Below, in pieces: positions 1 through 64,000 of a stretch of DNA of 64,000 bases (its first letter is position 1; each line of letters begins with the position of its first letter). Location: positions 1 to 64,000 of the forward strand of contig JAFGUB010000052.1 of assembly GCA_016938735.1 (NCBI GenBank), given 5' to 3'. The DNA comes from Campylobacterales bacterium (lineage in GTDB: Bacteria > Campylobacterota > Campylobacteria > Campylobacterales > Sulfurimonadaceae). Under the pieces are notes generated by a model that made no database searches, was not told the origin of the DNA, and saw only the letters and a program-made list of their open reading frames with translations. The translations under genes were made by a program, and so were the position numbers.

Positions 1-338
1 GGGTTATAGCCGCCTTTAAAGCTTATGGCCTCAGTGAACCTACCTTCGAAGCAACACAGGGCGGGATGCTGGTGACGGCATACAAAGAAACCACCCTAGA
101 AACCACCCTAGAAACCACCCTAGAAACCACCCAAGAAACCACAAAAGAAAAAATTCTTCAGTTACTTTTAGAAAACCCCAAGCTTACTACGCAGGAGCTG
201 GCAAATCAGCTCCACAAAAGCACAGCTACCATTAAAGAGCATTTGTCGCATCTCAAAAATGACGGATTATTGCGAAGAGTTGGAAGCACGAAAGCCGGAC
301 ATTGGGAAGTCATCCATTTTAAGGAGCAAAAAATATGA
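1..338 (+). CDS. C-terminal fragment of AlbA_2/RecG-like ATP-binding protein with winged-helix tail
   Basis: The reading frame is open from base 3, so this is the 3' end of a gene that begins upstream of the window. The first residues (AYGLSEPTFEATQGGMLVT) match the end of the divergent ATP-binding domain in Schlafen AlbA_2/RecG-like proteins, where a 'GLPEPxFE...GGF' strand is usual. A linker of four to five ETTL-type tetrapeptides follows, encoded by a 12-bp tandem repeat. A winged helix-turn-helix (LTTQELANQLHKSTATIKEHLSHL) ends the protein. Such proteins are thought to act as DNA-binding regulators or in defence; the exact role is unknown. Its stop overlaps the manC start by 4 bp (ATGA), so the two may be translationally coupled. 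The start is not visible. Confidence 0.7.
   Translation, partial: VIAAFKAYGLSEPTFEATQGGMLVTAYKETTLETTLETTLETTQETTKEKILQLLLENPKLTTQELANQLHKSTATIKEHLSHLKNDGLLRRVGSTKAGHWEVIHFKEQKI
87..143 (+). repeat. 12-bp tandem repeat in coding sequence
   Basis: Three identical copies of GAAACCACCCTA (87-98, 99-110, 111-122) are followed by a one-base variant ending CAA (123-134) and a partial copy (135-143). Each unit encodes Glu-Thr-Thr-Leu, giving a linker between the ATP-binding and winged-helix domains. Unit gain or loss by slippage would keep the frame and change only linker length. Confidence 0.9.
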
Positions 339-1690
339 CCAACATCATCCTCTGCGGCGGCAGCGGTACACGGCTTTGGCCCATGAGCCGTACACTGATG
401 CCCAAACAGTTTGTCAAGCTCTTTGACAGTCGGTCGTTGTTTCAGCTCACAGTGGCACGAAACAGGGTTACATGTAACCGCCATTACATTGTCTCAAATG
501 CCGAACAGTATTTCATAGCGGTAGATCAAATGCACGAACTAGACCCTAAAGATGACAGTGCCTTCCTGCTTGAACCTATCGGACGCAACACTGCCCCGGC
601 CATCGCTCTGGCCTGCATGGACATCGACCCGGAAGAGACGGTACTTGTCACGCCATCGGATCATCTCATTAAAAATGAAGCTGCCTACTTAAAAGCCATA
701 CGCCAGGCCGCATCGCTGGCCGGTAATGGCTATCTTGTCACTTTTGGTATCCAACCGACCGAAGCCAATACGGGCTATGGATATATTGAAGCCGATGGCG
801 ACAATGTCATCAGCTTCAAAGAAAAACCCGACGCCCAAACCGCGCAAGCCTATGTCGATGCAGGCAACTTCTACTGGAACTCGGGAATGTTCTGCTTCAA
901 GGCCGGAGTTTTTTTGCAAGAGCTGCAAGCACATGCACCCGACATTTACAGCACCTGCCGGCATGCGCTTGCCGAACGCGAGCAGATCAGCCCCCGCCAA
1001 CAACGCATTCCTTATGCCGCCATGCTCTCGATTCCCGAAGACTCCATCGACTACGCCGTGATGGAAAAAAGCCGTCATATCAAAGTCGTAGCCGCCGACA
1101 TGGGCTGGAGCGACCTTGGCAGCTTTGACGCCCTTTCCGATGAGATACCCTCAAGCACCAATGTCATCAGCATCGACGCTACCGACAATCTGATCCGCTC
1201 CGACAAACAAGTCGCCGCCATCGGGGTAGAAAATCTGATTGTCATCGACACCCCAGACGCGCTTTTGATATGCGCCAAAGGAGCCACACAAAAGGTCAAA
1301 CAGGTTGTCGAACGTCTCAAGCACGAAAACCCGGAACTCACCAAAGTGCATACCCTTGCGCATCGACCGTGGGGCACCTACGAAGTGCTGCTTTCGCATG
1401 ACAACTATAAAATAAAGCGCATTGTGGTGCAACCCGGAAAACGCCTAAGCCTGCAAAAACACTTTCACCGCAACGAACACTGGATCGTCGTGAGCGGCAC
1501 CGCTACCGTCACTGTAGGAGACGAAACACGACTGATACGCCCCAATGAATCGACCTACATCAAAATGGGCGAGCAACACCGCCTCGCCAATGAAGGCAAA
1601 ATTCCCGTGGTGCTCATTGAGGCACAGGTGGGCGAGTATACGGGGGAAGATGACATTGTCAGAATTGATGAAGACTTCAAAAGAGACTAG
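335..1690 (+). CDS. manC: mannose-1-phosphate guanylyltransferase / mannose-6-phosphate isomerase
   Basis: Makes GDP-mannose from mannose-1-phosphate and GTP, and in bifunctional family members also interconverts fructose-6-P and mannose-6-P. It feeds surface polysaccharide synthesis in the cytoplasm. The nucleotidyltransferase signature GGSGTRLWPMSR lies at residues 8-19. The C-terminal cupin (type II phosphomannose isomerase) carries RPWGTYEV at 344-351 and the metal-ligand stretch FHRNEHW at 377-383. The 451-residue length is close to the usual 470-480. It starts within the stop of the preceding gene and is followed immediately (ATG directly after TAG) by the flippase gene, so it heads the polysaccharide operon. 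Codon use is GC-rich, like the genome background and unlike the glycosyltransferases downstream. A TTACATGTAA palindrome at 468-477 encodes Thr-Cys. Confidence 0.93.
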   Translation: MTNIILCGGSGTRLWPMSRTLMPKQFVKLFDSRSLFQLTVARNRVTCNRHYIVSNAEQYFIAVDQMHELDPKDDSAFLLEPIGRNTAPAIALACMDIDPEETVLVTPSDHLIKNEAAYLKAIRQAASLAGNGYLVTFGIQPTEANTGYGYIEADGDNVISFKEKPDAQTAQAYVDAGNFYWNSGMFCFKAGVFLQELQAHAPDIYSTCRHALAEREQISPRQQRIPYAAMLSIPEDSIDYAVMEKSRHIKVVAADMGWSDLGSFDALSDEIPSSTNVISIDATDNLIRSDKQVAAIGVENLIVIDTPDALLICAKGATQKVKQVVERLKHENPELTKVHTLAHRPWGTYEVLLSHDNYKIKRIVVQPGKRLSLQKHFHRNEHWIVVSGTATVTVGDETRLIRPNESTYIKMGEQHRLANEGKIPVVLIEAQVGEYTGEDDIVRIDEDFKRD

Positions 1691-3028
1691 ATGATCGCAA
1701 AAATACGCCAAAAACTCAACCGCGATCTCCACTTCAAAGAGATACTCACAGGCAGCGCCGTCACCTTCGTACTCAAAATGTCGGGAATGCTTCTGGGCTA
1801 TATCGTGGTGCTGATGGTGTCGCGGATGTACGGTGCCGAAGGGGTGGGGTTTTACAGCCTTTCGGTGAGCGTGCTGACCTTTTTGGCGATGGTTTCGGCT
1901 CTGGGGATGAATGTCTCTATACTGCGCTATGTCGGGCAGTTCAACAAAGCCGATGAAGCCCACAAGCTCAAACTGCTCTATCGCTACGCGCTGCAGCTCT
2001 CCTTGCCCGTGTCACTGGTGATGAGTGCTCTGCTCTTTTGGTTTGCCGAAGCGATCGCAACTTATGTGTTTGACAACGCTACTTACACGCAAGCTTTGAG
2101 GTTTGTAGCATTGATGGTGCCCTTTTTTACCCTGCAGGAGATCAGCGTAGAATTCATACGCGGACTCAAAAAGCTCAAAGTCTCAGAGTATCTGCGCAGC
2201 GTCAACCGACCGCTCTTCAACATCGTACTGCTTGGAGCGTGCGCATACGTGGCCTTTAGCGACATCATGGCACCGCTCTACACGCTGGGAGTAGGCATTG
2301 TAGCCGGAGGCGTCATCGCTTACATGTACATCCGCAAACACCTTCGTCATATCGCTGATAGCCCATCCGAAGGCTTTAACAAACGGGAGCTTCTGAACAC
2401 CTCTGCACCTATGATGGTGACCACACTGGCATCGTATCTGATGGGCAACATATCATTGGTGCTTTTAGAGGTTTATGCTACTACCGAAGAGGTGGGAATT
2501 TTTAGCGTGGCGTTTAAAATAGCGTCACTAATCAGCCTAACCCTGATGGTAGTCAACACCATTTCCGCACCTAAGTTTGCAGAGCTATATTGGGGCCAAA
2601 AACACAAAGAGCTACAGCAGATACTTGATCAATCGTCTAAGTTGATTTTCTTTAGTGCCGCAACATTGTCTTTTTTAATTTTAGTTTTTAACAAGCATAT
2701 TCTTGCTCTTTTTGGCGCTCAATTTGTCGAAGGTAGCATGGTTTTAGGCCTACTTATCATAGGAGAAATAATAAATGCTGCGAGCGGATCGGTTGGAGTG
2801 TTTTTAAATATGTCTGGCCACCAAAGTGTACTCAGAAACATTTTCTGTATTGCCTTATTCGTCAGTGCGCTGATACAAATAGTATTTATTCCAATGTATG
2901 GGATAATGGCAGCAGCTACAGCAGCAATGATAGGTATGATAATTGTCAATCTTATTCCTGCAATATATATACTGAGAAAATTAAATTTTCGAACATATTA
3001 TTCACCTTTTAAATGGAGAACAAAATGA
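1691..3028 (+). CDS. polysaccharide flippase, Wzx/MATE-like
   Basis: A 445-residue protein with about 12 hydrophobic segments and the layout of the polysaccharide-biosynthesis (RfbX/Wzx) flippase family. It is expected to move undecaprenyl-linked repeat units across the inner membrane. The N-terminal motif GSAVTFVLKMSGMLLGY is typical. It abuts manC and overlaps the sulfotransferase start. The oddity is base composition: the first ~950 bases are GC-rich with background codons, then from about 2640 the gene becomes AT-rich and stays so into the following genes. This points to a recombination junction inside the gene. A TACATGTA palindrome at 2321 (Tyr-Met-Tyr) lies in the GC-rich part. The specific substrate cannot be told. 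Confidence 0.88.
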   Translation: MIAKIRQKLNRDLHFKEILTGSAVTFVLKMSGMLLGYIVVLMVSRMYGAEGVGFYSLSVSVLTFLAMVSALGMNVSILRYVGQFNKADEAHKLKLLYRYALQLSLPVSLVMSALLFWFAEAIATYVFDNATYTQALRFVALMVPFFTLQEISVEFIRGLKKLKVSEYLRSVNRPLFNIVLLGACAYVAFSDIMAPLYTLGVGIVAGGVIAYMYIRKHLRHIADSPSEGFNKRELLNTSAPMMVTTLASYLMGNISLVLLEVYATTEEVGIFSVAFKIASLISLTLMVVNTISAPKFAELYWGQKHKELQQILDQSSKLIFFSAATLSFLILVFNKHILALFGAQFVEGSMVLGLLIIGEIINAASGSVGVFLNMSGHQSVLRNIFCIALFVSALIQIVFIPMYGIMAAATAAMIGMIIVNLIPAIYILRKLNFRTYYSPFKWRTK

Positions 3029-3891
3029 GCAAAGCAAAACAGCCAATTATAATAATAGGAATGCATAGATCTGGAACATCAATGATAACTAGGTTTATAC
3101 AAGAAATAGATTATTTTTTGGGCGATAGCCTTGATATCAATCACGAAGCGAATTATTTTATAAGATTAAATGAATGGATACTAAGGCAAACTAATTCTAC
3201 TTGGGATAATCCCTACAATTTCAAATTTTTACCTTTAACTGTTGAAGAGCACCTCAAAAAAGTTTGTGAACAGCATTTAGAACAACACGATAGAGTAAAG
3301 TATTTAGGATTAAAAAATTATTTTTCATATTCCAATATTAAAAACATTGATTTTAATTGGGGGTGGAAAGACCCAAGAAACAGTATTACACTTCCAATAT
3401 GGAAATCAATATTTCCTAATGCAAAAATAATACATATATACAGAAATCCTTTTGATGTCGCTATAAGCTTATATAGACGAGAAATTGATTACGAAGCCAA
3501 CTACAATAGCAATCTGATTAGCAAATTTAAGGAATTTTTTTTGTATCCAAATCATGTAGGATATAGCTTTTCGGTAAGAACTACAAAAGTTGATGAAGGT
3601 ATTAAATTATGGACAGAATATATGCAGTACATAGAGAGATACAAGTTAATGTATGATTATTTCGAAATAAAATATGAAGATTTTTTGGATAATCCAGTTG
3701 AAAGCTTAAAATCCCTTTCATCATATTTAGATGTTGATGTTCATGAAAGTAAATATATTGAAATTGCAGGGAAGGTGAATAGTGATCGGAAATATAGTTT
3801 TTTAAACGATCAAGATATGCTTGAACTATACAAGGAAAAATACAAATTTGATCAGATGGTAAAATCATATGGATATGGAGATTTGGCTTAA
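3025..3891 (+). CDS. sulfotransferase family protein
   Basis: Predicted PAPS-dependent sulfotransferase that would add sulfate to a sugar of the surface polysaccharide. The 5'-phosphosulfate-binding loop reads GMHRSGTSM near residue 12. The 3'-phosphate-binding motif reads IYRNPFDVAISLYRR near residue 140. Its 288 residues fit the family. I chose the ATG at 3025: it overlaps the upstream TGA (ATGA) and has GGAG six bases before it. An in-frame ATG at 3013 has no ribosome site. Strongly AT-rich codons, part of the low-GC island. Sulfated surface glycans are uncommon in this phylum, so the substrate is an open question. Confidence 0.82.
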   Translation: MSKAKQPIIIIGMHRSGTSMITRFIQEIDYFLGDSLDINHEANYFIRLNEWILRQTNSTWDNPYNFKFLPLTVEEHLKKVCEQHLEQHDRVKYLGLKNYFSYSNIKNIDFNWGWKDPRNSITLPIWKSIFPNAKIIHIYRNPFDVAISLYRREIDYEANYNSNLISKFKEFFLYPNHVGYSFSVRTTKVDEGIKLWTEYMQYIERYKLMYDYFEIKYEDFLDNPVESLKSLSSYLDVDVHESKYIEIAGKVNSDRKYSFLNDQDMLELYKEKYKFDQMVKSYGYGDLA

Positions 3892-4847
3892 TGCAAAATC
3901 CATCAGTTTTGATTTTATTAGCAACGTATAATGGAGAGAAATATATTGAAGAACAAATCACTTCAATTTACCAACAGACATATAGAAATTGGAAAATAAT
4001 TATTCATGATGATGGATCAAAAGATAATACAATAAATATAATCAATAAGTTTATAGAAGAAGATCCAAATAAAATTGAATTACTTAATGATTCTAAAAAG
4101 TTTAAGAGCGCGAATAAAAACTTTTCTCATTTAATTGAGTATGCAAAAAAGGTTAATGAGTATCAATATATAATGTTTTGTGATCAGGATGATTATTGGA
4201 ATGCAAATAAAATAGAAATTACATTAAATGGTATGAGAGATTATGAGAAAACATATTCTTCTATTTTGCCAATTCTGGTACATACAGATTTAGAGGTTGT
4301 AGATTATAGATTGAAAACAATAGGCAAATCATTTATGTCATACAACAAAATTGATCCTTCAAGGAATTCATTAAATTATTTATTGGCGCATAACACTATT
4401 ACAGGTTGCACAGTGATGGTCAATCGTCCTCTGCTCCAACTGTATTCATATTATGAAGATTCTATCATGCACGATTACTGGATAGGATTGATAGCGACTT
4501 GCTTTGGAAAAATTAATTATATAGATATTCCAACTATTCAATATCGACAACATGAGACCAATGATTATGGTGTAAGTAAATTCAATCTAGTATACTTATT
4601 GAGAAGGCTTAAAGAGTTACTAAATGAAAAAAATACAAGTTACACAAAGTTTATAACAAAACAAAAGCAACAAGCCAAAGCTTTTCTAGAACATTACCAA
4701 AATGATTTATCCATAAGAGAGAAAGCAATATTGAATGCTTTTTCTTCCAACAATGCACCAAAAATCTCTAGAATATGCAAAGCTATAAAATTTGAAATTT
4801 ATCGTAATGGCGTCATAAGAAATATTTTTTTCTTGGGTTATCAATGA
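3891..4847 (+). CDS. glycosyltransferase family 2
   Basis: A GT-A fold inverting glycosyltransferase of 318 residues. The N-terminus has the family signature VLILLATYNGEKYI, then HDDGSKDNT around residue 40 and the metal/acceptor motif CDQDDYW near residue 97. The CDQDDxW variant is frequent in rhamnosyltransferase-like members, but the sugar cannot be assigned here. It starts in a one-base overlap with the sulfotransferase stop (TAATG) and overlaps the polymerase start by 4 bp, so it is translated within one operon. AT-rich like its neighbours. Confidence 0.87.
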   Translation: MQNPSVLILLATYNGEKYIEEQITSIYQQTYRNWKIIIHDDGSKDNTINIINKFIEEDPNKIELLNDSKKFKSANKNFSHLIEYAKKVNEYQYIMFCDQDDYWNANKIEITLNGMRDYEKTYSSILPILVHTDLEVVDYRLKTIGKSFMSYNKIDPSRNSLNYLLAHNTITGCTVMVNRPLLQLYSYYEDSIMHDYWIGLIATCFGKINYIDIPTIQYRQHETNDYGVSKFNLVYLLRRLKELLNEKNTSYTKFITKQKQQAKAFLEHYQNDLSIREKAILNAFSSNNAPKISRICKAIKFEIYRNGVIRNIFFLGYQ

Positions 4848-5956
4848 TAACTAATCATCAATATAACATTAGTTATGGAATTGCACTTATTCTATTTGCA
4901 TCTATCACATTTTATCTGGCAAAAATCACGCCCATAAGCCCAATTTATGTGATATACCTAATATTCTTACCTATGCTGGCTATTGTCTACTTTTTTTCCA
5001 ACAAAATAATTCTCAGCATTGATGTTTTACTACTAATAATAGTATTGCTATATATATTGCTTTCAAATATATACTTTGATCACTTAAACTTAAATGGTGA
5101 ATTTATAAATTTCTATATTGGTGCAATAGCTTATATTTTTATACGTGGTATTAAATATAAAATAAGTAATGAAGAATATGTAAAGATAATAGAAGCTTCA
5201 TTGAAAGTTTCAATATCAATACTTTTAATTAGTACATTATTTAGGATTTCTAATCCAGATGCTCCAGATGGCACATTGAATTATATTTACTATAATGAAG
5301 ACTCGTCATTCTACTTATATAAATATAATTCTCTTTTATTTGCCGACTCCAATACGACAGGTCTAATTGTACTTATTCTACATTTTTTTGTTTTAATTGC
5401 AGAAAAAACTAATAAATTATTGCTTGTCCCGAAATACTATAAGTTCACTTTAATAGCTTTGATTTTCCTAAGTTTCTCCAGAGCAGCTATTTTCACTTTT
5501 TTGTTAGTGCAATTAATAATTAAGATTTTTTCAATAAAATCAATACTATATAAATTTCTTTTAATAAGTCTAGTGATTTCTACTATTGTGTCTATAATTT
5601 TCTATATTTTTTTAGACGCTAGTTTTTTAGTCAAATTCAATATACTGAACCTAGTCTATCACTATCTTCAAACAGCTAGTGAAAATCAATTGTTATTTGG
5701 TATCGGTCCTGGAAATGCTAAAGAATATTTGGGAATATATACGCATTCACTTTATTTGACTTACCTGGTTGAAACTGGCATTGTAGGATTCATTTTTTTC
5801 TTTATTTTTATTGTATATTATATGTACAAATATGACTTTTACGTTTTGTTCTCAGTATTAATTGTCAGTATTTCATATTTTTTATATCTCGGAGCACCTT
5901 TTTTATTTCTGCCGTTAGCAATTCTCGCAAATTTGAAAGATAGGAGATACAAGTGA
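4844..5956 (+). CDS. O-antigen/capsule polymerase, Wzy-like membrane protein
   Basis: A very hydrophobic 370-residue protein with about 10-11 membrane segments and a large periplasmic loop around residues 130-165, the usual Wzy architecture. Sequence is poorly conserved in this family. The call rests on topology, on the segment FSRAAIFTF (the ligase/polymerase families often have S-R-[GA] there), on GIGPGNAKEYLG and on its position among Wzx and glycosyltransferase genes. It would polymerise repeat units on the periplasmic face. It overlaps both neighbours by 4 bp, and AT content is among the highest in the window. Confidence 0.75.
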   Translation: MITNHQYNISYGIALILFASITFYLAKITPISPIYVIYLIFLPMLAIVYFFSNKIILSIDVLLLIIVLLYILLSNIYFDHLNLNGEFINFYIGAIAYIFIRGIKYKISNEEYVKIIEASLKVSISILLISTLFRISNPDAPDGTLNYIYYNEDSSFYLYKYNSLLFADSNTTGLIVLILHFFVLIAEKTNKLLLVPKYYKFTLIALIFLSFSRAAIFTFLLVQLIIKIFSIKSILYKFLLISLVISTIVSIIFYIFLDASFLVKFNILNLVYHYLQTASENQLLFGIGPGNAKEYLGIYTHSLYLTYLVETGIVGFIFFFIFIVYYMYKYDFYVLFSVLIVSISYFLYLGAPFLFLPLAILANLKDRRYK

Positions 5957-6996
5957 ATATCGCAATTATAATTCCATCTTTGGCAAACAAAGGGCCAATT
6001 AAAGTTGTTTCTGAGATTGAAAAAAATATCGATACTGGAGCACACAGCATAAAAATTTTTTACTTTGACGAATTGCTTGATATAGAGATGAAGTCTGAGT
6101 GCCAAAAAATTGATTTTTTTAAGAAAATTGAATTTGATGATTTCGATGTGGTACACACTCATGGTATTAGACCAGATGCTTACATATTTTTTCATAATAA
6201 TGCTATTCATAAGGCGAAAACAGTTTCAACATTGCATAATTATGTAAAAGATGACTTGCGTTATCAGTATAATTTATTAATATCATTTATATTTTCTCGT
6301 TTATGGAATATATTCACTTCCAAGCATAAAAAAATAGTGGTTTTATCAAATGATGCTCAAAAGTACTACAAAAAATTTTGGATGAACCAGAAAATATCAG
6401 TTGTCTATAATGGGATATCTCCGGTTCATAAACAATCATGTTTTAATGAGGACGTAAGAAAAAAAATTGCTTACGCCAAAGGGGATAATGCAATAGTAAT
6501 TGGGGCCATTGGTTTGCTAACAGCTAGAAAAGGATTTGATCAGCTTATAAATGTATTGCCATTGGATAAGCGCTTTCATCTTGTATTGATTGGTTCAGGA
6601 AAAGAGATGGGTAATCTTAAAAATTTGGCTAAAGACTTAAAGGTAGAAACTCAAGTTACTTTTTTAGGCTATCAAAATGAAGCAAATCAATATCTAGATT
6701 TATTTGATATTGTAGCTATACCTTCTAGATCCGAAGGGTTTCCAATTGCTCTGCTAGAAGCATGTAGTCAAAAAAAAGCAATAGTATGCTCAGATATTCC
6801 AATATTTCAAGAAGTATTTTCATCAAATGAAGTAAGTTTTTTTAAATTAAATGACTCTAGTTCTCTTCTTCAATCTTTGCATAGGGCTGTTGAAAATCGA
6901 TTAGAACTTCAAAAAAATTCTTATTCGAAATTTATGAAAAATTACACATCTGAGTTAATGGCACAAAAATATATAGACCTTTATGAGGAAAAATAA
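5953..6996 (+). CDS. glycosyltransferase family 4 (GT-B)
   Basis: A 347-residue GT-B enzyme. Key stretches are VVYNGISP around residue 155, IGLLTARKGFDQLI around 180, LIGSGKEM, and the nucleotide-sugar motif PSRSEGFPIALLEA (E-x7-E pattern) around residue 257. It retains the anomeric configuration of the donor by family precedent; the donor is unknown. Translation starts at GTG 5953, which overlaps the upstream TGA and has AGGAG nine bases before it. It belongs to the AT-rich island. Confidence 0.85.
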   Translation: MNIAIIIPSLANKGPIKVVSEIEKNIDTGAHSIKIFYFDELLDIEMKSECQKIDFFKKIEFDDFDVVHTHGIRPDAYIFFHNNAIHKAKTVSTLHNYVKDDLRYQYNLLISFIFSRLWNIFTSKHKKIVVLSNDAQKYYKKFWMNQKISVVYNGISPVHKQSCFNEDVRKKIAYAKGDNAIVIGAIGLLTARKGFDQLINVLPLDKRFHLVLIGSGKEMGNLKNLAKDLKVETQVTFLGYQNEANQYLDLFDIVAIPSRSEGFPIALLEACSQKKAIVCSDIPIFQEVFSSNEVSFFKLNDSSSLLQSLHRAVENRLELQKNSYSKFMKNYTSELMAQKYIDLYEEK

Positions 6997-7000
6997 ATAC

Positions 7001-7822
7001 ATGAACAATGACTTTTCTGTTCTTATGTCAATATACAAAAATGAAAAAGCAGAGTTTTTTGATAGAGCTATGTTTAGTATATGGGATGAACAAACTATTA
7101 AACCTTCAGAAATTGTACTAGTACAAGACGGTCCACTTCCGTCTGATGTTTTAGAAAGTATTTCGAAGTGGAAATATAAATTACGGGAACAACTAGTTAT
7201 TGTAACACTTGAAAATAATGTCGGGCTTGGTGATGCTTTAAATATTGGTATGCATTCTTGTACAAAAGATTTAATTGCGAGAATGGACACAGATGACATT
7301 GCTATGCCGCAACGCTTTGAAAAGCAACTAAAATGCATGAAAAGTTCAGATATTGAAATATGTGGTTCATGGGTAAATGAGTTTGAGAATAGTGAACTGA
7401 AAATTACTTCAATCAGAAGAGTCCCAGAAACCCATAAAGAAATAGTCTTATTTTCAAAAAAAAGAAATCCTATCAATCATCCATCAGTTATGTTTAAAAG
7501 AAAAACAATTGAAAATGTTGGTGGGTATAAAAAAATGATGTATTTCGAAGACTACTATCTATGGATAAGAATAATTCTAGATGGAGCTGTTTTTTACAAT
7601 ATTCAAGAATCATTACTTAATATGCGAGCTGGTCATGGTCAGTTAGAGCGAAGAAGAGGGTTTACATATTTTAAGCACGAATATGAGTTTTTTTTTAAAA
7701 TACATAGACTGGGACACATTTCTAATCGTGAACTTATTGAAAATTTGTCTATTAGGCTTATAGCTAGACTCATACCTAGGACTTTGCTTAGGGAAATTTA
7801 CACTAAAATCAGGAGAAGATAA
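7001..7822 (+). CDS. glycosyltransferase family 2 (AmsE/WcaA-like)
   Basis: A 273-residue GT2 enzyme. The start has FSVLMSIYKNE, followed by IVLVQDGPLP, GLGDALNIGM and the DxD-type motif RMDTDDIAMPQRF near residue 95, and later EDYYLWIR, which is typical for amylovoran/colanic-type GT2 enzymes. I prefer ATG 7001 because AGGA lies 11 bases upstream and the encoded protein then begins at the usual GT2 beta-strand. An in-frame ATG at 6983 inside the upstream gene has no ribosome site. Its stop overlaps the next start by one base. Confidence 0.84.
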   Translation: MNNDFSVLMSIYKNEKAEFFDRAMFSIWDEQTIKPSEIVLVQDGPLPSDVLESISKWKYKLREQLVIVTLENNVGLGDALNIGMHSCTKDLIARMDTDDIAMPQRFEKQLKCMKSSDIEICGSWVNEFENSELKITSIRRVPETHKEIVLFSKKRNPINHPSVMFKRKTIENVGGYKKMMYFEDYYLWIRIILDGAVFYNIQESLLNMRAGHGQLERRRGFTYFKHEYEFFFKIHRLGHISNRELIENLSIRLIARLIPRTLLREIYTKIRRR

Positions 7823-8802
7823 TGATAACTATAATAGGTGGTAGTGGTTTCATAGGCACTAGATTGTGTAAACGCTTAAAAGAAGTGGGTGAAGATTTTC
7901 TGATTGTTGATAAAATTAACAGCAAAAGTTATCCTCGTTCTTCTAAATATGCAGATGTTAGAAATTACAAGGAATTATTTGATGCAGTTGTGGGTGACGC
8001 CATTATTAACTTAGCTGCTGAGCATAGAGATGATGTGACTCCACGTAGCTTGTATGATGAAGTTAATGTTGAAGGCGCTAGAAATGTATGTAATGTCGCG
8101 AAAAATAAAAAGATCAATACCATTATTTTTACATCTTCTGTTGCTGTTTATGGATTCGCACCACTAGGTACTGATGAAAATGGTAGGATAAATTATTTCA
8201 ACGACTATGGTCGTACAAAATATGAAGCTGAAGTAATATATAAAGATTGGTATAATCAAGATCCTTTGAATAGAAAGTTGCTTATTGTCCGTCCTACAGT
8301 TGTCTTTGGCGAGCAAAATCGTGGTAATGTGTATAATTTATTGCGTCAAATAGCAAGTGGAAAATTTCTCATGATTGGTGATGGTTTAAATAGAAAGTCG
8401 ATGGCTTATGTAGAGAACGTGGCAGCTTTTTTACAATACGGTTTGAAACTTGAGAATGGTGTGTATATTTTCAATTATATTGATAAACCAGATTTTGATA
8501 TGAATACTTTGGTATCGAAAGTAAACTATTCTCTTGGGCGAAAAAAAATAATAAACTTCCGACTTCCATTTATGATTGGCTTCCTAATAGGAAAGTTGTT
8601 CGATTTCATTGCATATCTAAGTAATCGTAAGTTCGCAATCAGCTCAATTCGAGTTAAAAAATTCTGTTCAAATAGTATGTATGAAACATCTATTTCTACA
8701 CTTGATTTTGTACCTCCAGTTAAATTGGAAGATGCAATTGAAAAAACAATCAAATATGAATTTATTGAAAAGCATAATGATGAACTTTTTTATTCTGAAT
8801 AG
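7822..8802 (+). CDS. NAD-dependent epimerase/dehydratase (extended SDR)
   Basis: A 326-residue extended short-chain dehydrogenase. The dinucleotide-binding motif GGSGFIGTRL is at residues 6-15, an active-site Ser region reads TSSVAVYG, and the catalytic Tyr-Lys pair is in YGRTKYEAE near residue 131. Members convert nucleotide sugars (epimerases, dehydratases, reductases); which reaction is catalysed cannot be read from sequence. It is the last gene of the plus-strand polysaccharide operon and is followed by a stem-loop shared with the convergent gene. Confidence 0.85.
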   Translation: MITIIGGSGFIGTRLCKRLKEVGEDFLIVDKINSKSYPRSSKYADVRNYKELFDAVVGDAIINLAAEHRDDVTPRSLYDEVNVEGARNVCNVAKNKKINTIIFTSSVAVYGFAPLGTDENGRINYFNDYGRTKYEAEVIYKDWYNQDPLNRKLLIVRPTVVFGEQNRGNVYNLLRQIASGKFLMIGDGLNRKSMAYVENVAAFLQYGLKLENGVYIFNYIDKPDFDMNTLVSKVNYSLGRKKIINFRLPFMIGFLIGKLFDFIAYLSNRKFAISSIRVKKFCSNSMYETSISTLDFVPPVKLEDAIEKTIKYEFIEKHNDELFYSE

Positions 8803-8828
8803 TGAATGATAAAGATAGAGTTTTATAC

Positions 8829-8878
8829 CAAAATTCTAAGTCTCTTTGTGCGGAGTAATAAACTCCGTCCAAATTTTG
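8829..8878. terminator. bidirectional stem-loop between convergent genes
   Basis: Between two converging genes there is a hairpin CGGAGT-AATAA-ACTCCG (8851-8867). Outside it, CAAAATT (8829-8835) pairs with AATTTTG (8872-8878). A-rich and T-rich arms lie on the proper sides for termination in both directions. The gap holds no other gene. Confidence 0.6.
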
Positions 8879-8882
8879 TTTA

Positions 8883-11783
8883 CTATTTATAAAGACCTAT
8901 TGGAATACTCTTGGTAGTTCTAAGTTTTTGTCTACTTGAAATAGGTGCGAAATATTTGTTGGTTCCCTCTATTATGTCTTCAGTAATAAAATTCATGTTT
9001 TTTGTATCAATGAAGTTTGGTTTTATATTACGAACGTTGATTCCTAGCCAATCACTTGCACCATCTATAATGTTTGTATCAATCGTGTAAGGCTCTTTTT
9101 CAACATTTCCATACATGGCTATTGCTTTATTCTCATTTTCACTAATAATATTATTGGCTATTACAATATTTTTAGGCTTTTCGTCATTGACATTGTCACT
9201 CATTTTGGTACCTACTACAATACCATCACGTGTATTTTTATATGCTACGTTGTTTAAGATATATGCATTTTTTATAGTATTTGGGGGCATCCTGTCTTGA
9301 CCAATAACTATGCCATCTTTATTATAAGCACTAATATTGTTGTATACATAGATGTTTTCACTTCCGCCTATTGGAGTCTCATTCGCGATTTTAATACCTC
9401 GATTACCACAATATGTGACAATATTGTTAGATATTTCGATGTTACTTAACCACCCTCTAGCATCAAGGTATATTCCATCAGTTGCCATATGGTGTACATT
9501 GTTACCAGTGATGATAATATTTGAACCACCATCCTTTACATCTATACCAATGCCATTGTTGTGGTTATTGACATTGCCATTATGATGTACATTGTTATCC
9601 TTTACGAGGATTTCAGTCGATTTTGAAATACTGATCGCTTCTTGATCACCTATGTAGTTGTTATATTTGCACTCATTGCCTTCAATTGTGACGTTGCTTG
9701 CACTGATAAATATTGCAGATATCGCCGTGTATTCAATAACACAATTTATGACCGAAACATATGATGCATTAGTAATATTGATACCAGCGTATGTAGAATT
9801 TTTTATTGTAATATTTTTTATTGTTATATATTTTCTTCCCCACAAATCTATAATATTTTGTTTTTTATTTGTAGCCAGATTTTGACCATTAATAATCACG
9901 TGTTCATTGTTGTAAGCTTGTACAGTTATTCTATCTTCTGGATTTTTGGAAGAATCTTTTTGACCAATAAATAATGGTTTATTTATCAAATATTCACCTT
10001 CTCGGATATTCAAAGTATCACCAGGTAGCAAAATTTTTACTACTTTTTCTATATCTTTGAATGGATGAGAAATGGACCCATCATTGTTGTTATCTCCATT
10101 AAGAAAATCGAGAAAGTATAATCTGCCATTGCCCTGGATAGTGTTTTGCGTATCTCCAATGTTTTGTGCTGAATTGATTTCTAGGATATTGCTTGAGGAA
10201 ATTAGTTCCTCAACCACAAAAAACTCCCCACTCTTCACCACACTCACCGCCACATCCTGATAATCCGGAATGCTTACATGTAACTCCTCCGGCAGCGTCT
10301 CCATAGCCGACTGCACAAACACCAGCCACTCCCTATTAGGCTCCTCCCCCTTCACCAGCGCAAACGCCCACACGCCCTGCGCGTCGGTATCGAGCATGTA
10401 CCATCCCAGCTCGCCACGGTACATTTCGGGGATGTTCTTGTCGTGCGGGTTGGTCACATTGGGGTTTTTCACCAGCGTGCCGTTTTCCCAGAAATCTTTG
10501 AGAATGTCGCTTTTGTGGACCATCTCTACCGAGTCGATGAGCTGCACGAAGTGCTCCATCACGCTTGCGTTGTCTTCGTTTTCTGCTGCCACTTCGCGTA
10601 CGATGCTGGGGCGGTTGAGCCACAGGTCGAACTGGGCAAAGCCACGGTAGCGCTCGGCATCGCCCGCGATGCTAGGCGCGCCGATGGTCGCCTCCCACCA
10701 GAAGTCGTTGTTGAGAAACTTGGTATCTTCGAGCAAAAAGGGCAGGCTGTTGGCGCTGGCGTGGGGCGAGTTCAGGCTCGTGTCGTCCTCGCCGCTACCC
10801 AGCACAAAATCCACCGATGCCCCGTCAAATATCAGCGGCCACGCCGAGAGCGTCCCCTCGGTGGTGGTCTCATCCTGAGCCATCCAGTCGTCGGTTTTGC
10901 CGATGTCTTGGTTGGCAAAAGTGTTGCGCCCTACGAAGATGGCGTTTTGGCTCCACGCGCTGCTCAGGCCGCTCTTCATCCCCGTGTGCAGGGCGCGGTA
11001 GCGCTCGAACCATGCGTCGCCGTACTGCTTGTTGCTCAGGCCCGCGCTTGCAGCGCTCGCTCTGGGCTCTTCGCTGCGCGACAGAAACACCACCAGCGGC
11101 GGGTTGGGGTACCACTCTTGCAGCTGTTTCATCAGCTCGGAGCTCATCCACTTTTTGCCGGCGGCCTGCCATGTTTTGGTAGCGCCTTTGGGGCTGAGAG
11201 CGCCGTTTATGAGGATGCCCTTTTGTTTGGCGTAGGCGGCGTCTTCGATCAGCGGCAGCGCGAACGACCCGGCCACCAGCACCAGCGGCAGCTTCAGCTC
11301 AGCCGCACGCTTGATGCTGCGCTCGTAGTACTCCATAGGGATGTAACGCGCCCAGTACGGGTCAAGCTCCCAAGCCACCAGCGCATGATGCCCCTGCTCC
11401 ACCAGCGAAAGCATAAAATCAGGGCTCATCCCCTCCACATCGCTGCGCGCGCCCGTGTCCCAGTGCCCAAACAGCGGCAAAGAGCGGTTGCCGTCTTTGG
11501 CCTGCAGCGCATACTGCGTGATCTGCGCCGCCGCCTCTTCAGGCGAGAGCACCGGCTGGAACTCCCCAACGGCGCTAGGCGCTTCGCCCATCTCCTCCTC
11601 AAGCGACTTGGGCGGGATGTTCACCGCCACCGCGTCCGAGCCGAAATACTCCAGCTTCTTCATCGGCGGCTGCACTTTCGCCACGCTCTCCGGCTTAACC
11701 GGCTCCGCTTTTTTGAGCGAACATCCGGTCACAACGAACAAAACAAGGGCTACAAGGAGGGTAGAAAAGAGGGCAGAACGCAT
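8883..11783 (-). CDS. large lipoprotein with C-terminal right-handed beta-helix
   Basis: A 966-residue predicted lipoprotein: hydrophobic signal then a lipobox ending in VTGC (Cys21). Residues ~90-520 resemble a sugar-processing catalytic domain (phrases such as LPLFGHWDTGA, VAWELDPYW); I suspect a glycoside-hydrolase-like fold but cannot name a family. Residues ~555-930 are a parallel beta-helix. They open with DGSISHPFKDIEKVV and GDTLNIREGEY, then repeat N-x-[IV]-x-x-N turns (NSTYAGINIT, NNVHHMATDGIYL, NNIVTYCGNRGI), as in pectate-lyase or epimerase-type proteins. It probably acts on the polysaccharide made by the facing operon. The DNA for residues 1 to ~526 is GC-rich and the rest AT-rich, with the junction near 10205, so the gene looks chimeric. 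Start ATG 11783 is supported by the signal peptide. Confidence 0.75.
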   Translation of the reverse strand: MRSALFSTLLVALVLFVVTGCSLKKAEPVKPESVAKVQPPMKKLEYFGSDAVAVNIPPKSLEEEMGEAPSAVGEFQPVLSPEEAAAQITQYALQAKDGNRSLPLFGHWDTGARSDVEGMSPDFMLSLVEQGHHALVAWELDPYWARYIPMEYYERSIKRAAELKLPLVLVAGSFALPLIEDAAYAKQKGILINGALSPKGATKTWQAAGKKWMSSELMKQLQEWYPNPPLVVFLSRSEEPRASAASAGLSNKQYGDAWFERYRALHTGMKSGLSSAWSQNAIFVGRNTFANQDIGKTDDWMAQDETTTEGTLSAWPLIFDGASVDFVLGSGEDDTSLNSPHASANSLPFLLEDTKFLNNDFWWEATIGAPSIAGDAERYRGFAQFDLWLNRPSIVREVAAENEDNASVMEHFVQLIDSVEMVHKSDILKDFWENGTLVKNPNVTNPHDKNIPEMYRGELGWYMLDTDAQGVWAFALVKGEEPNREWLVFVQSAMETLPEELHVSIPDYQDVAVSVVKSGEFFVVEELISSSNILEINSAQNIGDTQNTIQGNGRLYFLDFLNGDNNNDGSISHPFKDIEKVVKILLPGDTLNIREGEYLINKPLFIGQKDSSKNPEDRITVQAYNNEHVIINGQNLATNKKQNIIDLWGRKYITIKNITIKNSTYAGINITNASYVSVINCVIEYTAISAIFISASNVTIEGNECKYNNYIGDQEAISISKSTEILVKDNNVHHNGNVNNHNNGIGIDVKDGGSNIIITGNNVHHMATDGIYLDARGWLSNIEISNNIVTYCGNRGIKIANETPIGGSENIYVYNNISAYNKDGIVIGQDRMPPNTIKNAYILNNVAYKNTRDGIVVGTKMSDNVNDEKPKNIVIANNIISENENKAIAMYGNVEKEPYTIDTNIIDGASDWLGINVRNIKPNFIDTKNMNFITEDIIEGTNKYFAPISSRQKLRTTKSIPIGLYK

Positions 11784-11984
11784 AAAAAGGCCTTTTTGGA
11801 GTGCTTTACATGTAAGAATGTATTTTTGTGGATATATTTTAACATTTTTATGTTACGTGGGATAGGAGTTTTCGGGCTTACATGTAACCAAATGCAAAAG
11901 CGATAGCTTCAACCGGCACATCAACATCGCTACTACCCTTTTCTTCTGCTTGGCGATTGTAGTGCAGACTTATCCCAAATGGTG

Positions 11985-11990
11985 TACAAT
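11985..11990 (+). promoter_or_regulatory. -10 element before relB-like gene
   Basis: TACAAT lies 20 bases before the ATG at 12010, with an extended TG two bases before it (GTG TACAAT). In this phylum sigma-70 promoters often depend on the -10 region with little -35 conservation. Confidence 0.5.
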
Positions 11991-12009
11991 AATCGCAAAA
12001 GGAGCCATA

Positions 12010-12264
12010 ATGAGCAAAGTACAAACCAGCTTGCGGCTAGATGCAGACAAGCTAACCGAAGCCAAAGAAATTCTCAAAACATTAGGGCTCACCTTCACGG
12101 ATGCGGTCAACATTTTTACAAGTATGGTTGTCGCGCAAAAAGGCCTGCCGTTCGAAGTTCGACTCCCATCTGATGAGCTCCGGCAATCCATCAGCGAGCT
12201 GGAAACCCGCGATGGCAAAAGCTTCGCATCCGTCGAAGATCTCTTTGCAGATCTTGACCGCTGA
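12010..12264 (+). CDS. RelB/DinJ-family antitoxin, apparently orphan
   Basis: An 84-residue ribbon-helix-helix protein beginning MSKVQTSLRLDADKL with the helix TFTDAVNIFTSMVV, the signature of DinJ/RelB antitoxins. These bind their own promoter and neutralise a RelE/YafQ mRNase. The start at 12010 has AAAGGAG directly upstream; a longer in-frame reading from 11950 lacks a ribosome site. No RelE-like gene follows: only 45 bp separate its stop from a converging, unrelated gene. The toxin appears lost, or the protein acts in trans. A TACAAT -10 element sits at 11985-11990. Confidence 0.8.
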   Translation: MSKVQTSLRLDADKLTEAKEILKTLGLTFTDAVNIFTSMVVAQKGLPFEVRLPSDELRQSISELETRDGKSFASVEDLFADLDR

Positions 12265-12309
12265 TGTACACTATTTTTCGCACGAGCTGGCTTTGTTACA
12301 TGTAGGCAA

Positions 12310-13170
12310 TCACAACTCACTGTTCAAGTAAGTGCGACACTCCATTTCGATAAACGGGTTCATCTCGAAAATATCGAGAAACTCCTCCTCTGTGACACCG
12401 TTTAACTCCGCGTTTCTTTTGAGGTAGCTTTTGTAGGTGAAATCGAGCGTTGCAACCTCCGGATCAATCAGCGCGCGCAAAAAAGCCTGCCGGAACTCAT
12501 CTACCGCCGTCTGTAGGTCATGCCAATAGCGCTCTGTGATCTCCGTCGGCACGATGTCCCAGTTTCGGTTTTTCACGCTCAAAGCAGCAATTAACTCCTT
12601 TTCGCTGTAGATGTAGCCGGTTGTCTCTTCAAACTTCTGCCGCAGATCGCTCAACATGCCCTTAATATCGACCGGAGCAAGCCTGGTAAGGATGAAATAG
12701 AGATCGAAAAGATCCTTGATGGTATCACTCCGATCACAAAGCGCCTTGAGCTTGTAGAGCAGAAGATTGTAGTTGTTCTCGATACGTGGAAAATCCGAAT
12801 GAACCACAAAAGCAAGATCACCGAAGCGTTGCGCCGTAAAATCGAGCAGTTCGATCTTGATGACCTCTTCATTCTCTTCAAAAGCGCACGAAATCCGATG
12901 TGTTCCCTGCTCTGTCAATAATTCGCTTTCAATAGCGATGCCCGACTGTCGTAGTTTAGAGACAAGCTCCCGTTTGATCTTCGCGCTCTCTTTGGGTCCC
13001 ATCTCGTGATCTGCAAACAAATCTAGGTCTTCCGACTCTCGATACTTCTGCGGAATCGTATAGCACTGCACGGCGGTTCCGCCGCCAAGAATCAGCTCCT
13101 CTACATCCCAAAGCGCTTTGAGTATTTTTCGTTGGTTGGCATAAACCGCATTCCAATCATTGCGCTTCAT
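12310..13170 (-). CDS. nucleotidyltransferase, AbiEii-type toxin
   Basis: A 286-residue nucleotidyltransferase of the AbiEii family. The conserved motif is seen as LGGGTAV near residue 28 and RESEDLDLF near 43 (the G-G/S...D-x-D metal-binding core), with YKLKAL and DTIKDLFDLYF further on matching later conserved motifs. AbiEii proteins inhibit growth, by family precedent through modification of tRNA or nucleotide transfer, and act in phage abortive infection. It overlaps its upstream partner by 4 bp (13167-13170), the usual arrangement of an antitoxin-toxin pair. Confidence 0.85.
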   Translation of the reverse strand: MKRNDWNAVYANQRKILKALWDVEELILGGGTAVQCYTIPQKYRESEDLDLFADHEMGPKESAKIKRELVSKLRQSGIAIESELLTEQGTHRISCAFEENEEVIKIELLDFTAQRFGDLAFVVHSDFPRIENNYNLLLYKLKALCDRSDTIKDLFDLYFILTRLAPVDIKGMLSDLRQKFEETTGYIYSEKELIAALSVKNRNWDIVPTEITERYWHDLQTAVDEFRQAFLRALIDPEVATLDFTYKSYLKRNAELNGVTEEEFLDIFEMNPFIEMECRTYLNSEL

Positions 13171-13652
13171 GGCGTACCCAATTCAGTAGCGGCAACCAGA
13201 CTCCAGAAAGCCGTAGTTTTAGCATCGAACAGCCCGCTGAGCACGGGTAGGAGTGTTTCGATCTCTGGCTGTCCGAGCACCGCCACAACATCCTTGTAGT
13301 AAAGATTCTCAAAGAAAGGTTTCACATAGGCGGGGTCTCCCCCTTTCACTGCTTTGACAATGGTGTCCCATCCCACGTTTTTGCCCCAAAACGCCGCTTC
13401 GATACGTTTGATTAATCTTGAATTGAGCGTTTTCATCCCTTTTCGCCTGATGGCCGGGTTGACACGATGAGCATAACCCCGATGCTGCTCCATGGCGATC
13501 TTTTTAAGCAGAACGATTGCATATTCAGGAACTTCACCGCGCTTTTTCCAGCCTGCAACGGTATCGTAGGGAATGCGGCTCTGTTTGGCAAACTCTCTCT
13601 TGCTTAGTCCATGGTACGACAGTGCTTTGTCGAAAAGTTCGGCTTTACTCAT
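13167..13652 (-). CDS. AbiEi-like antitoxin/regulator with HTH
   Basis: A 161-residue partner of the AbiEii protein. The N-terminus is a helix-turn-helix (LSKREFAKQSRIPYDTVAGWKKRG), suiting an autorepressor. The C-terminal ~90 residues contain a segment related to substrate-antitoxin domains of type IV systems, recognised only loosely. ATG 13652 was preferred over an upstream TTG at 13667 because GAGG precedes it at a normal distance. The promoter carries an inverted repeat at 13671-13685 that this protein may bind. Confidence 0.72.
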   Translation of the reverse strand: MSKAELFDKALSYHGLSKREFAKQSRIPYDTVAGWKKRGEVPEYAIVLLKKIAMEQHRGYAHRVNPAIRRKGMKTLNSRLIKRIEAAFWGKNVGWDTIVKAVKGGDPAYVKPFFENLYYKDVVAVLGQPEIETLLPVLSGLFDAKTTAFWSLVAATELGTP

Positions 13653-13670
13653 TGCAAAATACCTCAATAT

Positions 13671-13685
13671 TTGTCAATTTGACAA
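13671..13685. promoter_or_regulatory. inverted repeat operator of the AbiE-like pair
   Basis: TTGTCA-ATT-TGACAA is a perfect 6-bp inverted repeat lying 19-33 bases upstream of the antitoxin start. On the minus strand it directly follows a TACAAT-like -10, so a bound HTH protein would block the promoter. A TACATGTA palindrome sits just upstream at 13696-13703. Confidence 0.55.
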
Positions 13686-13739
13686 TATTGTAGCATACAT
13701 GTAACATCATTTCACCTACCTGAGATCATTCAGCAAGTG

Positions 13740-14939
13740 TCAATACAAAAACCCAAAGAGCCATAGAGGAATCTTGTGGCGGTGTTGCGTGATGTCGGTA
13801 TCGATCACCAAATAGGCGCTTGGCTCCTCTTTGACCTGATGAAACGATTTGTGTTCTCCGCCTACCTCAAACGTATAGGTATGGTCGATCACAAAATCCC
13901 CTTTGTCGGAAATCTCGATGTTGTGGCGATGTTTGAGCAAAGAGACAAACAAGGTCTCTCGGATCGTACCGATCTTGGATTCTGATGCGAAGATGTAGAA
14001 GATGTTGGTGTTGTTCAGATAGAGCTTTTCGGGTTTACTAAGCTTGCTGATCCCTTTTTTGCTGCTGCCGACGATGTTGAGCAGTCCCCCTTTGTCCAAA
14101 TGGTGCAGGTAGGCGTAGAGCGTGTTGCGGCTCACTTCAATCGTGGCGGCGACCTTGGTAATGTTGAGCTCAAAGGGGTTGGATTCACTGATGATCAGCA
14201 AGAGTTTTTTGAGCTTGTTGGTAAAGCTCTGTTTGACCAGCCCGAGATGGACGAGGTCGATATCGATGGTTTGATTGACTACCGCATTAAGCTGCCTGAG
14301 GTACTGGTTTTGGTCCTTGAAGTAAAACGGGTAGTACCCAAATGTCAGATACTCTTGTAGATGCTCCAGTGGCAAAAACATCCCCGTGAGATGATCCGCG
14401 ATCTCTATGTGATCCTTTAGAATCGACTCCAAAGAGTACGCGGGAAGCTCTATTCCCAATTTCAGCTCCAAAAACTCTCTGTAGGAGAGACCATTCATGG
14501 TGTAGAGCACCACCCTTCGGCTCAGATCGGCCTCTGCATTATAGATAGAGGTGGCGCACGAGCCGGTAAAGATCACTTTGAGCCTTGGGAAAAAATCATA
14601 GACAGCTTTGAGATCCAGTGAAAAACGAGCATATTTGTGGATTTCATCGATGATGAGATATTCCCCGCCGATTTTGACAAACGCCTCTGCAAGATCAATG
14701 AGCTTGAGATCAACATTGGTCGGGTAGTCATAAGAGAAGTAGAGTGATTTGTGACTTTCATGCGCCAGCTTTAAAGCTTTGACATACTGCAGTAGAAGCG
14801 TCGTCTTCCCGACACCGCGCGCCCCCACGATGCCGATCATCTGAGAGCCGAAATCTATCTCTTTGAAGAGATACCTTTTATAGTCACTTGCCACCTCTTT
14901 GAGGATTTTTTTTTCTAATATTCGAAGACTTTCTAACAC
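13740..14939 (-). CDS. AAA-type ATPase, DUF4143-like
   Basis: A 399-residue ATP-binding protein. Walker A is GARGVGKTT at residues 39-47, Walker B is YLIIDEIHK near residue 95, and FTGSCATSI resembles the sensor-1 strand. The C-terminal part has a winged-helix-like segment (TKVAATIEVSRNTLYAYLHHL) followed by the DUF4143-type nuclease-fold region with GDFVIDHTYTFEVGG. The group is widespread, often patchily distributed near defence or addiction genes, and has no settled function. It stands alone with its own operator-like inverted repeat. Confidence 0.75.
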   Translation of the reverse strand: MLESLRILEKKILKEVASDYKRYLFKEIDFGSQMIGIVGARGVGKTTLLLQYVKALKLAHESHKSLYFSYDYPTNVDLKLIDLAEAFVKIGGEYLIIDEIHKYARFSLDLKAVYDFFPRLKVIFTGSCATSIYNAEADLSRRVVLYTMNGLSYREFLELKLGIELPAYSLESILKDHIEIADHLTGMFLPLEHLQEYLTFGYYPFYFKDQNQYLRQLNAVVNQTIDIDLVHLGLVKQSFTNKLKKLLLIISESNPFELNITKVAATIEVSRNTLYAYLHHLDKGGLLNIVGSSKKGISKLSKPEKLYLNNTNIFYIFASESKIGTIRETLFVSLLKHRHNIEISDKGDFVIDHTYTFEVGGEHKSFHQVKEEPSAYLVIDTDITQHRHKIPLWLFGFLY

Positions 14940-14953
14940 AAAGTATCCATTTT

Positions 14954-14976
14954 GTTAATTTAGAATTAACATTATA
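14954..14976 (-). promoter_or_regulatory. promoter and inverted repeat upstream of AAA ATPase
   Basis: On the minus strand TATAAT (complement of 14971-14976) is followed by GTTAATT-TAG-AATTAAC (14954-14970). This perfect 7-bp inverted repeat would span the transcription start, ending 15 bases before the ATG. The layout suggests repression by a dimeric regulator. No other function is visible in 14977-15180. Confidence 0.5.
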
Positions 14977-15180
14977 CGCATACTTTGCTTTTTTGCTTTA
15001 TATTACTCGGTTAATGCACCCCAAACACTATTCAGAAGCGCCGTCACAAGCGCTAGGCGGCATCGAGACTTACCCTTTTGTATAAGCATCTTTGGTAACA
15101 ATTTGTAAAGTTTTTGAATACAAACACGATACAAATGAAATATTGATCAACATCTAAAGTGATAAAATAAAACGAGCTGG

Positions 15181-15186
15181 TATAAT
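15181..15186 (+). promoter_or_regulatory. -10 element for the small lipoprotein gene
   Basis: TATAAT with an upstream TGG lies 30 bases before the ATG at 15216. No clear -35 box is visible. Confidence 0.55.
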
Positions 15187-15215
15187 GCATCGAATTTTCA
15201 CATGAAGGATTGCTC

Positions 15216-15854
15216 ATGAAACGTTTGAGTATGGTTGCGGCTTCGGCCCTTGTGTTGAGCGTGCTGGCAGGATGCGGCAGCGACTCCGATAATGATACAA
15301 AAGTTGGTTACAAGGGTAAATTTGTTGACTCAGCGGTAGCAGGTCTGAGCTGGTCATGCGGCGGCGTTTCGGGTACTACCGACGCCGACGGTGTATTCGG
15401 CGAATGTCCTGCAGGCTCTAGCGTCACTTTTGCTATCGGCAATGTCACGCTCGGCACCATGAGCCCCACAAAAGACAACATCTTCACCCCGCAAGACCTC
15501 GTAGGCGTACCGCGCGCTACAGCCGACAGTGCCAAAGCCAACAAGATCGCATCACTGCTCCTCTCGCTCGACTGTGACGGCAACCCCGACAACGGCGTAA
15601 GCATCACCCCTGCCATCGTCACAGAGCTTAACGAAGCCGTTGGTTCATCAACCAACATTGCCAACCTCTCTCAAGAGCAGGTGAGCGGCTACGCCCAGCA
15701 GGTCATCGATGCTGCGCCTTGTATCAATATGCAAATTGTCTCCCCAGAAGCCGCCGCTTCTCACCTTGTCGAAACCGCTGCCGATATCGAAGACGGTCAC
15801 ATCCAACCACCCGCACAACCCGGCGACACCACAGGCGCAACTGGAGCGAACTAA
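15216..15854 (+). CDS. predicted lipoprotein of unknown function
   Basis: A 212-residue exported protein. The signal peptide ends in a lipobox VLAGC (Cys near residue 20), then an acidic linker and the stretch KFVDSAVAGLSWSCGGVSG. That stretch resembles the 'D-S-x-V-x-G-L' opening of carboxypeptidase-regulatory-like or adhesin repeat domains. Four further Cys residues in the mature part could form disulfides. ATG 15216 has AAGGA six bases upstream; an in-frame TTG at 15210 was rejected. It lies just ahead of the YjbH-like gene, so a link to polysaccharide export is possible but unproven. Confidence 0.7.
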   Translation: MKRLSMVAASALVLSVLAGCGSDSDNDTKVGYKGKFVDSAVAGLSWSCGGVSGTTDADGVFGECPAGSSVTFAIGNVTLGTMSPTKDNIFTPQDLVGVPRATADSAKANKIASLLLSLDCDGNPDNGVSITPAIVTELNEAVGSSTNIANLSQEQVSGYAQQVIDAAPCINMQIVSPEAAASHLVETAADIEDGHIQPPAQPGDTTGATGAN

Positions 15855-15929
15855 ACGTTCCTGCCTTACATGTAAGCTATTTTTGGCCTACATGTACGTT
15901 TTCATCTTATTCCCCGACAAAGGTTTTGC

Positions 15930-17945
15930 ATGCGCATTGCTGCCTTCTTGAGCCTCTCATTCGCCATAGTGTACGCTTTTGACAGCGCAATGAGCATGCA
16001 AGGCTTTACCGGCCTCATCAACACCCCAAACGCCCAAGTCGCGCCCCAAGGCGTCGCCACCATCCACTTCGATAACCAGCGCGACAACCATCTGCGCGGC
16101 TTTGACTATGAGCGGGAATACCGCTACCACGAAGACTACATCTTCGGCATCGGCCTGTTGCCCTACATGGAGATTCAAGGACGGCTCGCCGAAGCGCGCG
16201 GCTACGTGCGCGACCTCTCGGCCAATGCCAAGTTGCAGCTTCCCTTTCATCACCCCTACCTGCCGGATCTCGCCATCGGCATCCAAGACGCCGGAGGCGC
16301 GGCCAACAACTACGACAACACCTACGCGGTGCTCGACAAAGAGCTGTGGTTTGTACGGGCATCGGTGGGCTATGGCAAAGGTGACGATTCCGACAAATCA
16401 CGCGCCGTAGCGCGGATGGACGGAGTCTTCTACGGCCTAGAGGTCGAAGTCGCCCCGTGGCTGCAACTGCTCGCCGAAGATGACGCCCAAGAGCGCCACG
16501 GAGCGCTGCGTCTCTCGCTGCCGCCCTCATGGGAGCTTCCCATAGGGCTAAACGCCCTGCTCGCGTGCAACTTCGACAACGACAACGAGCTGAGCTTCGG
16601 CATCAACCTCACCGTGCCGCTTTTGCGCGAACAGCAACGCATCAGCACCTACGAAGCCGTACTAGCACAGCCCGACACCGTAGCCCCATCGGCCTACACC
16701 CCGCAACCGCCCGCCGCGCCGATCCTGCGCCGCGATCCGCCGCTAGATATCCGCCGCGCACTCATCGACTACGGTTTCGAAAACATCCGCGTCGGCAGCA
16801 CCGAAGAGACCTTACATGTACACGTCGAAAACAACCTCTTTGACCACAACGAACTCGACGCACTGGGCGTAGTGCTGGGCATCATCGCCCACGCACCGCA
16901 AAAGCGTTTTGCCCTCACCCTGCGCAAAAGTAACTTGCCGATCCTGCATCTCCAGGGCGATCTTGATGGGTGGCGCGCCTTCATGCGCGACCCAAGCACC
17001 CTAAGCGCGTTTGCCGCCACGCTCAGCACCCAAGCGCCCGACGAATCGCACGTCGATCTGGGCGAGCGCGGCAACGGCAGCTTCTTCATCCCAAGGCTCG
17101 AACTCTCCCCCGGCCTCACCACCGCCGCAGGCACCGAAGTGGGGGTCTTTGACTACATCGTCTCGCTACGCGCCAACCTCTACGCCACGATTTATGACGG
17201 GCTGATCCTCTCGGCGATGGCCGATCTGCCCCTCGCGCACAGCCGTAACTTTGATGAAGGGCGCGTCTTTTACCGTATGTACGAAGAGCGCACCGAGTCG
17301 CGCCTCATGAGCGTGATGGCACATCAGACGCTGCACTACGACACCCTCTTTGCCACCTTCTCCGCCGGACGCTACCAAGCCGACTACAACGGAGCAATGG
17401 CGCAAGGCGATTACCAACTCTGTGGCGGCAGCCACGCACTCAAAGCGCGGCTGGGCTACTTCGCGCACGAAAGCGACAGCGAAGATGCCCGCGAGCTCTA
17501 TCTGGGCAGCTACCGCTACTACTACGCGCCGCTTGATCTCTTCGCCGAGGCCACTTATGGCCGCTACTGGCATCAAGATGAAGGAGTCACGCTTGAGCTC
17601 AAACGCGACTTCGACGATGTAGCGGTCTCGCTCATCTACCAAAACACCGACGAGCAGTTCGCCGGAGCGCGCGTGTCCATTCCGCTCACTCCGCGCAAGC
17701 TCTTCGCTTCGCGCGTGGCACAGATCAAGGGCAAAAACGACTTCTACTACGGCCTACGCTCTACCATCAACCGCGAAGACGGCACCAACACCCTCAACCC
17801 CTCAAGCGCCCTCATCCCGCTCAGCGACATTGAGCTCTCCAGCTACTACCGCAACCGCGACCGCATCGGCTCAGCCTACATCAAGGCGCACCTGCACCGA
17901 CTGCGCAACGCGGCGGCGCTCTACCTACCCAATGAGGCGCAATAA
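15930..17945 (+). CDS. YjbH/GfcD-like outer-membrane polysaccharide protein
   Basis: A 671-residue exported protein. After a signal peptide it opens with the YjbH-family hallmark QGFTGLINTPNAQVAPQGVATIHF. The rest is rich in alternating beta-strands ending in a C-terminal beta-rich domain, as expected for an outer-membrane barrel with periplasmic parts. YjbH/GfcD proteins belong to exopolysaccharide or group 4 capsule operons and are thought to aid export or modification. The gene is five bases from the CpsB-like phosphatase gene and near wzc and wza, supporting that role. A TTACATGTAC copy at 16812 encodes Leu-His-Val. Confidence 0.82.
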   Translation: MRIAAFLSLSFAIVYAFDSAMSMQGFTGLINTPNAQVAPQGVATIHFDNQRDNHLRGFDYEREYRYHEDYIFGIGLLPYMEIQGRLAEARGYVRDLSANAKLQLPFHHPYLPDLAIGIQDAGGAANNYDNTYAVLDKELWFVRASVGYGKGDDSDKSRAVARMDGVFYGLEVEVAPWLQLLAEDDAQERHGALRLSLPPSWELPIGLNALLACNFDNDNELSFGINLTVPLLREQQRISTYEAVLAQPDTVAPSAYTPQPPAAPILRRDPPLDIRRALIDYGFENIRVGSTEETLHVHVENNLFDHNELDALGVVLGIIAHAPQKRFALTLRKSNLPILHLQGDLDGWRAFMRDPSTLSAFAATLSTQAPDESHVDLGERGNGSFFIPRLELSPGLTTAAGTEVGVFDYIVSLRANLYATIYDGLILSAMADLPLAHSRNFDEGRVFYRMYEERTESRLMSVMAHQTLHYDTLFATFSAGRYQADYNGAMAQGDYQLCGGSHALKARLGYFAHESDSEDARELYLGSYRYYYAPLDLFAEATYGRYWHQDEGVTLELKRDFDDVAVSLIYQNTDEQFAGARVSIPLTPRKLFASRVAQIKGKNDFYYGLRSTINREDGTNTLNPSSALIPLSDIELSSYYRNRDRIGSAYIKAHLHRLRNAAALYLPNEAQ

Positions 17946-17950
17946 TACCC

Positions 17951-18754
17951 ATGTTTAACAAGCTCTTCAAACGCACCACAACGACAAGCCCTTCGCCGCT
18001 CGATGAGTACCTCTTCGCAAGCAGCGCTAAAGCGCCTCACCCGCTGCTGGAGCGTGACACCCTTTATAGGCCAAAAGTCGATCTGCACTCCCACCTTATC
18101 CCCGGCATCGACGACGGCGCGGAGAGCATGGATGAGGCGATCGAGCTGATCCTCAGGCTCAAAGCGCTGGGCTACACCAAGCTCATCACCACCCCGCACA
18201 TCGCCAGCCACCGCTACCTCAACACGTCACAAATCATCCTAGACGGACTTAAGGAGCTGCGTATTGAACTGCGTGTCCGCAACATCGACATCGAGATCGA
18301 AGCCGCATCCGAGTACTACCTCGATGAGCACTTCATGCAACTGCTAGAGCAGCGTGACATTCTCACCTTTGGCGGCTCTTTTGTGCTCTTTGAACTCTCT
18401 TACGTGAACCATCCGCTAAGCCTCTTTGAGATGATCAAACGGATGCAGGAAGCCGGATACAAACCGGTGCTCGCCCACCCTGAGCGCTACCTTTACATGT
18501 ACAAGGCATTTGAGAAGTTTGAGCAGCTTAAAACAATGGGGGTCTGCTTCCAGCTCAACCTCAACTCGCTAACGGGCTACTACTCTGCAGAGGTCAAAGC
18601 GGCGGCAATGGCGCTTTTGGATCGGGGAATGATCGATTTTATAGGGAGTGATACGCACAAAGCGCGCCATGTTCAGACGCTAAGCGGCGTCTTTGACGCC
18701 CCGGCCTATGCCCATTTGTGCGCGCGCAACAGGCTGCTCAACAACCTGCTCTAG
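17951..18754 (+). CDS. capsule tyrosine-protein phosphatase, CpsB/YwqE PHP family
   Basis: A 267-residue PHP-fold metallophosphatase. The metal motif VDLHSHLIPGIDDGA lies at residues 38-52. Further ligands are in TTPHIAS, the EAASEYYLD stretch, LAHPERY and IGSDTHK near the C-terminus. CpsB/Wzh enzymes dephosphorylate the tyrosine tail of the Wzc/CpsD kinase. The substrate kinase is encoded convergently next door, and the two stop codons overlap (18751-18754). Confidence 0.88.
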   Translation: MFNKLFKRTTTTSPSPLDEYLFASSAKAPHPLLERDTLYRPKVDLHSHLIPGIDDGAESMDEAIELILRLKALGYTKLITTPHIASHRYLNTSQIILDGLKELRIELRVRNIDIEIEAASEYYLDEHFMQLLEQRDILTFGGSFVLFELSYVNHPLSLFEMIKRMQEAGYKPVLAHPERYLYMYKAFEKFEQLKTMGVCFQLNLNSLTGYYSAEVKAAAMALLDRGMIDFIGSDTHKARHVQTLSGVFDAPAYAHLCARNRLLNNLL

Positions 18755-21102
18755 CTCTTTGCGCCGGGGTTGGTGTAGTAGTCGTGGGCGTAGCCGTAGC
18801 CATAACCGTAGCCGTAGCCATAGCCAAACTTCTTGCCCAGCTCCAGACCGTTGAGAATCATGCCGCAGTTGTTCAGCTCATGCTCTTTAACAAAACGGTT
18901 GATGTTTTTGATGAAATCTTTTTTCGAGAATTTCGCCCTAAAGACAAAGAGGTTGATATCAGACATCTTTATCAACATCATCGCATCCGTCACCAGCCCG
19001 ATCGGCGGAGAGTCGAGGATGACGTAGTCGTAACGGGTGATCAGATTGTCAATCACCGTTTTGAAGTTGGTTGACATCAGCATCTCTGAAGGGTTGGGCG
19101 GCACGGGGCCGGCGGGGATAATGTGAAGGTTCTCGATATCCGTTACATGTAAGACATCGGAGAGGGTATTCTTGCCCGATAGCAGCGTACTCATACCGAT
19201 CTCATTGCCAATCTTGAACTTCTCGTGCACCCGCGAGCGGCGCATGTCAAGGTCGATGATCAGCACCTTTTTGTGGGTACGTGCGATGATCTTGGCCAGT
19301 TCCGTCGAGATGGTCGTTTTACCTTCGGTGGGCACCGAAGAGGTGACGGTGACCAGCTTGGATTTGCCGCTGTTTTGCAAAAACTCCAGATTGGTGCGGA
19401 TCACCCGCATCGCCTCCAAAAAGGGCTGTATGTTCTTCTCTGAAGTCAGGTGCGGCACCGCGCCGTAGAGCGGAATCGGGCTGTGCTTTTCGATATCCTC
19501 GATGGTCTGGATGGTGTTGTTGAGGTAATTGCGCACAAAAGCGAGCGAGAGCCCCAAAATCAGCCCCAAAATAAAGCCCACGGCAACAATCAGACTGCGC
19601 TTGGGTTTGATGGGGTCATGTGGGGTAACGGCGGTGTCGATGATCCGCGTCGCCGAAACGGTCGAAGACTCCAAAATGGCCGTCTCGGCCCGTTTTTGCA
19701 GCAAAAAGGAGTAGATCTTCTCATTCACCAAAAAGCTGCGGTTGAGCCGCGCCAAATCCTGCTCTTGCTGTGGCAACGCCTCAAGCGAAGCGGCGTTTTC
19801 CTGTATGAACTTGTTGAGTGAAATTTTGCGCTCGGAGAGGGTGCGGATGGAGCTTTTGATGGTGTTTTCGAGTGTCGAGCGCAGTGTGGAGAGCGAACCG
19901 CTGACCTTCACCACGTCGGGGTGCAGCTCGGTATAGTCGATAAGCAGTGAGTTTTTAAGGCTTTTGGCCTCTTGAATCTTCAAAATCAGGCCGTTGATCG
20001 ACGGATTGGTCGCGCCCGTCGCACCCAGATCGATGCCGCTCAGATCGTCGTTGCTGCGAATGTAGGCGAGGGTGTTGTTGAGCACGTCTAGCTGCATGTC
20101 CAGCTCATAACGCTGCTTCTCCAGCTCGCCTAGCTTCTCGGCAGTGAGCTGCGCCTTGGAGCCGACGTCGATGACAACATTGGTGGCTTTGTACTGTTGC
20201 AGCGATTCGGCAGAACTTTGCAGCGTCTTGTTGATGGCGTCAAGCTGACGGTCCAAAAACTCCAGCGTCTTGTTCGCGCTTTGGCTTTTGGCCTCAAGAT
20301 CGGTACTCAAGTAGGCATTGACGATGGCATTGGCAACCTCTTTGGCGCGCTGCGGGCTGTTGTCTTCGTAGCTTAGCGAGAGGATGGTGCCCATTTTGGA
20401 GACCGTACTCACCTTAAGCCCGGCCGAAATCTCTTCAAATATCGCATAATCATCCGCCGTATAAAACCAGTACATCGGTTTGTCGGGGGCGTAAATTTTG
20501 CTGATCGTCACTTCAAACCACGGCGTCTGCACCGCCTCGCCGTAGCGGTGGATCTGATCGTAAGCGACGGGGATCTCTTCGGGGTTCAGCGGCGCAATCT
20601 TTGAGCGGATTCCCGTCACCATACGCTCTTTGAGCGACCTCTCGATGCTCAGGCGATAACGCTGATCATCGATCGGATAGATCACAAAAGGCGAAGCCAC
20701 CTGTGGCGAAACAGAGTTGGCTTGGATGGCAAACGGAGCGTTTTTATAGAGCTCGACCGTACGCAGTTTGTCTTTGGTAAAAATCCGCGTACCCAGATTG
20801 AGCTGCTCCATCGCGCGGCTGATGATCCAGCGCGAACGCAAAATTTCGATCTCGTTATCGACGTTGTTGCTCTCAAGCCCCAGCGCCATGCTCATAAAGT
20901 CGTTTTGGCTGTTGCGCTCGCTTTTGACCTCGATACTCACCGACGCCTTGTAGATGTTGGTAGCAAAATAGGCATAGGCCGCGGCAAGCAGGCCCACCAG
21001 CAGCGTAACAACCAAAATTAGATAACGATAACGGCGGATGACCGCAAAAAGCTCCACCAGATCGATCTCGTCCTCATTGTGCACTGTAGTATTGGACGTC
21101 AT
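18751..21102 (-). CDS. wzc: polysaccharide co-polymerase / bacterial tyrosine autokinase
   Basis: A 783-residue Wzc-type protein. The N-terminal Wzz domain has a first membrane helix at ~30-50 and a long coiled periplasmic part with the GNVR-like region. A second helix lies near residue 510. A cytoplasmic BY-kinase follows with Walker A SSVPTEGKTT near 590, Walker A' VLIIDLDMRR near 605 and Walker B VILDSPP near 695. It controls chain length and export of surface polysaccharide. The C-terminus has six Gly-Tyr repeats and two more tyrosines (residues ~760-776), the autophosphorylation cluster. It overlaps wza by one base at the start and the CpsB-like gene at the stop. Phosphorylation is presumably reversed by that phosphatase. 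Confidence 0.92.
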   Translation of the reverse strand: MTSNTTVHNEDEIDLVELFAVIRRYRYLILVVTLLVGLLAAAYAYFATNIYKASVSIEVKSERNSQNDFMSMALGLESNNVDNEIEILRSRWIISRAMEQLNLGTRIFTKDKLRTVELYKNAPFAIQANSVSPQVASPFVIYPIDDQRYRLSIERSLKERMVTGIRSKIAPLNPEEIPVAYDQIHRYGEAVQTPWFEVTISKIYAPDKPMYWFYTADDYAIFEEISAGLKVSTVSKMGTILSLSYEDNSPQRAKEVANAIVNAYLSTDLEAKSQSANKTLEFLDRQLDAINKTLQSSAESLQQYKATNVVIDVGSKAQLTAEKLGELEKQRYELDMQLDVLNNTLAYIRSNDDLSGIDLGATGATNPSINGLILKIQEAKSLKNSLLIDYTELHPDVVKVSGSLSTLRSTLENTIKSSIRTLSERKISLNKFIQENAASLEALPQQEQDLARLNRSFLVNEKIYSFLLQKRAETAILESSTVSATRIIDTAVTPHDPIKPKRSLIVAVGFILGLILGLSLAFVRNYLNNTIQTIEDIEKHSPIPLYGAVPHLTSEKNIQPFLEAMRVIRTNLEFLQNSGKSKLVTVTSSVPTEGKTTISTELAKIIARTHKKVLIIDLDMRRSRVHEKFKIGNEIGMSTLLSGKNTLSDVLHVTDIENLHIIPAGPVPPNPSEMLMSTNFKTVIDNLITRYDYVILDSPPIGLVTDAMMLIKMSDINLFVFRAKFSKKDFIKNINRFVKEHELNNCGMILNGLELGKKFGYGYGYGYGYGYAHDYYTNPGAKS
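18783..18824 (-). repeat. hexanucleotide repeat encoding the Gly-Tyr tail of Wzc
   Basis: About six tandem 6-bp units (GTAGCC and one-base variants such as ATAACC and ATAGCC on the plus strand) encode alternating Gly-Tyr. Unit gain or loss would change the number of phosphorylatable tyrosines without a frameshift. Confidence 0.8.
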
Positions 21103-21899
21103 TACTTGGTTACCCCGTACACCACGGCTGCGGTCGAAAAGGGCTGCAACAAGGTCGCCAAAAAGCGTGCCCAGGGCAGCTCTTCGTCAAATCCGATCAT
21201 CGAAGCGCGGTCGTCGCGTGAAGCGACATAGACGACGTCGTTGGGGCGCAAAATGAGACTCGACGCCGTCATGGAGGCAAAATCGGTCATATCGATGGTG
21301 CGCACTTCGGGCTGGCGCATATCGCCGCGAATCACGCGAATGGCGGTGCGGTCGGCGTAGTCGCTGATATCCCCGCTGCTGGCAAGCGCTTCAAAAAGCG
21401 ACATGGTGCCGTTGGTCACCAGAACCACGCCGGGCTTGCGCACTTCGCCGAGTACAAATAGGCGCTGATTGAGAATTTTGACGGCAACATAAGGGTTGCG
21501 TAGATACTGTTTGTACTCTTCGATCAGCTTTTCCGAAGCCTGCTTTTCGGTCAGTCCGGAGATTTTGATGTTGCCGATGAGCGGCAGATTTACCATGCCG
21601 TCGGCACCGATGAGCATCCCTTCATCTCCGATGCGCTGAGTATAGACCCGCTGGCCGCCGCTGTTGAGCAGCTCGCTGAGCTGACCGCCGGAGTTGGATG
21701 ATTGGTTAAACGCCGTAATCTCGACGCGATCGCCTTGCTGAATCTTCCACTCAAAGACCCGCTCTTGCTTGTAAACACTCTCGGGGACCTCTTTAACTTC
21801 AGATCCCTTGTGATCGTTCTTATCGAAGCGCTGAAAATCTTTGACGGCGCACGCAGAGATGAAAAGAGCCAAAAATAACGTGAGAAGGAAATTTCTCAT
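21102..21899 (-). CDS. wza: outer-membrane polysaccharide export lipoprotein
   Basis: A 265-residue lipoprotein of the Poly_export/SLBB family. The signal peptide MRNFLLTLFLALFISAC gives Cys17 as lipid anchor. The Poly_export domain opens with WKIQQGDRVEI, and the SLBB domain follows (YVAVKILNQRLFVLGEV, then a second unit IRVIRGD). Wza-like proteins form the outer-membrane exit channel and pair with Wzc. At 265 residues it is shorter than E. coli Wza (379), like many one-SLBB members. ATG 21899 is preferred over 21920 because it begins the signal peptide. A TAGAAT -10 is visible on the minus strand at 21934-21939. Confidence 0.88.
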   Translation of the reverse strand: MRNFLLTLFLALFISACAVKDFQRFDKNDHKGSEVKEVPESVYKQERVFEWKIQQGDRVEITAFNQSSNSGGQLSELLNSGGQRVYTQRIGDEGMLIGADGMVNLPLIGNIKISGLTEKQASEKLIEEYKQYLRNPYVAVKILNQRLFVLGEVRKPGVVLVTNGTMSLFEALASSGDISDYADRTAIRVIRGDMRQPEVRTIDMTDFASMTASSLILRPNDVVYVASRDDRASMIGFDEELPWARFLATLLQPFSTAAVVYGVTK

Positions 21900-22060
21900 T
21901 ACAGACCAACCTTTTTCCATAAACAGGTGTGAAATTCTACTAGAAAGGATATTAATCGCAGATTAAAATGGATACTTTTATGTTACAAAAGATGATCTTG
22001 AAGCGATCATTAAAGCCTGATGACGTTTAGAGGGTTTAACCCCTTTTAATGCTGCTGTGC

Positions 22061-22066
22061 TACAAT
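22061..22066 (+). promoter_or_regulatory. -10 element of the speE-like/coaE/dapF operon
   Basis: TACAAT lies 32 bases before the ATG at 22098; AGAGGAA 11-17 bases before the ATG is the ribosome site. Confidence 0.55.
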
Positions 22067-22097
22067 CCATCACTTTATATAGAGGAATAGTTACCGA

Positions 22098-22646
22098 ATG
22101 AAACCTTTTATCTATCCGGAAATGATGGTACATGTTGGCATGTGTACGCACAAATCTCCTGAACACATTTTGCTCATCAGCGATGACAGCCGCCTGCTTG
22201 AAACGGAACTTGAACGCTACCAAAGTAAAGCGCTCACGGTGATTTCTGCCACCGATGCACTCTTTACGCTGCGTGATCTGGGCGATCGCTCCTTTGACCT
22301 TGTTCTAAGTGAAGCGCCGCTGGATGCCGCGCTGTGCGCCCATATTCACCGTATTAGCCGCGAAGACGCACTACTGTGTACCGTCCATCCCGATCTTGAC
22401 GACACCGAAGCCAACAAGACGGCGATGCAGATACTGGGCAACTACTACAAGATCATCATGCCTTACCGCGCAGGGGCGCAAACCCTGCTGCTCTGCTCCA
22501 AAGCCTACCACCCCACTGCCGATCTGATCTTGCAGCGCAGCGACCTGCTTGAGGGTCAGCAGTACTACAACTGCGACATCCACATCGCCGCGTTTGCCAT
22601 GCCCAACTACATCCGCAAAGCCTACCTCGGCATCATCCGCAACTAA
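22098..22646 (+). CDS. spermidine-synthase-like protein (divergent)
   Basis: A 182-residue protein at the place where campylobacterotes carry a short spermidine-synthase homologue before coaE. It has a Rossmann-like start (EHILLISDDSRLLETELERY), a middle strand FDLVLSEAP, and the C-terminal YNCDIHIAAFAMPNYIRKAYLG, which resembles the end of SpeE proteins (the Y/N at the active-site wall and the closing strand). It is much shorter than true SpeE (about 280). The catalytic DxG/D pair of the methyltransferase fold is not obvious, so enzymatic activity is doubtful. It overlaps coaE by one base. Confidence 0.65.
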   Translation: MKPFIYPEMMVHVGMCTHKSPEHILLISDDSRLLETELERYQSKALTVISATDALFTLRDLGDRSFDLVLSEAPLDAALCAHIHRISREDALLCTVHPDLDDTEANKTAMQILGNYYKIIMPYRAGAQTLLLCSKAYHPTADLILQRSDLLEGQQYYNCDIHIAAFAMPNYIRKAYLGIIRN

Positions 22647-23248
22647 TGGCTTTTGAACATGCCATCGCCCTCACCGGCGGCATCGCAAGCGGCAAAAGTA
22701 CGGTAGCGACCCTCCTTGGCCTGCATGGCCTGCGGGTGATCGATGCCGATGCCATCGCCCATGCGATTCTCGATCAGGAGTCATCATGGGCGGCAGAGCG
22801 TTTTGGGGCGCACTTCGTGGTGGATGGAAAGGTCGATCGCGCCGCGCTGGGACGGCTGATCTTTAGCGATGCGCAGGCCAAAGCCGATCTTGAAGCCCAT
22901 CTGCATCCGCGCATCCGCATCGAGATCGAGCGCCAGAGCGAGCAGCAGGAGCGTTTTGGCTTTCCCTACCTGATCGACATTCCCCTCTTTTTTGAAAAAG
23001 GCAGCTACCCCATCGCCGACTCCGTGATCGTCTACGCGCCCAAATCGGTCTGTCTGGAGCGCTATCAGAAGCGCTCGGGGATGAGCCGCGAGGAGTGCCT
23101 TCGCCGCATCGACGCACAAATGGATATCGAAGAGAAAAAGCGGCGCGCCACCTGGGTCATCGACAACAGCGGCAATCTCAAACACCTGCAACGCGAGTGC
23201 GAAACCTTTGTCGAGATGATCAAAAAAAAGTATCATTACAAAAACTAA
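22646..23248 (+). CDS. coaE: dephospho-CoA kinase
   Basis: Phosphorylates dephospho-CoA at the 3'-hydroxyl, the last step of coenzyme A synthesis. The P-loop GGIASGKST is at residues 10-18, then VIDADAIAH (substrate Asp), HPRIR and the lid region RSGMSREECLRRIDAQ. The 200-residue length is normal. It overlaps the upstream gene by one base (TAATGG) and is ten bases from dapF. Confidence 0.93.
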   Translation: MAFEHAIALTGGIASGKSTVATLLGLHGLRVIDADAIAHAILDQESSWAAERFGAHFVVDGKVDRAALGRLIFSDAQAKADLEAHLHPRIRIEIERQSEQQERFGFPYLIDIPLFFEKGSYPIADSVIVYAPKSVCLERYQKRSGMSREECLRRIDAQMDIEEKKRRATWVIDNSGNLKHLQRECETFVEMIKKKYHYKN

Positions 23249-23258
23249 AAGGCACCCC

Positions 23259-24014
23259 ATGTACCTCGCCAAATACTGCGCCAGCGGTAATGATTTCGTC
23301 TTGTTTCACACCTTTGCCAAGCGCGACCGCAGCGCATTGGCGCGCACTCTGTGCGACCGTCAAAACGGCGTCGGCGCGGATGGTCTGATCGTGCTGGTGC
23401 CGCATGAGACCTTTGATTTCGAGTGGCAGTTTTACAATGCTGATGGCAGCGAGGCGGAGATGTGCGGCAACGGCAGCCGTGCCTGCGCCCATTACGCCTA
23501 CACACACGATCTTGCCGGAGCGAATATGGCGTTTGTCACCTTAGCGGGCGTGATCCGCGCACAGGTCGATGCTGAAATGGTGCAAAGCGACCTTACCCCG
23601 CCGCGCATCATCGAGCAGGGCTTACATGTAAAGGGCAAACAATGGTGGCTTATCAACACGGGCGTGCCGCATCTGGTTACGTTTGATGCCGACATAGAGC
23701 ACTTTGACATCGAGGAGGCGCGTGAACTGCGCTATCAATACAATGCCAACGTCAATATCGCGCGTGTCGACAGCGAAGGGGGCATACATGTAAGAACCTA
23801 CGAGCGGGGTGTGGAAAACGAAACGCTGGCATGCGGAACGGGTATGGCGGCGTGTTATTACCGCGCCCTGCAAGAGGGCTGGATCAAAGGGAGTGCGAAG
23901 GTCTATCCGCGCAGCGGCGAGACCCTCTATCTGGGGATGAACGAGTCGACCATCACTTTCAAAGGTGCCGTGAAAGCGACCTTTACGACCACGTGGAACG
24001 GCCCTTACATGTAA
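23259..24014 (+). CDS. dapF: diaminopimelate epimerase
   Basis: Interconverts LL- and meso-diaminopimelate for lysine and peptidoglycan synthesis. The first catalytic cysteine is in EMCGNGSRACA near residue 70 and the second in LACGTGMAA near residue 192. ASGNDFV and NADGSEAE are also family motifs. At 251 residues it is slightly short. Two TACATGTA palindromes lie inside (23633, 23785). A third forms the end of the gene, supplying Tyr-Met and the TAA stop within an 18-bp perfect palindrome. Confidence 0.94.
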   Translation: MYLAKYCASGNDFVLFHTFAKRDRSALARTLCDRQNGVGADGLIVLVPHETFDFEWQFYNADGSEAEMCGNGSRACAHYAYTHDLAGANMAFVTLAGVIRAQVDAEMVQSDLTPPRIIEQGLHVKGKQWWLINTGVPHLVTFDADIEHFDIEEARELRYQYNANVNIARVDSEGGIHVRTYERGVENETLACGTGMAACYYRALQEGWIKGSAKVYPRSGETLYLGMNESTITFKGAVKATFTTTWNGPYM

Positions 24015-24018
24015 GGGC
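24001..24018. repeat. 18-bp perfect palindrome at the dapF stop, between convergent genes
   Basis: GCCCTTACAT followed by GTAAGGGC is a perfect 18-bp palindrome built on the TTACATGTAA core. It contains the dapF stop and ends one base before the prfA stop. It could form a stem in the mRNA from either strand, but no T-run follows, so a terminator role is only a guess. Confidence 0.7.
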
Positions 24019-25086
24019 TTAGAACCCCGCTGCTTCGATGGCTCTAGCCTGTGCGTCGGCAATCAGCGGATCGATGATCTGATCAAAGGTACCCTCACGC
24101 ATCACCTCTTCGAGTGAATAGATCGTGAGGTTGATGCGGTGGTCGGAGATGCGGTTTTGGGGGTAGTTGTAGGTGCGAATACGCCCGCTACGATCCCCCG
24201 TGCCCACCTGCTCTTTACGCGACGCTCCCTCTTTCTCCATCTGCTCTTGCATCTGGATCTCATAGAGGCGGGACTTGAGCACCTTCATCGCTTTGTCTTT
24301 GTTTTTGTGCTGCGACTTCTGATCTTGGTTGGTCACCACGATTCCGGTAGGAATGTGGGTGATGCGCACCGCAGAGTCGGTGGTATTGACCGACTGACCG
24401 CCGCAGCCTGATGAGCGCATTACATCGATCTTGAGATCGCTAGGATCGATGGTCACCTCGACATCATCGACCTCCGCCATAATCGCTACTGTAATCGCTG
24501 AAGTGTGTACCCGTCCTTGTGACTCCGTTGCCGGAACCCGCTGAACGCGGTGGGTGCCCCCTTCAAACTTCATACGGCTGTAGACTTGATCGCCTTTGAT
24601 GAGCGCCGTGATGTCTTTATAGCCGCCCGCTTCGGAGGGCGAACTGTCCATCAGCTCCACCTTCCAGCCACGCAGCTCGGCGTAGCGCAAGTAGGCACCA
24701 AAGAGATCGCCCACGAAGATCGCCGCTTCATCCCCGCCGGTGCCGGCGCGTAGTTCTATGATGGTATTGCGGCCATCATTGGGATCTTTGGGCATTAGCA
24801 GCTTTTTGATCTCATCTTCAAGCACTTCAACTCTAGGTTCAAGCGCTTTAAGCTCCTCTTTGGCCAAATCGCCAAGCTCTGCGTCGTACTGCAGTTCTTT
24901 GTTTTCGGCGATATCGCTAAGCAACTTTTTGTACTCGGTCGCTTTCTCATAGATCTCTTGCAAATCGGACTGCTCTTTGGAGAGCATCGTCATGCGTTTG
25001 ATGTCGCTGAGAATATCCGGGGAGCTTAGCTCTCTGCTAAGCTCGTGGTACCGATGGATAAAAGGGGTGAGTTTATCGGCAAGCAC
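24019..25086 (-). CDS. prfA: peptide chain release factor 1
   Basis: Recognises UAA/UAG stop codons and triggers peptide release on the ribosome. The catalytic GGQ is in [18 protein letters not shown] near residue 230. The stop-codon recognition region has the tripeptide context [15 protein letters not shown] near residue 183. The 355-residue length is typical. It is followed on the same strand upstream by rpsT, 17 bp away, the usual campylobacterote pairing. Confidence 0.95.
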
Positions 25087-25103
25087 GGAGTGAAAAGCGG
25101 TGC

Positions 25104-25364
25104 TTAGAGTGCGTTGATCGCGAGGTTCAGACGGCTGACTTTGCGTGATGCGGTCTCTTTTTTCAAGACACCTTTGCTGACGAATTTGTGCAGTTGCTGG
25201 TTGGCCACTTTGAACGCGGCTTCGGCTTCCTCTTTGTTGCCTGCGTCAACAGCGGTTCGGACGGCTTTGACGATGTTTTTAAGACGGGTGCGGTAGTAGC
25301 GGTTGCGCTCAGTGCGTTTCTCGGTCTGGCGGATGCGCTTCAATGATGACTTATGATTTGCCAT
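25104..25364 (-). CDS. rpsT: 30S ribosomal protein S20
   Basis: An 86-residue basic protein starting [17 protein letters not shown], the standard S20 opening; it binds 16S rRNA in the small subunit. I chose ATG 25364 over 25370 because it matches the family start and has AAGGA nine bases upstream. It is co-directional with prfA. Confidence 0.95.
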
Positions 25365-25476
25365 GGGCATTAATCCTTATCGAAATTTTTTTAGGGTAGA
25401 ATACTACCTTAAAGATTCTTAAAATTCAGTAATGTTTAAACGATATTACGAAAATTCTTGCTTTTGGAGTGTAAAG

Positions 25477-26817
25477 ATGAAATTATTCGGTACCGATGGT
25501 GTACGCGGCGAAGCGGGAAGCTTTCTTTCGGCGGCTTTGGCTATGCGGGTGGCAATGGGCGCGGGCATCTACTTCAAGCAGCACGCCAAAACACGCAAGA
25601 TTCTGGTGGGCAAAGACACCCGCCGTAGCGGCTATATGATCGAAAACGCCATCGTCAGCGGCCTCACCGCCGTGGGCTACGACGTGGTGCAAGTTGGCCC
25701 CATGCCCACCCCCGCCATCGCCTTTTTGACCCAGAACATGCGCTGCGACACCGGTATCATGATCTCCGCCAGCCACAACGACTTCGAAGACAACGGCATC
25801 AAATTTTTTGACGCCAAAGGCGACAAGCTCAGCGAAGCCGTCGAAGCGCAGATCGAAGCGATCATCCATAATATCGACAACATTAAAAACGCCAACGCCA
25901 CGGGGCACGGCATCGGTATGTCCAAGCGGATTGATGACGTCATCGGCCGCTACATCGTCCAGCTCAAAAACTCTTTTCCGGGCGATCTGAGCCTGCAGGG
26001 GATGCGTATCGTGCTCGATACCGCCAACGGCGCGGGCTACAAAGTCGGCCCTACCGTATTAGAAGAGCTTGGCGCCGAAGTGATCGTCTTGCACAACAAA
26101 CCCGACGGATTCAATATTAATGAAAACTGCGGTGCGCTCCATCCGCGCGACATGCAAGACGCCGTGCGCAAATACCGCGCCGATATCGGCTTTGCGCTTG
26201 ACGGTGACGCCGACCGCTTGGTGGTTGTGGATGAAAAGGGCAAAGTGATCGACGGCGATCAGCTCCTGGGCGCTTTGGGACTGTACCTGCATGAGAGCGG
26301 TCAGCTCAGAGGCAACGGTATCGTCGCCACCGTCATGAGCAACCAAGCGCTCGAAGACGCCGTAACCGCACGCGGACTCAAACTCTGGCGCAGCAATGTC
26401 GGCGACAAATATGTGCTTGACATCATGCAAAAAGAGGGGATCAATTTCGGCGGAGAGCAGAGCGGTCATATCATTTTGCACGACTACGCCAAAACTGGTG
26501 ACGGCCTAATGAGCGCTCTGCAGGTACTCGCGCTCGTGCTGCGCAGCGGTACCAAGGCAAGCCAAGTACTCCGCCCCTTTACCCTCTATCCGCAAAAGCT
26601 GGTCAATCTGCAAGTAAAAGAGAAAAAGCCGCTCGATCAGATCAGCGGCCTTAGCGAAGAGCTCTCCGCGCTCGATGAACGCCACATCCGCCATCTGGTG
26701 CGCTACTCCGGCACGGAAAACAAACTGCGCATTCTGCTTGAAGCCAAAGACGCCAATGCGATGAACGAAGCGATGGAGCATCTGCGCGGCTTTTTCAAAG
26801 AGGCTCTGGGTGGCTAA
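25477..26817 (+). CDS. glmM: phosphoglucosamine mutase
   Basis: Converts glucosamine-6-P to glucosamine-1-P for UDP-GlcNAc and peptidoglycan synthesis. It starts [11 protein letters not shown]. The phosphoserine loop is GIMISASHN near residue 100, the Mg site is DGDADR near residue 240, and the sugar-binding GGEQSGH and phosphate-binding [10 protein letters not shown] follow. The 446-residue length is normal. ATG 25477 is correct: it begins the conserved N-terminus and follows TTTTGGAG; the upstream 15 codons to 25432 are not family-like. It overlaps lspA by eight bases. Confidence 0.95.
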
Positions 26818-27253
26818 ACTGCTCATTGCCATGATGCTCTCGATGGCGGGGATCTTCATCGTCGATCAGAGCATCAAGACCCTTTTTCTCGACGGCTACC
26901 GCTTCTACTCCGACTATGTCGATCTGATTTTGGTCTACAACCGCGGGGTTGCCTTCTCGATGTTCGCTTTTTTAGGCGAGTGGCTCAAGTGGCTGCAGCT
27001 CATACTGATCGTCTCCGTTACCGCCTATATTGTGAATCTACGCCAAAGTTGCTACGTTATTCCCGGCGGCATCTTGGTGGGTGCGGGGTTTTCGAATGTC
27101 TATGACCGCTTCATTCACGGCGGTGTGGTGGATTACGTCTACTACCACTGGGGCTTTGAATTTGCCGTTTTCAACTTCGCCGACGTCATGATTGACATCG
27201 CCGTATTGTGGCTCTTGATCCTCAATCTCAAACCAAAATTCTGCAAGTCTTGA
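26810..27253 (+). CDS. lspA: lipoprotein signal peptidase (SPase II)
   Basis: An inner-membrane aspartyl protease that cleaves prolipoprotein signal peptides; several lipoproteins in this window are likely substrates. It has four membrane helices. The conserved motifs are IVDQSIK near residue 18, NRGVAFSMF near residue 44, [19 protein letters not shown] (first catalytic Asp) and FNFADVMID (second Asp) near residue 125. Translation starts at GTG 26810 inside the glmM end, with GAGG seven bases upstream. Confidence 0.94.
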
Positions 27254-27267
27254 TCTCGCAGAATTTT
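27235..27267 (+). terminator. rho-independent terminator after lspA
   Basis: AAAATTCTGC (27235-27244) pairs perfectly with GCAGAATTTT (27258-27267), with a 13-base loop containing the lspA stop, and ends in a T-run. It separates lspA from the tRNA gene. Confidence 0.75.
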
Positions 27268-27295
27268 TCTGCTATTATTTCGGCCTTCAAACAGT

Positions 27296-27371
27296 GATCG
27301 CGTAGCTCAGTTGGTAGAGCACTACCTTGACATGGTAGTGGCCGTTGGTTCGAGTCCAATCGTGATCACCA
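27296..27371 (+). tRNA. tRNA-Val (anticodon GAC)
   Basis: A full cloverleaf can be drawn. The acceptor GATCGCG pairs with CGTGATC (one G-U), the D-arm is GCTCAGTTGGTAGAGC, and the anticodon stem CTACC/GGTAG holds loop TTGACAT with anticodon GAC. The T-arm is GTTGG-TTCGAGT-CCAAT, the discriminator is A, and CCA is encoded. Length 76 nt. A TATTAT-like -10 lies upstream near 27272. Confidence 0.93.
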
Positions 27372-27411
27372 CTTCAAACACTCCACATAACCTAAAAATT
27401 TTCAACCCGAT

Positions 27412-27429
27412 CGCTAACAAGGCGCTAAC
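27412..27429 (+). promoter_or_regulatory. direct repeat, probable OmpR-family response-regulator site
   Basis: CGCTAAC-AAGG-CGCTAAC gives two heptamers 11 bp apart start to start, the geometry used by OmpR/PhoB/KdpE-type regulators. It lies 34 bases before the gene at 27463, the first gene of the run that encodes such a regulator. An identical arrangement occurs at 32426-32443. Confidence 0.65.
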
Positions 27430-27462
27430 GTTTACATGTAACGATACGTCAAAGGAGTAGCC

Positions 27463-27780
27463 ATGAAACCGATTCTTCTACTGCTGCTGACCCTGCAGGT
27501 TTGGGCGACAGAACCAACCATCGATGCACAGATCGAAGCACTTGCCGACGCACCGCCGCAAGAGCGCTTCGAGATGATGAACGCCATCAAAGCGCGTATT
27601 GCCGGCATGAATGCCAAGGAGCGCGAAGTGGCGCTTTCGACGCTCCGGCAGGGGCATCCAAACGGAAGCGCCCTCATGCTGCACCGCGGAGCAAACGGCT
27701 CGGGCGAGCAGCTTCAAAAGGGCAAAAACCCCTCTGCGCCACAGGGTCAAAAGCCCGGCATTTCGGGTCCTAAACACTGA
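27463..27780 (+). CDS. small exported protein of unknown function
   Basis: A 105-residue protein with a signal peptide cleaved after about residue 16 (LQVWA). A helical acidic middle (DAQIEALADAPPQERFEMMNAI) precedes a Gly/Gln/Lys-rich unstructured tail. The helical part with its paired 'A...ER' repeats loosely recalls small periplasmic stress sensors such as Spy/CpxP, but there is no firm family match. AAAGGAG precedes the ATG. The direct repeat and a TACATGTA palindrome lie in its promoter. Two bases separate it from the next gene. Confidence 0.65.
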   Translation: MKPILLLLLTLQVWATEPTIDAQIEALADAPPQERFEMMNAIKARIAGMNAKEREVALSTLRQGHPNGSALMLHRGANGSGEQLQKGKNPSAPQGQKPGISGPKH

Positions 27781-27782
27781 TC

Positions 27783-28565
27783 GTGCGGCGTTTTGCTCTG
27801 CTTCTGACTCCACTGCTGCTTTGGGCATATACCGACAGCGATTTTGACGGAGTCGAAGATGCGCTTGATCGCTGTGCTGCCACCCCTTTTAGCGATCTGG
27901 TCGATCATTTTGGATGCACCGTGACGTCGCTGTATACCCCACAGCACTTCAGATTCTCGCTCGGAGCGCTCTATAGCGAGCACGATCAGAGTACCCAAGC
28001 CGCCTTGCAAAGCAGCTACCTCACCTTAGCACTCTCTTATACCCACAATGCCCTGCGCTGCTGGATCGAGACGGCGCTTTATACCCAAGAGGATCAAAGC
28101 GGATGGGCCGATAGTGCGCTGGGGCTCTCCTACGCGCTGCACCCCACCCACAGCCTCACGCTTGAGCCTTACGCCATCCTCCATCTGCCCACCTACGACA
28201 CCCAAGGCGCGCGCGCCGATTACACGGCGGGGATCAGCACATTTTGGACACACGCAGCCGGCGAACTCTACACGACGCTTGGCTACACCCTCATCGGTGA
28301 TGCGGATTATGAAAGCGTGCACTACCAAAACAGCGCCTCCATGACCATAGGATACGGCCTCTGGCTTGGCAAAACCCTCTTTGCAAGCATCCAATACGGC
28401 GCCCAAGAGAGCATCTATGAGGGCGAAGTACCCCTCGAGTCGCTAGGGCCAAGGGCTACATGGAGCATCGACGCGCACAATACCCTAGCGCTTTCGTACG
28501 ATCTAGGACTCAGCACCACCCAAAGCCGCCACAGCGCCTCTGTACTCTTCTCTCGTGCTTTTTGA
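27783..28565 (+). CDS. predicted outer-membrane beta-barrel protein
   Basis: A 260-residue exported protein starting at GTG 27783. After the signal peptide there is a single calcium-type thrombospondin-3-like motif DSDFDGVEDALDRC. Then come regularly alternating amphipathic strands (FRFSLGALYSEHD, LGLSYALHPTHSLTLEPYAILHL) ending in SASVLFSRAF, whose terminal Phe fits outer-membrane assembly signals. The cargo is unknown. Its place before a potassium-responsive-type kinase/regulator pair suggests an envelope role in the same response. Confidence 0.65.
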   Translation: MRRFALLLTPLLLWAYTDSDFDGVEDALDRCAATPFSDLVDHFGCTVTSLYTPQHFRFSLGALYSEHDQSTQAALQSSYLTLALSYTHNALRCWIETALYTQEDQSGWADSALGLSYALHPTHSLTLEPYAILHLPTYDTQGARADYTAGISTFWTHAAGELYTTLGYTLIGDADYESVHYQNSASMTIGYGLWLGKTLFASIQYGAQESIYEGEVPLESLGPRATWSIDAHNTLALSYDLGLSTTQSRHSASVLFSRAF

Positions 28566-28624
28566 TGCCGTCTTGATCTCTTTAACGCTACTATCTCCCC
28601 ACGCATTTCACACAAAGGCGATCA

Positions 28625-28723
28625 ATGAGTGCTACATGGGAATTGAGTCTTGAAGTGTTGTTTTTGGTCATTTTGGTGCTCATCATACTGGTCAAAATTG
28701 CCATGACGACCACCAAAAACTAA
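28625..28723 (+). CDS. 32-residue single-span membrane protein
   Basis: A short frame with ATG 28625 and AAAGGCG seven bases upstream encodes MSATWELSLEVLF..., then a hydrophobic helix rich in Leu/Ile/Val (residues ~11-27) and a polar Thr/Lys tail, with TAA at 28721. It ends six bases before the sensor kinase ATG. Size and context recall KdpF, a small stabilising peptide in potassium ATPase operons, but the sequence is not clearly KdpF. It could modulate the kinase or the Ktr channel. Confidence 0.6.
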   Translation: MSATWELSLEVLFLVILVLIILVKIAMTTTKN

Positions 28724-28729
28724 AGCTGT

Positions 28730-29737
28730 ATGCTTCGCCGAACCACCCTTTTGTCTATTGCACTTCTGGTGCTTATTACCGCTGTCAGCCAAGTTTTCAA
28801 AACACAGCTTGAACTCATCAATATTGCCCTGATTCATCTACTGCCGGTGATGATCATTGCACTGCGCGGCGTTATGAGCGCGACGATGATCATCACCACC
28901 GCCACGGTCATCCTCTTTGATCTACTCTATGTTCCGCCACAATACAGCTTCGACGTCCACGACCTGATCTACATCTGGAGCTTTATCATTTTCTATCTTG
29001 TCGGCTACATCATCACCTTGCAGGCCAAGCGCATCCGCATCAACGAGATCCGCCAAACCCTGCTGCGCACACTCTCGCACGACCTCAAAACCCCGCTCTC
29101 TTCGATTATCGGCAACGCTTCGTTACTCATACAAAGCCCCTCTGATGCAGAGGCGCAACGCGAGATCGCCCTTCAAATCCAGATGTCGGCACAACGCATG
29201 GATCGGCTCATCGCCACGCTGCTAGACGGTACCCGTCTCCAACACGCCCAAAATGCCCTCAAATTTGAGTGGTGTGATTTTGAAGACCTCATCGGCGTCG
29301 CGCTTCAGGAGTTCTCCTCTCCCGATCAGCAATACCGTCTGCGCATTCACGTCGATGCACACCTCAAACTCTTTTGGGGCGATGCGGGGCTGCTGCTGCG
29401 CCTCATCGTCAATCTGATCGACAATGCACTCAAATATGCTCCCGATCAAACACCCATCACCCTGCGCGTTACGGCTCAAGCCCATCACGTCGTTTTGACA
29501 CTGTGCAACGCCGGCGAACCGATCCCTCAAGCGGAACTTTCAAGTATTTTTGACCGTTTTTACCACCTTGAGCACAGCGCCGACATCCACGGCAGCGGTA
29601 TCGGCCTCTCCATCTGCAAAGAGATCGCGCAAGCCCATCACGGCTCGATCCGCGCCTACAACGATCCGCAGGGGATCTGCTTTGAGGTGTTGTTCCCCAT
29701 CAAGCGCCATCCGCTAGAGCTTGAGGAGCGCCCATGA
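28730..29737 (+). CDS. sensor histidine kinase, KdpD C-terminal type
   Basis: A 335-residue kinase. Residues ~1-100 form four membrane segments with the KdpD/DUF4118 look (LIHLLPVMIIALRGVMSA, then LYVPPQYSFDV). The H-box LSHDLKTPLSS lies near residue 120, the N-box LIDNALKYAP near 228 and the G-box GSGIGLSI near 287. It lacks the cytoplasmic KdpD sensor and USP domains of the full-length (about 890-residue) protein. It overlaps the response regulator gene by 4 bp. The partner transporter is Ktr/Trk, not KdpFABC, so the signal may be potassium, turgor or something else. Confidence 0.88.
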   Translation: MLRRTTLLSIALLVLITAVSQVFKTQLELINIALIHLLPVMIIALRGVMSATMIITTATVILFDLLYVPPQYSFDVHDLIYIWSFIIFYLVGYIITLQAKRIRINEIRQTLLRTLSHDLKTPLSSIIGNASLLIQSPSDAEAQREIALQIQMSAQRMDRLIATLLDGTRLQHAQNALKFEWCDFEDLIGVALQEFSSPDQQYRLRIHVDAHLKLFWGDAGLLLRLIVNLIDNALKYAPDQTPITLRVTAQAHHVVLTLCNAGEPIPQAELSSIFDRFYHLEHSADIHGSGIGLSICKEIAQAHHGSIRAYNDPQGICFEVLFPIKRHPLELEERP

Positions 29738-30426
29738 ACGACTTGATCCTCATCATCGAAGACGACGCAGCCATCGCGGCACTGCTGGAGCGCTCACTCA
29801 AAGAGCACTACAAAACCCTCTGCGCCGCAAGCCTTAAAGAGGCGAAGCTGCTGCTTCAAACCCACACACCGCAACTCATTTTGCTCGATCTGGGACTGCC
29901 TGATGGGGATGGCAAAAGCCTCATTCCCCTGCTCCGCCGCGCGCTGCAAACCCCTATCATCGTGGTCTCGGCCCGCCACGAAGAGCGTGAGATCGTCGCC
30001 GCGCTCGATCTAGGCGCGGATGATTATGTCACCAAACCCTTCTCCCTTGTGGAGCTGATGGCGCGTGTGCGGCGTGCGCAACGCCGCGCTTTGATGCTGA
30101 GCGATGATACTCCGGTGCTTACATGTAACGACCTCACCCTCGATCTTGAGCGCCATCGTTGCATCCTTAAAGAGGTACCGATTAAACTCACACCGACCGA
30201 ATTTAGCCTGATGCGTCTGTTTATGGCGCACCAAGGTCAGGTGCTCACCCATCAGCAGATCCTCAAACAGGTCTGGGGCGTGGGCTATCAGCAAGGGATG
30301 CAATATCTGCGCTCTTATATCAATACCCTGCGCAAAAAGATCGAAACCGACCCCGCCCGTCCGCGCTACATTCAGACAGAGCTGGGAATCGGCTATCGAT
30401 TCTGCTGCCATCACGAAGGAGTTTGA
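29734..30426 (+). CDS. response regulator, OmpR/KdpE type
   Basis: A 230-residue regulator. The receiver has the acidic pocket IEDDAAI, the phospho-acceptor Asp in LILLDLGLPDGDGK near residue 53 and the conserved Lys in VTKPFS near 103. A winged-helix DNA-binding domain (residues ~130-225) has LTPTEFSLMRLFM and LRSYINTLRKKIE. Overlaps of 4 bp on both sides fix it in the operon. The flanking CGCTAAC direct repeats are the best candidates for its binding sites. A TTACATGTAA copy at 30119 encodes Thr-Cys. Confidence 0.9.
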   Translation: MNDLILIIEDDAAIAALLERSLKEHYKTLCAASLKEAKLLLQTHTPQLILLDLGLPDGDGKSLIPLLRRALQTPIIVVSARHEEREIVAALDLGADDYVTKPFSLVELMARVRRAQRRALMLSDDTPVLTCNDLTLDLERHRCILKEVPIKLTPTEFSLMRLFMAHQGQVLTHQQILKQVWGVGYQQGMQYLRSYINTLRKKIETDPARPRYIQTELGIGYRFCCHHEGV

Positions 30427-31778
30427 TGCCCAACATCAAAACGCAAGAGCAGTCCATCCACACCCAAGAGATCAAAATGATCATGATCAGCTTCGCCGTT
30501 TTGATCCTCATCGGTATGGTCTTGCTCAAACTGCCCCTCGCCCACAACGGCGAATTGCGCTGGATCGACGCCCTTTTTACCTCCGTCTCCTCCGTCTGCG
30601 TCACGGGGCTGGTCGTCAAAAATACCGGTGCCGACTTTACGATGTTCGGCCAGGGCGTCATTATGATGCTCATTCAGATCGGCGGACTGGGGTATATGAC
30701 CGCCGTCACCTTTTTAGCCGTCATCCGCCGCCAAAAACTCGACCACCGCGACCGACTCATTTTGCGCGAATCGCTCAACTATTCCGGGATGGAGGGGCTT
30801 ATTCGCTTTGTCAAGATCGTCTTTGGTTCTATTTTGCTGATCGAACTGATCGGCTTTCTTGTCCTGAGCCTACGTTTTTATGCCGATATGCCGCTCGATG
30901 ACGCCCTGTGGTTTGGGCTGTTTCATGCTATATCCGCCTTCAACAACGCCGGTTTTTCGCTTTTTAGCGATAGCATGATGGGCTATCGCGGCGACCTGAC
31001 CATCAACCTCACCCTGCCGCTGCTTATCATCCTCGGCGGCCTTGGCTATCTGGTCCTTATAGAGCTCTACTACTACCGCAGACGCGAAATCCTGCGCCTC
31101 TCGACCCACACCAAAATCGTGCTAAGCATGAGCGCGGCACTCCTGCTTTTGGGCGTGTTGCTGCTACTCTCGCTGGAGTGGAGCGGTGCGCTCTCTCAGA
31201 TGCATTGGGGCGAGAAGATCGCCGCCGCATGGTTTGCCTCGGTCAACTTCCGTACGGCAGGGTTCAACACCATCGACTTCTCCACACTATCTGATGCCAG
31301 CCTCTTCTTCTCCACCTTTTTTATGATGATCGGCGGCGCGCCGGGCGGCACGGCAGGCGGGATCAAGCTCACCGCCGTGGCGTTGGCGCTGCTAGGCGTC
31401 TGGTACACCCTGCGCGGCGAGAGCAACGCCCACATCTTCAGACGCACCGTTTCGGCCTATCAGATCAACAAAGCCTACGCCATCATCTTTATCGCCACGC
31501 TCTACGTCACCGCTTCGGCCATTTTGCTCAGCGAAATCGAGCGTCTCCCATTTTTGCCGATGCTCTTTGAGGTCTGCTCCGCCTTTAGTACCGTAGGGGT
31601 TTCGGTGGGCAACGGCGACGTGCTCAGCTACAGCGCACGCTTTAGTGACGTCGGCAAACTCAACATCATCATTTTGATGTTTCTAGGGCGCATCGGCGTC
31701 TTCGCCTTTACGGTGGCCATCGTCCATAAAGCGACGCAAAGCCGTATCAAATACATTGAAGGAAAGGTCATCTTATGA
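30423..31778 (+). CDS. potassium uptake channel subunit, TrkH/KtrB family
   Basis: A 451-residue membrane protein with the four-fold M1-P-M2 layout. Filter-region segments include TSVSSVCVTGLVV near residue 60, HAISAFNNAGFSLF near 170, NFRTAGFNTID near 280 and CSAFSTVGVSVGNG near 390. Gating-loop glycines APGGTAGGIK are present. It takes up K+ and is gated by the RCK partner encoded next. The start overlaps the regulator stop by 4 bp. Confidence 0.92.
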   Translation: MMPNIKTQEQSIHTQEIKMIMISFAVLILIGMVLLKLPLAHNGELRWIDALFTSVSSVCVTGLVVKNTGADFTMFGQGVIMMLIQIGGLGYMTAVTFLAVIRRQKLDHRDRLILRESLNYSGMEGLIRFVKIVFGSILLIELIGFLVLSLRFYADMPLDDALWFGLFHAISAFNNAGFSLFSDSMMGYRGDLTINLTLPLLIILGGLGYLVLIELYYYRRREILRLSTHTKIVLSMSAALLLLGVLLLLSLEWSGALSQMHWGEKIAAAWFASVNFRTAGFNTIDFSTLSDASLFFSTFFMMIGGAPGGTAGGIKLTAVALALLGVWYTLRGESNAHIFRRTVSAYQINKAYAIIFIATLYVTASAILLSEIERLPFLPMLFEVCSAFSTVGVSVGNGDVLSYSARFSDVGKLNIIILMFLGRIGVFAFTVAIVHKATQSRIKYIEGKVIL

Positions 31779-32425
31779 AAACATACGCGGTTATCGGGTT
31801 AGGAAAGTTTGGTTTTCACGTCGCCAAAGGACTGGCACAGCAGGGGCTTAGCGTCATTGCCGTCGATCGCAACGAAGAGGCGCTGCGCGAAATCAACGAA
31901 TACGTCATCGACGCCATCGCGCTGGATTCGACCGATATGAACGCCCTACGCGAAGCGGGGGTGGCGCATGTGGACATCGCCATTGTGAGCATCGGCACCA
32001 ACATTGAAGCGAGCATCCTTACCGTTATGGCACTCAAAGAGCTGGGGGTCCAAACGGTTGTGGCCAAAGCCATCACGGTCATCCACGGTCAGATTCTCTC
32101 CAAGCTAGGGGCCACTAGAGTGGTCTACCCCGAAAAGGAGACGGCCAAACGGATCGTCAAAAATTTGGCCGAAAACATCCACTATGAAACCATCGACCTC
32201 TCCATCACCATCAAAATCGCCAAACTCACCGTCCCCTCTTTTTTGCTGGGCGCATCAGTCCTCTCTGAGCGTTTCACGACGGAGTATAAGGTCAAACCCA
32301 TCGCCTACAAACATCAAGGGGTTTGGCACACCTCACTCGAAAAAGACAACACCCTCGATCGCGGAGATATCCTCGTCGTCATGGGCGACAGTGAGCACAT
32401 CGAAGCACTGAGCAAAAAGATGTAG
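31775..32425 (+). CDS. potassium uptake regulatory subunit, KtrA/TrkA RCK protein
   Basis: A 216-residue cytoplasmic protein with one RCK_N domain (nucleotide motif VIGLGKFGFHVAKGL at residues 5-19, Asp in AVDRNEE near 31) and one RCK_C domain (~140-216). The single-RCK size is that of KtrA rather than the doubled E. coli TrkA. It overlaps the channel gene by 4 bp and closes the operon. Confidence 0.92.
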   Translation: MKTYAVIGLGKFGFHVAKGLAQQGLSVIAVDRNEEALREINEYVIDAIALDSTDMNALREAGVAHVDIAIVSIGTNIEASILTVMALKELGVQTVVAKAITVIHGQILSKLGATRVVYPEKETAKRIVKNLAENIHYETIDLSITIKIAKLTVPSFLLGASVLSERFTTEYKVKPIAYKHQGVWHTSLEKDNTLDRGDILVVMGDSEHIEALSKKM

Positions 32426-32443
32426 CGCTAACGCGGCGCTAAC
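32426..32443 (+). promoter_or_regulatory. second CGCTAAC direct repeat, probable response-regulator site
   Basis: CGCTAAC-GCGG-CGCTAAC begins right after the KtrA stop and lies 50 bases before the DUF2202 gene. The same heptamer and 11-bp pitch are found at 27412-27429, so one regulator, probably the KdpE-like protein encoded between them, may control both. Confidence 0.65.
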
Positions 32444-32492
32444 ACTCCTGCGTCATCATGCCTTTATCAAAAACCCAAATAAAGGATCTACC

Positions 32493-33245
32493 ATGAAAAC
32501 GCTTCTTACCCTCTCACTAACAGCACTCGTGGCCATGCAGCTTCAAGGATGCGGTAACGACCGCGACAACAACCGCAACCAAGGCGCAAACGGCCAAAAC
32601 AATCAGAGCGCACTCAGTGTTCCTATGGGCGCAAGCACCCTAAACGACTTGCAGCGCTACACGCTGGCTTATATGTGGAACGAAGAGAAACTGGCCAAGG
32701 ATATCTACCTCGCGCTCAACGCCCTCACCCCACACCAGACGCTTGAGAACATCGCCACACGCTCGGAGAGTAAGCATCAAGAGCAGGTCGAAGCGCTGAT
32801 CGCGGCGTATGATCTGAACATCCTCAACCTCACAGACTACAGCGGCGGCTACGACGCCACGGCATTAGCGGCGTACAACAGCGGCCTGTACAGCATCGAC
32901 GAAGTGAGTGATCTCTACGGTGCGCTTTATGCCAAAGGGAGCGCATCACTGCAAGACGCGCTGGAGGTAGGCTGTATGGTCGAAGTGACCGACATCAATG
33001 ACCTCAATAAAGACCTCATCACCGCAGAGGGCGCGGATGATCTCGTCGCGGTCTTTGAAAACCTGCGCAGCGGCAGCTACAACCACTACTGGGCCTTTGA
33101 TAGCGCGCTCAAAGGCATCGGCGTGAGCGAAGGGTGCTGCGTTTTGGGCAGCGACTACTGCAAAACCGCCGATGAGTATCCGCAAAACGACAAAGGAGCT
33201 AAAAACAGCGCCCAAAATCGCGGACCTTCACAAGGCAAAAAGTAA
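32493..33245 (+). CDS. DUF2202-family lipoprotein
   Basis: A 250-residue exported protein. The signal peptide ends in a lipobox-like LQGC (Cys near residue 20). The Asn/Gln-rich linker NDRDNNRNQGANGQN follows, then a DUF2202 domain with LQRYTLAYMWNEEKLAKDIYLALN, a second helix RSESKHQEQVEALI and VFENLRSGSYNHYWAF. The E-x-x-A-x-D and E-x-x-H pattern resembles ferritin-like diiron or metal-binding four-helix bundles. Function is unknown. It stands behind the second CGCTAAC repeat. Confidence 0.78.
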   Translation: MKTLLTLSLTALVAMQLQGCGNDRDNNRNQGANGQNNQSALSVPMGASTLNDLQRYTLAYMWNEEKLAKDIYLALNALTPHQTLENIATRSESKHQEQVEALIAAYDLNILNLTDYSGGYDATALAAYNSGLYSIDEVSDLYGALYAKGSASLQDALEVGCMVEVTDINDLNKDLITAEGADDLVAVFENLRSGSYNHYWAFDSALKGIGVSEGCCVLGSDYCKTADEYPQNDKGAKNSAQNRGPSQGKK

Positions 33246-33246
33246 T

Positions 33247-33274
33247 TTTTAGGGCTTACATGTAAGCCCTAAAA
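33247..33274. repeat. 28-bp perfect palindrome downstream of DUF2202 gene
   Basis: Half-site TTTTAGGGCTTACA is followed by its exact complement TGTAAGCCCTAAAA, two bases after the DUF2202 stop (33245). It is the longest perfect extension of the window-wide TTACATGTAA palindrome. It could fold as a 12-14 bp stem in RNA. The T-run precedes rather than follows the stem, so it is not a standard terminator. Confidence 0.85.
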
Positions 33275-33437
33275 GAGTTTTGCATCCGTTTCGTATCACT
33301 GATTGCCCCATAAAAGGGGATAATACCTCTCATCATAGAGCGAAAGAGATGACGAAACAATATTTACATGTAAGCGCATGAGCGGCGAATAATAGATATC
33401 CTGTCCCCGTAATTGTTCCCATCATTCTGAGGGGAGC

Positions 33438-33830
33438 TCATAACGGCCGAAATACTTCCAACACAATCTCCTTGACGATTTTATAGTGCTTGTCGTTGGC
33501 GGTGATCAGCGTCATGCCGTAGCTTGTAGCGGTTGCGGCGATCAGACTGTCGGCTAGCTGCATGGAGTGGCTCAAAAAATGCTCCTCTACATAAAACAGT
33601 GCGCGCGATGCGATCTCTTCATTGATGTAGATCGTTTTGACACTCCACTGTTTGAGCGTCTTTTGCAAGACCCTCAATTCATCTTTGTTTCTCATGCCCT
33701 GCACCAGCTCCATGTAGGTCACCGATGAGATACAAAACGCCCCCATTGTGTGGATCAGCTCATAGGCTTTTTGATTGCCTCGAAGATACCAGATCAGCAC
33801 ATCGGTGTCGATCAGATGATCATAGATCAA
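33438..33830 (-). CDS. vapC: PIN-domain ribonuclease toxin, VapC type
   Basis: A 130-residue PIN-domain protein. The acidic residues are in LIDTDVLIWYL (Asp near residues 8-10), MELVQGM (Glu near 50), LADSLIAATA (Asp near 95) and ITANDKHY (Asp near 112). VapC toxins cleave tRNA or rRNA. The likely start is TTG 33830, with AAGGGAG a few bases upstream and inside the end of the antitoxin gene. The longer reading into 34007 runs across the antitoxin and is not real. The start assignment is the weak point. Confidence 0.82.
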   Translation of the reverse strand: MIYDHLIDTDVLIWYLRGNQKAYELIHTMGAFCISSVTYMELVQGMRNKDELRVLQKTLKQWSVKTIYINEEIASRALFYVEEHFLSHSMQLADSLIAATATSYGMTLITANDKHYKIVKEIVLEVFRPL

Positions 33831-34053
33831 AATCTCTCCCTTGGCGCATCGCTCTGACCATCTCATCGACGCTATCGCCACGCTCTTTCCATAGCCCAAA
33901 GAGTGCATCGTCTTTTGTCTCATGGGCATCTTGCGCGGGGATGAGTTTCGCTTTGGCCTTTCCTCTGTAGGTGATGGTGACCTCCTCACCCTTACTGAGT
34001 GCATCAAAGAGCCTGTTAATGTTAAATCTCAAATCTTTTGCGGTGGCGATCAT
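33820..34053 (-). CDS. Phd/YefM-type antitoxin of the VapC pair
   Basis: A 77-residue protein: MIATAKDLRFNINRLFDAL, then EEVTITYRGKAKAKLIP, the beta-strand hallmark of Phd/YefM antitoxins. The C-terminal tail FGLWKERGDSVDEMVRAMR would bind the toxin. ATG 34053 has AAGGA eight bases upstream. It overlaps the toxin gene by 11 bp. A palindrome at 34082-34093 is a likely operator. Confidence 0.83.
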   Translation of the reverse strand: MIATAKDLRFNINRLFDALSKGEEVTITYRGKAKAKLIPAQDAHETKDDALFGLWKERGDSVDEMVRAMRQGRDFDL

Positions 34054-34081
34054 GGAAGAGTCCTTATAGAGTTTACACTTG

Positions 34082-34093
34082 GAGTATATACTC
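34082..34093. promoter_or_regulatory. operator-like palindrome of the VapBC pair
   Basis: GAGTATATACTC is a perfect 12-bp palindrome 29-40 bases upstream of the antitoxin ATG, in the region where the promoter should lie. Autorepression through such sites is usual for Phd/YefM antitoxins. Confidence 0.5.
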
Positions 34094-34201
34094 TTTGAGG
34101 TGAAGTGTCTCTTAGGAGTGTCATGGAGCATGGATGTTTACATGTAAGCATCCTATGTACTCTTCTTTGGGCGGGAGTTGTTCGTATATTACATGTAAGC
34201 C

Positions 34202-34846
34202 CTAAAGCCGTATCCACCCCAGCATCACGCTTACCCCCACCAGCAGTAGCAAAACCCCCGCACCGCGCTCGATGATGCGGTGGTGTGCGCGAAAGCGCAT
34301 TGTGATCTCACGGGCAACATGAGTGAGCAGTACGCCGTACACTACCATCATCGCAGCTACTGCGCCCAGCCCGAAGGCGGCACCCATCAAGAGCGCATGC
34401 GCGGCATTAGAAGCGTAGATACTCGATGCGATCAGGGTCATCACCGGTGCGCAGGCGCTGAGCGAAATGCCCACGCCCATCGCATAAAAGCCCAAAGCGC
34501 CGCCTGGTTTAGGCATGTGGGCGGCGGCGCAGCGCTTTTTGCTGCCAAGCCACAAGATGTAGAGTGCGGCGGCGATGGTGGCGCTGCCAAGGATCATGCG
34601 GCTGATCATCTCATCGTCCAAAAACGCTTTGATTCCCTCCGCGCTCACAAAGGCCATGAGCGCCATCAGCATGTAACTGCTCAGCCGCCCCAGCGCAAAG
34701 GGGAGCAGCACGGGCACAAAGGAGCGCTCCTGCGCCGCACTGCGCAGCAAAAGCGGCGAAAGCACCGGCATACATGTAAGCAAACAGGCGGAGCTGCCAT
34801 AACTCAGCCCGATCAAAAAGAGGCTCAAAAGCGCCGCGCCCTCCAC
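34202..34846 (-). CDS. SafE/DsbD-like inner-membrane protein
   Basis: A 214-residue protein with about six membrane helices. The first is FLIGLSYGSSACLLTCMPVLSPLL, whose C-x3-C-x-P pattern is like the DsbD/CcdA transmembrane thiol motif. A partner helix reads GISLSACAPVMTLIAS. Proteins annotated 'sulfite exporter TauE/SafE family' in this phylum have this form and usually accompany copper or c-type cytochrome assembly genes. It lies immediately downstream of the polyferredoxin (no gap), suggesting transmembrane electron or thiol transfer in one complex. Confidence 0.75.
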   Translation of the reverse strand: MEGAALLSLFLIGLSYGSSACLLTCMPVLSPLLLRSAAQERSFVPVLLPFALGRLSSYMLMALMAFVSAEGIKAFLDDEMISRMILGSATIAAALYILWLGSKKRCAAAHMPKPGGALGFYAMGVGISLSACAPVMTLIASSIYASNAAHALLMGAAFGLGAVAAMMVVYGVLLTHVAREITMRFRAHHRIIERGAGVLLLLVGVSVMLGWIRL

Positions 34847-35848
34847 TTACGCCTTGCTCCACTTCTCGATTTTGATCCGTTTTTTGAAGTACTGTTTTGA
34901 GGAGCTAAAAAGCGGCAGCGGGCCGTATTTGAGCGCCATTACCCCATCATGTGGGCAAAACTCCACACAGCGCCCGCAAAGCGTGCAGTCTTCAAAGGTG
35001 ATGTTTTTGTGCTCCGCCGTCTGCTGAATCTCAAAGATATCCATCGGACACGCTTTGACACATTGGCCGCACCCCTCGCATTGGCTTGCGCCGTTTTTGA
35101 CCAGACGCAACAGCCCCAGCTTTTTAAAGACCGTCTGCATCGGCAGCATCGGGCAGATGCGACAAAAGGGCTGGCGGATAAAGAGCGCAAGCGCGATCAT
35201 CAGCCCAAAGAGCAGATCGGCGATGATGGAGAGCGCCATATAACCCCATGAGCTGCTGTCGATGTAGAGCTGCGACGTGTCGCCCGTAGCGAGTGTGGTG
35301 AGGATGCGGCTGGGGCAAATACGGCAAAATGGATCGCCCAACTCATGTCCTACAAAACCCAGACCCGTGAGGATCGGGAAGATAAAGATCAAAAAGGCAA
35401 AGAGCAGCCACTTGATCGGCCGCACCTTTTTGAGCTGCTCCGGACTCAGCGAGGTGATCTGGGCGATGCCGAGCTTGGAGGCGATCATGTGAATCACCTC
35501 CTGAAAAAAGCCCAGTGGACAGCTCCAGCCGCAAAAAGCCTTATTGAAAATGACGATCAGCACCGCAAAGACGCCAAGCGTGATGAGTGTGCCCATCAGC
35601 CCCGCCATCAGCGGCATATTGCCGCCGATCACCCCTGAAACGCGGTGGTCCATCTGATGCTGCAATGGGATCAAAACACAGTAATCGCCCCCTTGCTTGT
35701 CATAGGCGCATGAGAGCGCGGGCAGCGCTTGGGTGAGTTTGTCTTCGGAGTAGAAGGTGTTCAAAAACAGCGCGCCATACACCAAAAGTACAAAAAAGAA
35801 GAGCTGGCTTACGCGGCGCAGCGCGGTTAGGGTCAGTAGCTTATCCAT
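34847..35848 (-). CDS. NapH/CcoG-like membrane polyferredoxin
   Basis: A 333-residue inner-membrane protein with four or five helices. Two CxxxCP motifs, CGWSCPLGFFQ (~110) and CRICPSRIL (~180) with a further CRICPMLP (~230), are the NapH/NosR signature. Two C-terminal 4Fe-4S ferredoxin motifs are CEGCGQCVKACP (~255) and CTLCGRCVEFCP (~285). Such proteins pass electrons from quinol or the cytoplasm to periplasmic partners. It overlaps the upstream gene by 8 bp. No nap, nos or cco genes are nearby, so its partner is probably the metal-uptake proteins of this cluster. Confidence 0.85.
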   Translation of the reverse strand: MDKLLTLTALRRVSQLFFFVLLVYGALFLNTFYSEDKLTQALPALSCAYDKQGGDYCVLIPLQHQMDHRVSGVIGGNMPLMAGLMGTLITLGVFAVLIVIFNKAFCGWSCPLGFFQEVIHMIASKLGIAQITSLSPEQLKKVRPIKWLLFAFLIFIFPILTGLGFVGHELGDPFCRICPSRILTTLATGDTSQLYIDSSSWGYMALSIIADLLFGLMIALALFIRQPFCRICPMLPMQTVFKKLGLLRLVKNGASQCEGCGQCVKACPMDIFEIQQTAEHKNITFEDCTLCGRCVEFCPHDGVMALKYGPLPLFSSSKQYFKKRIKIEKWSKA

Positions 35849-36602
35849 TGGTTTTTCTCCTCATTGCCAGCACGCCCAGCCCAAAGCCCAGCAGCGCCAC
35901 CGCCGCCCCGTAAGGCTCGCTTTGCCAGTAGTCGGTGGGGTTGACGTGGTAGTGCGCGCTTAGCGTCGTCTCGTATGTTCGGCCCTCTTGCACCAGCGAC
36001 GCGCCCAGCGTAAACGATGCGGGCGCATTGGCGCGGCGTCCAGTCGTCACCGCTTTGAAGTCGTTTGGCAAGGTAAGCTCCACCACTCCGTAAGCATCGC
36101 TCTCGAAGGTCTCTCTTGTGCCGTTTTGCGTCTGTAGATGCACCTTTGCCGCAACCGGTTTGCCCTTACATGTAACGACAAAACGATACTTTTTAGAGGC
36201 GGTATAGCGGTCATGTTCGCGCGGCAGCGGATCGGGAGTGATCTCGAACTGTGCTTTTGGGTACTCAGTGAGCAGACGCGGTGAACGATCGGAGGGTTTG
36301 CCGTGGCCGTAAATATAGGTGAGCGCACTGGCGTAAAGCGCGGGGGTGTCGTTTTGGGCGACGAGGACGTGGTAGCTGCCAAAAGCGCTTTTGGGCAGCG
36401 TGACGTGCGGATGCGTGGCATTGAGCTCATGCGTATTGAGCTGCGGATCGATATAGGTGATTTGGGTCGTGGGAGCGAAGCCGTCGAGATGGTAGGCCGG
36501 CGCACCATGATGGCCGCCTGAGGGCGCGCTCAGTTGCCAGCTTAGGCTCTGCGCCGAGGCGAGCGTACCAAGCAAACAGAGCGCGAAAATTGGGGATTTC
36601 AT
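35841..36602 (-). CDS. periplasmic DUF4198-like protein with C-terminal anchor
   Basis: A 253-residue exported protein with a signal peptide cleaved near ASA (residue ~17). The mature part is beta-rich with two Ig-like segments: one around SAFGSYHVLVAQ, one around GKPVAAKVHLQTQNGTR and DAYGVVELTLP. It has a C-terminal membrane helix AAVALLGFGLGVLAM followed by RRKTNG. This is the layout of DUF4198-type metal-uptake accessory proteins. The His/Gly-rich SGGHHGAPAYH near residue 30 could bind metal. It lies nine bases after the TonB receptor gene. Confidence 0.65.
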   Translation of the reverse strand: MKSPIFALCLLGTLASAQSLSWQLSAPSGGHHGAPAYHLDGFAPTTQITYIDPQLNTHELNATHPHVTLPKSAFGSYHVLVAQNDTPALYASALTYIYGHGKPSDRSPRLLTEYPKAQFEITPDPLPREHDRYTASKKYRFVVTCKGKPVAAKVHLQTQNGTRETFESDAYGVVELTLPNDFKAVTTGRRANAPASFTLGASLVQEGRTYETTLSAHYHVNPTDYWQSEPYGAAVALLGFGLGVLAMRRKTNG

Positions 36603-36611
36603 CTTGACTCC

Positions 36612-38792
36612 TTAAAAGGTCATGTTGAGGCCCGCTAGATAGCTGCGCCCCTGATTGACGGTGATTGAGAGATCTTCCGCATCAAAAATACCGTCTTCGT
36701 TGCGATCCGAACTCGAACGCGCCGTGGAGTAGTACTGTTTGTCAAAAACGTTGTCTACCCGCGCAAACAGTTCAAGCGCCAAATCGCCGATTTTTGGAGC
36801 GTAAGAGGCCAGCAGGTTGAGCGTCCCGTGCCCCGCGATCTCGATCTCGTTGAGATCATCCGCGTAGTAGCTGGAGCGGGCGTTCAGCTCCGCCATAAAG
36901 TAGAGCACTTTAGTCGGTCGATAATCCACCACCAGATCGATCATATGCGCGGAGGTTCGGGGGATCTCGTTGTCGGTCACGTCAAAGAAGGTGACGTTTG
37001 ATTGTTGTGCGTCGCCGTCGAGATCGATGCCGAAGTTGCGGTAATCGGTGTAGTAGGCATCCAGATAGGTATAGGCCAGCGAACCGCCGATCGTCTGCGT
37101 GATCGAACCGCCAAGCGAGAGTTCCGCGCCGCGATGCACCGCCCCGCCGATATTGTCCCACTTGTCGGTGGTGTCGGTGTCGCCGTAGTTGCCCGAACTC
37201 TTCATGATAAACTCCTGACGATCGATCCAAAAGAGCGACGCTTCGTAGTTGATCCCCCCTTTGACCCCGCGCAGGCCCAGTTCGTAGTTGTAGGAGTGCT
37301 CGGGTTTGAGACCCGGGTTGCTGATGGTGCTGCCATAGGTGCTCACCTCTCCGGCGTAGAGCTGTGTGACGGTAGGGGCACGAAATCCGGTCGAGAAGTT
37401 GGCAAAAAGCGCGTCGCTCTCGCCCATCTGATAGCTGCCGCCCAAACGGTAGGAGTAGACGTTGAAGCGTTTGTCGAACTGATTGCGCATCGAGTCTTCG
37501 TAATCCAGCATGATGGCGTCAAAGCGCAGGTTGGCCGTGAGGCTGAGCGCATCGGTGAGGGCGTGTTTGTACTCGCCGTAAATCGCATAGACGTTCTCGT
37601 CGGTCGTATCGTCGCTTTTGAAATCTCCTGCTTGCGCGTAGGCGTGGGGCGGTCGGTAGGTAAGACGCTGAGCGACGCGGTAGATCACCTTGTTGTCGTA
37701 GCTGTTCATCCGCAGATCGACGCCCAGCAGCGCCGCTGAGCGCTCAAACGAGCTGCGGTACTCCCCTTTGAGCCCGCGCTGTACCTGTTCATAGTGGTTG
37801 TCATAGACATAATCATCATCGCCGAACTGTGGGCTAAAACTGCCATTGGCATCACGGGTCTGGGGAGCGGAGACATATTCGGTGGTGTCGGTGTACATGT
37901 AAGCACTCAGCAGCAGGTTGCTCTGATCGTCAAAGTCCTTGGCATAGGTGGCAAATAGCTTGAGCAGCTCCACATCGAACATCCGCGCATAGTCGCGGCT
38001 GGGCTGGTAGCCGTTGTATTCGCTTTTGGGGTTATCCCTGGCTTCGCTCACCCCGCCGACGGTGCCGTGCGAATCCTTTTCGCGCTGCGAGTACTCCATC
38101 CCCAAATTCAGATCGGAGCTGTCGTCGATCAGGTACTGCAGCTTGCCGTTGAGGTATTTGTTGTCGTACTCGGAGTTCTCGTGGTAACCGTCACTCGCGC
38201 GCTGGCTGGCCTGAAGATGAAACGACAGATCGTCGTTGGCATAGCCCGCGCGCGCGATGTATTTGCGGTAGCCGTAACTGCCCGCCTCGGCCGCGCCGAA
38301 AAGTTCGGTCTGTTTCACGCCGCGCTTGGTGGTGATGATCACCGCGCCGGAGAGGGCATCGTCGCCAAAGAGGTAGCTTGCGCCCCCTTTGATCACCCGA
38401 ATGCTTTCGATGTTGTCCATATCGATATTGACCTTGCCCGTGCGTTCAAAGACCGGAACCCCGTCAATCACCACCGCGACGCCGGGCTTTTCGCCCATGT
38501 ACATCTGGTTCTCAACCCCGCGAATGTGGATCTTGAGCGAATCGCCCGTGCTCAGCTCCGTGGTCAGACCGGGGATGCGCTGGAGCATCTGCTGGATGTT
38601 TTCGGTATGCGCCATGTCGATCTTGTCGCCGCCAAGCAGGGCGGTCGAAGAGATCTCCTCTTTTTTGTGGGCGAAGCGATCGTCGATCGTTGATGATTCT
38701 ACGCGAACGGTGCCGAGGTTCTCTTCAGCAAATCCGTGTGTCGCAAGCAGGGCCAAAGCCAAAGGAATGCCGAAGCGGCGTGATAAGAACAT
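36612..38792 (-). CDS. TonB-dependent outer-membrane receptor
   Basis: A 726-residue receptor. It has a signal peptide (LALALLATHGFA), then a TonB-box-like GTVRVES. The plug domain (residues ~40-150) has VVIDGVPVFERTG and IRVIKGGASYLFGDDALSGAV. A 22-strand type barrel ends in GRSYLAGLNMTF with the terminal Phe. The substrate is likely a metal chelate, but the sequence does not show which; co-transcribed DUF4198-like, polyferredoxin and SafE-like genes favour iron or copper. ATG 38792 follows AGGAGAG, whereas the frame from 38828 lacks a site. A structured leader precedes it. Confidence 0.9.
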   Translation of the reverse strand: MFLSRRFGIPLALALLATHGFAEENLGTVRVESSTIDDRFAHKKEEISSTALLGGDKIDMAHTENIQQMLQRIPGLTTELSTGDSLKIHIRGVENQMYMGEKPGVAVVIDGVPVFERTGKVNIDMDNIESIRVIKGGASYLFGDDALSGAVIITTKRGVKQTELFGAAEAGSYGYRKYIARAGYANDDLSFHLQASQRASDGYHENSEYDNKYLNGKLQYLIDDSSDLNLGMEYSQREKDSHGTVGGVSEARDNPKSEYNGYQPSRDYARMFDVELLKLFATYAKDFDDQSNLLLSAYMYTDTTEYVSAPQTRDANGSFSPQFGDDDYVYDNHYEQVQRGLKGEYRSSFERSAALLGVDLRMNSYDNKVIYRVAQRLTYRPPHAYAQAGDFKSDDTTDENVYAIYGEYKHALTDALSLTANLRFDAIMLDYEDSMRNQFDKRFNVYSYRLGGSYQMGESDALFANFSTGFRAPTVTQLYAGEVSTYGSTISNPGLKPEHSYNYELGLRGVKGGINYEASLFWIDRQEFIMKSSGNYGDTDTTDKWDNIGGAVHRGAELSLGGSITQTIGGSLAYTYLDAYYTDYRNFGIDLDGDAQQSNVTFFDVTDNEIPRTSAHMIDLVVDYRPTKVLYFMAELNARSSYYADDLNEIEIAGHGTLNLLASYAPKIGDLALELFARVDNVFDKQYYSTARSSSDRNEDGIFDAEDLSITVNQGRSYLAGLNMTF

Positions 38793-38823
38793 GATCTCTC
38801 CTGATGGGTTGTATTGATTTGCA

Positions 38824-38932
38824 GGCACACCGGGAGTTTAAGGAGTGTTCAAAGGAAGGATTTGTATGATCGTCCCGGTGCCAGACACCTACCCTCCGCC
38901 CTTGAGTCGCCAAACATCTAGGGGCAGGGGGT
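38824..38932 (-). promoter_or_regulatory. structured 5' leader of the TonB receptor gene
   Basis: Two long stems can be drawn on the minus strand. Stem 1 pairs ACCCCCTGCCC (complement of 38922-38932) with GGGCGGAGGGT (38891-38901) around a 20-base loop, with one mismatch and one G-U. Stem 2 pairs GGCACCGGGA (38873-38882) with TCCCGGTGTGCC (38824-38835), ten pairs with a two-base bulge. The second stem ends about 31 bases before the ATG. I see no match to cobalamin, TPP, FMN or Moco riboswitch signatures. It may be a regulatory RNA, but no folding energy was computed. Confidence 0.5.
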
Positions 38933-39120
38933 AAAAGTGCGTTATGCTATAGAAGTAGTGTTATATTTGTGTTAATTCTTTACTTTCTCAATTAGTTTTT
39001 CATTTTTATCTTACATGTAAGCTTAGGGCGATCCCCTTTTTGACGTTTAAATAATATACGAAAGTGATTTTAAGCGCCACTTTTTATAATTCCATCAAAT
39101 TTTAAGCATAAGGAACAACA

Positions 39121-39585
39121 ATGAAAAGAACCCTTGGTCTCTTGCTTGGCACCCTAGCGCTCTGTGCGCAGCTCCTCGCTTTCGACACGTCCAAAGCCGC
39201 AGAACTGCACCGTTTTTACAGCCATATGGATCAAAAAGCGTGCGCCGACTCCACGCTCTTTATGAAAGCCGATGCCGTTTTAGCCCTGATTCGTGAGGCC
39301 AAACCCTATCTGCTGCTCGACGTGCGCTCGGAGGGGGAAGCTTCGGTTTTGGGGCTGAGTGACCCGCACAGCGCACTGATTCCCATTGAGCGCCTCTTCA
39401 CGCCCGAAGCGCTCAAAACCCTTCCCACCGACCGCCCCATCATCGCCATCTGCCACTCCGGCACGCGCGGCACTATGGCCGCCATCGGTCTGAAGCAACT
39501 CGGCTTCAAAAACGTCCACGTCCTCAAAGGCGGCATGATCGCCCTAGCCGACGCCAACACGCCCAAAAACGCGCCGCTTCGCTAG
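39121..39585 (+). CDS. exported rhodanese-like sulfurtransferase
   Basis: A 154-residue protein with a signal peptide (LGTLALCAQLLA) and one rhodanese domain. LLLDVRSEGEA lies near residue 62 and the active-site loop CHSGTRG (Cys near 107) follows, then LKGGM. Periplasmic single-domain rhodaneses handle sulfane sulfur, fitting a sulfur-metabolising campylobacterote. ATAAGGAAC upstream is the ribosome site. It is transcribed alone. Confidence 0.85.
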   Translation: MKRTLGLLLGTLALCAQLLAFDTSKAAELHRFYSHMDQKACADSTLFMKADAVLALIREAKPYLLLDVRSEGEASVLGLSDPHSALIPIERLFTPEALKTLPTDRPIIAICHSGTRGTMAAIGLKQLGFKNVHVLKGGMIALADANTPKNAPLR

Positions 39586-40162
39586 CCTTAAATCGCGGCT
39601 TTTGAGCATCACATAGCGCTCATAAAGCTGCTTGGCATTAATCTACTGCTTGCGCTGGGAAGTTAAAAAAACAGCTACAAATCTATACCCACTTGATTTC
39701 AAGTATAATTCCACCCTTATTCCCAACACACGGCGACACACCATGGCATCCGGCTTTCGCGGCAAATACTTTTCACTTCAAGCCATCACCGCAACCGTCG
39801 GTGCGATCACGCTGCGGCGCACGCACACCCGTGTGCAGGATTGTCACCGTTTTGAGCGCCCTAGAAGCGGGGATGCTCTTGATGATCCGCCGCCCGATGA
39901 TCTTGAGATCCTGCTTGGTGTTATCGAACCCTTTAGCCCAAAGGTATCCCGTTGCCAATGTCACTGTAACCGCTACTTCGGCAGGCGCACCCGCTGCGCG
40001 TTGATCGTGGCTTCGTTTGTCCCTAAGCTTCGTTTTTTGTACCGCTATTTTCACACCGATACCTCCCCGCCGCGCCCCTTCTCTTTGCACTCTTGATCCG
40101 CACCGACGTTGCCTCTTTTACATGTAGAGGCCCTTAAACCCATAATATTTAAGGAACACACT
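39586..40162. other. 577-bp gap before metE with no firmly supported gene
   Basis: The stretch holds a TATAAT -10-like element near 39704, a minus-strand candidate frame (39773-40054) and a TTACATGTAG palindrome at 40118. A plus-strand frame 39632-40096 is also open but has no ribosome site and no recognisable domain. I see no known methionine, SAM, SAH or cobalamin riboswitch. Confidence 0.5.
39773..40054 (-). CDS. hypothetical 93-residue protein (doubtful)
   Basis: A minus-strand frame starting at GTG 40054 with a strong ribosome site (GGGGAGG seven bases upstream). The product is basic (VKIAVQKTKLRDKRSHD...) with a weakly hydrophobic middle, VAVTVTLATGYLWAKG, that could be a short membrane or beta segment. 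No family is recognised. The opposite strand is also open here, so coding is uncertain; the ribosome site is the main support. Confidence 0.3.
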   Translation of the reverse strand: MKIAVQKTKLRDKRSHDQRAAGAPAEVAVTVTLATGYLWAKGFDNTKQDLKIIGRRIIKSIPASRALKTVTILHTGVRAPQRDRTDGCGDGLK

Positions 40163-42385
40163 ATGTCACATCGCACAAGCCTGCTTGGATTTCCCCGCAT
40201 CGGGGAGCACCGAGAACTCAAATTTGCCCTAGAGCAGTACTGGAAGGGCGCGCTTGATTTCGACGCCCTGGACAATCTCGCACAGATGCTACGCGCACGC
40301 CACTTTCAGCGCCAAAAAGCCTCCGGCATCGACGAAGTTGCCATCAACGACTTTAGCTTTTATGACAACATGCTCGACATGATGGTCGCACTGGGAAGCA
40401 CACCGGAGCGTTTTGGCGATATCGACGACCCCGTCGCACGCTATTTTGCGATGGCGCGCGGGGATAGCACCCACGCTGCGCTGGAGATGACCAAATGGTT
40501 CAACACCAACTACCACTACCTTGTACCCGAACTGCACGCGCAGTTTCGCTTTGCGCCCGTCAATCCGGAAAAAATCCTGCGCGAATATGCCGAAGCACAG
40601 GCGCAAGGCATACACGGACGCATCGCGCTGATCGGCCCGATCACCTTTTTGGCCCTCTCCAAATGCGATGAGCAGGTGCGCGGCGTACTCTTTGACGGGC
40701 TGTTAAATCAATATGCGGCGCTGCTCGAAGCGCTAAGTCCGCTGCAAGCCGCCTTTACGTTTCATGAAAGCGCACTGGTCTGCGACCCGAGCGCGGAGGA
40801 TCTCTCCTTGCTCAAGATCGCCTATGAGCGGCTGGGCAAGTGTGCTGATATCCGCGTCGCCACCTACTTTGAGCACGCGAGTGAGGCCACGGCGGTGCTG
40901 CTGCGCACCCCGATCACGTCGCTCGCGCTCGATTTTGTCCACGGTCCGGCCAATTTTGACGCACTCGAAGCCATCGGCAAGAGCACCAAAACACTCGTCG
41001 TCGGGATCATCAACGGACGCAACGTCTGGAAAAACGACCTTGAAGCGTCACTGCGTAACCTGGAGCAGATCGCTTTACATGTACCCAAAGAGCGCCTCAT
41101 CATTGGCACCTCATGCTCACTTTTACATGTACCCTATAGCCTCGATCATGAGCACGCGCTTCCTTCGGAGGTTCGCGCACTGCTGGCGTTTGCGCACGAG
41201 AAGCTAGAAGAACTCGCCTTGCTCTCGCGCGCCTTTTTTGAGGGTGAAGCCCTGCCGCCGCGTTTGAGCGCCCCTGTGCGCAGCGATGACGCGGTGCAAG
41301 CACGCCTAGCCGCACTCACGCCCAACGACTACCGCCGACCCTACCCCTTCGCCATCCGCCGTGAAGCCGCCAAGGAGCTCTTTGATCTGCCGATTTTGCC
41401 CACCACCACCATCGGCTCTTTTCCCCAAACACCCGAAATCCGCAAAGCGCGTCAAGAGTTTAAAAAAGGCTTGATCACCCCCGAAGCGTATGAAACGGCA
41501 ATGAAAGAGGCCATAGCCCACTGCGTGAGCCTGCAAGAGTCGCTGGGGCTGGACGTGCTGGTGCATGGTGAGTTTGAGCGCAACGATATGGTGGAGTACT
41601 TCGGCGAACAACTGCGCGGCTTCGCCTTTAGCGCCAACGGCTGGGTGCAAAGCTACGGCAGCCGATGCGTCAAGCCGCCCCTGCTCTACGCCGACGTCAG
41701 CCGCATCAAACCCATGACGCACTTTTGGAGCAGCTTCGCCCAAAGCCTCACCGACAAACCCATGAAAGGGATGCTCACCGGCCCTGTCACCATTCTCAAC
41801 TGGAGCTTTGTGCGCGAAGATCAGAGCAGAGAGCAAAGCGCCAAGCAGATCGCACTGGCCATCAGCGACGAGATCGACGATCTGCAACGCGCAGGCATCA
41901 AGATGATTCAGGTGGATGAAGCGGCCTTCAAAGAGGGCTACCCGCTGCGCCGCAGTGAACGCGAAAAGTACGAGCGCTGGGCGCTGGAGAGCTTCTTACT
42001 CGCTACCGCGATAGCCGAGCGCGATACGCAGATCCACACCCACATGTGCTACAGCGAATTTACCGACATCATCCACACCATCGAAGCGATGGACGCCGAC
42101 GTCATCTCCATCGAAACCTCACGCAGCGGCAACCGACTCCTGCGCATTTTCGAGCAGGTGGGCTACAAACAAGAGATCGGACCGGGCGTCTACGATATCC
42201 ACTCCCCGCGCGTCCCAAGCGTGGAAGAGATCGAACACCAAATCCGCGCCCTACTCGAAGTGCTCAGCCCCGCTCAGCTCTGGATCAACCCCGACTGCGG
42301 CCTCAAAACCAGAGGCTGGAGCGAGACCGAAGCGGCGCTGCGCCATATGGTGCAAGCGGTCAGAAACGTCCGCGCGGCGCTGTGA
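40163..42385 (+). CDS. metE: cobalamin-independent methionine synthase
   Basis: Transfers a methyl group from 5-methyltetrahydropteroyl-triglutamate to homocysteine. The 740-residue length is typical. The C-terminal catalytic domain has the phrase LPTTTIGSFPQTPEIRK near 415, zinc ligands in HTHMCYSEF (His/Cys near 627-629) and the last Cys in NPDCGLKTRGW near 711. The acidic Zn/substrate region is DVISIETSRS. ATG 40163 follows AAGGA and begins the conserved TSLLGFPRIG. Two TACATGTA copies 48 bp apart (41076, 41124) each encode Leu-His-Val. It appears monocistronic. Confidence 0.95.
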   Translation: MSHRTSLLGFPRIGEHRELKFALEQYWKGALDFDALDNLAQMLRARHFQRQKASGIDEVAINDFSFYDNMLDMMVALGSTPERFGDIDDPVARYFAMARGDSTHAALEMTKWFNTNYHYLVPELHAQFRFAPVNPEKILREYAEAQAQGIHGRIALIGPITFLALSKCDEQVRGVLFDGLLNQYAALLEALSPLQAAFTFHESALVCDPSAEDLSLLKIAYERLGKCADIRVATYFEHASEATAVLLRTPITSLALDFVHGPANFDALEAIGKSTKTLVVGIINGRNVWKNDLEASLRNLEQIALHVPKERLIIGTSCSLLHVPYSLDHEHALPSEVRALLAFAHEKLEELALLSRAFFEGEALPPRLSAPVRSDDAVQARLAALTPNDYRRPYPFAIRREAAKELFDLPILPTTTIGSFPQTPEIRKARQEFKKGLITPEAYETAMKEAIAHCVSLQESLGLDVLVHGEFERNDMVEYFGEQLRGFAFSANGWVQSYGSRCVKPPLLYADVSRIKPMTHFWSSFAQSLTDKPMKGMLTGPVTILNWSFVREDQSREQSAKQIALAISDEIDDLQRAGIKMIQVDEAAFKEGYPLRRSEREKYERWALESFLLATAIAERDTQIHTHMCYSEFTDIIHTIEAMDADVISIETSRSGNRLLRIFEQVGYKQEIGPGVYDIHSPRVPSVEEIEHQIRALLEVLSPAQLWINPDCGLKTRGWSETEAALRHMVQAVRNVRAAL

Positions 42386-42420
42386 TGCGTCCCCTTTGCG
42401 GGGGCAAAAAAGTAAATAGA

Positions 42421-42461
42421 CGTGACAGTTTTATAAAATTGAATGCTATAATACTGTCACG
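42421..42461 (+). promoter_or_regulatory. promoter between 9-bp inverted repeats, wHTH-GGCT/amidoligase operon
   Basis: CGTGACAGT (42421-42429) and ACTGTCACG (42453-42461) are perfect inverted repeats 23 bp apart. Between them lies TATAAT (42447-42452) with TTGAAT upstream. The second arm directly follows the -10, over the transcription start. This looks like a tightly autoregulated promoter, 25 bases before the ATG at 42486. Confidence 0.75.
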
Positions 42462-42485
42462 TTACTTCGCCAAAATGAGACAAAA

Positions 42486-43088
42486 ATGCACATCATAGAT
42501 GACCTTCAAAACGAAATTAGTAAACTTCCTTTTGACAAAACTTTTTCGTTCTCGACACTAAGTGTTGCGGGAGCCTCCAAAGATACGATTCGCAAATATT
42601 TACACAGACTGCACGAGCGTGGCGAAATCTCCATTGTAAAGAGAGGGGAATTCAAAAGAATCAAACCTCTCAACGAGTTGATTTTTATTTATGGCTCACT
42701 GAAAAAAGGGTTTGACAACCACCACCTACTAGAGCGATACGCTAAGCGTCTGGGGAAGGCAAAAACCGTAGGTAAGTTTGCGATGTTTGAAGACAGCTTC
42801 GGCAACTATCCCTATATCGTGCCTAAAAAAGTACACCACATCGAAGGCGAGCTGTATCAAATCACACGCCAAGAGCTGCTGCATCAACTTGATGAATTTG
42901 AAGGTGCTCCGGAGTTTTATCAGCGCAAAAAAATCTTGGTAAAATCACACCACGGGACGCAAAAGGCGTATGTGTACATCCGCACCGACGCCAAAATACC
43001 GCAAGATCAACAGCCCCTAAAATCGTGGCAAAACAACACAGACTATAAAGTGCAACAACTCCAAGAGTTCTTGAATCGGTTGTACTAA
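42486..43088 (+). CDS. winged-helix / gamma-glutamylcyclotransferase (AIG2-like) fusion
   Basis: A 200-residue two-domain protein. Residues 1-65 are a winged helix (FSFSTLSVAGASKDTIRKYLHRL, then wing GEISIVKRGEFKRI) like those of AbiEi-type or DUF6088 regulators. Residues ~68-180 are a GGCT/AIG2 fold: the substrate loop FIYGSLKKGF near 70 and the conserved acidic LDEFEGAPEFYQRK near 136. GGCT enzymes cyclise gamma-glutamyl amines, releasing 5-oxoproline. The three-base gap to the amidoligase gene implies a joint function in making and removing gamma-glutamyl-type amide links. The DNA-binding domain probably acts on the inverted repeat upstream. Codon use is more AT-rich than the neighbours. 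Confidence 0.82.
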   Translation: MHIIDDLQNEISKLPFDKTFSFSTLSVAGASKDTIRKYLHRLHERGEISIVKRGEFKRIKPLNELIFIYGSLKKGFDNHHLLERYAKRLGKAKTVGKFAMFEDSFGNYPYIVPKKVHHIEGELYQITRQELLHQLDEFEGAPEFYQRKKILVKSHHGTQKAYVYIRTDAKIPQDQQPLKSWQNNTDYKVQQLQEFLNRLY

Positions 43089-43091
43089 CTC

Positions 43092-43934
43092 ATGGCGGAC
43101 ACCACAACACGCTATCGCTCCTCTGCAACCTGTTCATACCCAAACCACAAAATACAAGCGGGAGATATTTATCAATTCGGCTGTGAGCTGGAGTTTTATA
43201 TTGACACCGACAGGCATAAATTTACTGAAGCAGTCGATGCGATCCGATGTGCTGTCGCAGAGATCACCGATGTTGATATTCTTGTCGATCTCACATATCT
43301 GCCCGATGAGCCCGATCGATATCAATGCATACAGATTAAGCCCGACAACTCACTAGATGGACACGGTATCGAGATCAACACGCCGATTACCTCTCGTCAA
43401 GGTATCAAACACTATCTCACACATTTACTTCCGCTCATAGAACAATACGGCTACACAAACGCGGATACGGGCTTGCACTTTCACATCTCCACCGTGCAAA
43501 CCGATGGCGTCAACTTGAACTTTTATCTCTACATGCTGATGTGCCATGAACGAGGGCTGCTTTCATCATGGGCACCGAGAACCGGCTATAGCCATAACGT
43601 GATGGATATTTTGCTCAAACACACCAAAGCCGAAGCCAGAACCAAAAAAACTGAAAAAGGAACCGTCTGGAATCTTGAAAAAATTGCACCTAACCGTATC
43701 GAAATCAAAACCATCGGTGGGACCAATTATCACCAAAATGCTGCTCGAATCATCGGAGAATTTGAAGAGTACGCCGGACTTTTTGATCTGTTGCGGTTCG
43801 ACAGAAAGCCCGTATGGCGAGCAGAGCTTATAGCGCAACATAAAAACCTTGTCGCCTCGACTCCAAAAGAGGCCCAAAGCGAATTTTCTAAAGCTATAGC
43901 GCAGACTAATTTAATGGCTACGGGCAAAGCCTAA
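43092..43934 (+). CDS. amidoligase (glutamine-synthetase-like fold)
   Basis: A 280-residue member of the Amidoligase_2 family. Visible motifs are FGCELEFYID near residue 28 (E-x-E metal ligands), GHGIEINTPI near 93, TGLHFHIST near 127 (H-x-H) and NRIEIKTIGG near 203. These correspond to the Glu/His/Arg constellation of the glutamine-synthetase fold, so ATP-dependent amide-bond formation is expected. The nucleophile and acceptor are unknown. Genome-context work on amidoligases has linked the family to AIG2-like cyclotransferases, and the gene immediately upstream is exactly that. The pair looks like a mobile unit. Confidence 0.82.
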   Translation: MADTTTRYRSSATCSYPNHKIQAGDIYQFGCELEFYIDTDRHKFTEAVDAIRCAVAEITDVDILVDLTYLPDEPDRYQCIQIKPDNSLDGHGIEINTPITSRQGIKHYLTHLLPLIEQYGYTNADTGLHFHISTVQTDGVNLNFYLYMLMCHERGLLSSWAPRTGYSHNVMDILLKHTKAEARTKKTEKGTVWNLEKIAPNRIEIKTIGGTNYHQNAARIIGEFEEYAGLFDLLRFDRKPVWRAELIAQHKNLVASTPKEAQSEFSKAIAQTNLMATGKA

Positions 43935-44006
43935 AGCACATCAAAACATCCGCACAGTAGCTATCTTCTTTCCCCTATAGTACAATATCGCAAAAACGGG
44001 CTTTTT

Positions 44007-45029
44007 ATGGATCTCAACGTACAAAATTACCGCGACGCGTTTGAGCATAGAATCTACCGCTTCTCGCTCTTCTCGGCGGTTTTTACTTCCCTGCTGATCA
44101 GCATCATCTATGCCTTCGCGCAGATGTATCTCGATGCCCTCTTTGGGCTTATCGCTTTTGTGCTCTATCTAGGCGTGTATCAGCTCTACCGCCAAGGCAA
44201 AATCGGCTACGACCTTGCGACGCGTATCTTCGTCCTCTCCGCCGGCGTCTTGATTCTGGGCGGCTTTATGGTTTCTAGCTCAGTGCTGGATGGATACATT
44301 TTTATAATTTTGGTTCCGATTATAGCCATCGTCTTACGTCCGAAAGTCGAAGCGTTTGTGATCATCACCGCCTATTACGCTCTTTTTTTGGCCATCAATC
44401 TGCTGGAGATTGGCGCTGTGACGATCGAGCCTCGCCTGCTGGTGCTCACTCTCTTTGTCGAGAACATCGCACTCTTTTTCGTCAACTCCTACGTCGATGA
44501 GACGAGGCGCCTGCGCTACAACCTCGTGCGTCAAAACAGCCGCCTAAGCCATGAAGTCGCCACCGATCCGCTCACCGGCATCGCCAACCGCCGATCTTTT
44601 GACGAATATATCGCCGAACGCATCGAAACGTTTGCTCAAACGCGCAGCCCTTTTGCCTTCGCCATCGTCGATATCGACCACTTTAAAGAGGTCAACGACA
44701 CCTACGGACACGACAAAGGCGACGAGGTACTGCGTAATGTGGCACAGATACTACAGCAATCGATCCGCGCCGATGACTTTGCGGCACGCTACGGAGGAGA
44801 GGAGTTTGTCATCTTTTTCAACGACTGCACACTAGAGCACGGCGCACTTTTGGCCGAGCGCATCAGAGAGCGGATCGAACGCAGCGCCTTGCTGGGTGAA
44901 CGAACCCTAAGCGTGAGCATCGGTGTCGGCGCACCCGTCGCAGGCGACACTCCAAACACCATCTTTAGCCGAACCGACGAAGCGCTTTATAGAGCCAAAC
45001 AGAACGGTCGCAACCGCGTAGAGCGATAG
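44007..45029 (+). CDS. membrane diguanylate cyclase
   Basis: A 340-residue protein. Residues ~20-165 contain about six hydrophobic helices, a sensory membrane domain I cannot assign to a named MASE type. A GGDEF domain occupies ~175-340 with DPLTGIANRR near 182, VDIDHFKEVND and the active site RYGGEEF near 260. RADD five residues before it is an intact inhibitory I-site. It is predicted to make cyclic di-GMP under feedback control. It is a lone gene; the downstream gap has two TTACATGTAA palindromes. Confidence 0.9.
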   Translation: MDLNVQNYRDAFEHRIYRFSLFSAVFTSLLISIIYAFAQMYLDALFGLIAFVLYLGVYQLYRQGKIGYDLATRIFVLSAGVLILGGFMVSSSVLDGYIFIILVPIIAIVLRPKVEAFVIITAYYALFLAINLLEIGAVTIEPRLLVLTLFVENIALFFVNSYVDETRRLRYNLVRQNSRLSHEVATDPLTGIANRRSFDEYIAERIETFAQTRSPFAFAIVDIDHFKEVNDTYGHDKGDEVLRNVAQILQQSIRADDFAARYGGEEFVIFFNDCTLEHGALLAERIRERIERSALLGERTLSVSIGVGAPVAGDTPNTIFSRTDEALYRAKQNGRNRVER

Positions 45030-45051
45030 CCAATCGCAGATGATTGTGCCT

Positions 45052-45113
45052 TACATGTAAGAGCGCAGGCTCCCTAAAAAGCCCACAGCTCAAAACACCG
45101 CTTACATGTAAGC
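45052..45113. repeat. paired TTACATGTAA palindromes in the gap after the diguanylate cyclase
   Basis: Two copies (45051-45060 and 45102-45111) sit 51 bp apart in the 84-bp gap between convergent genes. The second extends to GCTTACATGTAAGC and abuts the ppnP stop. No T-rich terminator is seen, so these palindromes are the only structured element in the gap. Confidence 0.75.
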
Positions 45114-45425
45114 CTACAGATACGAGCAGTAGTAGTCGCTAACGCTGTGTACCTTCAGCTCAAACCGGGCGTTGCCCGGGACGTTGAAGCTTTCGCCGCC
45201 TTTGATGCTTCGCCATACACTCTCTCCCGGAAGCAAAATCTCCATCTCGCCTGAGAGAATCTCCATCAGCTCCGGCGCGTCGGTGCCGAAGCTGTATTCG
45301 CCCGGCAACATAATGCCCAGCGTCTTTTTACTGCCGTCGTCAAAAAGCACCGTGCGGCTGGTCACTTTGCCGCCGTGGTAGATATTGGCCGCTTTAACGA
45401 CCGTAACGTGTTTAAATTGCTGCAT
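45114..45425 (-). CDS. ppnP: pyrimidine/purine nucleoside phosphorylase (DUF1255/YaiE)
   Basis: A 103-residue cupin of the PpnP family: [16 protein letters not shown], then [21 protein letters not shown] and the closing [16 protein letters not shown] are standard. The family phosphorolyses many nucleosides to base and ribose-1-phosphate. It is divergent from the antiporter gene. The gene ends directly beside a GCTTACATGTAAGC palindrome (45100-45113). Confidence 0.92.
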
Positions 45426-45495
45426 AAGCGCCTCCTGTAATCAAAATGGCCATTATATCGCTAAAATTCGCTTCATCTTTTCTCTAGGAACGCTG

Positions 45496-46470
45496 ATGCT
45501 GCTCTATCTTCTCTCTATCGTCGCGGGCTTTGCGCTGCTGGTGTGGAGCGCCGACAAATTCGTCGAAGGCGCCGCAAGTACGGCCAAACATCTGGGGATA
45601 CCGACCCTGCTCATCGGCATCCTGATCGTGGGCTTTGGCACGAGTGCGCCTGAGATGGTGGTCTCCGCCATCGCCGCCATGGAGGGCAACCCCGCGCTCG
45701 CCCTTGGCAACGCCATAGGCTCAAACATCGTCAATATTGCGCTCATTCTGGGCGTCACCGCGCTGGTGGCCCCCATCGCGGTACACTCTAGCATCGTGCG
45801 CAAAGAGCTGCCTTTGCTGCTGCTCATCGTCTTGTTTGCAGGCGTTTTGCTTTATGACGGCGCACTTAGCCTCACCGAAGGCATGGTGCTGCTCGCAGGC
45901 TTTTTTGGCCTGATCGGTTGGTCGGTCTACTCCGCGCTCAGAGGCAAAGGCGACGCATTAGAGGGTGAAATCGAAGAGGAGCTGATCGAGCACGCCATGA
46001 GCCTCAAAGCGGGCATCATCTGGCTTGCGATCGGGCTGGTGCTGCTGATTAGCAGCTCGCGCATTCTGGTTTGGGGCGCGGTGGGCGTGGCACATGAGTT
46101 TGGCGTGAGCAACCTGATCATCGGCCTTACCATCGTGGCGCTGGGTACCTCACTGCCCGAACTCGCCGCCTCGGTGATCGCCGCGCGCAAGGGTGAGCAC
46201 GACATCGCCATCGGCAACGTCGTAGGCTCCAATATGTTCAACATTCTTGCCGTCATCGGCATCGCCACCGTGATTGAGCCCATGAACGCCATCCCCGCCG
46301 AAGTGATGGCGCGCGACTGGATCGTCATGCTCGTCCTCACCGTCGCACTGATCGTGATGGCCTACGGGTTTAAAGGGCGTGAAGGGCGCATCAACCGTGT
46401 CGAAGGCACGATTTTGCTTTTGGCGTACGTCGCGTACAACACCTATTTGGGGTTGAGCCTCGCGGCGTAG
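45496..46470 (+). CDS. calcium/sodium antiporter, CaCA family (YrbG-like)
   Basis: A 324-residue inner-membrane antiporter with two inverted alpha-repeats. The ion-binding motifs are VGFGTSAPEMVVS near residue 48 and VALGTSLPELAAS near 213, each followed by GNAIGSNIVNI or GNVVGSNMFNI. An acidic loop (GEIEEELIEH) separates the halves. It exchanges Ca2+ for Na+ or H+. ATG 45496 follows TAGGAAC. The frame upstream to 45385 overlaps the ppnP promoter and is not coding. Confidence 0.92.
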   Translation: MLLYLLSIVAGFALLVWSADKFVEGAASTAKHLGIPTLLIGILIVGFGTSAPEMVVSAIAAMEGNPALALGNAIGSNIVNIALILGVTALVAPIAVHSSIVRKELPLLLLIVLFAGVLLYDGALSLTEGMVLLAGFFGLIGWSVYSALRGKGDALEGEIEEELIEHAMSLKAGIIWLAIGLVLLISSSRILVWGAVGVAHEFGVSNLIIGLTIVALGTSLPELAASVIAARKGEHDIAIGNVVGSNMFNILAVIGIATVIEPMNAIPAEVMARDWIVMLVLTVALIVMAYGFKGREGRINRVEGTILLLAYVAYNTYLGLSLAA

Positions 46471-46481
46471 ACCAAGCCCGA

Positions 46482-46737
46482 TTAGCGTTCGTAGTGGTAT
46501 TTACACTATGATCGCACTCTCGCTCACCTTGTACACCAAACGGTGCTCATCAGTAATGCGTCTAGACCAGTACCCCACGAAATCGTGCTTCAGCGCCTCA
46601 GGTTTACCGATGCCGACAAAAGGGTTGCGGTCGATCTCTTTAATCAGCGCAATAATCTTTTGATGGATCTTTTTGTCATTGACCGCCCACAGATTAAAAT
46701 CATGAAACGCCTGCGCTTCAAAGACCACCTGTTTCAT
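46482..46737 (-). pseudogene. YoeB/Txe-type toxin, frameshifted before the catalytic C-terminus
   Basis: The frame from 46737 encodes a clear YoeB relative: FEAQAFHDFNLW, IDRNPFVGIGKPEALKHDFVGYWSRRI, EHRLVYKV. It then stops at 46501 after Ala-Ile-Ile-Val (78 residues). In another frame the next bases (46505-46482) read Cys-Lys-Tyr-His-Tyr-Glu-Arg-stop, exactly the expected YoeB ending, which carries the catalytic His-Tyr pair. A small indel at about 46505 therefore removes the catalytic end. The open frame alone (46501-46737) would make a protein without RNase activity by family precedent. Sequencing error is the main alternative. Confidence 0.8.
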
Positions 46738-46958
46738 TCAAAAAGCTTAGGATCGGCAGGTACAAGGTGTTGGTTTTCTCTAATATTGGCGATGGAGTCC
46801 AAAAGCTTCTCTTTGTTGGCCGCAGAAGCGCACAAATAGTCCGTATCATCCGATTCGCTGATGGAGAGCTCCACCCTTTTGTTGTGAAACATCTGGCGCA
46901 GCTTATCGATAAATGCATAGTTCAACTCTTCACTCTCAAGCACAAAATGGGCATTCAT
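46734..46958 (-). CDS. antitoxin of the YoeB-like pair
   Basis: A 74-residue acidic protein beginning MNAHFVLESEELNYAFID, with SISESDDTDYLCASA in the middle and the toxin-binding end NQHLVPADPKLFE. It occupies the antitoxin position of a YefM-YoeB type operon and overlaps the toxin start by 4 bp. ATG 46958 has AAGGA eight bases upstream; an in-frame ATG at 46967 is too close to that site. It remains intact although the toxin is broken. Confidence 0.78.
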   Translation of the reverse strand: MNAHFVLESEELNYAFIDKLRQMFHNKRVELSISESDDTDYLCASAANKEKLLDSIANIRENQHLVPADPKLFE

Positions 46959-47027
46959 GAGGCTCATCCTTGATGTAACTTTTGGGTTATTTTAGTACAA
47001 AAAGATAAAAGTACCGTCGATTGCTAT

Positions 47028-47042
47028 TGATAATAAATCTCA
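47028..47042. promoter_or_regulatory. possible Fur box before the FMN-binding operon
   Basis: TGATAAT-A-AATCTCA matches 12 of 14 positions of the 7-1-7 Fur consensus TGATAAT-N-ATTATCA and lies 66 bases before the ATG at 47108. It was judged by eye; the AT-rich surroundings make chance matches possible. Confidence 0.35.
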
Positions 47043-47107
47043 TTCTTAAACAAACTCCAAGCCCAAAATCCGTATAATCCGCGCACCAAACCTCAAAAGG
47101 TGCGCCG

Positions 47108-47620
47108 ATGAAGCCTCTTTGGATGCTTTTTGTTCTCCCCTTTTCGCTCTTTGCCGCCATGATCACCCCGCATGAGGCGATGCAGGCCCATTTAGGCGCT
47201 GACGCAGTGATTACCAAAGAGAGCGCCATGCTTACCCCCGCGCAACTTCAAGCGGTGGAAACGCGTAGCGGTATGAAGCTTGAGAGCAAAATTGTGCGCC
47301 TTTTTAGCGCCACGCGTGGCGGCAAGGAGGTGGCCAAAGGTGTTTTGCTGAGCCGCCTGATGCGTACCAAAAACGCCGTCATTCTCTACCTCTTCACCCC
47401 TGATCTGACCCTCAAAGCCGCCGAAGCGGTCGCGTTTAACGAACCGCCGGAGTATCTGCCAAGCGATGCGTGGTTCGATCAGTTCGATGATGCCAACCGC
47501 TCCCGCGAACTGCGCATGGGCAAAGACGTCACCGCCATCACGGGCGCGACCCTCTCGGCACGCTCCATCAGCGACGGCGCCAGAGTGGCCCGTGAGATCA
47601 TACGCGCCTTACAACCATGA
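47108..47620 (+). CDS. exported FMN-binding protein (RnfG/NosR-type domain)
   Basis: A 170-residue protein with a signal peptide (LFVLPFSLFA) and one FMN-binding domain. The flavinylation motif is AITGATLSARSI near residue 148, where ApbE would link FMN through the Thr. The family passes electrons at the periplasmic face of the membrane. It is the first of three overlapping genes (4-bp overlap with the next). An ApbE gene lies 7 kb away at 54675. Confidence 0.85.
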   Translation: MKPLWMLFVLPFSLFAAMITPHEAMQAHLGADAVITKESAMLTPAQLQAVETRSGMKLESKIVRLFSATRGGKEVAKGVLLSRLMRTKNAVILYLFTPDLTLKAAEAVAFNEPPEYLPSDAWFDQFDDANRSRELRMGKDVTAITGATLSARSISDGARVAREIIRALQP

Positions 47621-48090
47621 AGTTCACCCTCATCAAAGATCTCCGCGCCGATCCGCTGATGCGCAGCGTCATGCTTGGCGTACTGCTCTTTATCACCCTG
47701 TTTATCATCGCCGATCTCTTACTAAAATCCCACCAAATCGGCTTACATGTAAACCAAGTCGCCCTCACGCTTTATGGTGATGAGGCACAATATCTTGACC
47801 CCATTTCGCCCGCCGTTTTGTTAGAACTGATCCACGCCGATCTGTTTATGAGTATGCTGGCCCTGCTCACCTTAAGCGCCCTTTTTATCCGCCTCGAACC
47901 CTCACAAGGGCGTGCGCGTATCGGGGTGCATCTGCTCTTTAGCTCTGCGCTGCTTTCCCCTGCCACGCTGCTGGGGGCGCATTTCGGGCTGAGTGCGCTG
48001 GTGTGGGCGTGGGTGGGGCTCTTTTGGCTCTGGCATCTGCTCGCCCTCATCATGGCGGCCTCAAGCGCGTATCGGTTGCTGCGCTCATGA
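47617..48090 (+). CDS. membrane protein of the FMN module
   Basis: A 157-residue inner-membrane protein with about four helices. It has a basic N-terminus (MKFTLIKDLRADPLMRSVML), a periplasmic loop around residues 45-70 and a helix with HADLFMSMLALLTLSALFI. Histidines at about 75 and at GAHFGLS/LWHLLAL could serve as haem ligands, but no family is recognised. It overlaps both neighbours by 4 bp, so it is probably an electron-feeding or anchoring subunit for the FMN protein. A palindrome at 47744 encodes Leu-His-Val. Confidence 0.65.
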   Translation: MKFTLIKDLRADPLMRSVMLGVLLFITLFIIADLLLKSHQIGLHVNQVALTLYGDEAQYLDPISPAVLLELIHADLFMSMLALLTLSALFIRLEPSQGRARIGVHLLFSSALLSPATLLGAHFGLSALVWAWVGLFWLWHLLALIMAASSAYRLLRS

Positions 48091-48497
48091 ATGCACTCTA
48101 TCGCCTTGCCATCGCCTATTTTTGCCTCTTTGCCCTTGCGCTGCTCGCTTCAGGCGGCGCTCTGGCGCTGCTCAAAGGGGGCTTCACTCCAAGCTCCGTC
48201 GCCGCGTACTACACCCCCAAAAGTGCGCTGGGTATCTTAGAAATCGCCCAACCCCACCTCATCGCCATCGGCATTTTTATCATGGTTTTGGGGCACTTTT
48301 TTCTCTTTGTCAAAGTCTCGGTGCGCTTACATGTAAAGGCCCTCTACCTCTTCGCACTGCTGATGATCCTTGCCCCCTTTGCGATCACCTCACCCAACAG
48401 CCCCTTTGCGCTGCTTAAAGCCCTCGCCACCGCCGCTTTTGTTCTGCTTGGCGCCTATCTCTCACTAAAGCTGCTGCGCCACGCTCTACGCGGGTAG
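48087..48497 (+). CDS. membrane protein, third subunit of the FMN module
   Basis: A 136-residue protein with four predicted helices (LAIAYFCLFALALLASGGAL; HLIAIGIFIMVLGHFFLF; ALYLFALLMILAPF; the last near the C-terminus). Histidines in QPHLIAIG and LGHFFLF are spaced like possible b-haem ligands. ATG 48087 overlaps the upstream stop (ATGA); a longer reading from 48003 lies in another gene. No family match is known to me. Confidence 0.65.
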   Translation: MNALYRLAIAYFCLFALALLASGGALALLKGGFTPSSVAAYYTPKSALGILEIAQPHLIAIGIFIMVLGHFFLFVKVSVRLHVKALYLFALLMILAPFAITSPNSPFALLKALATAAFVLLGAYLSLKLLRHALRG

Positions 48498-48546
48498 CCT
48501 TCGCATGGTATAATCCCCGCCACTTCAGACAAGGACGCCAAGCCTC

Positions 48547-49494
48547 ATGCAGACCCGCGACGTCATCGTCACCAACATCATGGCCATCCTCAAAGAGGAT
48601 CGCCGCAACGTACTGATCCTCCTCTTCTACTCTGTCATCGAAGCGCTGCTGGCGCTGACCGTTCCGCTCGCCTCTTCATTTGTCATCAACAGCGTCATGG
48701 CGCACGCCGCCATCTCGGTAGCCGTGCTGGGCTTTATCATCCTCTCGATGTTCGGGCTCATCACCGTCGTGCAGGTCATCCGCGAATACATCGTCGAGAA
48801 GTTCCAGCAGAAGATCTTTCTTACCACCGGCATCAAGGTCGCCACTCAGGCACTGGAGCACCCCATCTCAGAGCGCGAGCGCCACAAGTACATGAACTAC
48901 TTCTTCGATGTCCTCTCGATCCAGAAGTTTTTCCCCATTTTACTGCTGGATGGGGCGGGGATCCTCTTTAAAATCATCGTCAGCCTGCTGCTGCTCATCG
49001 CCTTCGATCCGCTCCTCTTTGGGGTTGGGCTGCTCTTTTTCACCCTCTATTTCTTGTTGATCCTCTATCTGGGGCGCAACGGCGTCGCCCGCGCATTGGA
49101 GCGCTCCAACGCCAAGCACGAAGCGATCTATACCCTCCAAAGCCTCAACGACCGCAACGAACCCCCACAGCAACTGCTTGAAGAGTTCGATACGATGCTT
49201 GGCGGCTACGTCAAGGCCCGCGATCGCCTTTTTCGCATCGTCATCCGCCAAGAGGCACTCACCTTCTTTGCCGAGGGGGTTATCTTCAGCGCCTTTATGC
49301 TCATCGGCGGCTATCTGGTCATCAACGGCACCCTGCCGCTGGGCGAGTTCATCGCGACGGAGATTGTTATCGTCTCAATCACCTACGCGCTGAAGAGCTT
49401 CGTGAAGCAGTTTGACTACATCTACGACACGTTGGAGGGCTTTTACAAGATCACCAAGCTCTCGGATAAACTCAGCGAGGCGCACCATGCGTAA
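48547..49494 (+). CDS. ABC-exporter transmembrane domain protein without ATPase
   Basis: A 315-residue protein that matches only the ABC_membrane part of type I exporters. Six helices start at LILLFYSVIEALLALTVPLASSFVIN, and the coupling-region equivalent YTLQSLNDRNEPPQQLLEEFD is present. It ends at about the point where the nucleotide-binding domain should begin (FYKITKLSDKLSEAHHA). No Walker A gene is found beside it. Together with the HlyD-like and TolC-like genes that follow it makes a tripartite envelope export set. Energy may come from an ATPase elsewhere, or the protein may have become a scaffold. Confidence 0.78.
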   Translation: MQTRDVIVTNIMAILKEDRRNVLILLFYSVIEALLALTVPLASSFVINSVMAHAAISVAVLGFIILSMFGLITVVQVIREYIVEKFQQKIFLTTGIKVATQALEHPISERERHKYMNYFFDVLSIQKFFPILLLDGAGILFKIIVSLLLLIAFDPLLFGVGLLFFTLYFLLILYLGRNGVARALERSNAKHEAIYTLQSLNDRNEPPQQLLEEFDTMLGGYVKARDRLFRIVIRQEALTFFAEGVIFSAFMLIGGYLVINGTLPLGEFIATEIVIVSITYALKSFVKQFDYIYDTLEGFYKITKLSDKLSEAHHA

Positions 49495-50764
49495 CTACCG
49501 CTTCCGCTCCCTCGCGCGCGTTGCCCTCTCGCCGCTGGTACTGCGCGTCTGGCTTGCGACGATACTGATCGTCGCCTTGCTTATCTTCATGCTCTTTTTG
49601 CCGTGGCAGCAGACCGTCAAAGGGATCGGGAAGGTGATCGCCCTCGATCCGAGCGAACGCGACTATGAAATTTCAGCCACCATCGACGGTATCATCACCG
49701 CCTTACATGTACACGAAGGTTTGCACGTTAGCGCCGGTGCGCCGCTCTTTGAGATGCGCGACCTTGACGCCGATCTGCCGCGCAGACTCCGCGAAGCCGC
49801 ACAGAGTCTCTTGGCGCAGCGTACGCAACTAGTGCAAGAGCAGCAGAGCCTGCACAACCGCAAGACCAACACCCGCGCCGCGCTCGATCAGGCGATGGCG
49901 CGTTTTGCGCAGCGCGAAGCGCAGGCGCAGGCGGCAGTGCGCAAAGCCCGCTTTGCCCTCGAAGCGGCCTCACGCAGCGAAGAGGTAGAGCTTGCCCAGT
50001 TCAAACGTACCGAAGCCCTATATGCCTCCGGGCTGGAGTCGCGCCGTAGCTTCGAGCGCTCCGGAGAGAGCCTGCTGCGCGCCACGGCCCTACGCGAAGC
50101 GGCGCAAAGTGAATTAGAGGTACACGAAGCGGCGGTGCAGATCGTGCAGCAAGAGCGCGAACAGAGCCGCCTGGAGCTGCACAGCGCCCTAGAGTCGCTA
50201 GAAGGCTCCATCGCCGCCCTCCAGAGCCGCCTCGAAGCCCTCTCACGCGAAGAAGCTTCCATGCAGACAAGTATCGAACGCAACGCCGCTTCAGTGGTGC
50301 GCGCCCCCAAAGAGGGAAGCGTCGTGCGGGTACTGCACAACGACGGAGCACGCCTACTGCGCCGCGGCGAAGCGGTACTGCACTTCGCCCCTGACGTCAC
50401 CCAAAGGGCACTGCTCGTCGAAGTGAGCGGCTTTAACATGCCGCTCATCAAAGTCGGCCTCAAGACCCGTATCATGTTCTACGGCTGGCCGGCGTTTCAG
50501 ATTTCGGGCTGGCCGACCATTCGTTTCGGTACCTTTAGCGGTATCATCGCCAGAGTCGATCCCATCGCTCACGAAACAGGGCGCTATTACGTCTACGTCG
50601 TTGAAGACCCGAATGAACCCTGGCCCAAAGAAGCACTGCGCATCGGTACGCAAGCCAATGTCTGGGCGGCGCTCTCGACGGTACAGATCTGGTATGAGCT
50701 GTGGCGGCTAATGAACGCCTCGCCGCCGCAGATGGTCGAGCCGATCCTGAGCGAGGAGCGCTGA
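49487..50764 (+). CDS. HlyD-family periplasmic adaptor
   Basis: A 425-residue membrane-fusion protein. One N-terminal membrane helix is at ~20-40 (LATILIVALLIFMLFL), then the first half of a biotinyl-lipoyl domain (ISATIDGIITALHVHEGLHVSAGAPLFEM). A long coiled-coil hairpin follows (residues ~90-270, rich in Glu/Ala/Arg/Gln), and the second lipoyl half is VVRAPKEGSVVRVL. A beta-barrel comes last. It bridges the inner-membrane partner and TolC. ATG 49487 starts the protein; it overlaps the upstream gene by 8 bp. A palindrome at 49704 encodes Leu-His-Val in the lipoyl motif. Confidence 0.88.
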   Translation: MRNYRFRSLARVALSPLVLRVWLATILIVALLIFMLFLPWQQTVKGIGKVIALDPSERDYEISATIDGIITALHVHEGLHVSAGAPLFEMRDLDADLPRRLREAAQSLLAQRTQLVQEQQSLHNRKTNTRAALDQAMARFAQREAQAQAAVRKARFALEAASRSEEVELAQFKRTEALYASGLESRRSFERSGESLLRATALREAAQSELEVHEAAVQIVQQEREQSRLELHSALESLEGSIAALQSRLEALSREEASMQTSIERNAASVVRAPKEGSVVRVLHNDGARLLRRGEAVLHFAPDVTQRALLVEVSGFNMPLIKVGLKTRIMFYGWPAFQISGWPTIRFGTFSGIIARVDPIAHETGRYYVYVVEDPNEPWPKEALRIGTQANVWAALSTVQIWYELWRLMNASPPQMVEPILSEER

Positions 50765-52131
50765 TGCGCTTTGCTTTACTACTGCTGGCCTCGGTGCTTC
50801 AAGCGCAAAGCACACTCGATTTTGATGCCATACAAGCACACCTCACCCCCAAAAACCCCTATGTCCAAAGCGCCTTGCTTCCCCAGAGTGTGGCTCAGGG
50901 GCGCAGCATCGCCGCCGATGCCCCGTTTGATCCCACCGCAAACGCGCAGTTCGAGCGCAAACGCTATCCACTGGGAGATGCCGATTTTTACGACCTCACC
51001 CTCACCCAAAATCTCCCCTACGGCCTCTCGCTCTTTGGCGGACATCGCAGATCTGAAGGGGTTTCAGAGTACCACAATATCAAAACCGGCGATCTGGGCG
51101 AATGGCGCATCGGTGCCAAGGCCGACCTCTTTGCACTTGCCCACTCCACCACGCCTGAATACCTCGCACGTGAAGAGGCCGCGCTTGCATGGCGCCAAAG
51201 CACGCTTGACGCACTAGAGGAGCTGCGCATCCTCGGCCAAAAAATCACGCACGGCCATATTCAAGCCTGCTATGCCAAAGAGGTGCATGAGCTAGAACAA
51301 GCACTGCTAGAACGCATCATGCAGCGCCACCACTGGATCAAAGCGCGTATCGATGAGGGACAGATCGAGGCGATCGCACTAGAAGAAAACCGCGCCCTCA
51401 TCCTACACCAAGAGCGCCGCGTACGCAGCGCCCAAACCCGTGCGCAGACCCTACATCGCAGCCTCGCGACCTATCTGGGGCTCGATCTTGAAGCGTTCGA
51501 TGCTCGCTACCGCCTAGAGACTCCTGCATTGCCAAACGAGCCGCTCAAGCCGCAACAGCTTTTTGAACACGCCCTCTTACACCGCAGCGACCTACGCAGC
51601 CTAGCACTGCGGCGCGAACGGCTCACACTCCAAAGCGACTACGTCTCGGCGCAAGCTTACCCCAAAACCACCCTATCGCTCCAAGGCGTCCACGACCAAA
51701 GCTATGAAGAGGGGGGCTTCAAACTGGCACTTAACGCGGAGTTTCCCCTACCTCAAAGCCGCTACAAAGGAGACAAACTTCGCTTTGAAGCAGAGTCGTC
51801 ACAGCTCGACGCCACAGAAAAACGCACCCTCTTGGAGCTGCGCACCACCTTTGAAAACGGGGTGCAGCAGCTTCAGACGTTGCATCACAACATCATTGAC
51901 CTCAAACAAGAAGAGGCCTTACATGTAAGGCTGCTGCGTGCAGAGCAAAGCCGCTTCGAGCTGGGTCAAAGCGACCTCTTTCGCCTCAACGCGAGAGAAG
52001 AGCAGTGGCTAAGCGCCCTGCTTCGTACCCTAGAAGCGGAAGCGGAGTACCGCATAGGGCGCGAAGCGCTCCTCTATCAAAGCGTTCAAGAATCACTTTT
52101 ATTAATAATGAAAAGACTTATCAAAAATTAA
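50764..52131 (+). CDS. TolC-family outer-membrane efflux protein
   Basis: A 455-residue protein with a signal peptide (FALLLLASVLQAQS). Two repeats of long helices separated by beta-strands follow (first strand NLPYGLSLFGG, second YPKTTLSLQGVHDQ). LLRAEQSRFELGQSDLFRLNAREEQW is the conserved final helix of the OEP family. It forms the outer-membrane exit channel for the exporter encoded upstream. The ATG overlaps the adaptor stop (TGATG). Confidence 0.87.
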   Translation: MRFALLLLASVLQAQSTLDFDAIQAHLTPKNPYVQSALLPQSVAQGRSIAADAPFDPTANAQFERKRYPLGDADFYDLTLTQNLPYGLSLFGGHRRSEGVSEYHNIKTGDLGEWRIGAKADLFALAHSTTPEYLAREEAALAWRQSTLDALEELRILGQKITHGHIQACYAKEVHELEQALLERIMQRHHWIKARIDEGQIEAIALEENRALILHQERRVRSAQTRAQTLHRSLATYLGLDLEAFDARYRLETPALPNEPLKPQQLFEHALLHRSDLRSLALRRERLTLQSDYVSAQAYPKTTLSLQGVHDQSYEEGGFKLALNAEFPLPQSRYKGDKLRFEAESSQLDATEKRTLLELRTTFENGVQQLQTLHHNIIDLKQEEALHVRLLRAEQSRFELGQSDLFRLNAREEQWLSALLRTLEAEAEYRIGREALLYQSVQESLLLIMKRLIKN

Positions 52132-52255
52132 TTTTTCTTATTATTACTTTATGTAACATTTTAAGCGTCAATAATATTTTTTTATTCTTTATTCAGCATT
52201 TCCGCCCCCCTTGCTCTGCTATGCTCGTATCAAACTTTTGTCACAAGGAGTGAAG

Positions 52256-54574
52256 ATGCAAGGGTGGAACACCAAAATAGCAGCAGCGCTGGCCCTAACC
52301 GGCGCCATGATACTGGGGGGATGCAACTCCTCTTCAAGCAGCAGCAACAATGAAACGCCGCCGCCGGAACAGACGCTCATTACCTACACGGATTACAAAG
52401 GCGCTACCCGTCAAGCGGAGCTCACACCCGGTGCGGCGGAGTACCACACGGGCACAGGGTATGGCCAAACCCTCTTTGACAGCGTGGACAAAAAGTGTCA
52501 GCACTGCCACAACGAACTCTTTGATACATGGAAAGGCTCGATGCACGGCCGCTCATGGTCTGATCCCATCTTCCAAAGCAAATACCAAGACTACCTGCGC
52601 ATCACGATCAACAAGATCGGCGAGGACAACAGCGCCAAAGTGGGCGCGGACGGCGTCACGGGCCGCGTGCTTAACGAACAGGTCTTCAAAGGGGCCGCGC
52701 AGGTGTGCGTCGCCTGTCACGCTCCGGGTGCCTACTACGCCGGAGATTTCAAAATCGAGCTGGAAAAACTCAAAGAGAGCGGTGCCACCACTGCCGATCT
52801 AAGCGCCGCGCAAGCGGAGCATCAAGCCAACAACAGCCCCTTTGACGCCACCCAAAGTGCGAGCGTCGTAGCGGTTGCCCACACCGACGGCGCGCTGTAT
52901 AAGGCGACCTACCATATCGGCCACGAAGCCAACCGCGAAGGGATCAACTGCGCCTTTTGTCACAGCATCGAAACCCCACGTCTGATGGGACTAGAGCAAG
53001 ATGGCGGCGCAGCGGGCAGCTACACCCTCAAAGATCATCTGCGCGTCGGGGCGCACGGTCCGGCAAAGTACAGCGCTGGGACTACACTGAGTTATGATAA
53101 AAACGCATCCGCCCCTCAGATGAACGCCTTTTTCAAAATCGTAGGGCCCGAGAGCTACACGGGCTACGCCCACACCCCAAAAGCAGAGGGCGAATACGAC
53201 GTTGCCAAAGCCAAAGACGGTCGCTACTCCATGACCAGCAAAGACCTCAACGGCACAAACGGTAAAGTCCACTACACCGGCGGACCGTTCTACGGCCCCT
53301 TTGGTGTCACCGGCATCCGCAACGAAAACGCGAATGACGAGACCAACCGCAGCGCTCAGGTGCATCCTGACTTCCATTACGACACCAACAACCACTTTGG
53401 CGCGAGCGGTAAGGCGCTCTGTCTCTCCTGCCACCAGCGCAGCGCCGGAGCGACCGTACCTGCAGGCGAAGAGGGGGCAGGCAGCTTTATGGAGCTCTGC
53501 TCAACCTGGACGGCGGTCTCCACCGGAAGCGACACCAACCTAGTCGATACCCAAACCTCACCGCGCTGCCAGAAGTGCCATATGGAGAAGATCGAAGGCA
53601 CCGTGCTGCATCAGTGGGGCAAACCGACCGAACTCTTCACCGACAAAGCCCTGCTTACCGCGCACTTCTACGCCGATGACAGCGAAGGCTACGGCAGTGA
53701 GAATCCTGTTGCATCGGGCTGGCTCAACTCCCACGCCTTTTTGGGTGCGAGCAAAACCGGCGGCGACGGCGCAGCGGCAATGAAAAAGGTCAAAAGCGGT
53801 TTTGCCGCCGATCTGAACGCCACGCAAGAGGGCAATACCCTCACCGTGCAGACCACCCTGCTCAACAAAACCGCCCACATGCTCCCCGGTGCCCATCCGA
53901 TGCGCCGTATGCTGACCCGCGTCATCGTCACCGACGCGCAGGGCAACAAGGTGCCGCTTGCCTCGGCTACGGGCCTCTCTACGTTCGAAGACGTCACCAA
54001 CAGCGTCGTTTCCCTAACAGGCAAAACGCTGCATGATAGTGCTCATAAAGAGGTAAGCGTCAACTTCAACGGCTCCGATGCGCTTGACTTCCCGGGCAAA
54101 ACCCCCGATCTCGCAGGCGAAGCGCTCTTGAGCCAGAAGTTTGATGGCACCGTCGTGAGCATCACCGGCACCGACTCAACCGTCTTAGCTCAAGAGATCA
54201 ACGGCACCCAAACTGTCGGCACCGTAGCGCGCGCTACCATTATCGACAGTGCCGCACAAACCGACTTTACCCGCATCTACGGACGCGAAACCGGCAAAAA
54301 ATACAACGGCGACTATGTGGTGCGTCCGGGCTTCGACTCGAATCTGGTGCGCATGGACAACCGCCTAAGCCCCAACGAGCGCGAAACCTACACCCTCACC
54401 TACGACCTGACGGGTCTGAGTGATGTGAATGTCACCATGAAGGTCTACTACATGCAAAAAGGGGCCAACGGCAAGTTCCCTTCTACGGCAGAGGGCTTCT
54501 TGGATGACGCGGTCAATGCGGAGAAGAAATTCCTGATCACCGAAGTCTTTAGCAAGACCCTCACCGTTGATTAG
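52256..54574 (+). CDS. penta-haem cytochrome c lipoprotein
   Basis: A 772-residue exported protein. Its signal peptide ends in a lipobox LGGC (Cys ~23), followed by a Ser/Asn linker. Five CxxCH haem sites are seen: CQHCH (~82), CVACH (~157), CAFCH (~239), CLSCH (~391) and CQKCH (~442). After residue ~500 there is a beta-rich domain (LTVQTTLLNKTAHMLPG...RRMLTRVIVTDAQGNKVPL) with no haem sites. Multihaem proteins of this build serve as terminal reductases or electron carriers in the periplasm. The substrate cannot be named. ATG 52256 has AAGGAG eight bases upstream. Confidence 0.85.
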   Translation: MQGWNTKIAAALALTGAMILGGCNSSSSSSNNETPPPEQTLITYTDYKGATRQAELTPGAAEYHTGTGYGQTLFDSVDKKCQHCHNELFDTWKGSMHGRSWSDPIFQSKYQDYLRITINKIGEDNSAKVGADGVTGRVLNEQVFKGAAQVCVACHAPGAYYAGDFKIELEKLKESGATTADLSAAQAEHQANNSPFDATQSASVVAVAHTDGALYKATYHIGHEANREGINCAFCHSIETPRLMGLEQDGGAAGSYTLKDHLRVGAHGPAKYSAGTTLSYDKNASAPQMNAFFKIVGPESYTGYAHTPKAEGEYDVAKAKDGRYSMTSKDLNGTNGKVHYTGGPFYGPFGVTGIRNENANDETNRSAQVHPDFHYDTNNHFGASGKALCLSCHQRSAGATVPAGEEGAGSFMELCSTWTAVSTGSDTNLVDTQTSPRCQKCHMEKIEGTVLHQWGKPTELFTDKALLTAHFYADDSEGYGSENPVASGWLNSHAFLGASKTGGDGAAAMKKVKSGFAADLNATQEGNTLTVQTTLLNKTAHMLPGAHPMRRMLTRVIVTDAQGNKVPLASATGLSTFEDVTNSVVSLTGKTLHDSAHKEVSVNFNGSDALDFPGKTPDLAGEALLSQKFDGTVVSITGTDSTVLAQEINGTQTVGTVARATIIDSAAQTDFTRIYGRETGKKYNGDYVVRPGFDSNLVRMDNRLSPNERETYTLTYDLTGLSDVNVTMKVYYMQKGANGKFPSTAEGFLDDAVNAEKKFLITEVFSKTLTVD

Positions 54575-54581
54575 TCATCTC

Positions 54582-54604
54582 TCTCGCATCAATCAGATGC
54601 GAGA
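54582..54604 (+). terminator. stem-loop after the penta-haem cytochrome gene
   Basis: TCTCGCATC and GATGCGAGA form a perfect 9-bp stem with a 5-base loop, eight bases after the stop. The following bases (AGCTTTAGGG) give only a weak T-tract, so termination efficiency is uncertain. A smaller GGGACA/TGTCCC hairpin lies further on. Confidence 0.55.
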
Positions 54605-54674
54605 AGCTTTAGGGGGTTGCAAGGGACACGTGTGTCCCTGCCACTGTGCGGGCTTTGCTCGTACAGTGTTTCCC

Positions 54675-55604
54675 TTACATGTAAGGCTTCACGAACGTCT
54701 TTATATTCCCGCTCTCAATCCGCTCTTTTTGATGGGTAAAGATCAGATACCCCACCCCCATCCGCTCTAAAAACGCTATCGCTTTCTCTCGCTCCATCAC
54801 CGACGTGGCGGTCGCATAAGCGTCGATATCGGCATTGGAACCGTACGAAAAAAGGGTGATCGACGCAAAGGTTTTGGCGCTGCGCTTGGTTTTGGGATCA
54901 ATCAGATGGTTGTGGTTTTGATCGTTCACAAAGCGCCGATAGGTGCCGCTGGTGGAGATCGCAAGAGCGCCGCGCACGCTTTGAAACCGCGCAATGATCC
55001 CCTCCTCAAAGGGATTTTCGATCTCCACCTTACATGTAGCCACGCAGCGGATATCGCCGCTCAGGGCAATCAGCCCCTGCGATGCATTGGCCTCGCGGTA
55101 GAGCCCATACACGGCGTCCACCCCAAAACCCTTGCCCATGCCGCCCAGATCGACGCGGTAGCCGCTTTGCAGCGTGGCATCGGTGGCGTTGAACTCCAGC
55201 GCTCCAAAACCCACCTTCTGCGCTTCGAGCAGCGCTTCGGAGGGGATGCGCTCCGCTTCACCGAAGCGATACGCCCCCTGCGTGACGCTGCCCACCGTCA
55301 CATCAAACGCACCGCCGCTCTCGCGGTAGTAACGCGCACACAGGCTCAGTGCCGCGTAGGTATCGCTTGAGAGGCTTACATGTAAGTCCCGATTCAAGCG
55401 ATAAATCTCGGCCCTCTCATCATACGACGAGAGCGCCGCTTCGACCCTGCCTAGCCGCTCTATCGCCCTTTGCAGCAGTGCGCCATCGGAGGCACTGAGT
55501 GTTGCCGTCGTGCCCATACTCAGCACGCTACGCTCGATCAACGGTTCGGCGCCCGCTACAACGGCAATCGTAAGATAAAATATAACACTTTTAAATATAA
55601 ACAT
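54675..55604 (-). CDS. apbE: FAD:protein FMN transferase
   Basis: A 309-residue exported enzyme that links FMN covalently to Thr in flavoproteins such as the FMN-binding protein at 47108. Signal peptide MFIFKSVIFYLTIAVVAGA; RSVLSMGTTATLSA near 25, YRVDLGGMGKGFGVDAVY near 145 (the typical DLGGxAKG motif with Met for Ala), ALSGDIRC, the STSGTYRRF motif near 220 and HLIDPKTKR. ATG 55604 has GGAG six bases upstream; the longer frame to 55733 is excluded by the signal peptide. The last codons TAC-ATG-TAA are a TTACATGTAA palindrome, so the protein ends Pro-Tyr-Met as DapF does. Confidence 0.9.
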   Translation of the reverse strand: MFIFKSVIFYLTIAVVAGAEPLIERSVLSMGTTATLSASDGALLQRAIERLGRVEAALSSYDERAEIYRLNRDLHVSLSSDTYAALSLCARYYRESGGAFDVTVGSVTQGAYRFGEAERIPSEALLEAQKVGFGALEFNATDATLQSGYRVDLGGMGKGFGVDAVYGLYREANASQGLIALSGDIRCVATCKVEIENPFEEGIIARFQSVRGALAISTSGTYRRFVNDQNHNHLIDPKTKRSAKTFASITLFSYGSNADIDAYATATSVMEREKAIAFLERMGVGYLIFTHQKERIESGNIKTFVKPYM

Positions 55605-55665
55605 TTCTCGACTCCAAACATCAAAAAATTTGCTACCATGGTAGCTTAAATGCCTATTCGGAGTC

Positions 55666-58600
55666 TTGATGTTGTTCCAAAAATGGCTCGCGTTATTGCT
55701 GGTACTTTGTTTTGCCCTGCTCTTTACGCCCATTTATCTCATTATCGAAAACAACAAACATGCAAGAATCGAGATGGTACTTGAGAAACACCGCCAAAAC
55801 CTCCATACGCACGTACAATCTTTTTTGCACAACCAAAACGATCTGGCCGATCTCGTCTATGATCAAACCGTCTCGGATGAAGCCATCTTGCACCTTTTAG
55901 AGGAGGCGTACAGCGCGGATGAGTCCAAACGTACCCACCTTCGCGCCCAACTCATCGCGATGCTCGAAGGACGCTACCGCATCTACCGCAAACAACACAT
56001 CTTGCAATACCACTTCGTCTTGGCCGACGGTACCGTCTTTTTGCGGATGCACAAAAAGGAGCGCTTCGGCGATGCGCTTCACGGTGTGCGCGAGGATTTC
56101 AAAACCGTCAATGAGGAACAACGTATCATACGCGGCTTCGCTCAAGGGCGCACCGCCCACGGCTTTCGCAACGTCTATCCCCTCTTTGGCCCATCAGGCA
56201 AGCATATCGGGGCACTGGAGGTCTCTTTTGCCAGCGAGCTGCTGCAAGACCACCTCACCCTAAGCAGCCGCATCCATTCTCACTTTTTGGTGCACAAAGA
56301 GGTGGTCGATACCAGAGCCTGGCAGCGCGACGACCGCGTCATCACCTACGCGCCCAGCATGGAACACCCAAGCTATCTCAGCCACACCCCCTTAAACCAC
56401 CAAAGTGCGGAGTGCCTCCAAAACAACCCCGCCCGCATCGCCGCGCTGCAGGAATCTATCTTGCGAGGAATGGCGCAAACGCTCCCCTTCACCCTCTACA
56501 GCGCCGAAGGCGATATCGACAAGGTGATTGGCTTTTATCCGATCCATCACGCCATCAGCAACCGCGTCGTCGCTTGGATTGTCACCTATGAAGACGAGCC
56601 CATCATTCGAAACATTCTGGCAAACGGCCGTATGATGCAGGCTACGGCAGGTCTGCTGCTGCTCGTGGTGTTGCTCTTCATCTACCGACTGCTGATGCAG
56701 CGCCATGAGATGCACCGACTCAACGAGCGTTTCGAGCTCGTCCTCAAGGCGATCAACGACGGTATATGGGACTGGGAGATCTCCGCAAACAGCGTCTACT
56801 TCTCACCGCAATGGAAAGCCATGCTGGGCTATGACGATTTAGAGAATCGGCCTGAGCGTTTTTTTGAGCTGATCCACCCCGACGACAAAGAACGCGTCCA
56901 AGAGGTGCTTGAGGCACACTGGCGCGACCCTCAAATCGCCCCCTACCACCTACAAGCACGGCTGCGCTGCCAAGACGGCCGCTACAAATGGATTCTCATC
57001 CGTGGCAAAACCGTGCTCGACGCAGAGGGCAAACCGACCCGCATGGTGGGCTCACATACCGACATCGACGCCATGTACCGCCTGCAACAAGACCTCGCCA
57101 AGCACCAAAAATTACTGCAAAGCGTCTTTGATCTGATGGCGATCGGCGTGAGCATCACCGACGAGCAGGGCAACATCATCGACTGCAACCGCGCTTCGGA
57201 GCAGATTCTAGGCGTCACCAAAGAGGAGCATCTGCGCCGCAGTTACCAAGGCCCCTACTGGCAGATCGTCGATGAGCATCAGCGCCCGCTTAGCGCCGAA
57301 GCCTAAACCAGCGTCAAGGCTCTCACCCAAAAACGTGCCTTCAACAGCGAGCTGATGGGGGTTCTCCACCCGGAAGGGATCCGCTGGATCGAAGTAAGCG
57401 CCGATTATCTTGGTCTTGAGGGGTATGGCGTCGCCATCGTCTATGTGGACGTCACCGACTATAAAGCGGCGCTCTCCAAAGCCCAACAACTTCAGACGAA
57501 GTTTTATACCCTCTTTGAAGAGTCGCTAGACGCTATCTGTCTTATCGACCCGGAGTCGCAGCAGATCGTGGAGTTCAACAGCAGGGCCCACGAGATGCTG
57601 GGCTACTCCCGCGAAGAGTATGCCCAACTACGCATTGAGCAAATCGACACCACCGAAGACAAAGTACAGGTCACCCGGCGCGTAGAGCAGCTCTTTGAGC
57701 AGCAAGCCGTCCGCTTTAGTACCCAGCACCGCTGCAAAGACGGCAGCCTTAAAGACGTGCAGGTCAATCTGCGTCTGGTGCAGATCGACGACGCCCCCAT
57801 CATCCATGCCACCTTCCACGACGTCACGGAGCTCGAAGATGCCAAGCGCGCTTTGCAGGAGGCTTCAACACGCGCTTTGAGTGCCAGCCGCTCCAAATCG
57901 GAGTTTCTGGCCAATATGAGCCATGAGATCCGCACGCCTCTTGGCGGGGTCATCGGCCTCATCGAGCTCACCCTCAAGACCGATCTGGGCACCAAACAGC
58001 GTGACTACCTCCAAAAGTCGCTCAATTCCGCCCACGCGCTGCTGCGCATCCTCAATGACATTCTTGACTACTCCAAAATCGAGGCGGGCAAACTCGAACT
58101 CGAGTCCCGCCCCTTCGAGCTTGCTGAGGTGCTGCGCACCGTCAAAGACCTCTTTGGGTATCAGGCGCAGCGCAAAGGAATCGCCTTTAGCGTCGTCGCG
58201 CCCCCTTCATGCCGCCTCATCGGCGATGCCCTGCGGCTGACGCAGGTGCTGAGCAATCTGGTCGGCAACGCAGTGAAGTTCACCCATCAAGGGGCCATCA
58301 CCCTCTTAGCCGCGATCACGCAACAAAGCGAAGAGCGCCTAGAGATCGACTTTTCGGTCAAAGACAGCGGTATCGGGATGAATGCAGCGACGCTTAATCG
58401 CCTCTTTGGCAGCTTCCATCAAGCCGACAGCTCCATCACCAGAGAGTATGGCGGCAACGGCCTGGGGCTCGCCATCTCCAGACAGCTTGTGGAACTCATG
58501 GGCGGCTCGATACGCGTCAGCTCCACAGAGGGCGTCGGTAGCACCTTTACCTTTACCCTGAGTCTCGAGATTGATCGCTCCGCACGTATCCAAAAACCCT

Positions 58601-59004
58601 CCGAACCGGCCCCCAGCAACGATTTCACCGCAATTGCAGGCGCGCACATCTTACTGGTTGAGGACAACCTCATCAACCAACTCGTCGCTACCGAAATGCT
58701 CAGCGACTTTAACGTCGAAGTGGCCCAAAACGGCGCAGAAGCGGTGGAAAAGGCTTCAAGCGCCCCCTTTGATCTGATCTTGATGGATCTGCAGATGCCC
58801 GTGATGGACGGCTTCGAAGCGAGCCGCCGCATCCGCGCAAGCGGCAACACCACCCCCATTGTAGCGCTTAGTGCCGCGGTGATGCAAGAGGATATCATCC
58901 GCAGTGAAGAGGCGGGTATGAACGCCCATCTCAGCAAGCCCATAGAGCCGGAGCAACTCGCCAAAACTCTGCTACAATTTTTACCATCCAAGGAGCCATC
59001 GTGA
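55666..59004 (+). pseudogene. hybrid sensor histidine kinase interrupted by an in-frame TAA
   Basis: One frame of 1112 codons runs through 55666-59004, except for a TAA at 57304-57306. The first part has a membrane helix at ~5-28, a periplasmic Cache-like sensor, a second helix near 328-345 and PAS domains (RWLI-like KWILIRGKTV; MAIGVSITDEQGNIIDCN). The stop falls inside a PAS domain: LSAEA before it and TSVKALTQKRAF plus RWIEVSADYL after it belong to one fold. The second part has another PAS, His[13 protein letters not shown], HATPase (NLVGNAVKFTH, GGNGLGLAIS) and a receiver [14 protein letters not shown]. Reading-frame continuity shows a recent nonsense change, readthrough or an error. Internal restart at ATG 57355 could still make a soluble kinase. 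Confidence 0.85.
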
Positions 59005-61202
59005 ACCCACAACCGCAGCAGCTCAGCACCGAAGAGATCAATCAACGTTTTCGCCTCACGATGGAGGCGACGAACACCGGACTATGGACTTGGGATATGG
59101 GCGAAAACATCACATGGTCGGACGAGGCCTACACCCAACTGGGCTACACGCCGCAAGCCTTTGAACTGAGCATGACCTTCTTTCTCACCACCCTGCTGCA
59201 TCCCAATGACCGCGCGTCGATGTTTACGGGCATCGAGCGTCAGATCGCCGAAAGTGGCAGGTTTATCATACAATTTCGTCTCAAAAATGCTTCGGGCGGC
59301 TACAGTTGGATCGAAGGGCGCGGCAAAACCACCGCTTATGATGCGCAAGGGGCGCCCTCGATGATGATGGGCACCCACCTCGACATCAGTGAGCGCAAAA
59401 AGGTCGAAGCCGATCTGGCAGAAGCCAAAGAGCGTTCCGAAGACGCCAACCGTGCCAAAAGCGAATTTTTGGCCAACATGAGCCACGAAATCCGCACCCC
59501 GCTCAACGCCATTATCGGGTTTTGTGAAATCGCTCATTATGATGATGCTCCGCAAAAACTGCACGCTCACCTCGATAAGATCCACCACGCCGGAAGGGTT
59601 TTGCTCGATACCATCAATAACATCATCGACTACGCGGCCATCGAATCGGGCCATCTGGATCTCCATCGCACCCCCTTCTTCTTCGCAACCATCATCGATC
59701 ATCTCTACAGCCTCTTTGCCGAGAGCGCCAAAAACAAGGGGCTGGCATTTCGTGCACATGTCGATGAGACGCTCGAGCGTATCTACTGCGCCGATGCGCT
59801 GCGCGTACGCCAATTACTCACCAACATGATCGCCAACGCCATCAAATTTACCGATTCCGGCGAGGTAACATTTGGCATCACCGCCTCGCGTGTCGAAGAG
59901 GGGCGCACCTGGGTGGAGTACCGCATCAGCGACACCGGCATCGGCATGAGCGAAGAGCAGCAGCAACGCCTCTTTAGCACCTTTAGCCAAGCCGACAACT
60001 CGATCACCCGCGTCCACGGCGGAAGCGGTCTTGGGCTGGTGATCAGCGAACGGCTGATCAAAGCGCTGGGGGGTTCTCAAATTCTCATCCAAAGTACACC
60101 CGGCGTGGGGAGCGTCTTTAAGTTTGAACTGCCTCTGGACCACTGCAGCGAGGCCGAGCAAGAGGCATTGGTCACCAAACATAGCCTCATAAACGATCCC
60201 GATTTCAAGATGACGGGGCATATATTGCTGGTAGAAGACAACCTCATCAACCAAGAGGTTGCCACGGCTCAACTAGAGCACATAGGGCTTACATGTACGC
60301 TCGCGCAAAACGGAGTGCAGGCGGTCGCCCTCTCAAGGCAGCAGCAGTTTGATCTCATCCTCATGGATCTGCAAATGCCCGAACTCGACGGCTACGAAGC
60401 GACCAAACAGATCCGCCGTTTCGATACCCAAACCCCCATCATCGCACTAAGCGCCGCCGCGATGACCCAGGATCGGCGCAAAGCGCTGGATGCGGGCATG
60501 AACGACCATCTAGGCAAACCCATCGACCCCAAAGAGCTGCATAAAATGCTGCTGGAGTGGATGCCACAGCCGCAGCAGGGCGTTTTCGATACGCCGATTT
60601 TGGAGCCTGAAATAGCCCTAGCGCGCCTTGGAGGCAAAACCGCCCTCTACGAGAAGCTACTCGCCCACTTTAAAACCCAGATCGCGTCCGAGTTCCTCCC
60701 CTTAAGCGAGGCGCTAGGTCGCCTGGACGTCGCTTCGCCAAGCGATATTGAAGAGGCCGAGCGAGAGGTACACACCCTCAAAGGGGTGAGCGCCAATCTG
60801 GCCGCGACCACGCTGTATCAGCTCTGCACCTCGATCGATACGGCTCTTAAAGAAGGCACCGCTCCCACATATGCCGAGCGCACGCGGTTTTCGCAGCTTC
60901 TGTACGCTACGCGTGACGCCATCGACGAACGTCTTGGCGCGCAGCCGACACCTGCGCCTGCCACCGTCTCTTACGATGCGCAGGTGCTGCAACGCAGCCT
61001 CGAAGCCCTTGCCGCGCAACTCGAACAAAATGAATTTATCGATGACGCCACCGGCGAAAAATTGCTCCTTCAGCTCGCCGCATCGCCTTTAAGCGCACAG
61101 GCCAAAACGCTCGAAGAGGCGCTTGGAAACTTTAACTATCCTGCTGCCCGCGCTCTGGTACAAAGCATCCTCGAGCACCTCAAGACAGGAGGAAGCACAT
61201 GA
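59001..61202 (+). CDS. hybrid sensor kinase: PAS-HisKA-HATPase-REC-HPt
   Basis: A 733-residue cytoplasmic kinase without membrane helices. A PAS domain (residues ~10-135) has [14 protein letters not shown]. The HisKA H-box [15 protein letters not shown] is near 160 and HATPase boxes [11 protein letters not shown] and [10 protein letters not shown] lie near 275 and 335. The receiver (~410-525) has LVEDNLINQ and [14 protein letters not shown], and a C-terminal HPt domain (~545-640) has [11 protein letters not shown]. Phosphate likely passes H-D-H to the downstream receiver-GGDEF protein. It overlaps both neighbours by 4 bp. A palindrome at 60290 encodes Thr-Cys in the receiver. Confidence 0.9.
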
Positions 61203-62323
61203 GTGCATGGATGATCCTCTGCGTACTTTTAGCCCTTGGGCTGCTGTGGTGCCTCTATACCCGCCGCACACTACAGCCGTGCACCAAGGAGCGCGAAGAG
61301 CAGTGTGTTCAAGCGCTTCAAGAGCGACAAGCCTCCCAAGCGCATCTGAGCGAAACCGAGCGAAGTCACAGCGCGCCCGACATCTCCTCATCCCCTACCG
61401 AGTCCGTCGTCTCTGTGCCCGAAAAAGCGCGTCTGCTGGTGGTGGACGATCAGCCTACCAACGCACGCATGTTGGCCAACGGCTTGGTCGGCGAATATAC
61501 TGTTTTGATCGCCACAGGCGGAGCCAAAGCGCTCGAAATCGCACGCAGCGAGCTACCGCCCGATCTGATACTGCTTGACATCATGATGCCGGGCATCGAC
61601 GGCTACACCACCTGCCGCGAACTCAAAAACGACCCCAAAACAAGCCGTATCCCGGTGATCTTCGTCAGTGCGCTGGATGAGGCGCATGAAGAGGAGCGCG
61701 GGCTCAACCTCGGCGCGGTGGACTACATCACCAAGCCCTTCAATCTCCCCATCGTCAAAGCGCGTGTGCGCAACCACATCAGCCTTAAGCGCCAAGCCGA
61801 TCTACTCGAAGCAATGTCGCACGTCGATCCGCTCACCCGAATCGCCAACCGCCGCCACTTCGACGAAAAACTCTCCGCCGAAGCGATGCGCAGCGCACGC
61901 CATGAGACCAATCTGGCTTTAATGATGATCGATATCGACTACTTCAAGCACTTCAACGACCATTACGGCCACGGTCTAGGCGATGAGTGCCTCACAAGGG
62001 TCGCTCAAGCGCTCAAATCGACCCTGATGCGCCCCGCCGATCTACTCGCACGCTACGGCGGCGAAGAGTTTGTGGCCGTCCTGCCCGAAACCGACGATAC
62101 GGGGGCGATGCAGATCGCGAGCCGAATGCTTGAGGCGATCAGTGCGCTGCAGATTCCCCACGCCTACTCCAAAGCCGCCGATCATGTCACGGTCAGCATC
62201 GACGTCGTCTCTTCTAGGGTATCTTCCAGAACGGACGCGGCGCAGCTACTTCAACGCGCCGATGAAGCGCTTTATAGAGCCAAAGCCACGGGGCGAAACC
62301 GCGTCGAGGGCTATGAACTTTAA
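61199..62323 (+). CDS. membrane-anchored response regulator diguanylate cyclase
   Basis: A 374-residue protein. It begins with one membrane helix ([20 protein letters not shown]) and a polar linker to residue ~75. A receiver domain (~78-195) has [10 protein letters not shown], phospho-Asp in [14 protein letters not shown] near 125 and the Lys in YITKPFN. A GGDEF domain (~205-372) has [27 protein letters not shown] and RYGGEEF near 288 with I-site RPAD. The output is cyclic di-GMP in response to the kinases encoded upstream. A membrane anchor before a receiver is unusual. Its stop overlaps the converging peroxidase gene (62320-62323). Confidence 0.9.
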
Positions 62324-63492
62324 TCAAGCAGATGCTCATAACGGGCATCGGTGAGGGTTTTAAGAAAGGCGACAAGCGCATCGATTTTGGCTTCGGTGAG
62401 GGGTTTGGTGGCTTGAAGCACCTCGTGGTTGATCGTCGCGTTGACCTCCGGCGCGTCCCAGGGTTGAGCGGTTTCGGGGTTGAGCGCGTGGCCGCCCTGA
62501 CCTGCCATGTGGTCATAAAAGGCGATCACCGTGCGCAGCTCTTTAAAGACCCCGTTGCTCATATACGGCGCGGTGACGGCGATATTGCGCAAAGTCGGCA
62601 CCTTTACCTTGCCATAATGCGCGGAGTCGTTAATGTCCGCTCTGCCGCCAAGGCCCAAATCGGTGGTATCGCGGCTCAGCCCTTTGGCGCTTAGCGTTGC
62701 GTAGTTGCGCGGGGTGCCGATGTTTTCATACTCGAAGTTGGTGAAGCTCTCACGCGGGCTTTCGCTCTCGGTGTTGAGGGCGTGGCAGGTGGCGCAGTTG
62801 GTGTTGTTGTTGCTAAAAAAGAGGGTGTAGCCCAGCTCCTCCTCATCGCTAAACGCCGCCGCTCCTGCTTTCCAGCGGTCGTATTTGGAGTCAAAGGGGG
62901 CAAACTCTTCGGTCTTTTCATACTTGGCGATCGCTTCGGCGAGGGCGTCGTATGCCGCTTCGGCATCCTCAAAGATCGATTCACCGTAGAGGGTTTTAAA
63001 GTTACTGACATAAAGATCATTCTCTTTGACCCGCTCGATGACGCTCTGCGCGTCACTCATCATCATTTCGGCACTGTCGAGAAAAGGGCCTTTGGCCTGC
63101 TCTTTAAGGCTCGCGGCGCGCCCGTCGTGAAATTGGCCCCCTTTATAACTGCCGTCACTCTGCTGATGAAACTCTGGGCTAAGCTGCGCATAGCCCGCCG
63201 TGGGGGCATTGCGCCCTCCTAAAGTAAGGCCGTCATCACCAAGTGAGAGCGCGCCGCCTACGGGGTTGCCATGAGAGGGATCACGAAAACGCGCATCGGC
63301 AAGCCCGTGCTCGGCGTTGTGGCACGAAGCGCATGAGATGGAGCGTGTGAGCGAAAGATTGGCGTCGTGAAAAAGTAGGTCCCCAAGCTCCTCTTTGGTG
63401 AGTTTTGGGGCTTCTTCTTTGGGGCTAGAGCTGCCTCCGCCGCAGCCCGCCAGCATCAGGGTAGCCAAAAGGCTTACATGTAACGATTTCAT
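62320..63492 (-). CDS. di-haem cytochrome c peroxidase/MauG-like lipoprotein
   Basis: A 390-residue exported protein. The signal MKSLHVSLLATLMLAGC gives lipid-anchored Cys17. The N-terminal haem site is CASCHNAEHG near 56, the second is CATCHALN near 236, and LGDLLFHDANLSLT, GRNAPTAGYAQ and HYGKVKVPTLRNIAVTAPYMSNG are CCP-family motifs. It reduces hydrogen peroxide or performs a MauG-like oxidation in the periplasm. ATG 63492 follows AAGGAAGC; the frame up to 63567 lies in the previous gene's end. The signal peptide's Leu-His-Val is encoded by a palindrome at 63475. Confidence 0.88.
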   Translation of the reverse strand: MKSLHVSLLATLMLAGCGGGSSSPKEEAPKLTKEELGDLLFHDANLSLTRSISCASCHNAEHGLADARFRDPSHGNPVGGALSLGDDGLTLGGRNAPTAGYAQLSPEFHQQSDGSYKGGQFHDGRAASLKEQAKGPFLDSAEMMMSDAQSVIERVKENDLYVSNFKTLYGESIFEDAEAAYDALAEAIAKYEKTEEFAPFDSKYDRWKAGAAAFSDEEELGYTLFFSNNNTNCATCHALNTESESPRESFTNFEYENIGTPRNYATLSAKGLSRDTTDLGLGGRADINDSAHYGKVKVPTLRNIAVTAPYMSNGVFKELRTVIAFYDHMAGQGGHALNPETAQPWDAPEVNATINHEVLQATKPLTEAKIDALVAFLKTLTDARYEHLLD

Positions 63493-63502
63493 GGTTGCTT
63501 CC

Positions 63503-64000
63503 TTAAAAGATAAATCCGGCGGCCAGCGTGACAATCGCCTCATCCGAGAGCTTCGCATCATCGCCATAATCGCGCATCATATAATCCGCCTTGAGCGCCA
63601 CTTTGGGGTCGGGGTAGTAAGCTACGCCCGCCGTAGTGTCGAGAAAGCGGTGGTTGTCGGGATATTCCAGCGTAGCGTCCGCGTCCATATCCAACCGCTC
63701 CAGCTCCCCAAAAACAAAGAGCTGCTGCGAAGTGGCGAAGTGGCGCAGCACGTTGTAGCCCACATTCACATAAGCGCCGTTCACGCTTTGGCTGCGCGCG
63801 CCCTGGGGCAGCTCCTCAGCATCACTGCCCAGCGTCCCCATCGCCAAGAGCGCTTGAATATTCCACCCCTCTTTGATGTAACTGGCGTGCAGTTCACCCA
63901 GCATCACATCCACCTTCGCATCCGACACGAGCCCCGTACTCACCCCAGGCGCACTCTCTTCGACCACGCTTGAAGTACCGTAAAAGAGCGATCCGCCAAG
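63503..64000 (-). CDS. C-terminal part of an outer-membrane porin-like protein (runs off the window)
   Basis: The frame is open to the last base, so the gene continues beyond 64000 and its start is not seen. The visible 166 residues are amphipathic beta-strands (LGELHASYIKEGWNIQALLAMG, YVNVGYNVL, QQLFVFGELERLD, GVAYYPDPKVALKADYMMRDYG) ending in LAAGFIF with a terminal Phe, as in outer-membrane barrels. The pattern resembles porins found beside cytochrome peroxidase genes. It lies 10 bases upstream of the peroxidase gene, so they are probably co-transcribed. Confidence 0.75.
   Translation of the reverse strand, partial: LGGSLFYGTSSVVEESAPGVSTGLVSDAKVDVMLGELHASYIKEGWNIQALLAMGTLGSDAEELPQGARSQSVNGAYVNVGYNVLRHFATSQQLFVFGELERLDMDADATLEYPDNHRFLDTTAGVAYYPDPKVALKADYMMRDYGDDAKLSDEAIVTLAAGFIF

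Follow-up and report, generated by a model that had tools for sequence, protein, structure and literature searches.

A winged-helix cyclotransferase encoded ahead of an amidoligase-fold protein: a candidate AbiE-like toxin–antitoxin operon in Campylobacterota

Between metE, which ends at position 42385, and the gene for a GGDEF protein, which starts at 44007, the stretch of Campylobacterales DNA analyzed here (64,000 nt, “the window”) contains two co-directional ORFs separated by a gap of 3 bases. The upstream gene, ORF1, encodes a winged helix joined to a gamma-glutamylcyclotransferase (GGCT) domain, and the downstream gene, ORF2, encodes a protein with the likely fold of an amidoligase. What might a putative DNA-binding domain, an enzyme expected to break amide bonds, and an enzyme expected to form them be doing in a single operon?

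Ligases of the glutamine synthetase fold use ATP to activate a carboxylate and then couple it to an amine. In GGCT enzymes, cyclization serves to break gamma-glutamyl amides. Taking this chemistry together with regulation of the AbiE type, we interpret the cassette as an AbiE-like operon with a toxin that writes and an antitoxin that erases. Within this proposal, we infer DNA binding, toxicity, gamma-glutamyl chemistry, a substrate or target, and neutralization by erasing rather than by binding, as follows. The cassette would be a mobile, autoregulated toxin–antitoxin operon with the build of AbiE and other enzymes. The ORF2 amidoligase would be the toxin, using ATP to couple an essential cellular (or phage) molecule, through an amine, to a carboxylate, which is most probably the gamma-carboxyl group of glutamate. 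The GGCT domain of ORF1 would be the antitoxin, removing the amide by cyclization and releasing 5-oxoproline if glutamate had been attached, and the AbiEi-type winged helix would bind CGTGACA repeats flanking the promoter and so repress the operon. We give about an even chance to the reading as a whole, i.e., an AbiE-like autoregulated pair of an amidoligase toxin and a cyclotransferase that both erases its amide (probably gamma-glutamyl) product and represses the operon. Here, we describe the evidence on which it rests and the alternatives to it.

The cassette and its operator

The features of the cassette are collected in Table 1. Its two genes have GC contents of 43% and 46%, as compared to 53–58% in the adjoining genes, and the difference is also evident at third codon positions (GC3 of 48–50% vs 65–71%); a difference in base composition had been claimed in an initial annotation of this DNA, and rightly so. 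The same annotation remarked that the cassette lacks an iterated palindrome. This is true of TACATGTA, which occurs 39 times across the whole window and never in the cassette, but the absence carries no weight because a 1.5-kb stretch would be expected to hold only ~0.9 copies. We therefore rejected the argument that the cassette is foreign for want of the palindrome, since the shortfall is not significant. The copies of TACATGTA, which resembles a HIP1-like iterated motif, are spread through the window, mostly within ORFs, and are absent from an AT-rich stretch at 2.3–10.3 kb. The low-GC block at 3000–10000 (26–32% GC), with glycosyltransferase, sulfotransferase-like, and epimerase-like genes, is probably a transferred surface-polysaccharide cluster. 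No integrase adjoins the cassette in the window itself. Other genes in the window include one for a YoeB toxin 2.6 kb downstream of the cassette (46501–46967, minus strand; PF06769, 1.5e-29), accompanied by a small, overlapping, antitoxin-sized upstream ORF, and one for a PIN-domain (VapC-like) protein (33438–34007, minus strand; 1.5e-13).

Table 1. Positions of the genes and regulatory elements of the cassette, numbered from the first base of the window
Feature	Position	Strand	Description
Left operator arm, ACGTGACAGT	42420–42429		Half of a perfect 10-bp inverted repeat; overlaps the −35 region
Extended −10 element, TGCTATAAT	42444–42452	+	Between the operator arms; read from sequence
Right operator arm, ACTGTCACGT	42453–42462		Half of a perfect 10-bp inverted repeat
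ORF1, candidate antitoxin and autorepressor	42486–43088	+	200 aa, stop included; AbiEi-type winged helix (residues 1–60) fused to GGCT/GGACT (AIG2-like) domain (residues 66–182)
ORF2, candidate toxin	43092–43934	+	280 aa; divergent glutamine-synthetase-fold amidoligase

Upstream of ORF1 lies an inverted repeat, ACGTGACAGT-N23-ACTGTCACGT (42420–42462), whose perfect 10-bp arms are 23 bp apart. In simulated 100-bp spacers with the same dinucleotide make-up (Markov model), such a repeat arises with a probability of ~0.0035. The core arrangement CGTGACA-N22..32-TGTCACG occurs only once in the 2.85-Mb genome. Homologous loci preserve it: CGTGACA arms measuring ~39–41 bp from end to end surround a TATAAT box in 12 distinct loci, some with single mismatches (e.g., L009), and the extended −10 element or a near variant occupies the same position, with one locus (L013) lacking the TGn extension. 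A divergent locus, L122, retains the −10 box and the left half-site and lacks the right arm. Because the repeat is unique in the genome and conserved in homologous loci, we do not attribute it to chance. The layout described by the initial annotation, a promoter between perfect inverted repeats, thus stands, with arms of 10 bp rather than the 9 bp given.

Inverted repeats that overlap the operon promoter, as these do, are also a feature of AbiE. In the abiE operator, which AbiEi binds, the arms of the perfect repeat measure 11 bp and are separated by 27 bp (PMC3985639), an arrangement close to the 10-bp arms and 23-bp spacer here. Repression by AbiEi requires the full-length protein, and its C-terminal domain is enough for antitoxicity (PMC3985639; PMC7319586). 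The combination of a winged helix with this operator therefore points to autorepression, as published for AbiE.

Domain assignments of the two proteins

ORF1 was correctly described by the initial annotation as a winged helix fused to a GGCT-like domain, encoded three bases ahead of ORF2. Residues 66–182 match PF06094 (GGACT) at 6e-24, with a score of 85.4 bits against a curated cut-off of 22.8, and residues 1–57 match a PADLOC AbiEi model at 1.3e-6. PADLOC AbiEi matches are also found in seven of eight homologues. In ORF1, the match is confined to the winged helix; the C-terminal antitoxin domain of AbiEi is absent, and the GGCT domain takes its place. The Pfam AbiEi models gave no match in ORF1, and a direct hhalign comparison with a single AbiEi encoded nearby, in the same island, was not significant. 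For these two reasons, “AbiEi-type” is only the nearest description of the predicted winged helix, with descent unproven.

The solved structures closest to the model of the ORF1 GGCT domain (Foldseek) are mouse and human GGACT (1vkb and 3jub). GGACT acts on gamma-glutamylamines; it is a housekeeping metabolic enzyme and, in contrast to ORF1, has no DNA-binding domain. The catalytic residues of the mouse protein, A2LD1, are Tyr7, Gly8, Thr9, Leu10, Glu82, and Tyr88 (PMC2954230). In a phmmer alignment, these correspond to Y69, G70, S71, L72, E139, and Y145 of ORF1, such that the Y-G-(T/S)-L motif and the equivalent of Glu82 are kept. The first five residues are invariant in 10 diverse homologues with identities as low as 36%, and Y145 is found in nine of the 10; loss of the catalytic glutamate, which would have counted against the annotated enzyme, is thus not seen. 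A close relative of the GGCT domain (49% identity over the domain) is encoded in Sulfurovum (L086, 1501–2157, minus strand), preceded by a different N-terminal region. No amidoligase gene was found near it within 3.5 kb of sequence. We set this protein aside as a separate architecture, possibly another domain swap.

The invariant residues bear on the first alternative, in which ORF2 is toxic and ORF1 neutralizes it without catalysis, by binding ORF2 or its target in the manner of type II or classic type IV systems, with the GGCT domain serving as a binding fold. The operon structure and the evidence from decay and mobility described below fit this alternative as well as they fit a write-and-erase pair. 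It also has a precedent in AbiE, where the C-terminal domain of AbiEi alone is antitoxic and no AbiEi–AbiEii complex was seen (PMC3985639). A mere binding domain, however, need not keep Y69, G70, S71, L72, and E139 across 10 homologues, and we consider neutralization without catalysis unlikely.

The assignment of ORF2 is less direct. Searches of Pfam, NCBIfam, PHROGs, and PDB sequences with ORF2 gave no significant match, and weak matches to FERM_M, DUF211, and similar families were dismissed as chance. The label “amidoligase” therefore needed evidence from fold and profile comparison. An AlphaFold2 model of ORF2 (pLDDT 78.7, pTM 0.80) has 47 matches among viral structures at E ≤ 1e-3, the best at 3e-10, many of them annotated as amidoligases. 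Against the PDB, the top match of the model is glutamine synthetase, a weak one (E = 3e-3), with Dop and glutamate–cysteine ligase lower down. An amidoligase-like family of jumbo phages (A6) served as a profile bridge: the ORF2 family profile matches it at 4.7e-16 (hhalign), with closely similar motifs, and one member of the phage family (L081) in turn matches Amidoligase_2 at 7e-4. Two divergent ORF2 homologues match the Amidoligase_2 model PF12224 directly (L122 at 0.0011, 19.4 bits; L121 at 0.05, 13.9 bits), both below the cut-off of 22; ORF2 itself has no PF12224 match, and the curated cut-off is not passed. The motifs GCExEF, DxSLxxxGxEI, TGxHxHIS, and EI(K/R) are invariant or nearly so, and G30, E32, E34, D85, S87, E94, G127, H129, H131, and E204 are invariant in nine diverse members.

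Together, the fold comparison, the profile bridge, the sub-threshold matches of homologues, and the motifs support placing ORF2 in the glutamine-synthetase-fold amidoligase superfamily. Canonical bacterial Amidoligase_2 proteins from relatives gave no alignment in profile comparison, and for this reason ORF2 is classed as a divergent branch of these predicted ligases; a direct comparison with the amidoligase of phage CW02 also failed to match. The annotation of ORF2 as an amidoligase is thus borne out by fold, bridge, and motifs and not by Pfam, from whose model the protein is too divergent. Another amidoligase-like protein, with pentapeptide repeats, is encoded in the 635-kb genome of an uncultured phage (L031, 3830–5224) and has many relatives among IMG/VR phages.

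Distribution, decay, and surroundings

The pair is rare. It is present in 3 of 397 genomes of the class; the one scan of a genome collection relied on exact peptide seeds and may have missed distant relatives. Homologues are found in Sulfurimonas, in Sulfurovum, on Aliarcobacter plasmids, on one IMG/VR contig, and on one MAG contig labeled Flavobacteriaceae (L004), which is only 4.6 kb long and may be misbinned; all well-supported members lie within Campylobacterota. In the first set of homologues, ORF1 is directly upstream of every ORF2, with spacings of −1 to +3 bp. An intact ORF1 precedes every complete ORF2 (10 of 10: the window, L003, L004, L005, L006, L009, L013, L120, L121, and L122; L002, truncated by a contig end, was left out of the count), and none of the recovered loci has an intact ORF2 that lacks ORF1. 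The pair therefore recurs elsewhere, contrary to one outcome that the initial annotation had named as fatal to its view. Judged by sequence comparison, it is under purifying selection, with pairwise dN/dS of ~0.05–0.06 for both genes in closely related pairs.

Five distinct loci are decayed, and in all five it is ORF2 that is broken or missing. In L007, an IS3-like element is inserted in ORF2 and ORF1 is intact. In L085, ORF2 is gone and ORF1 is present save for a changed start codon. L123 retains only the C-terminal half of ORF2. In L133, ORF2 is absent and ORF1 broken. In a congener, the orthologous locus (L008/L111), upstream of the same GGDEF gene, carries an in-frame deletion of residues 49–231 of ORF2, leaving a 95-aa remnant, and a Y1/RAYT-like transposase stands in place of the promoter and most of ORF1. 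The asymmetry matches what is predicted of a toxin–antitoxin pair, although the numbers are small (five loci) and simple co-decay could yield part of the pattern.

Both the decay and the distribution weigh on a second alternative, that of a non-toxic, self-regulated metabolic module in which the product of the amidoligase is an amide metabolite, gamma-glutamyl or other, that the GGCT–winged-helix protein senses or degrades, tuning expression. Phage genes for amidoligases, RimK-type ligases, and GGCT proteins are found close together, an association of amidoligases with GGCT proteins is reportedly known from the comparative genomics of Iyer et al. (2009), and an operator dedicated to this operon would suit such a module. 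Yet no further biosynthetic gene accompanies the pair, its distribution is sporadic and includes plasmids and defense islands, and the gene consistently broken in decayed loci is ORF2, not ORF1. A metabolic role is, in our view, improbable.

The initial annotation had called for a survey of homologous pairs for mobility and phage-defense context, and both are in evidence: there are plasmid copies, and a tRNA hotspot carries differing defense cargo. On an Aliarcobacter plasmid, integrases adjoin the pair, and a viral contig from IMG/VR carries one copy. In Sulfurovum, four loci (L005, L006, L007, and L085) share an upstream tRNA-Gly/Leu/Cys/Ser cluster, of which the start of L007 covers only the last tRNA. 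Their downstream cargo differs: L005 has a methyltransferase, an SNF2 helicase, and a NOV_C protein; L006/L117 has a PAPS-reductase-like protein and a PADLOC-candidate ATPase along with a complete AbiE system; and L085/L118 has Vsr, HATPase, and Z1. The last three genes and one more, beside the orphan ORF1 (L118, 7598–13265), look like a defense cluster. In L003, genes for a Fic protein of a PADLOC candidate family and a PLD-domain protein lie upstream, and a transposase gene lies downstream.

Such neighbors (AbiE, the Fic protein, a DNA methyltransferase with an SNF2 helicase, and Vsr–HATPase–Z1) and the copy on a viral contig would also suit a dedicated anti-phage system, with an amidoligase that either modifies some phage component or is switched on by infection, an ORF1 that does no more than protect the host, and addiction-like features that are secondary, but this is very unlikely, given that toxin–antitoxin pairs gather in such islands too, that no trigger or sensor is apparent, and that neither protein matches any PADLOC system besides the match of the ORF1 winged helix to AbiEi.

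Relation to known systems

The reading of the cassette as a toxin–antitoxin pair had a forerunner in the initial annotation, which proposed a write-and-erase pair with the eraser doubling as repressor. The toxin–antitoxin-like logic is supported by the operon structure, the operator, the decay of ORF2, and mobility, and the catalytic residues are kept; DNA binding, toxicity, the chemistry, and the target are what we infer. The closest known system is AbiE (AbiEi/AbiEii, type IV), which is likewise bicistronic and mobile, places the antitoxin gene first, has an N-terminal winged helix like that predicted in ORF1, and occurs in a defense context; a true AbiE even lies within the same island in L117. 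The two differ in their enzymes. A GGCT domain replaces the C-terminal antitoxin domain of AbiEi, and an amidoligase-fold protein replaces the nucleotidyltransferase toxin, with no match to the AbiEii DUF1814 nucleotidyltransferase in ORF2 in Pfam or PADLOC.

In Salinivibrio phage CW02 and in Tn6164 of Clostridioides difficile (Orf22–Orf23), an Amidoligase_2 protein is encoded near a stand-alone GGCT protein. These GGCT proteins have no winged helix, the amidoligases belong to other subfamilies, and the clusters in phages are larger and also encode RimK-type ligases and amidotransferases. Among the annotated phage genes inspected, no winged helix was fused to GGCT; all were stand-alone GGCTs of ordinary length. 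Amidoligase and GGCT genes as neighbors are already known from phages and mobile elements, and what appears to be new here is the winged-helix fusion pair as a candidate toxin–antitoxin system of an undescribed kind.

The proposed logic, in which a toxin writes a covalent modification and an antitoxin enzyme removes it, resembles that of DarTG and DarT–NADAR; write-and-erase toxin–antitoxin systems are known for ADP-ribosylation (PMC11125620 for NADAR). The sequences are unrelated, and the modification there is of nucleic acids by ADP-ribose, as opposed to a predicted amide ligation here. No description of an amidoligase/GGCT toxin–antitoxin pair was found in the open-access literature covered by the searches, and an earlier account elsewhere may exist. 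That the cassette is the first toxin–antitoxin system with an amide (gamma-glutamyl) ligating toxin and a mark-erasing cyclotransferase antitoxin, whose fused winged helix represses the operon, is a tentative claim that we hold with considerable doubt.

If the proposal is true, amide ligation and its reversal would be a new chemistry among the few write-and-erase toxin–antitoxin systems, and the widespread pairing of amidoligases with GGCT proteins, whose role has been open since its discovery by comparative genomics, would gain a concrete function. The AbiEi-type regulatory module would be swappable onto unrelated antitoxin enzymes. Damage removal and transcriptional control would then be coupled in one protein, within a cassette of only 1.5 kb.
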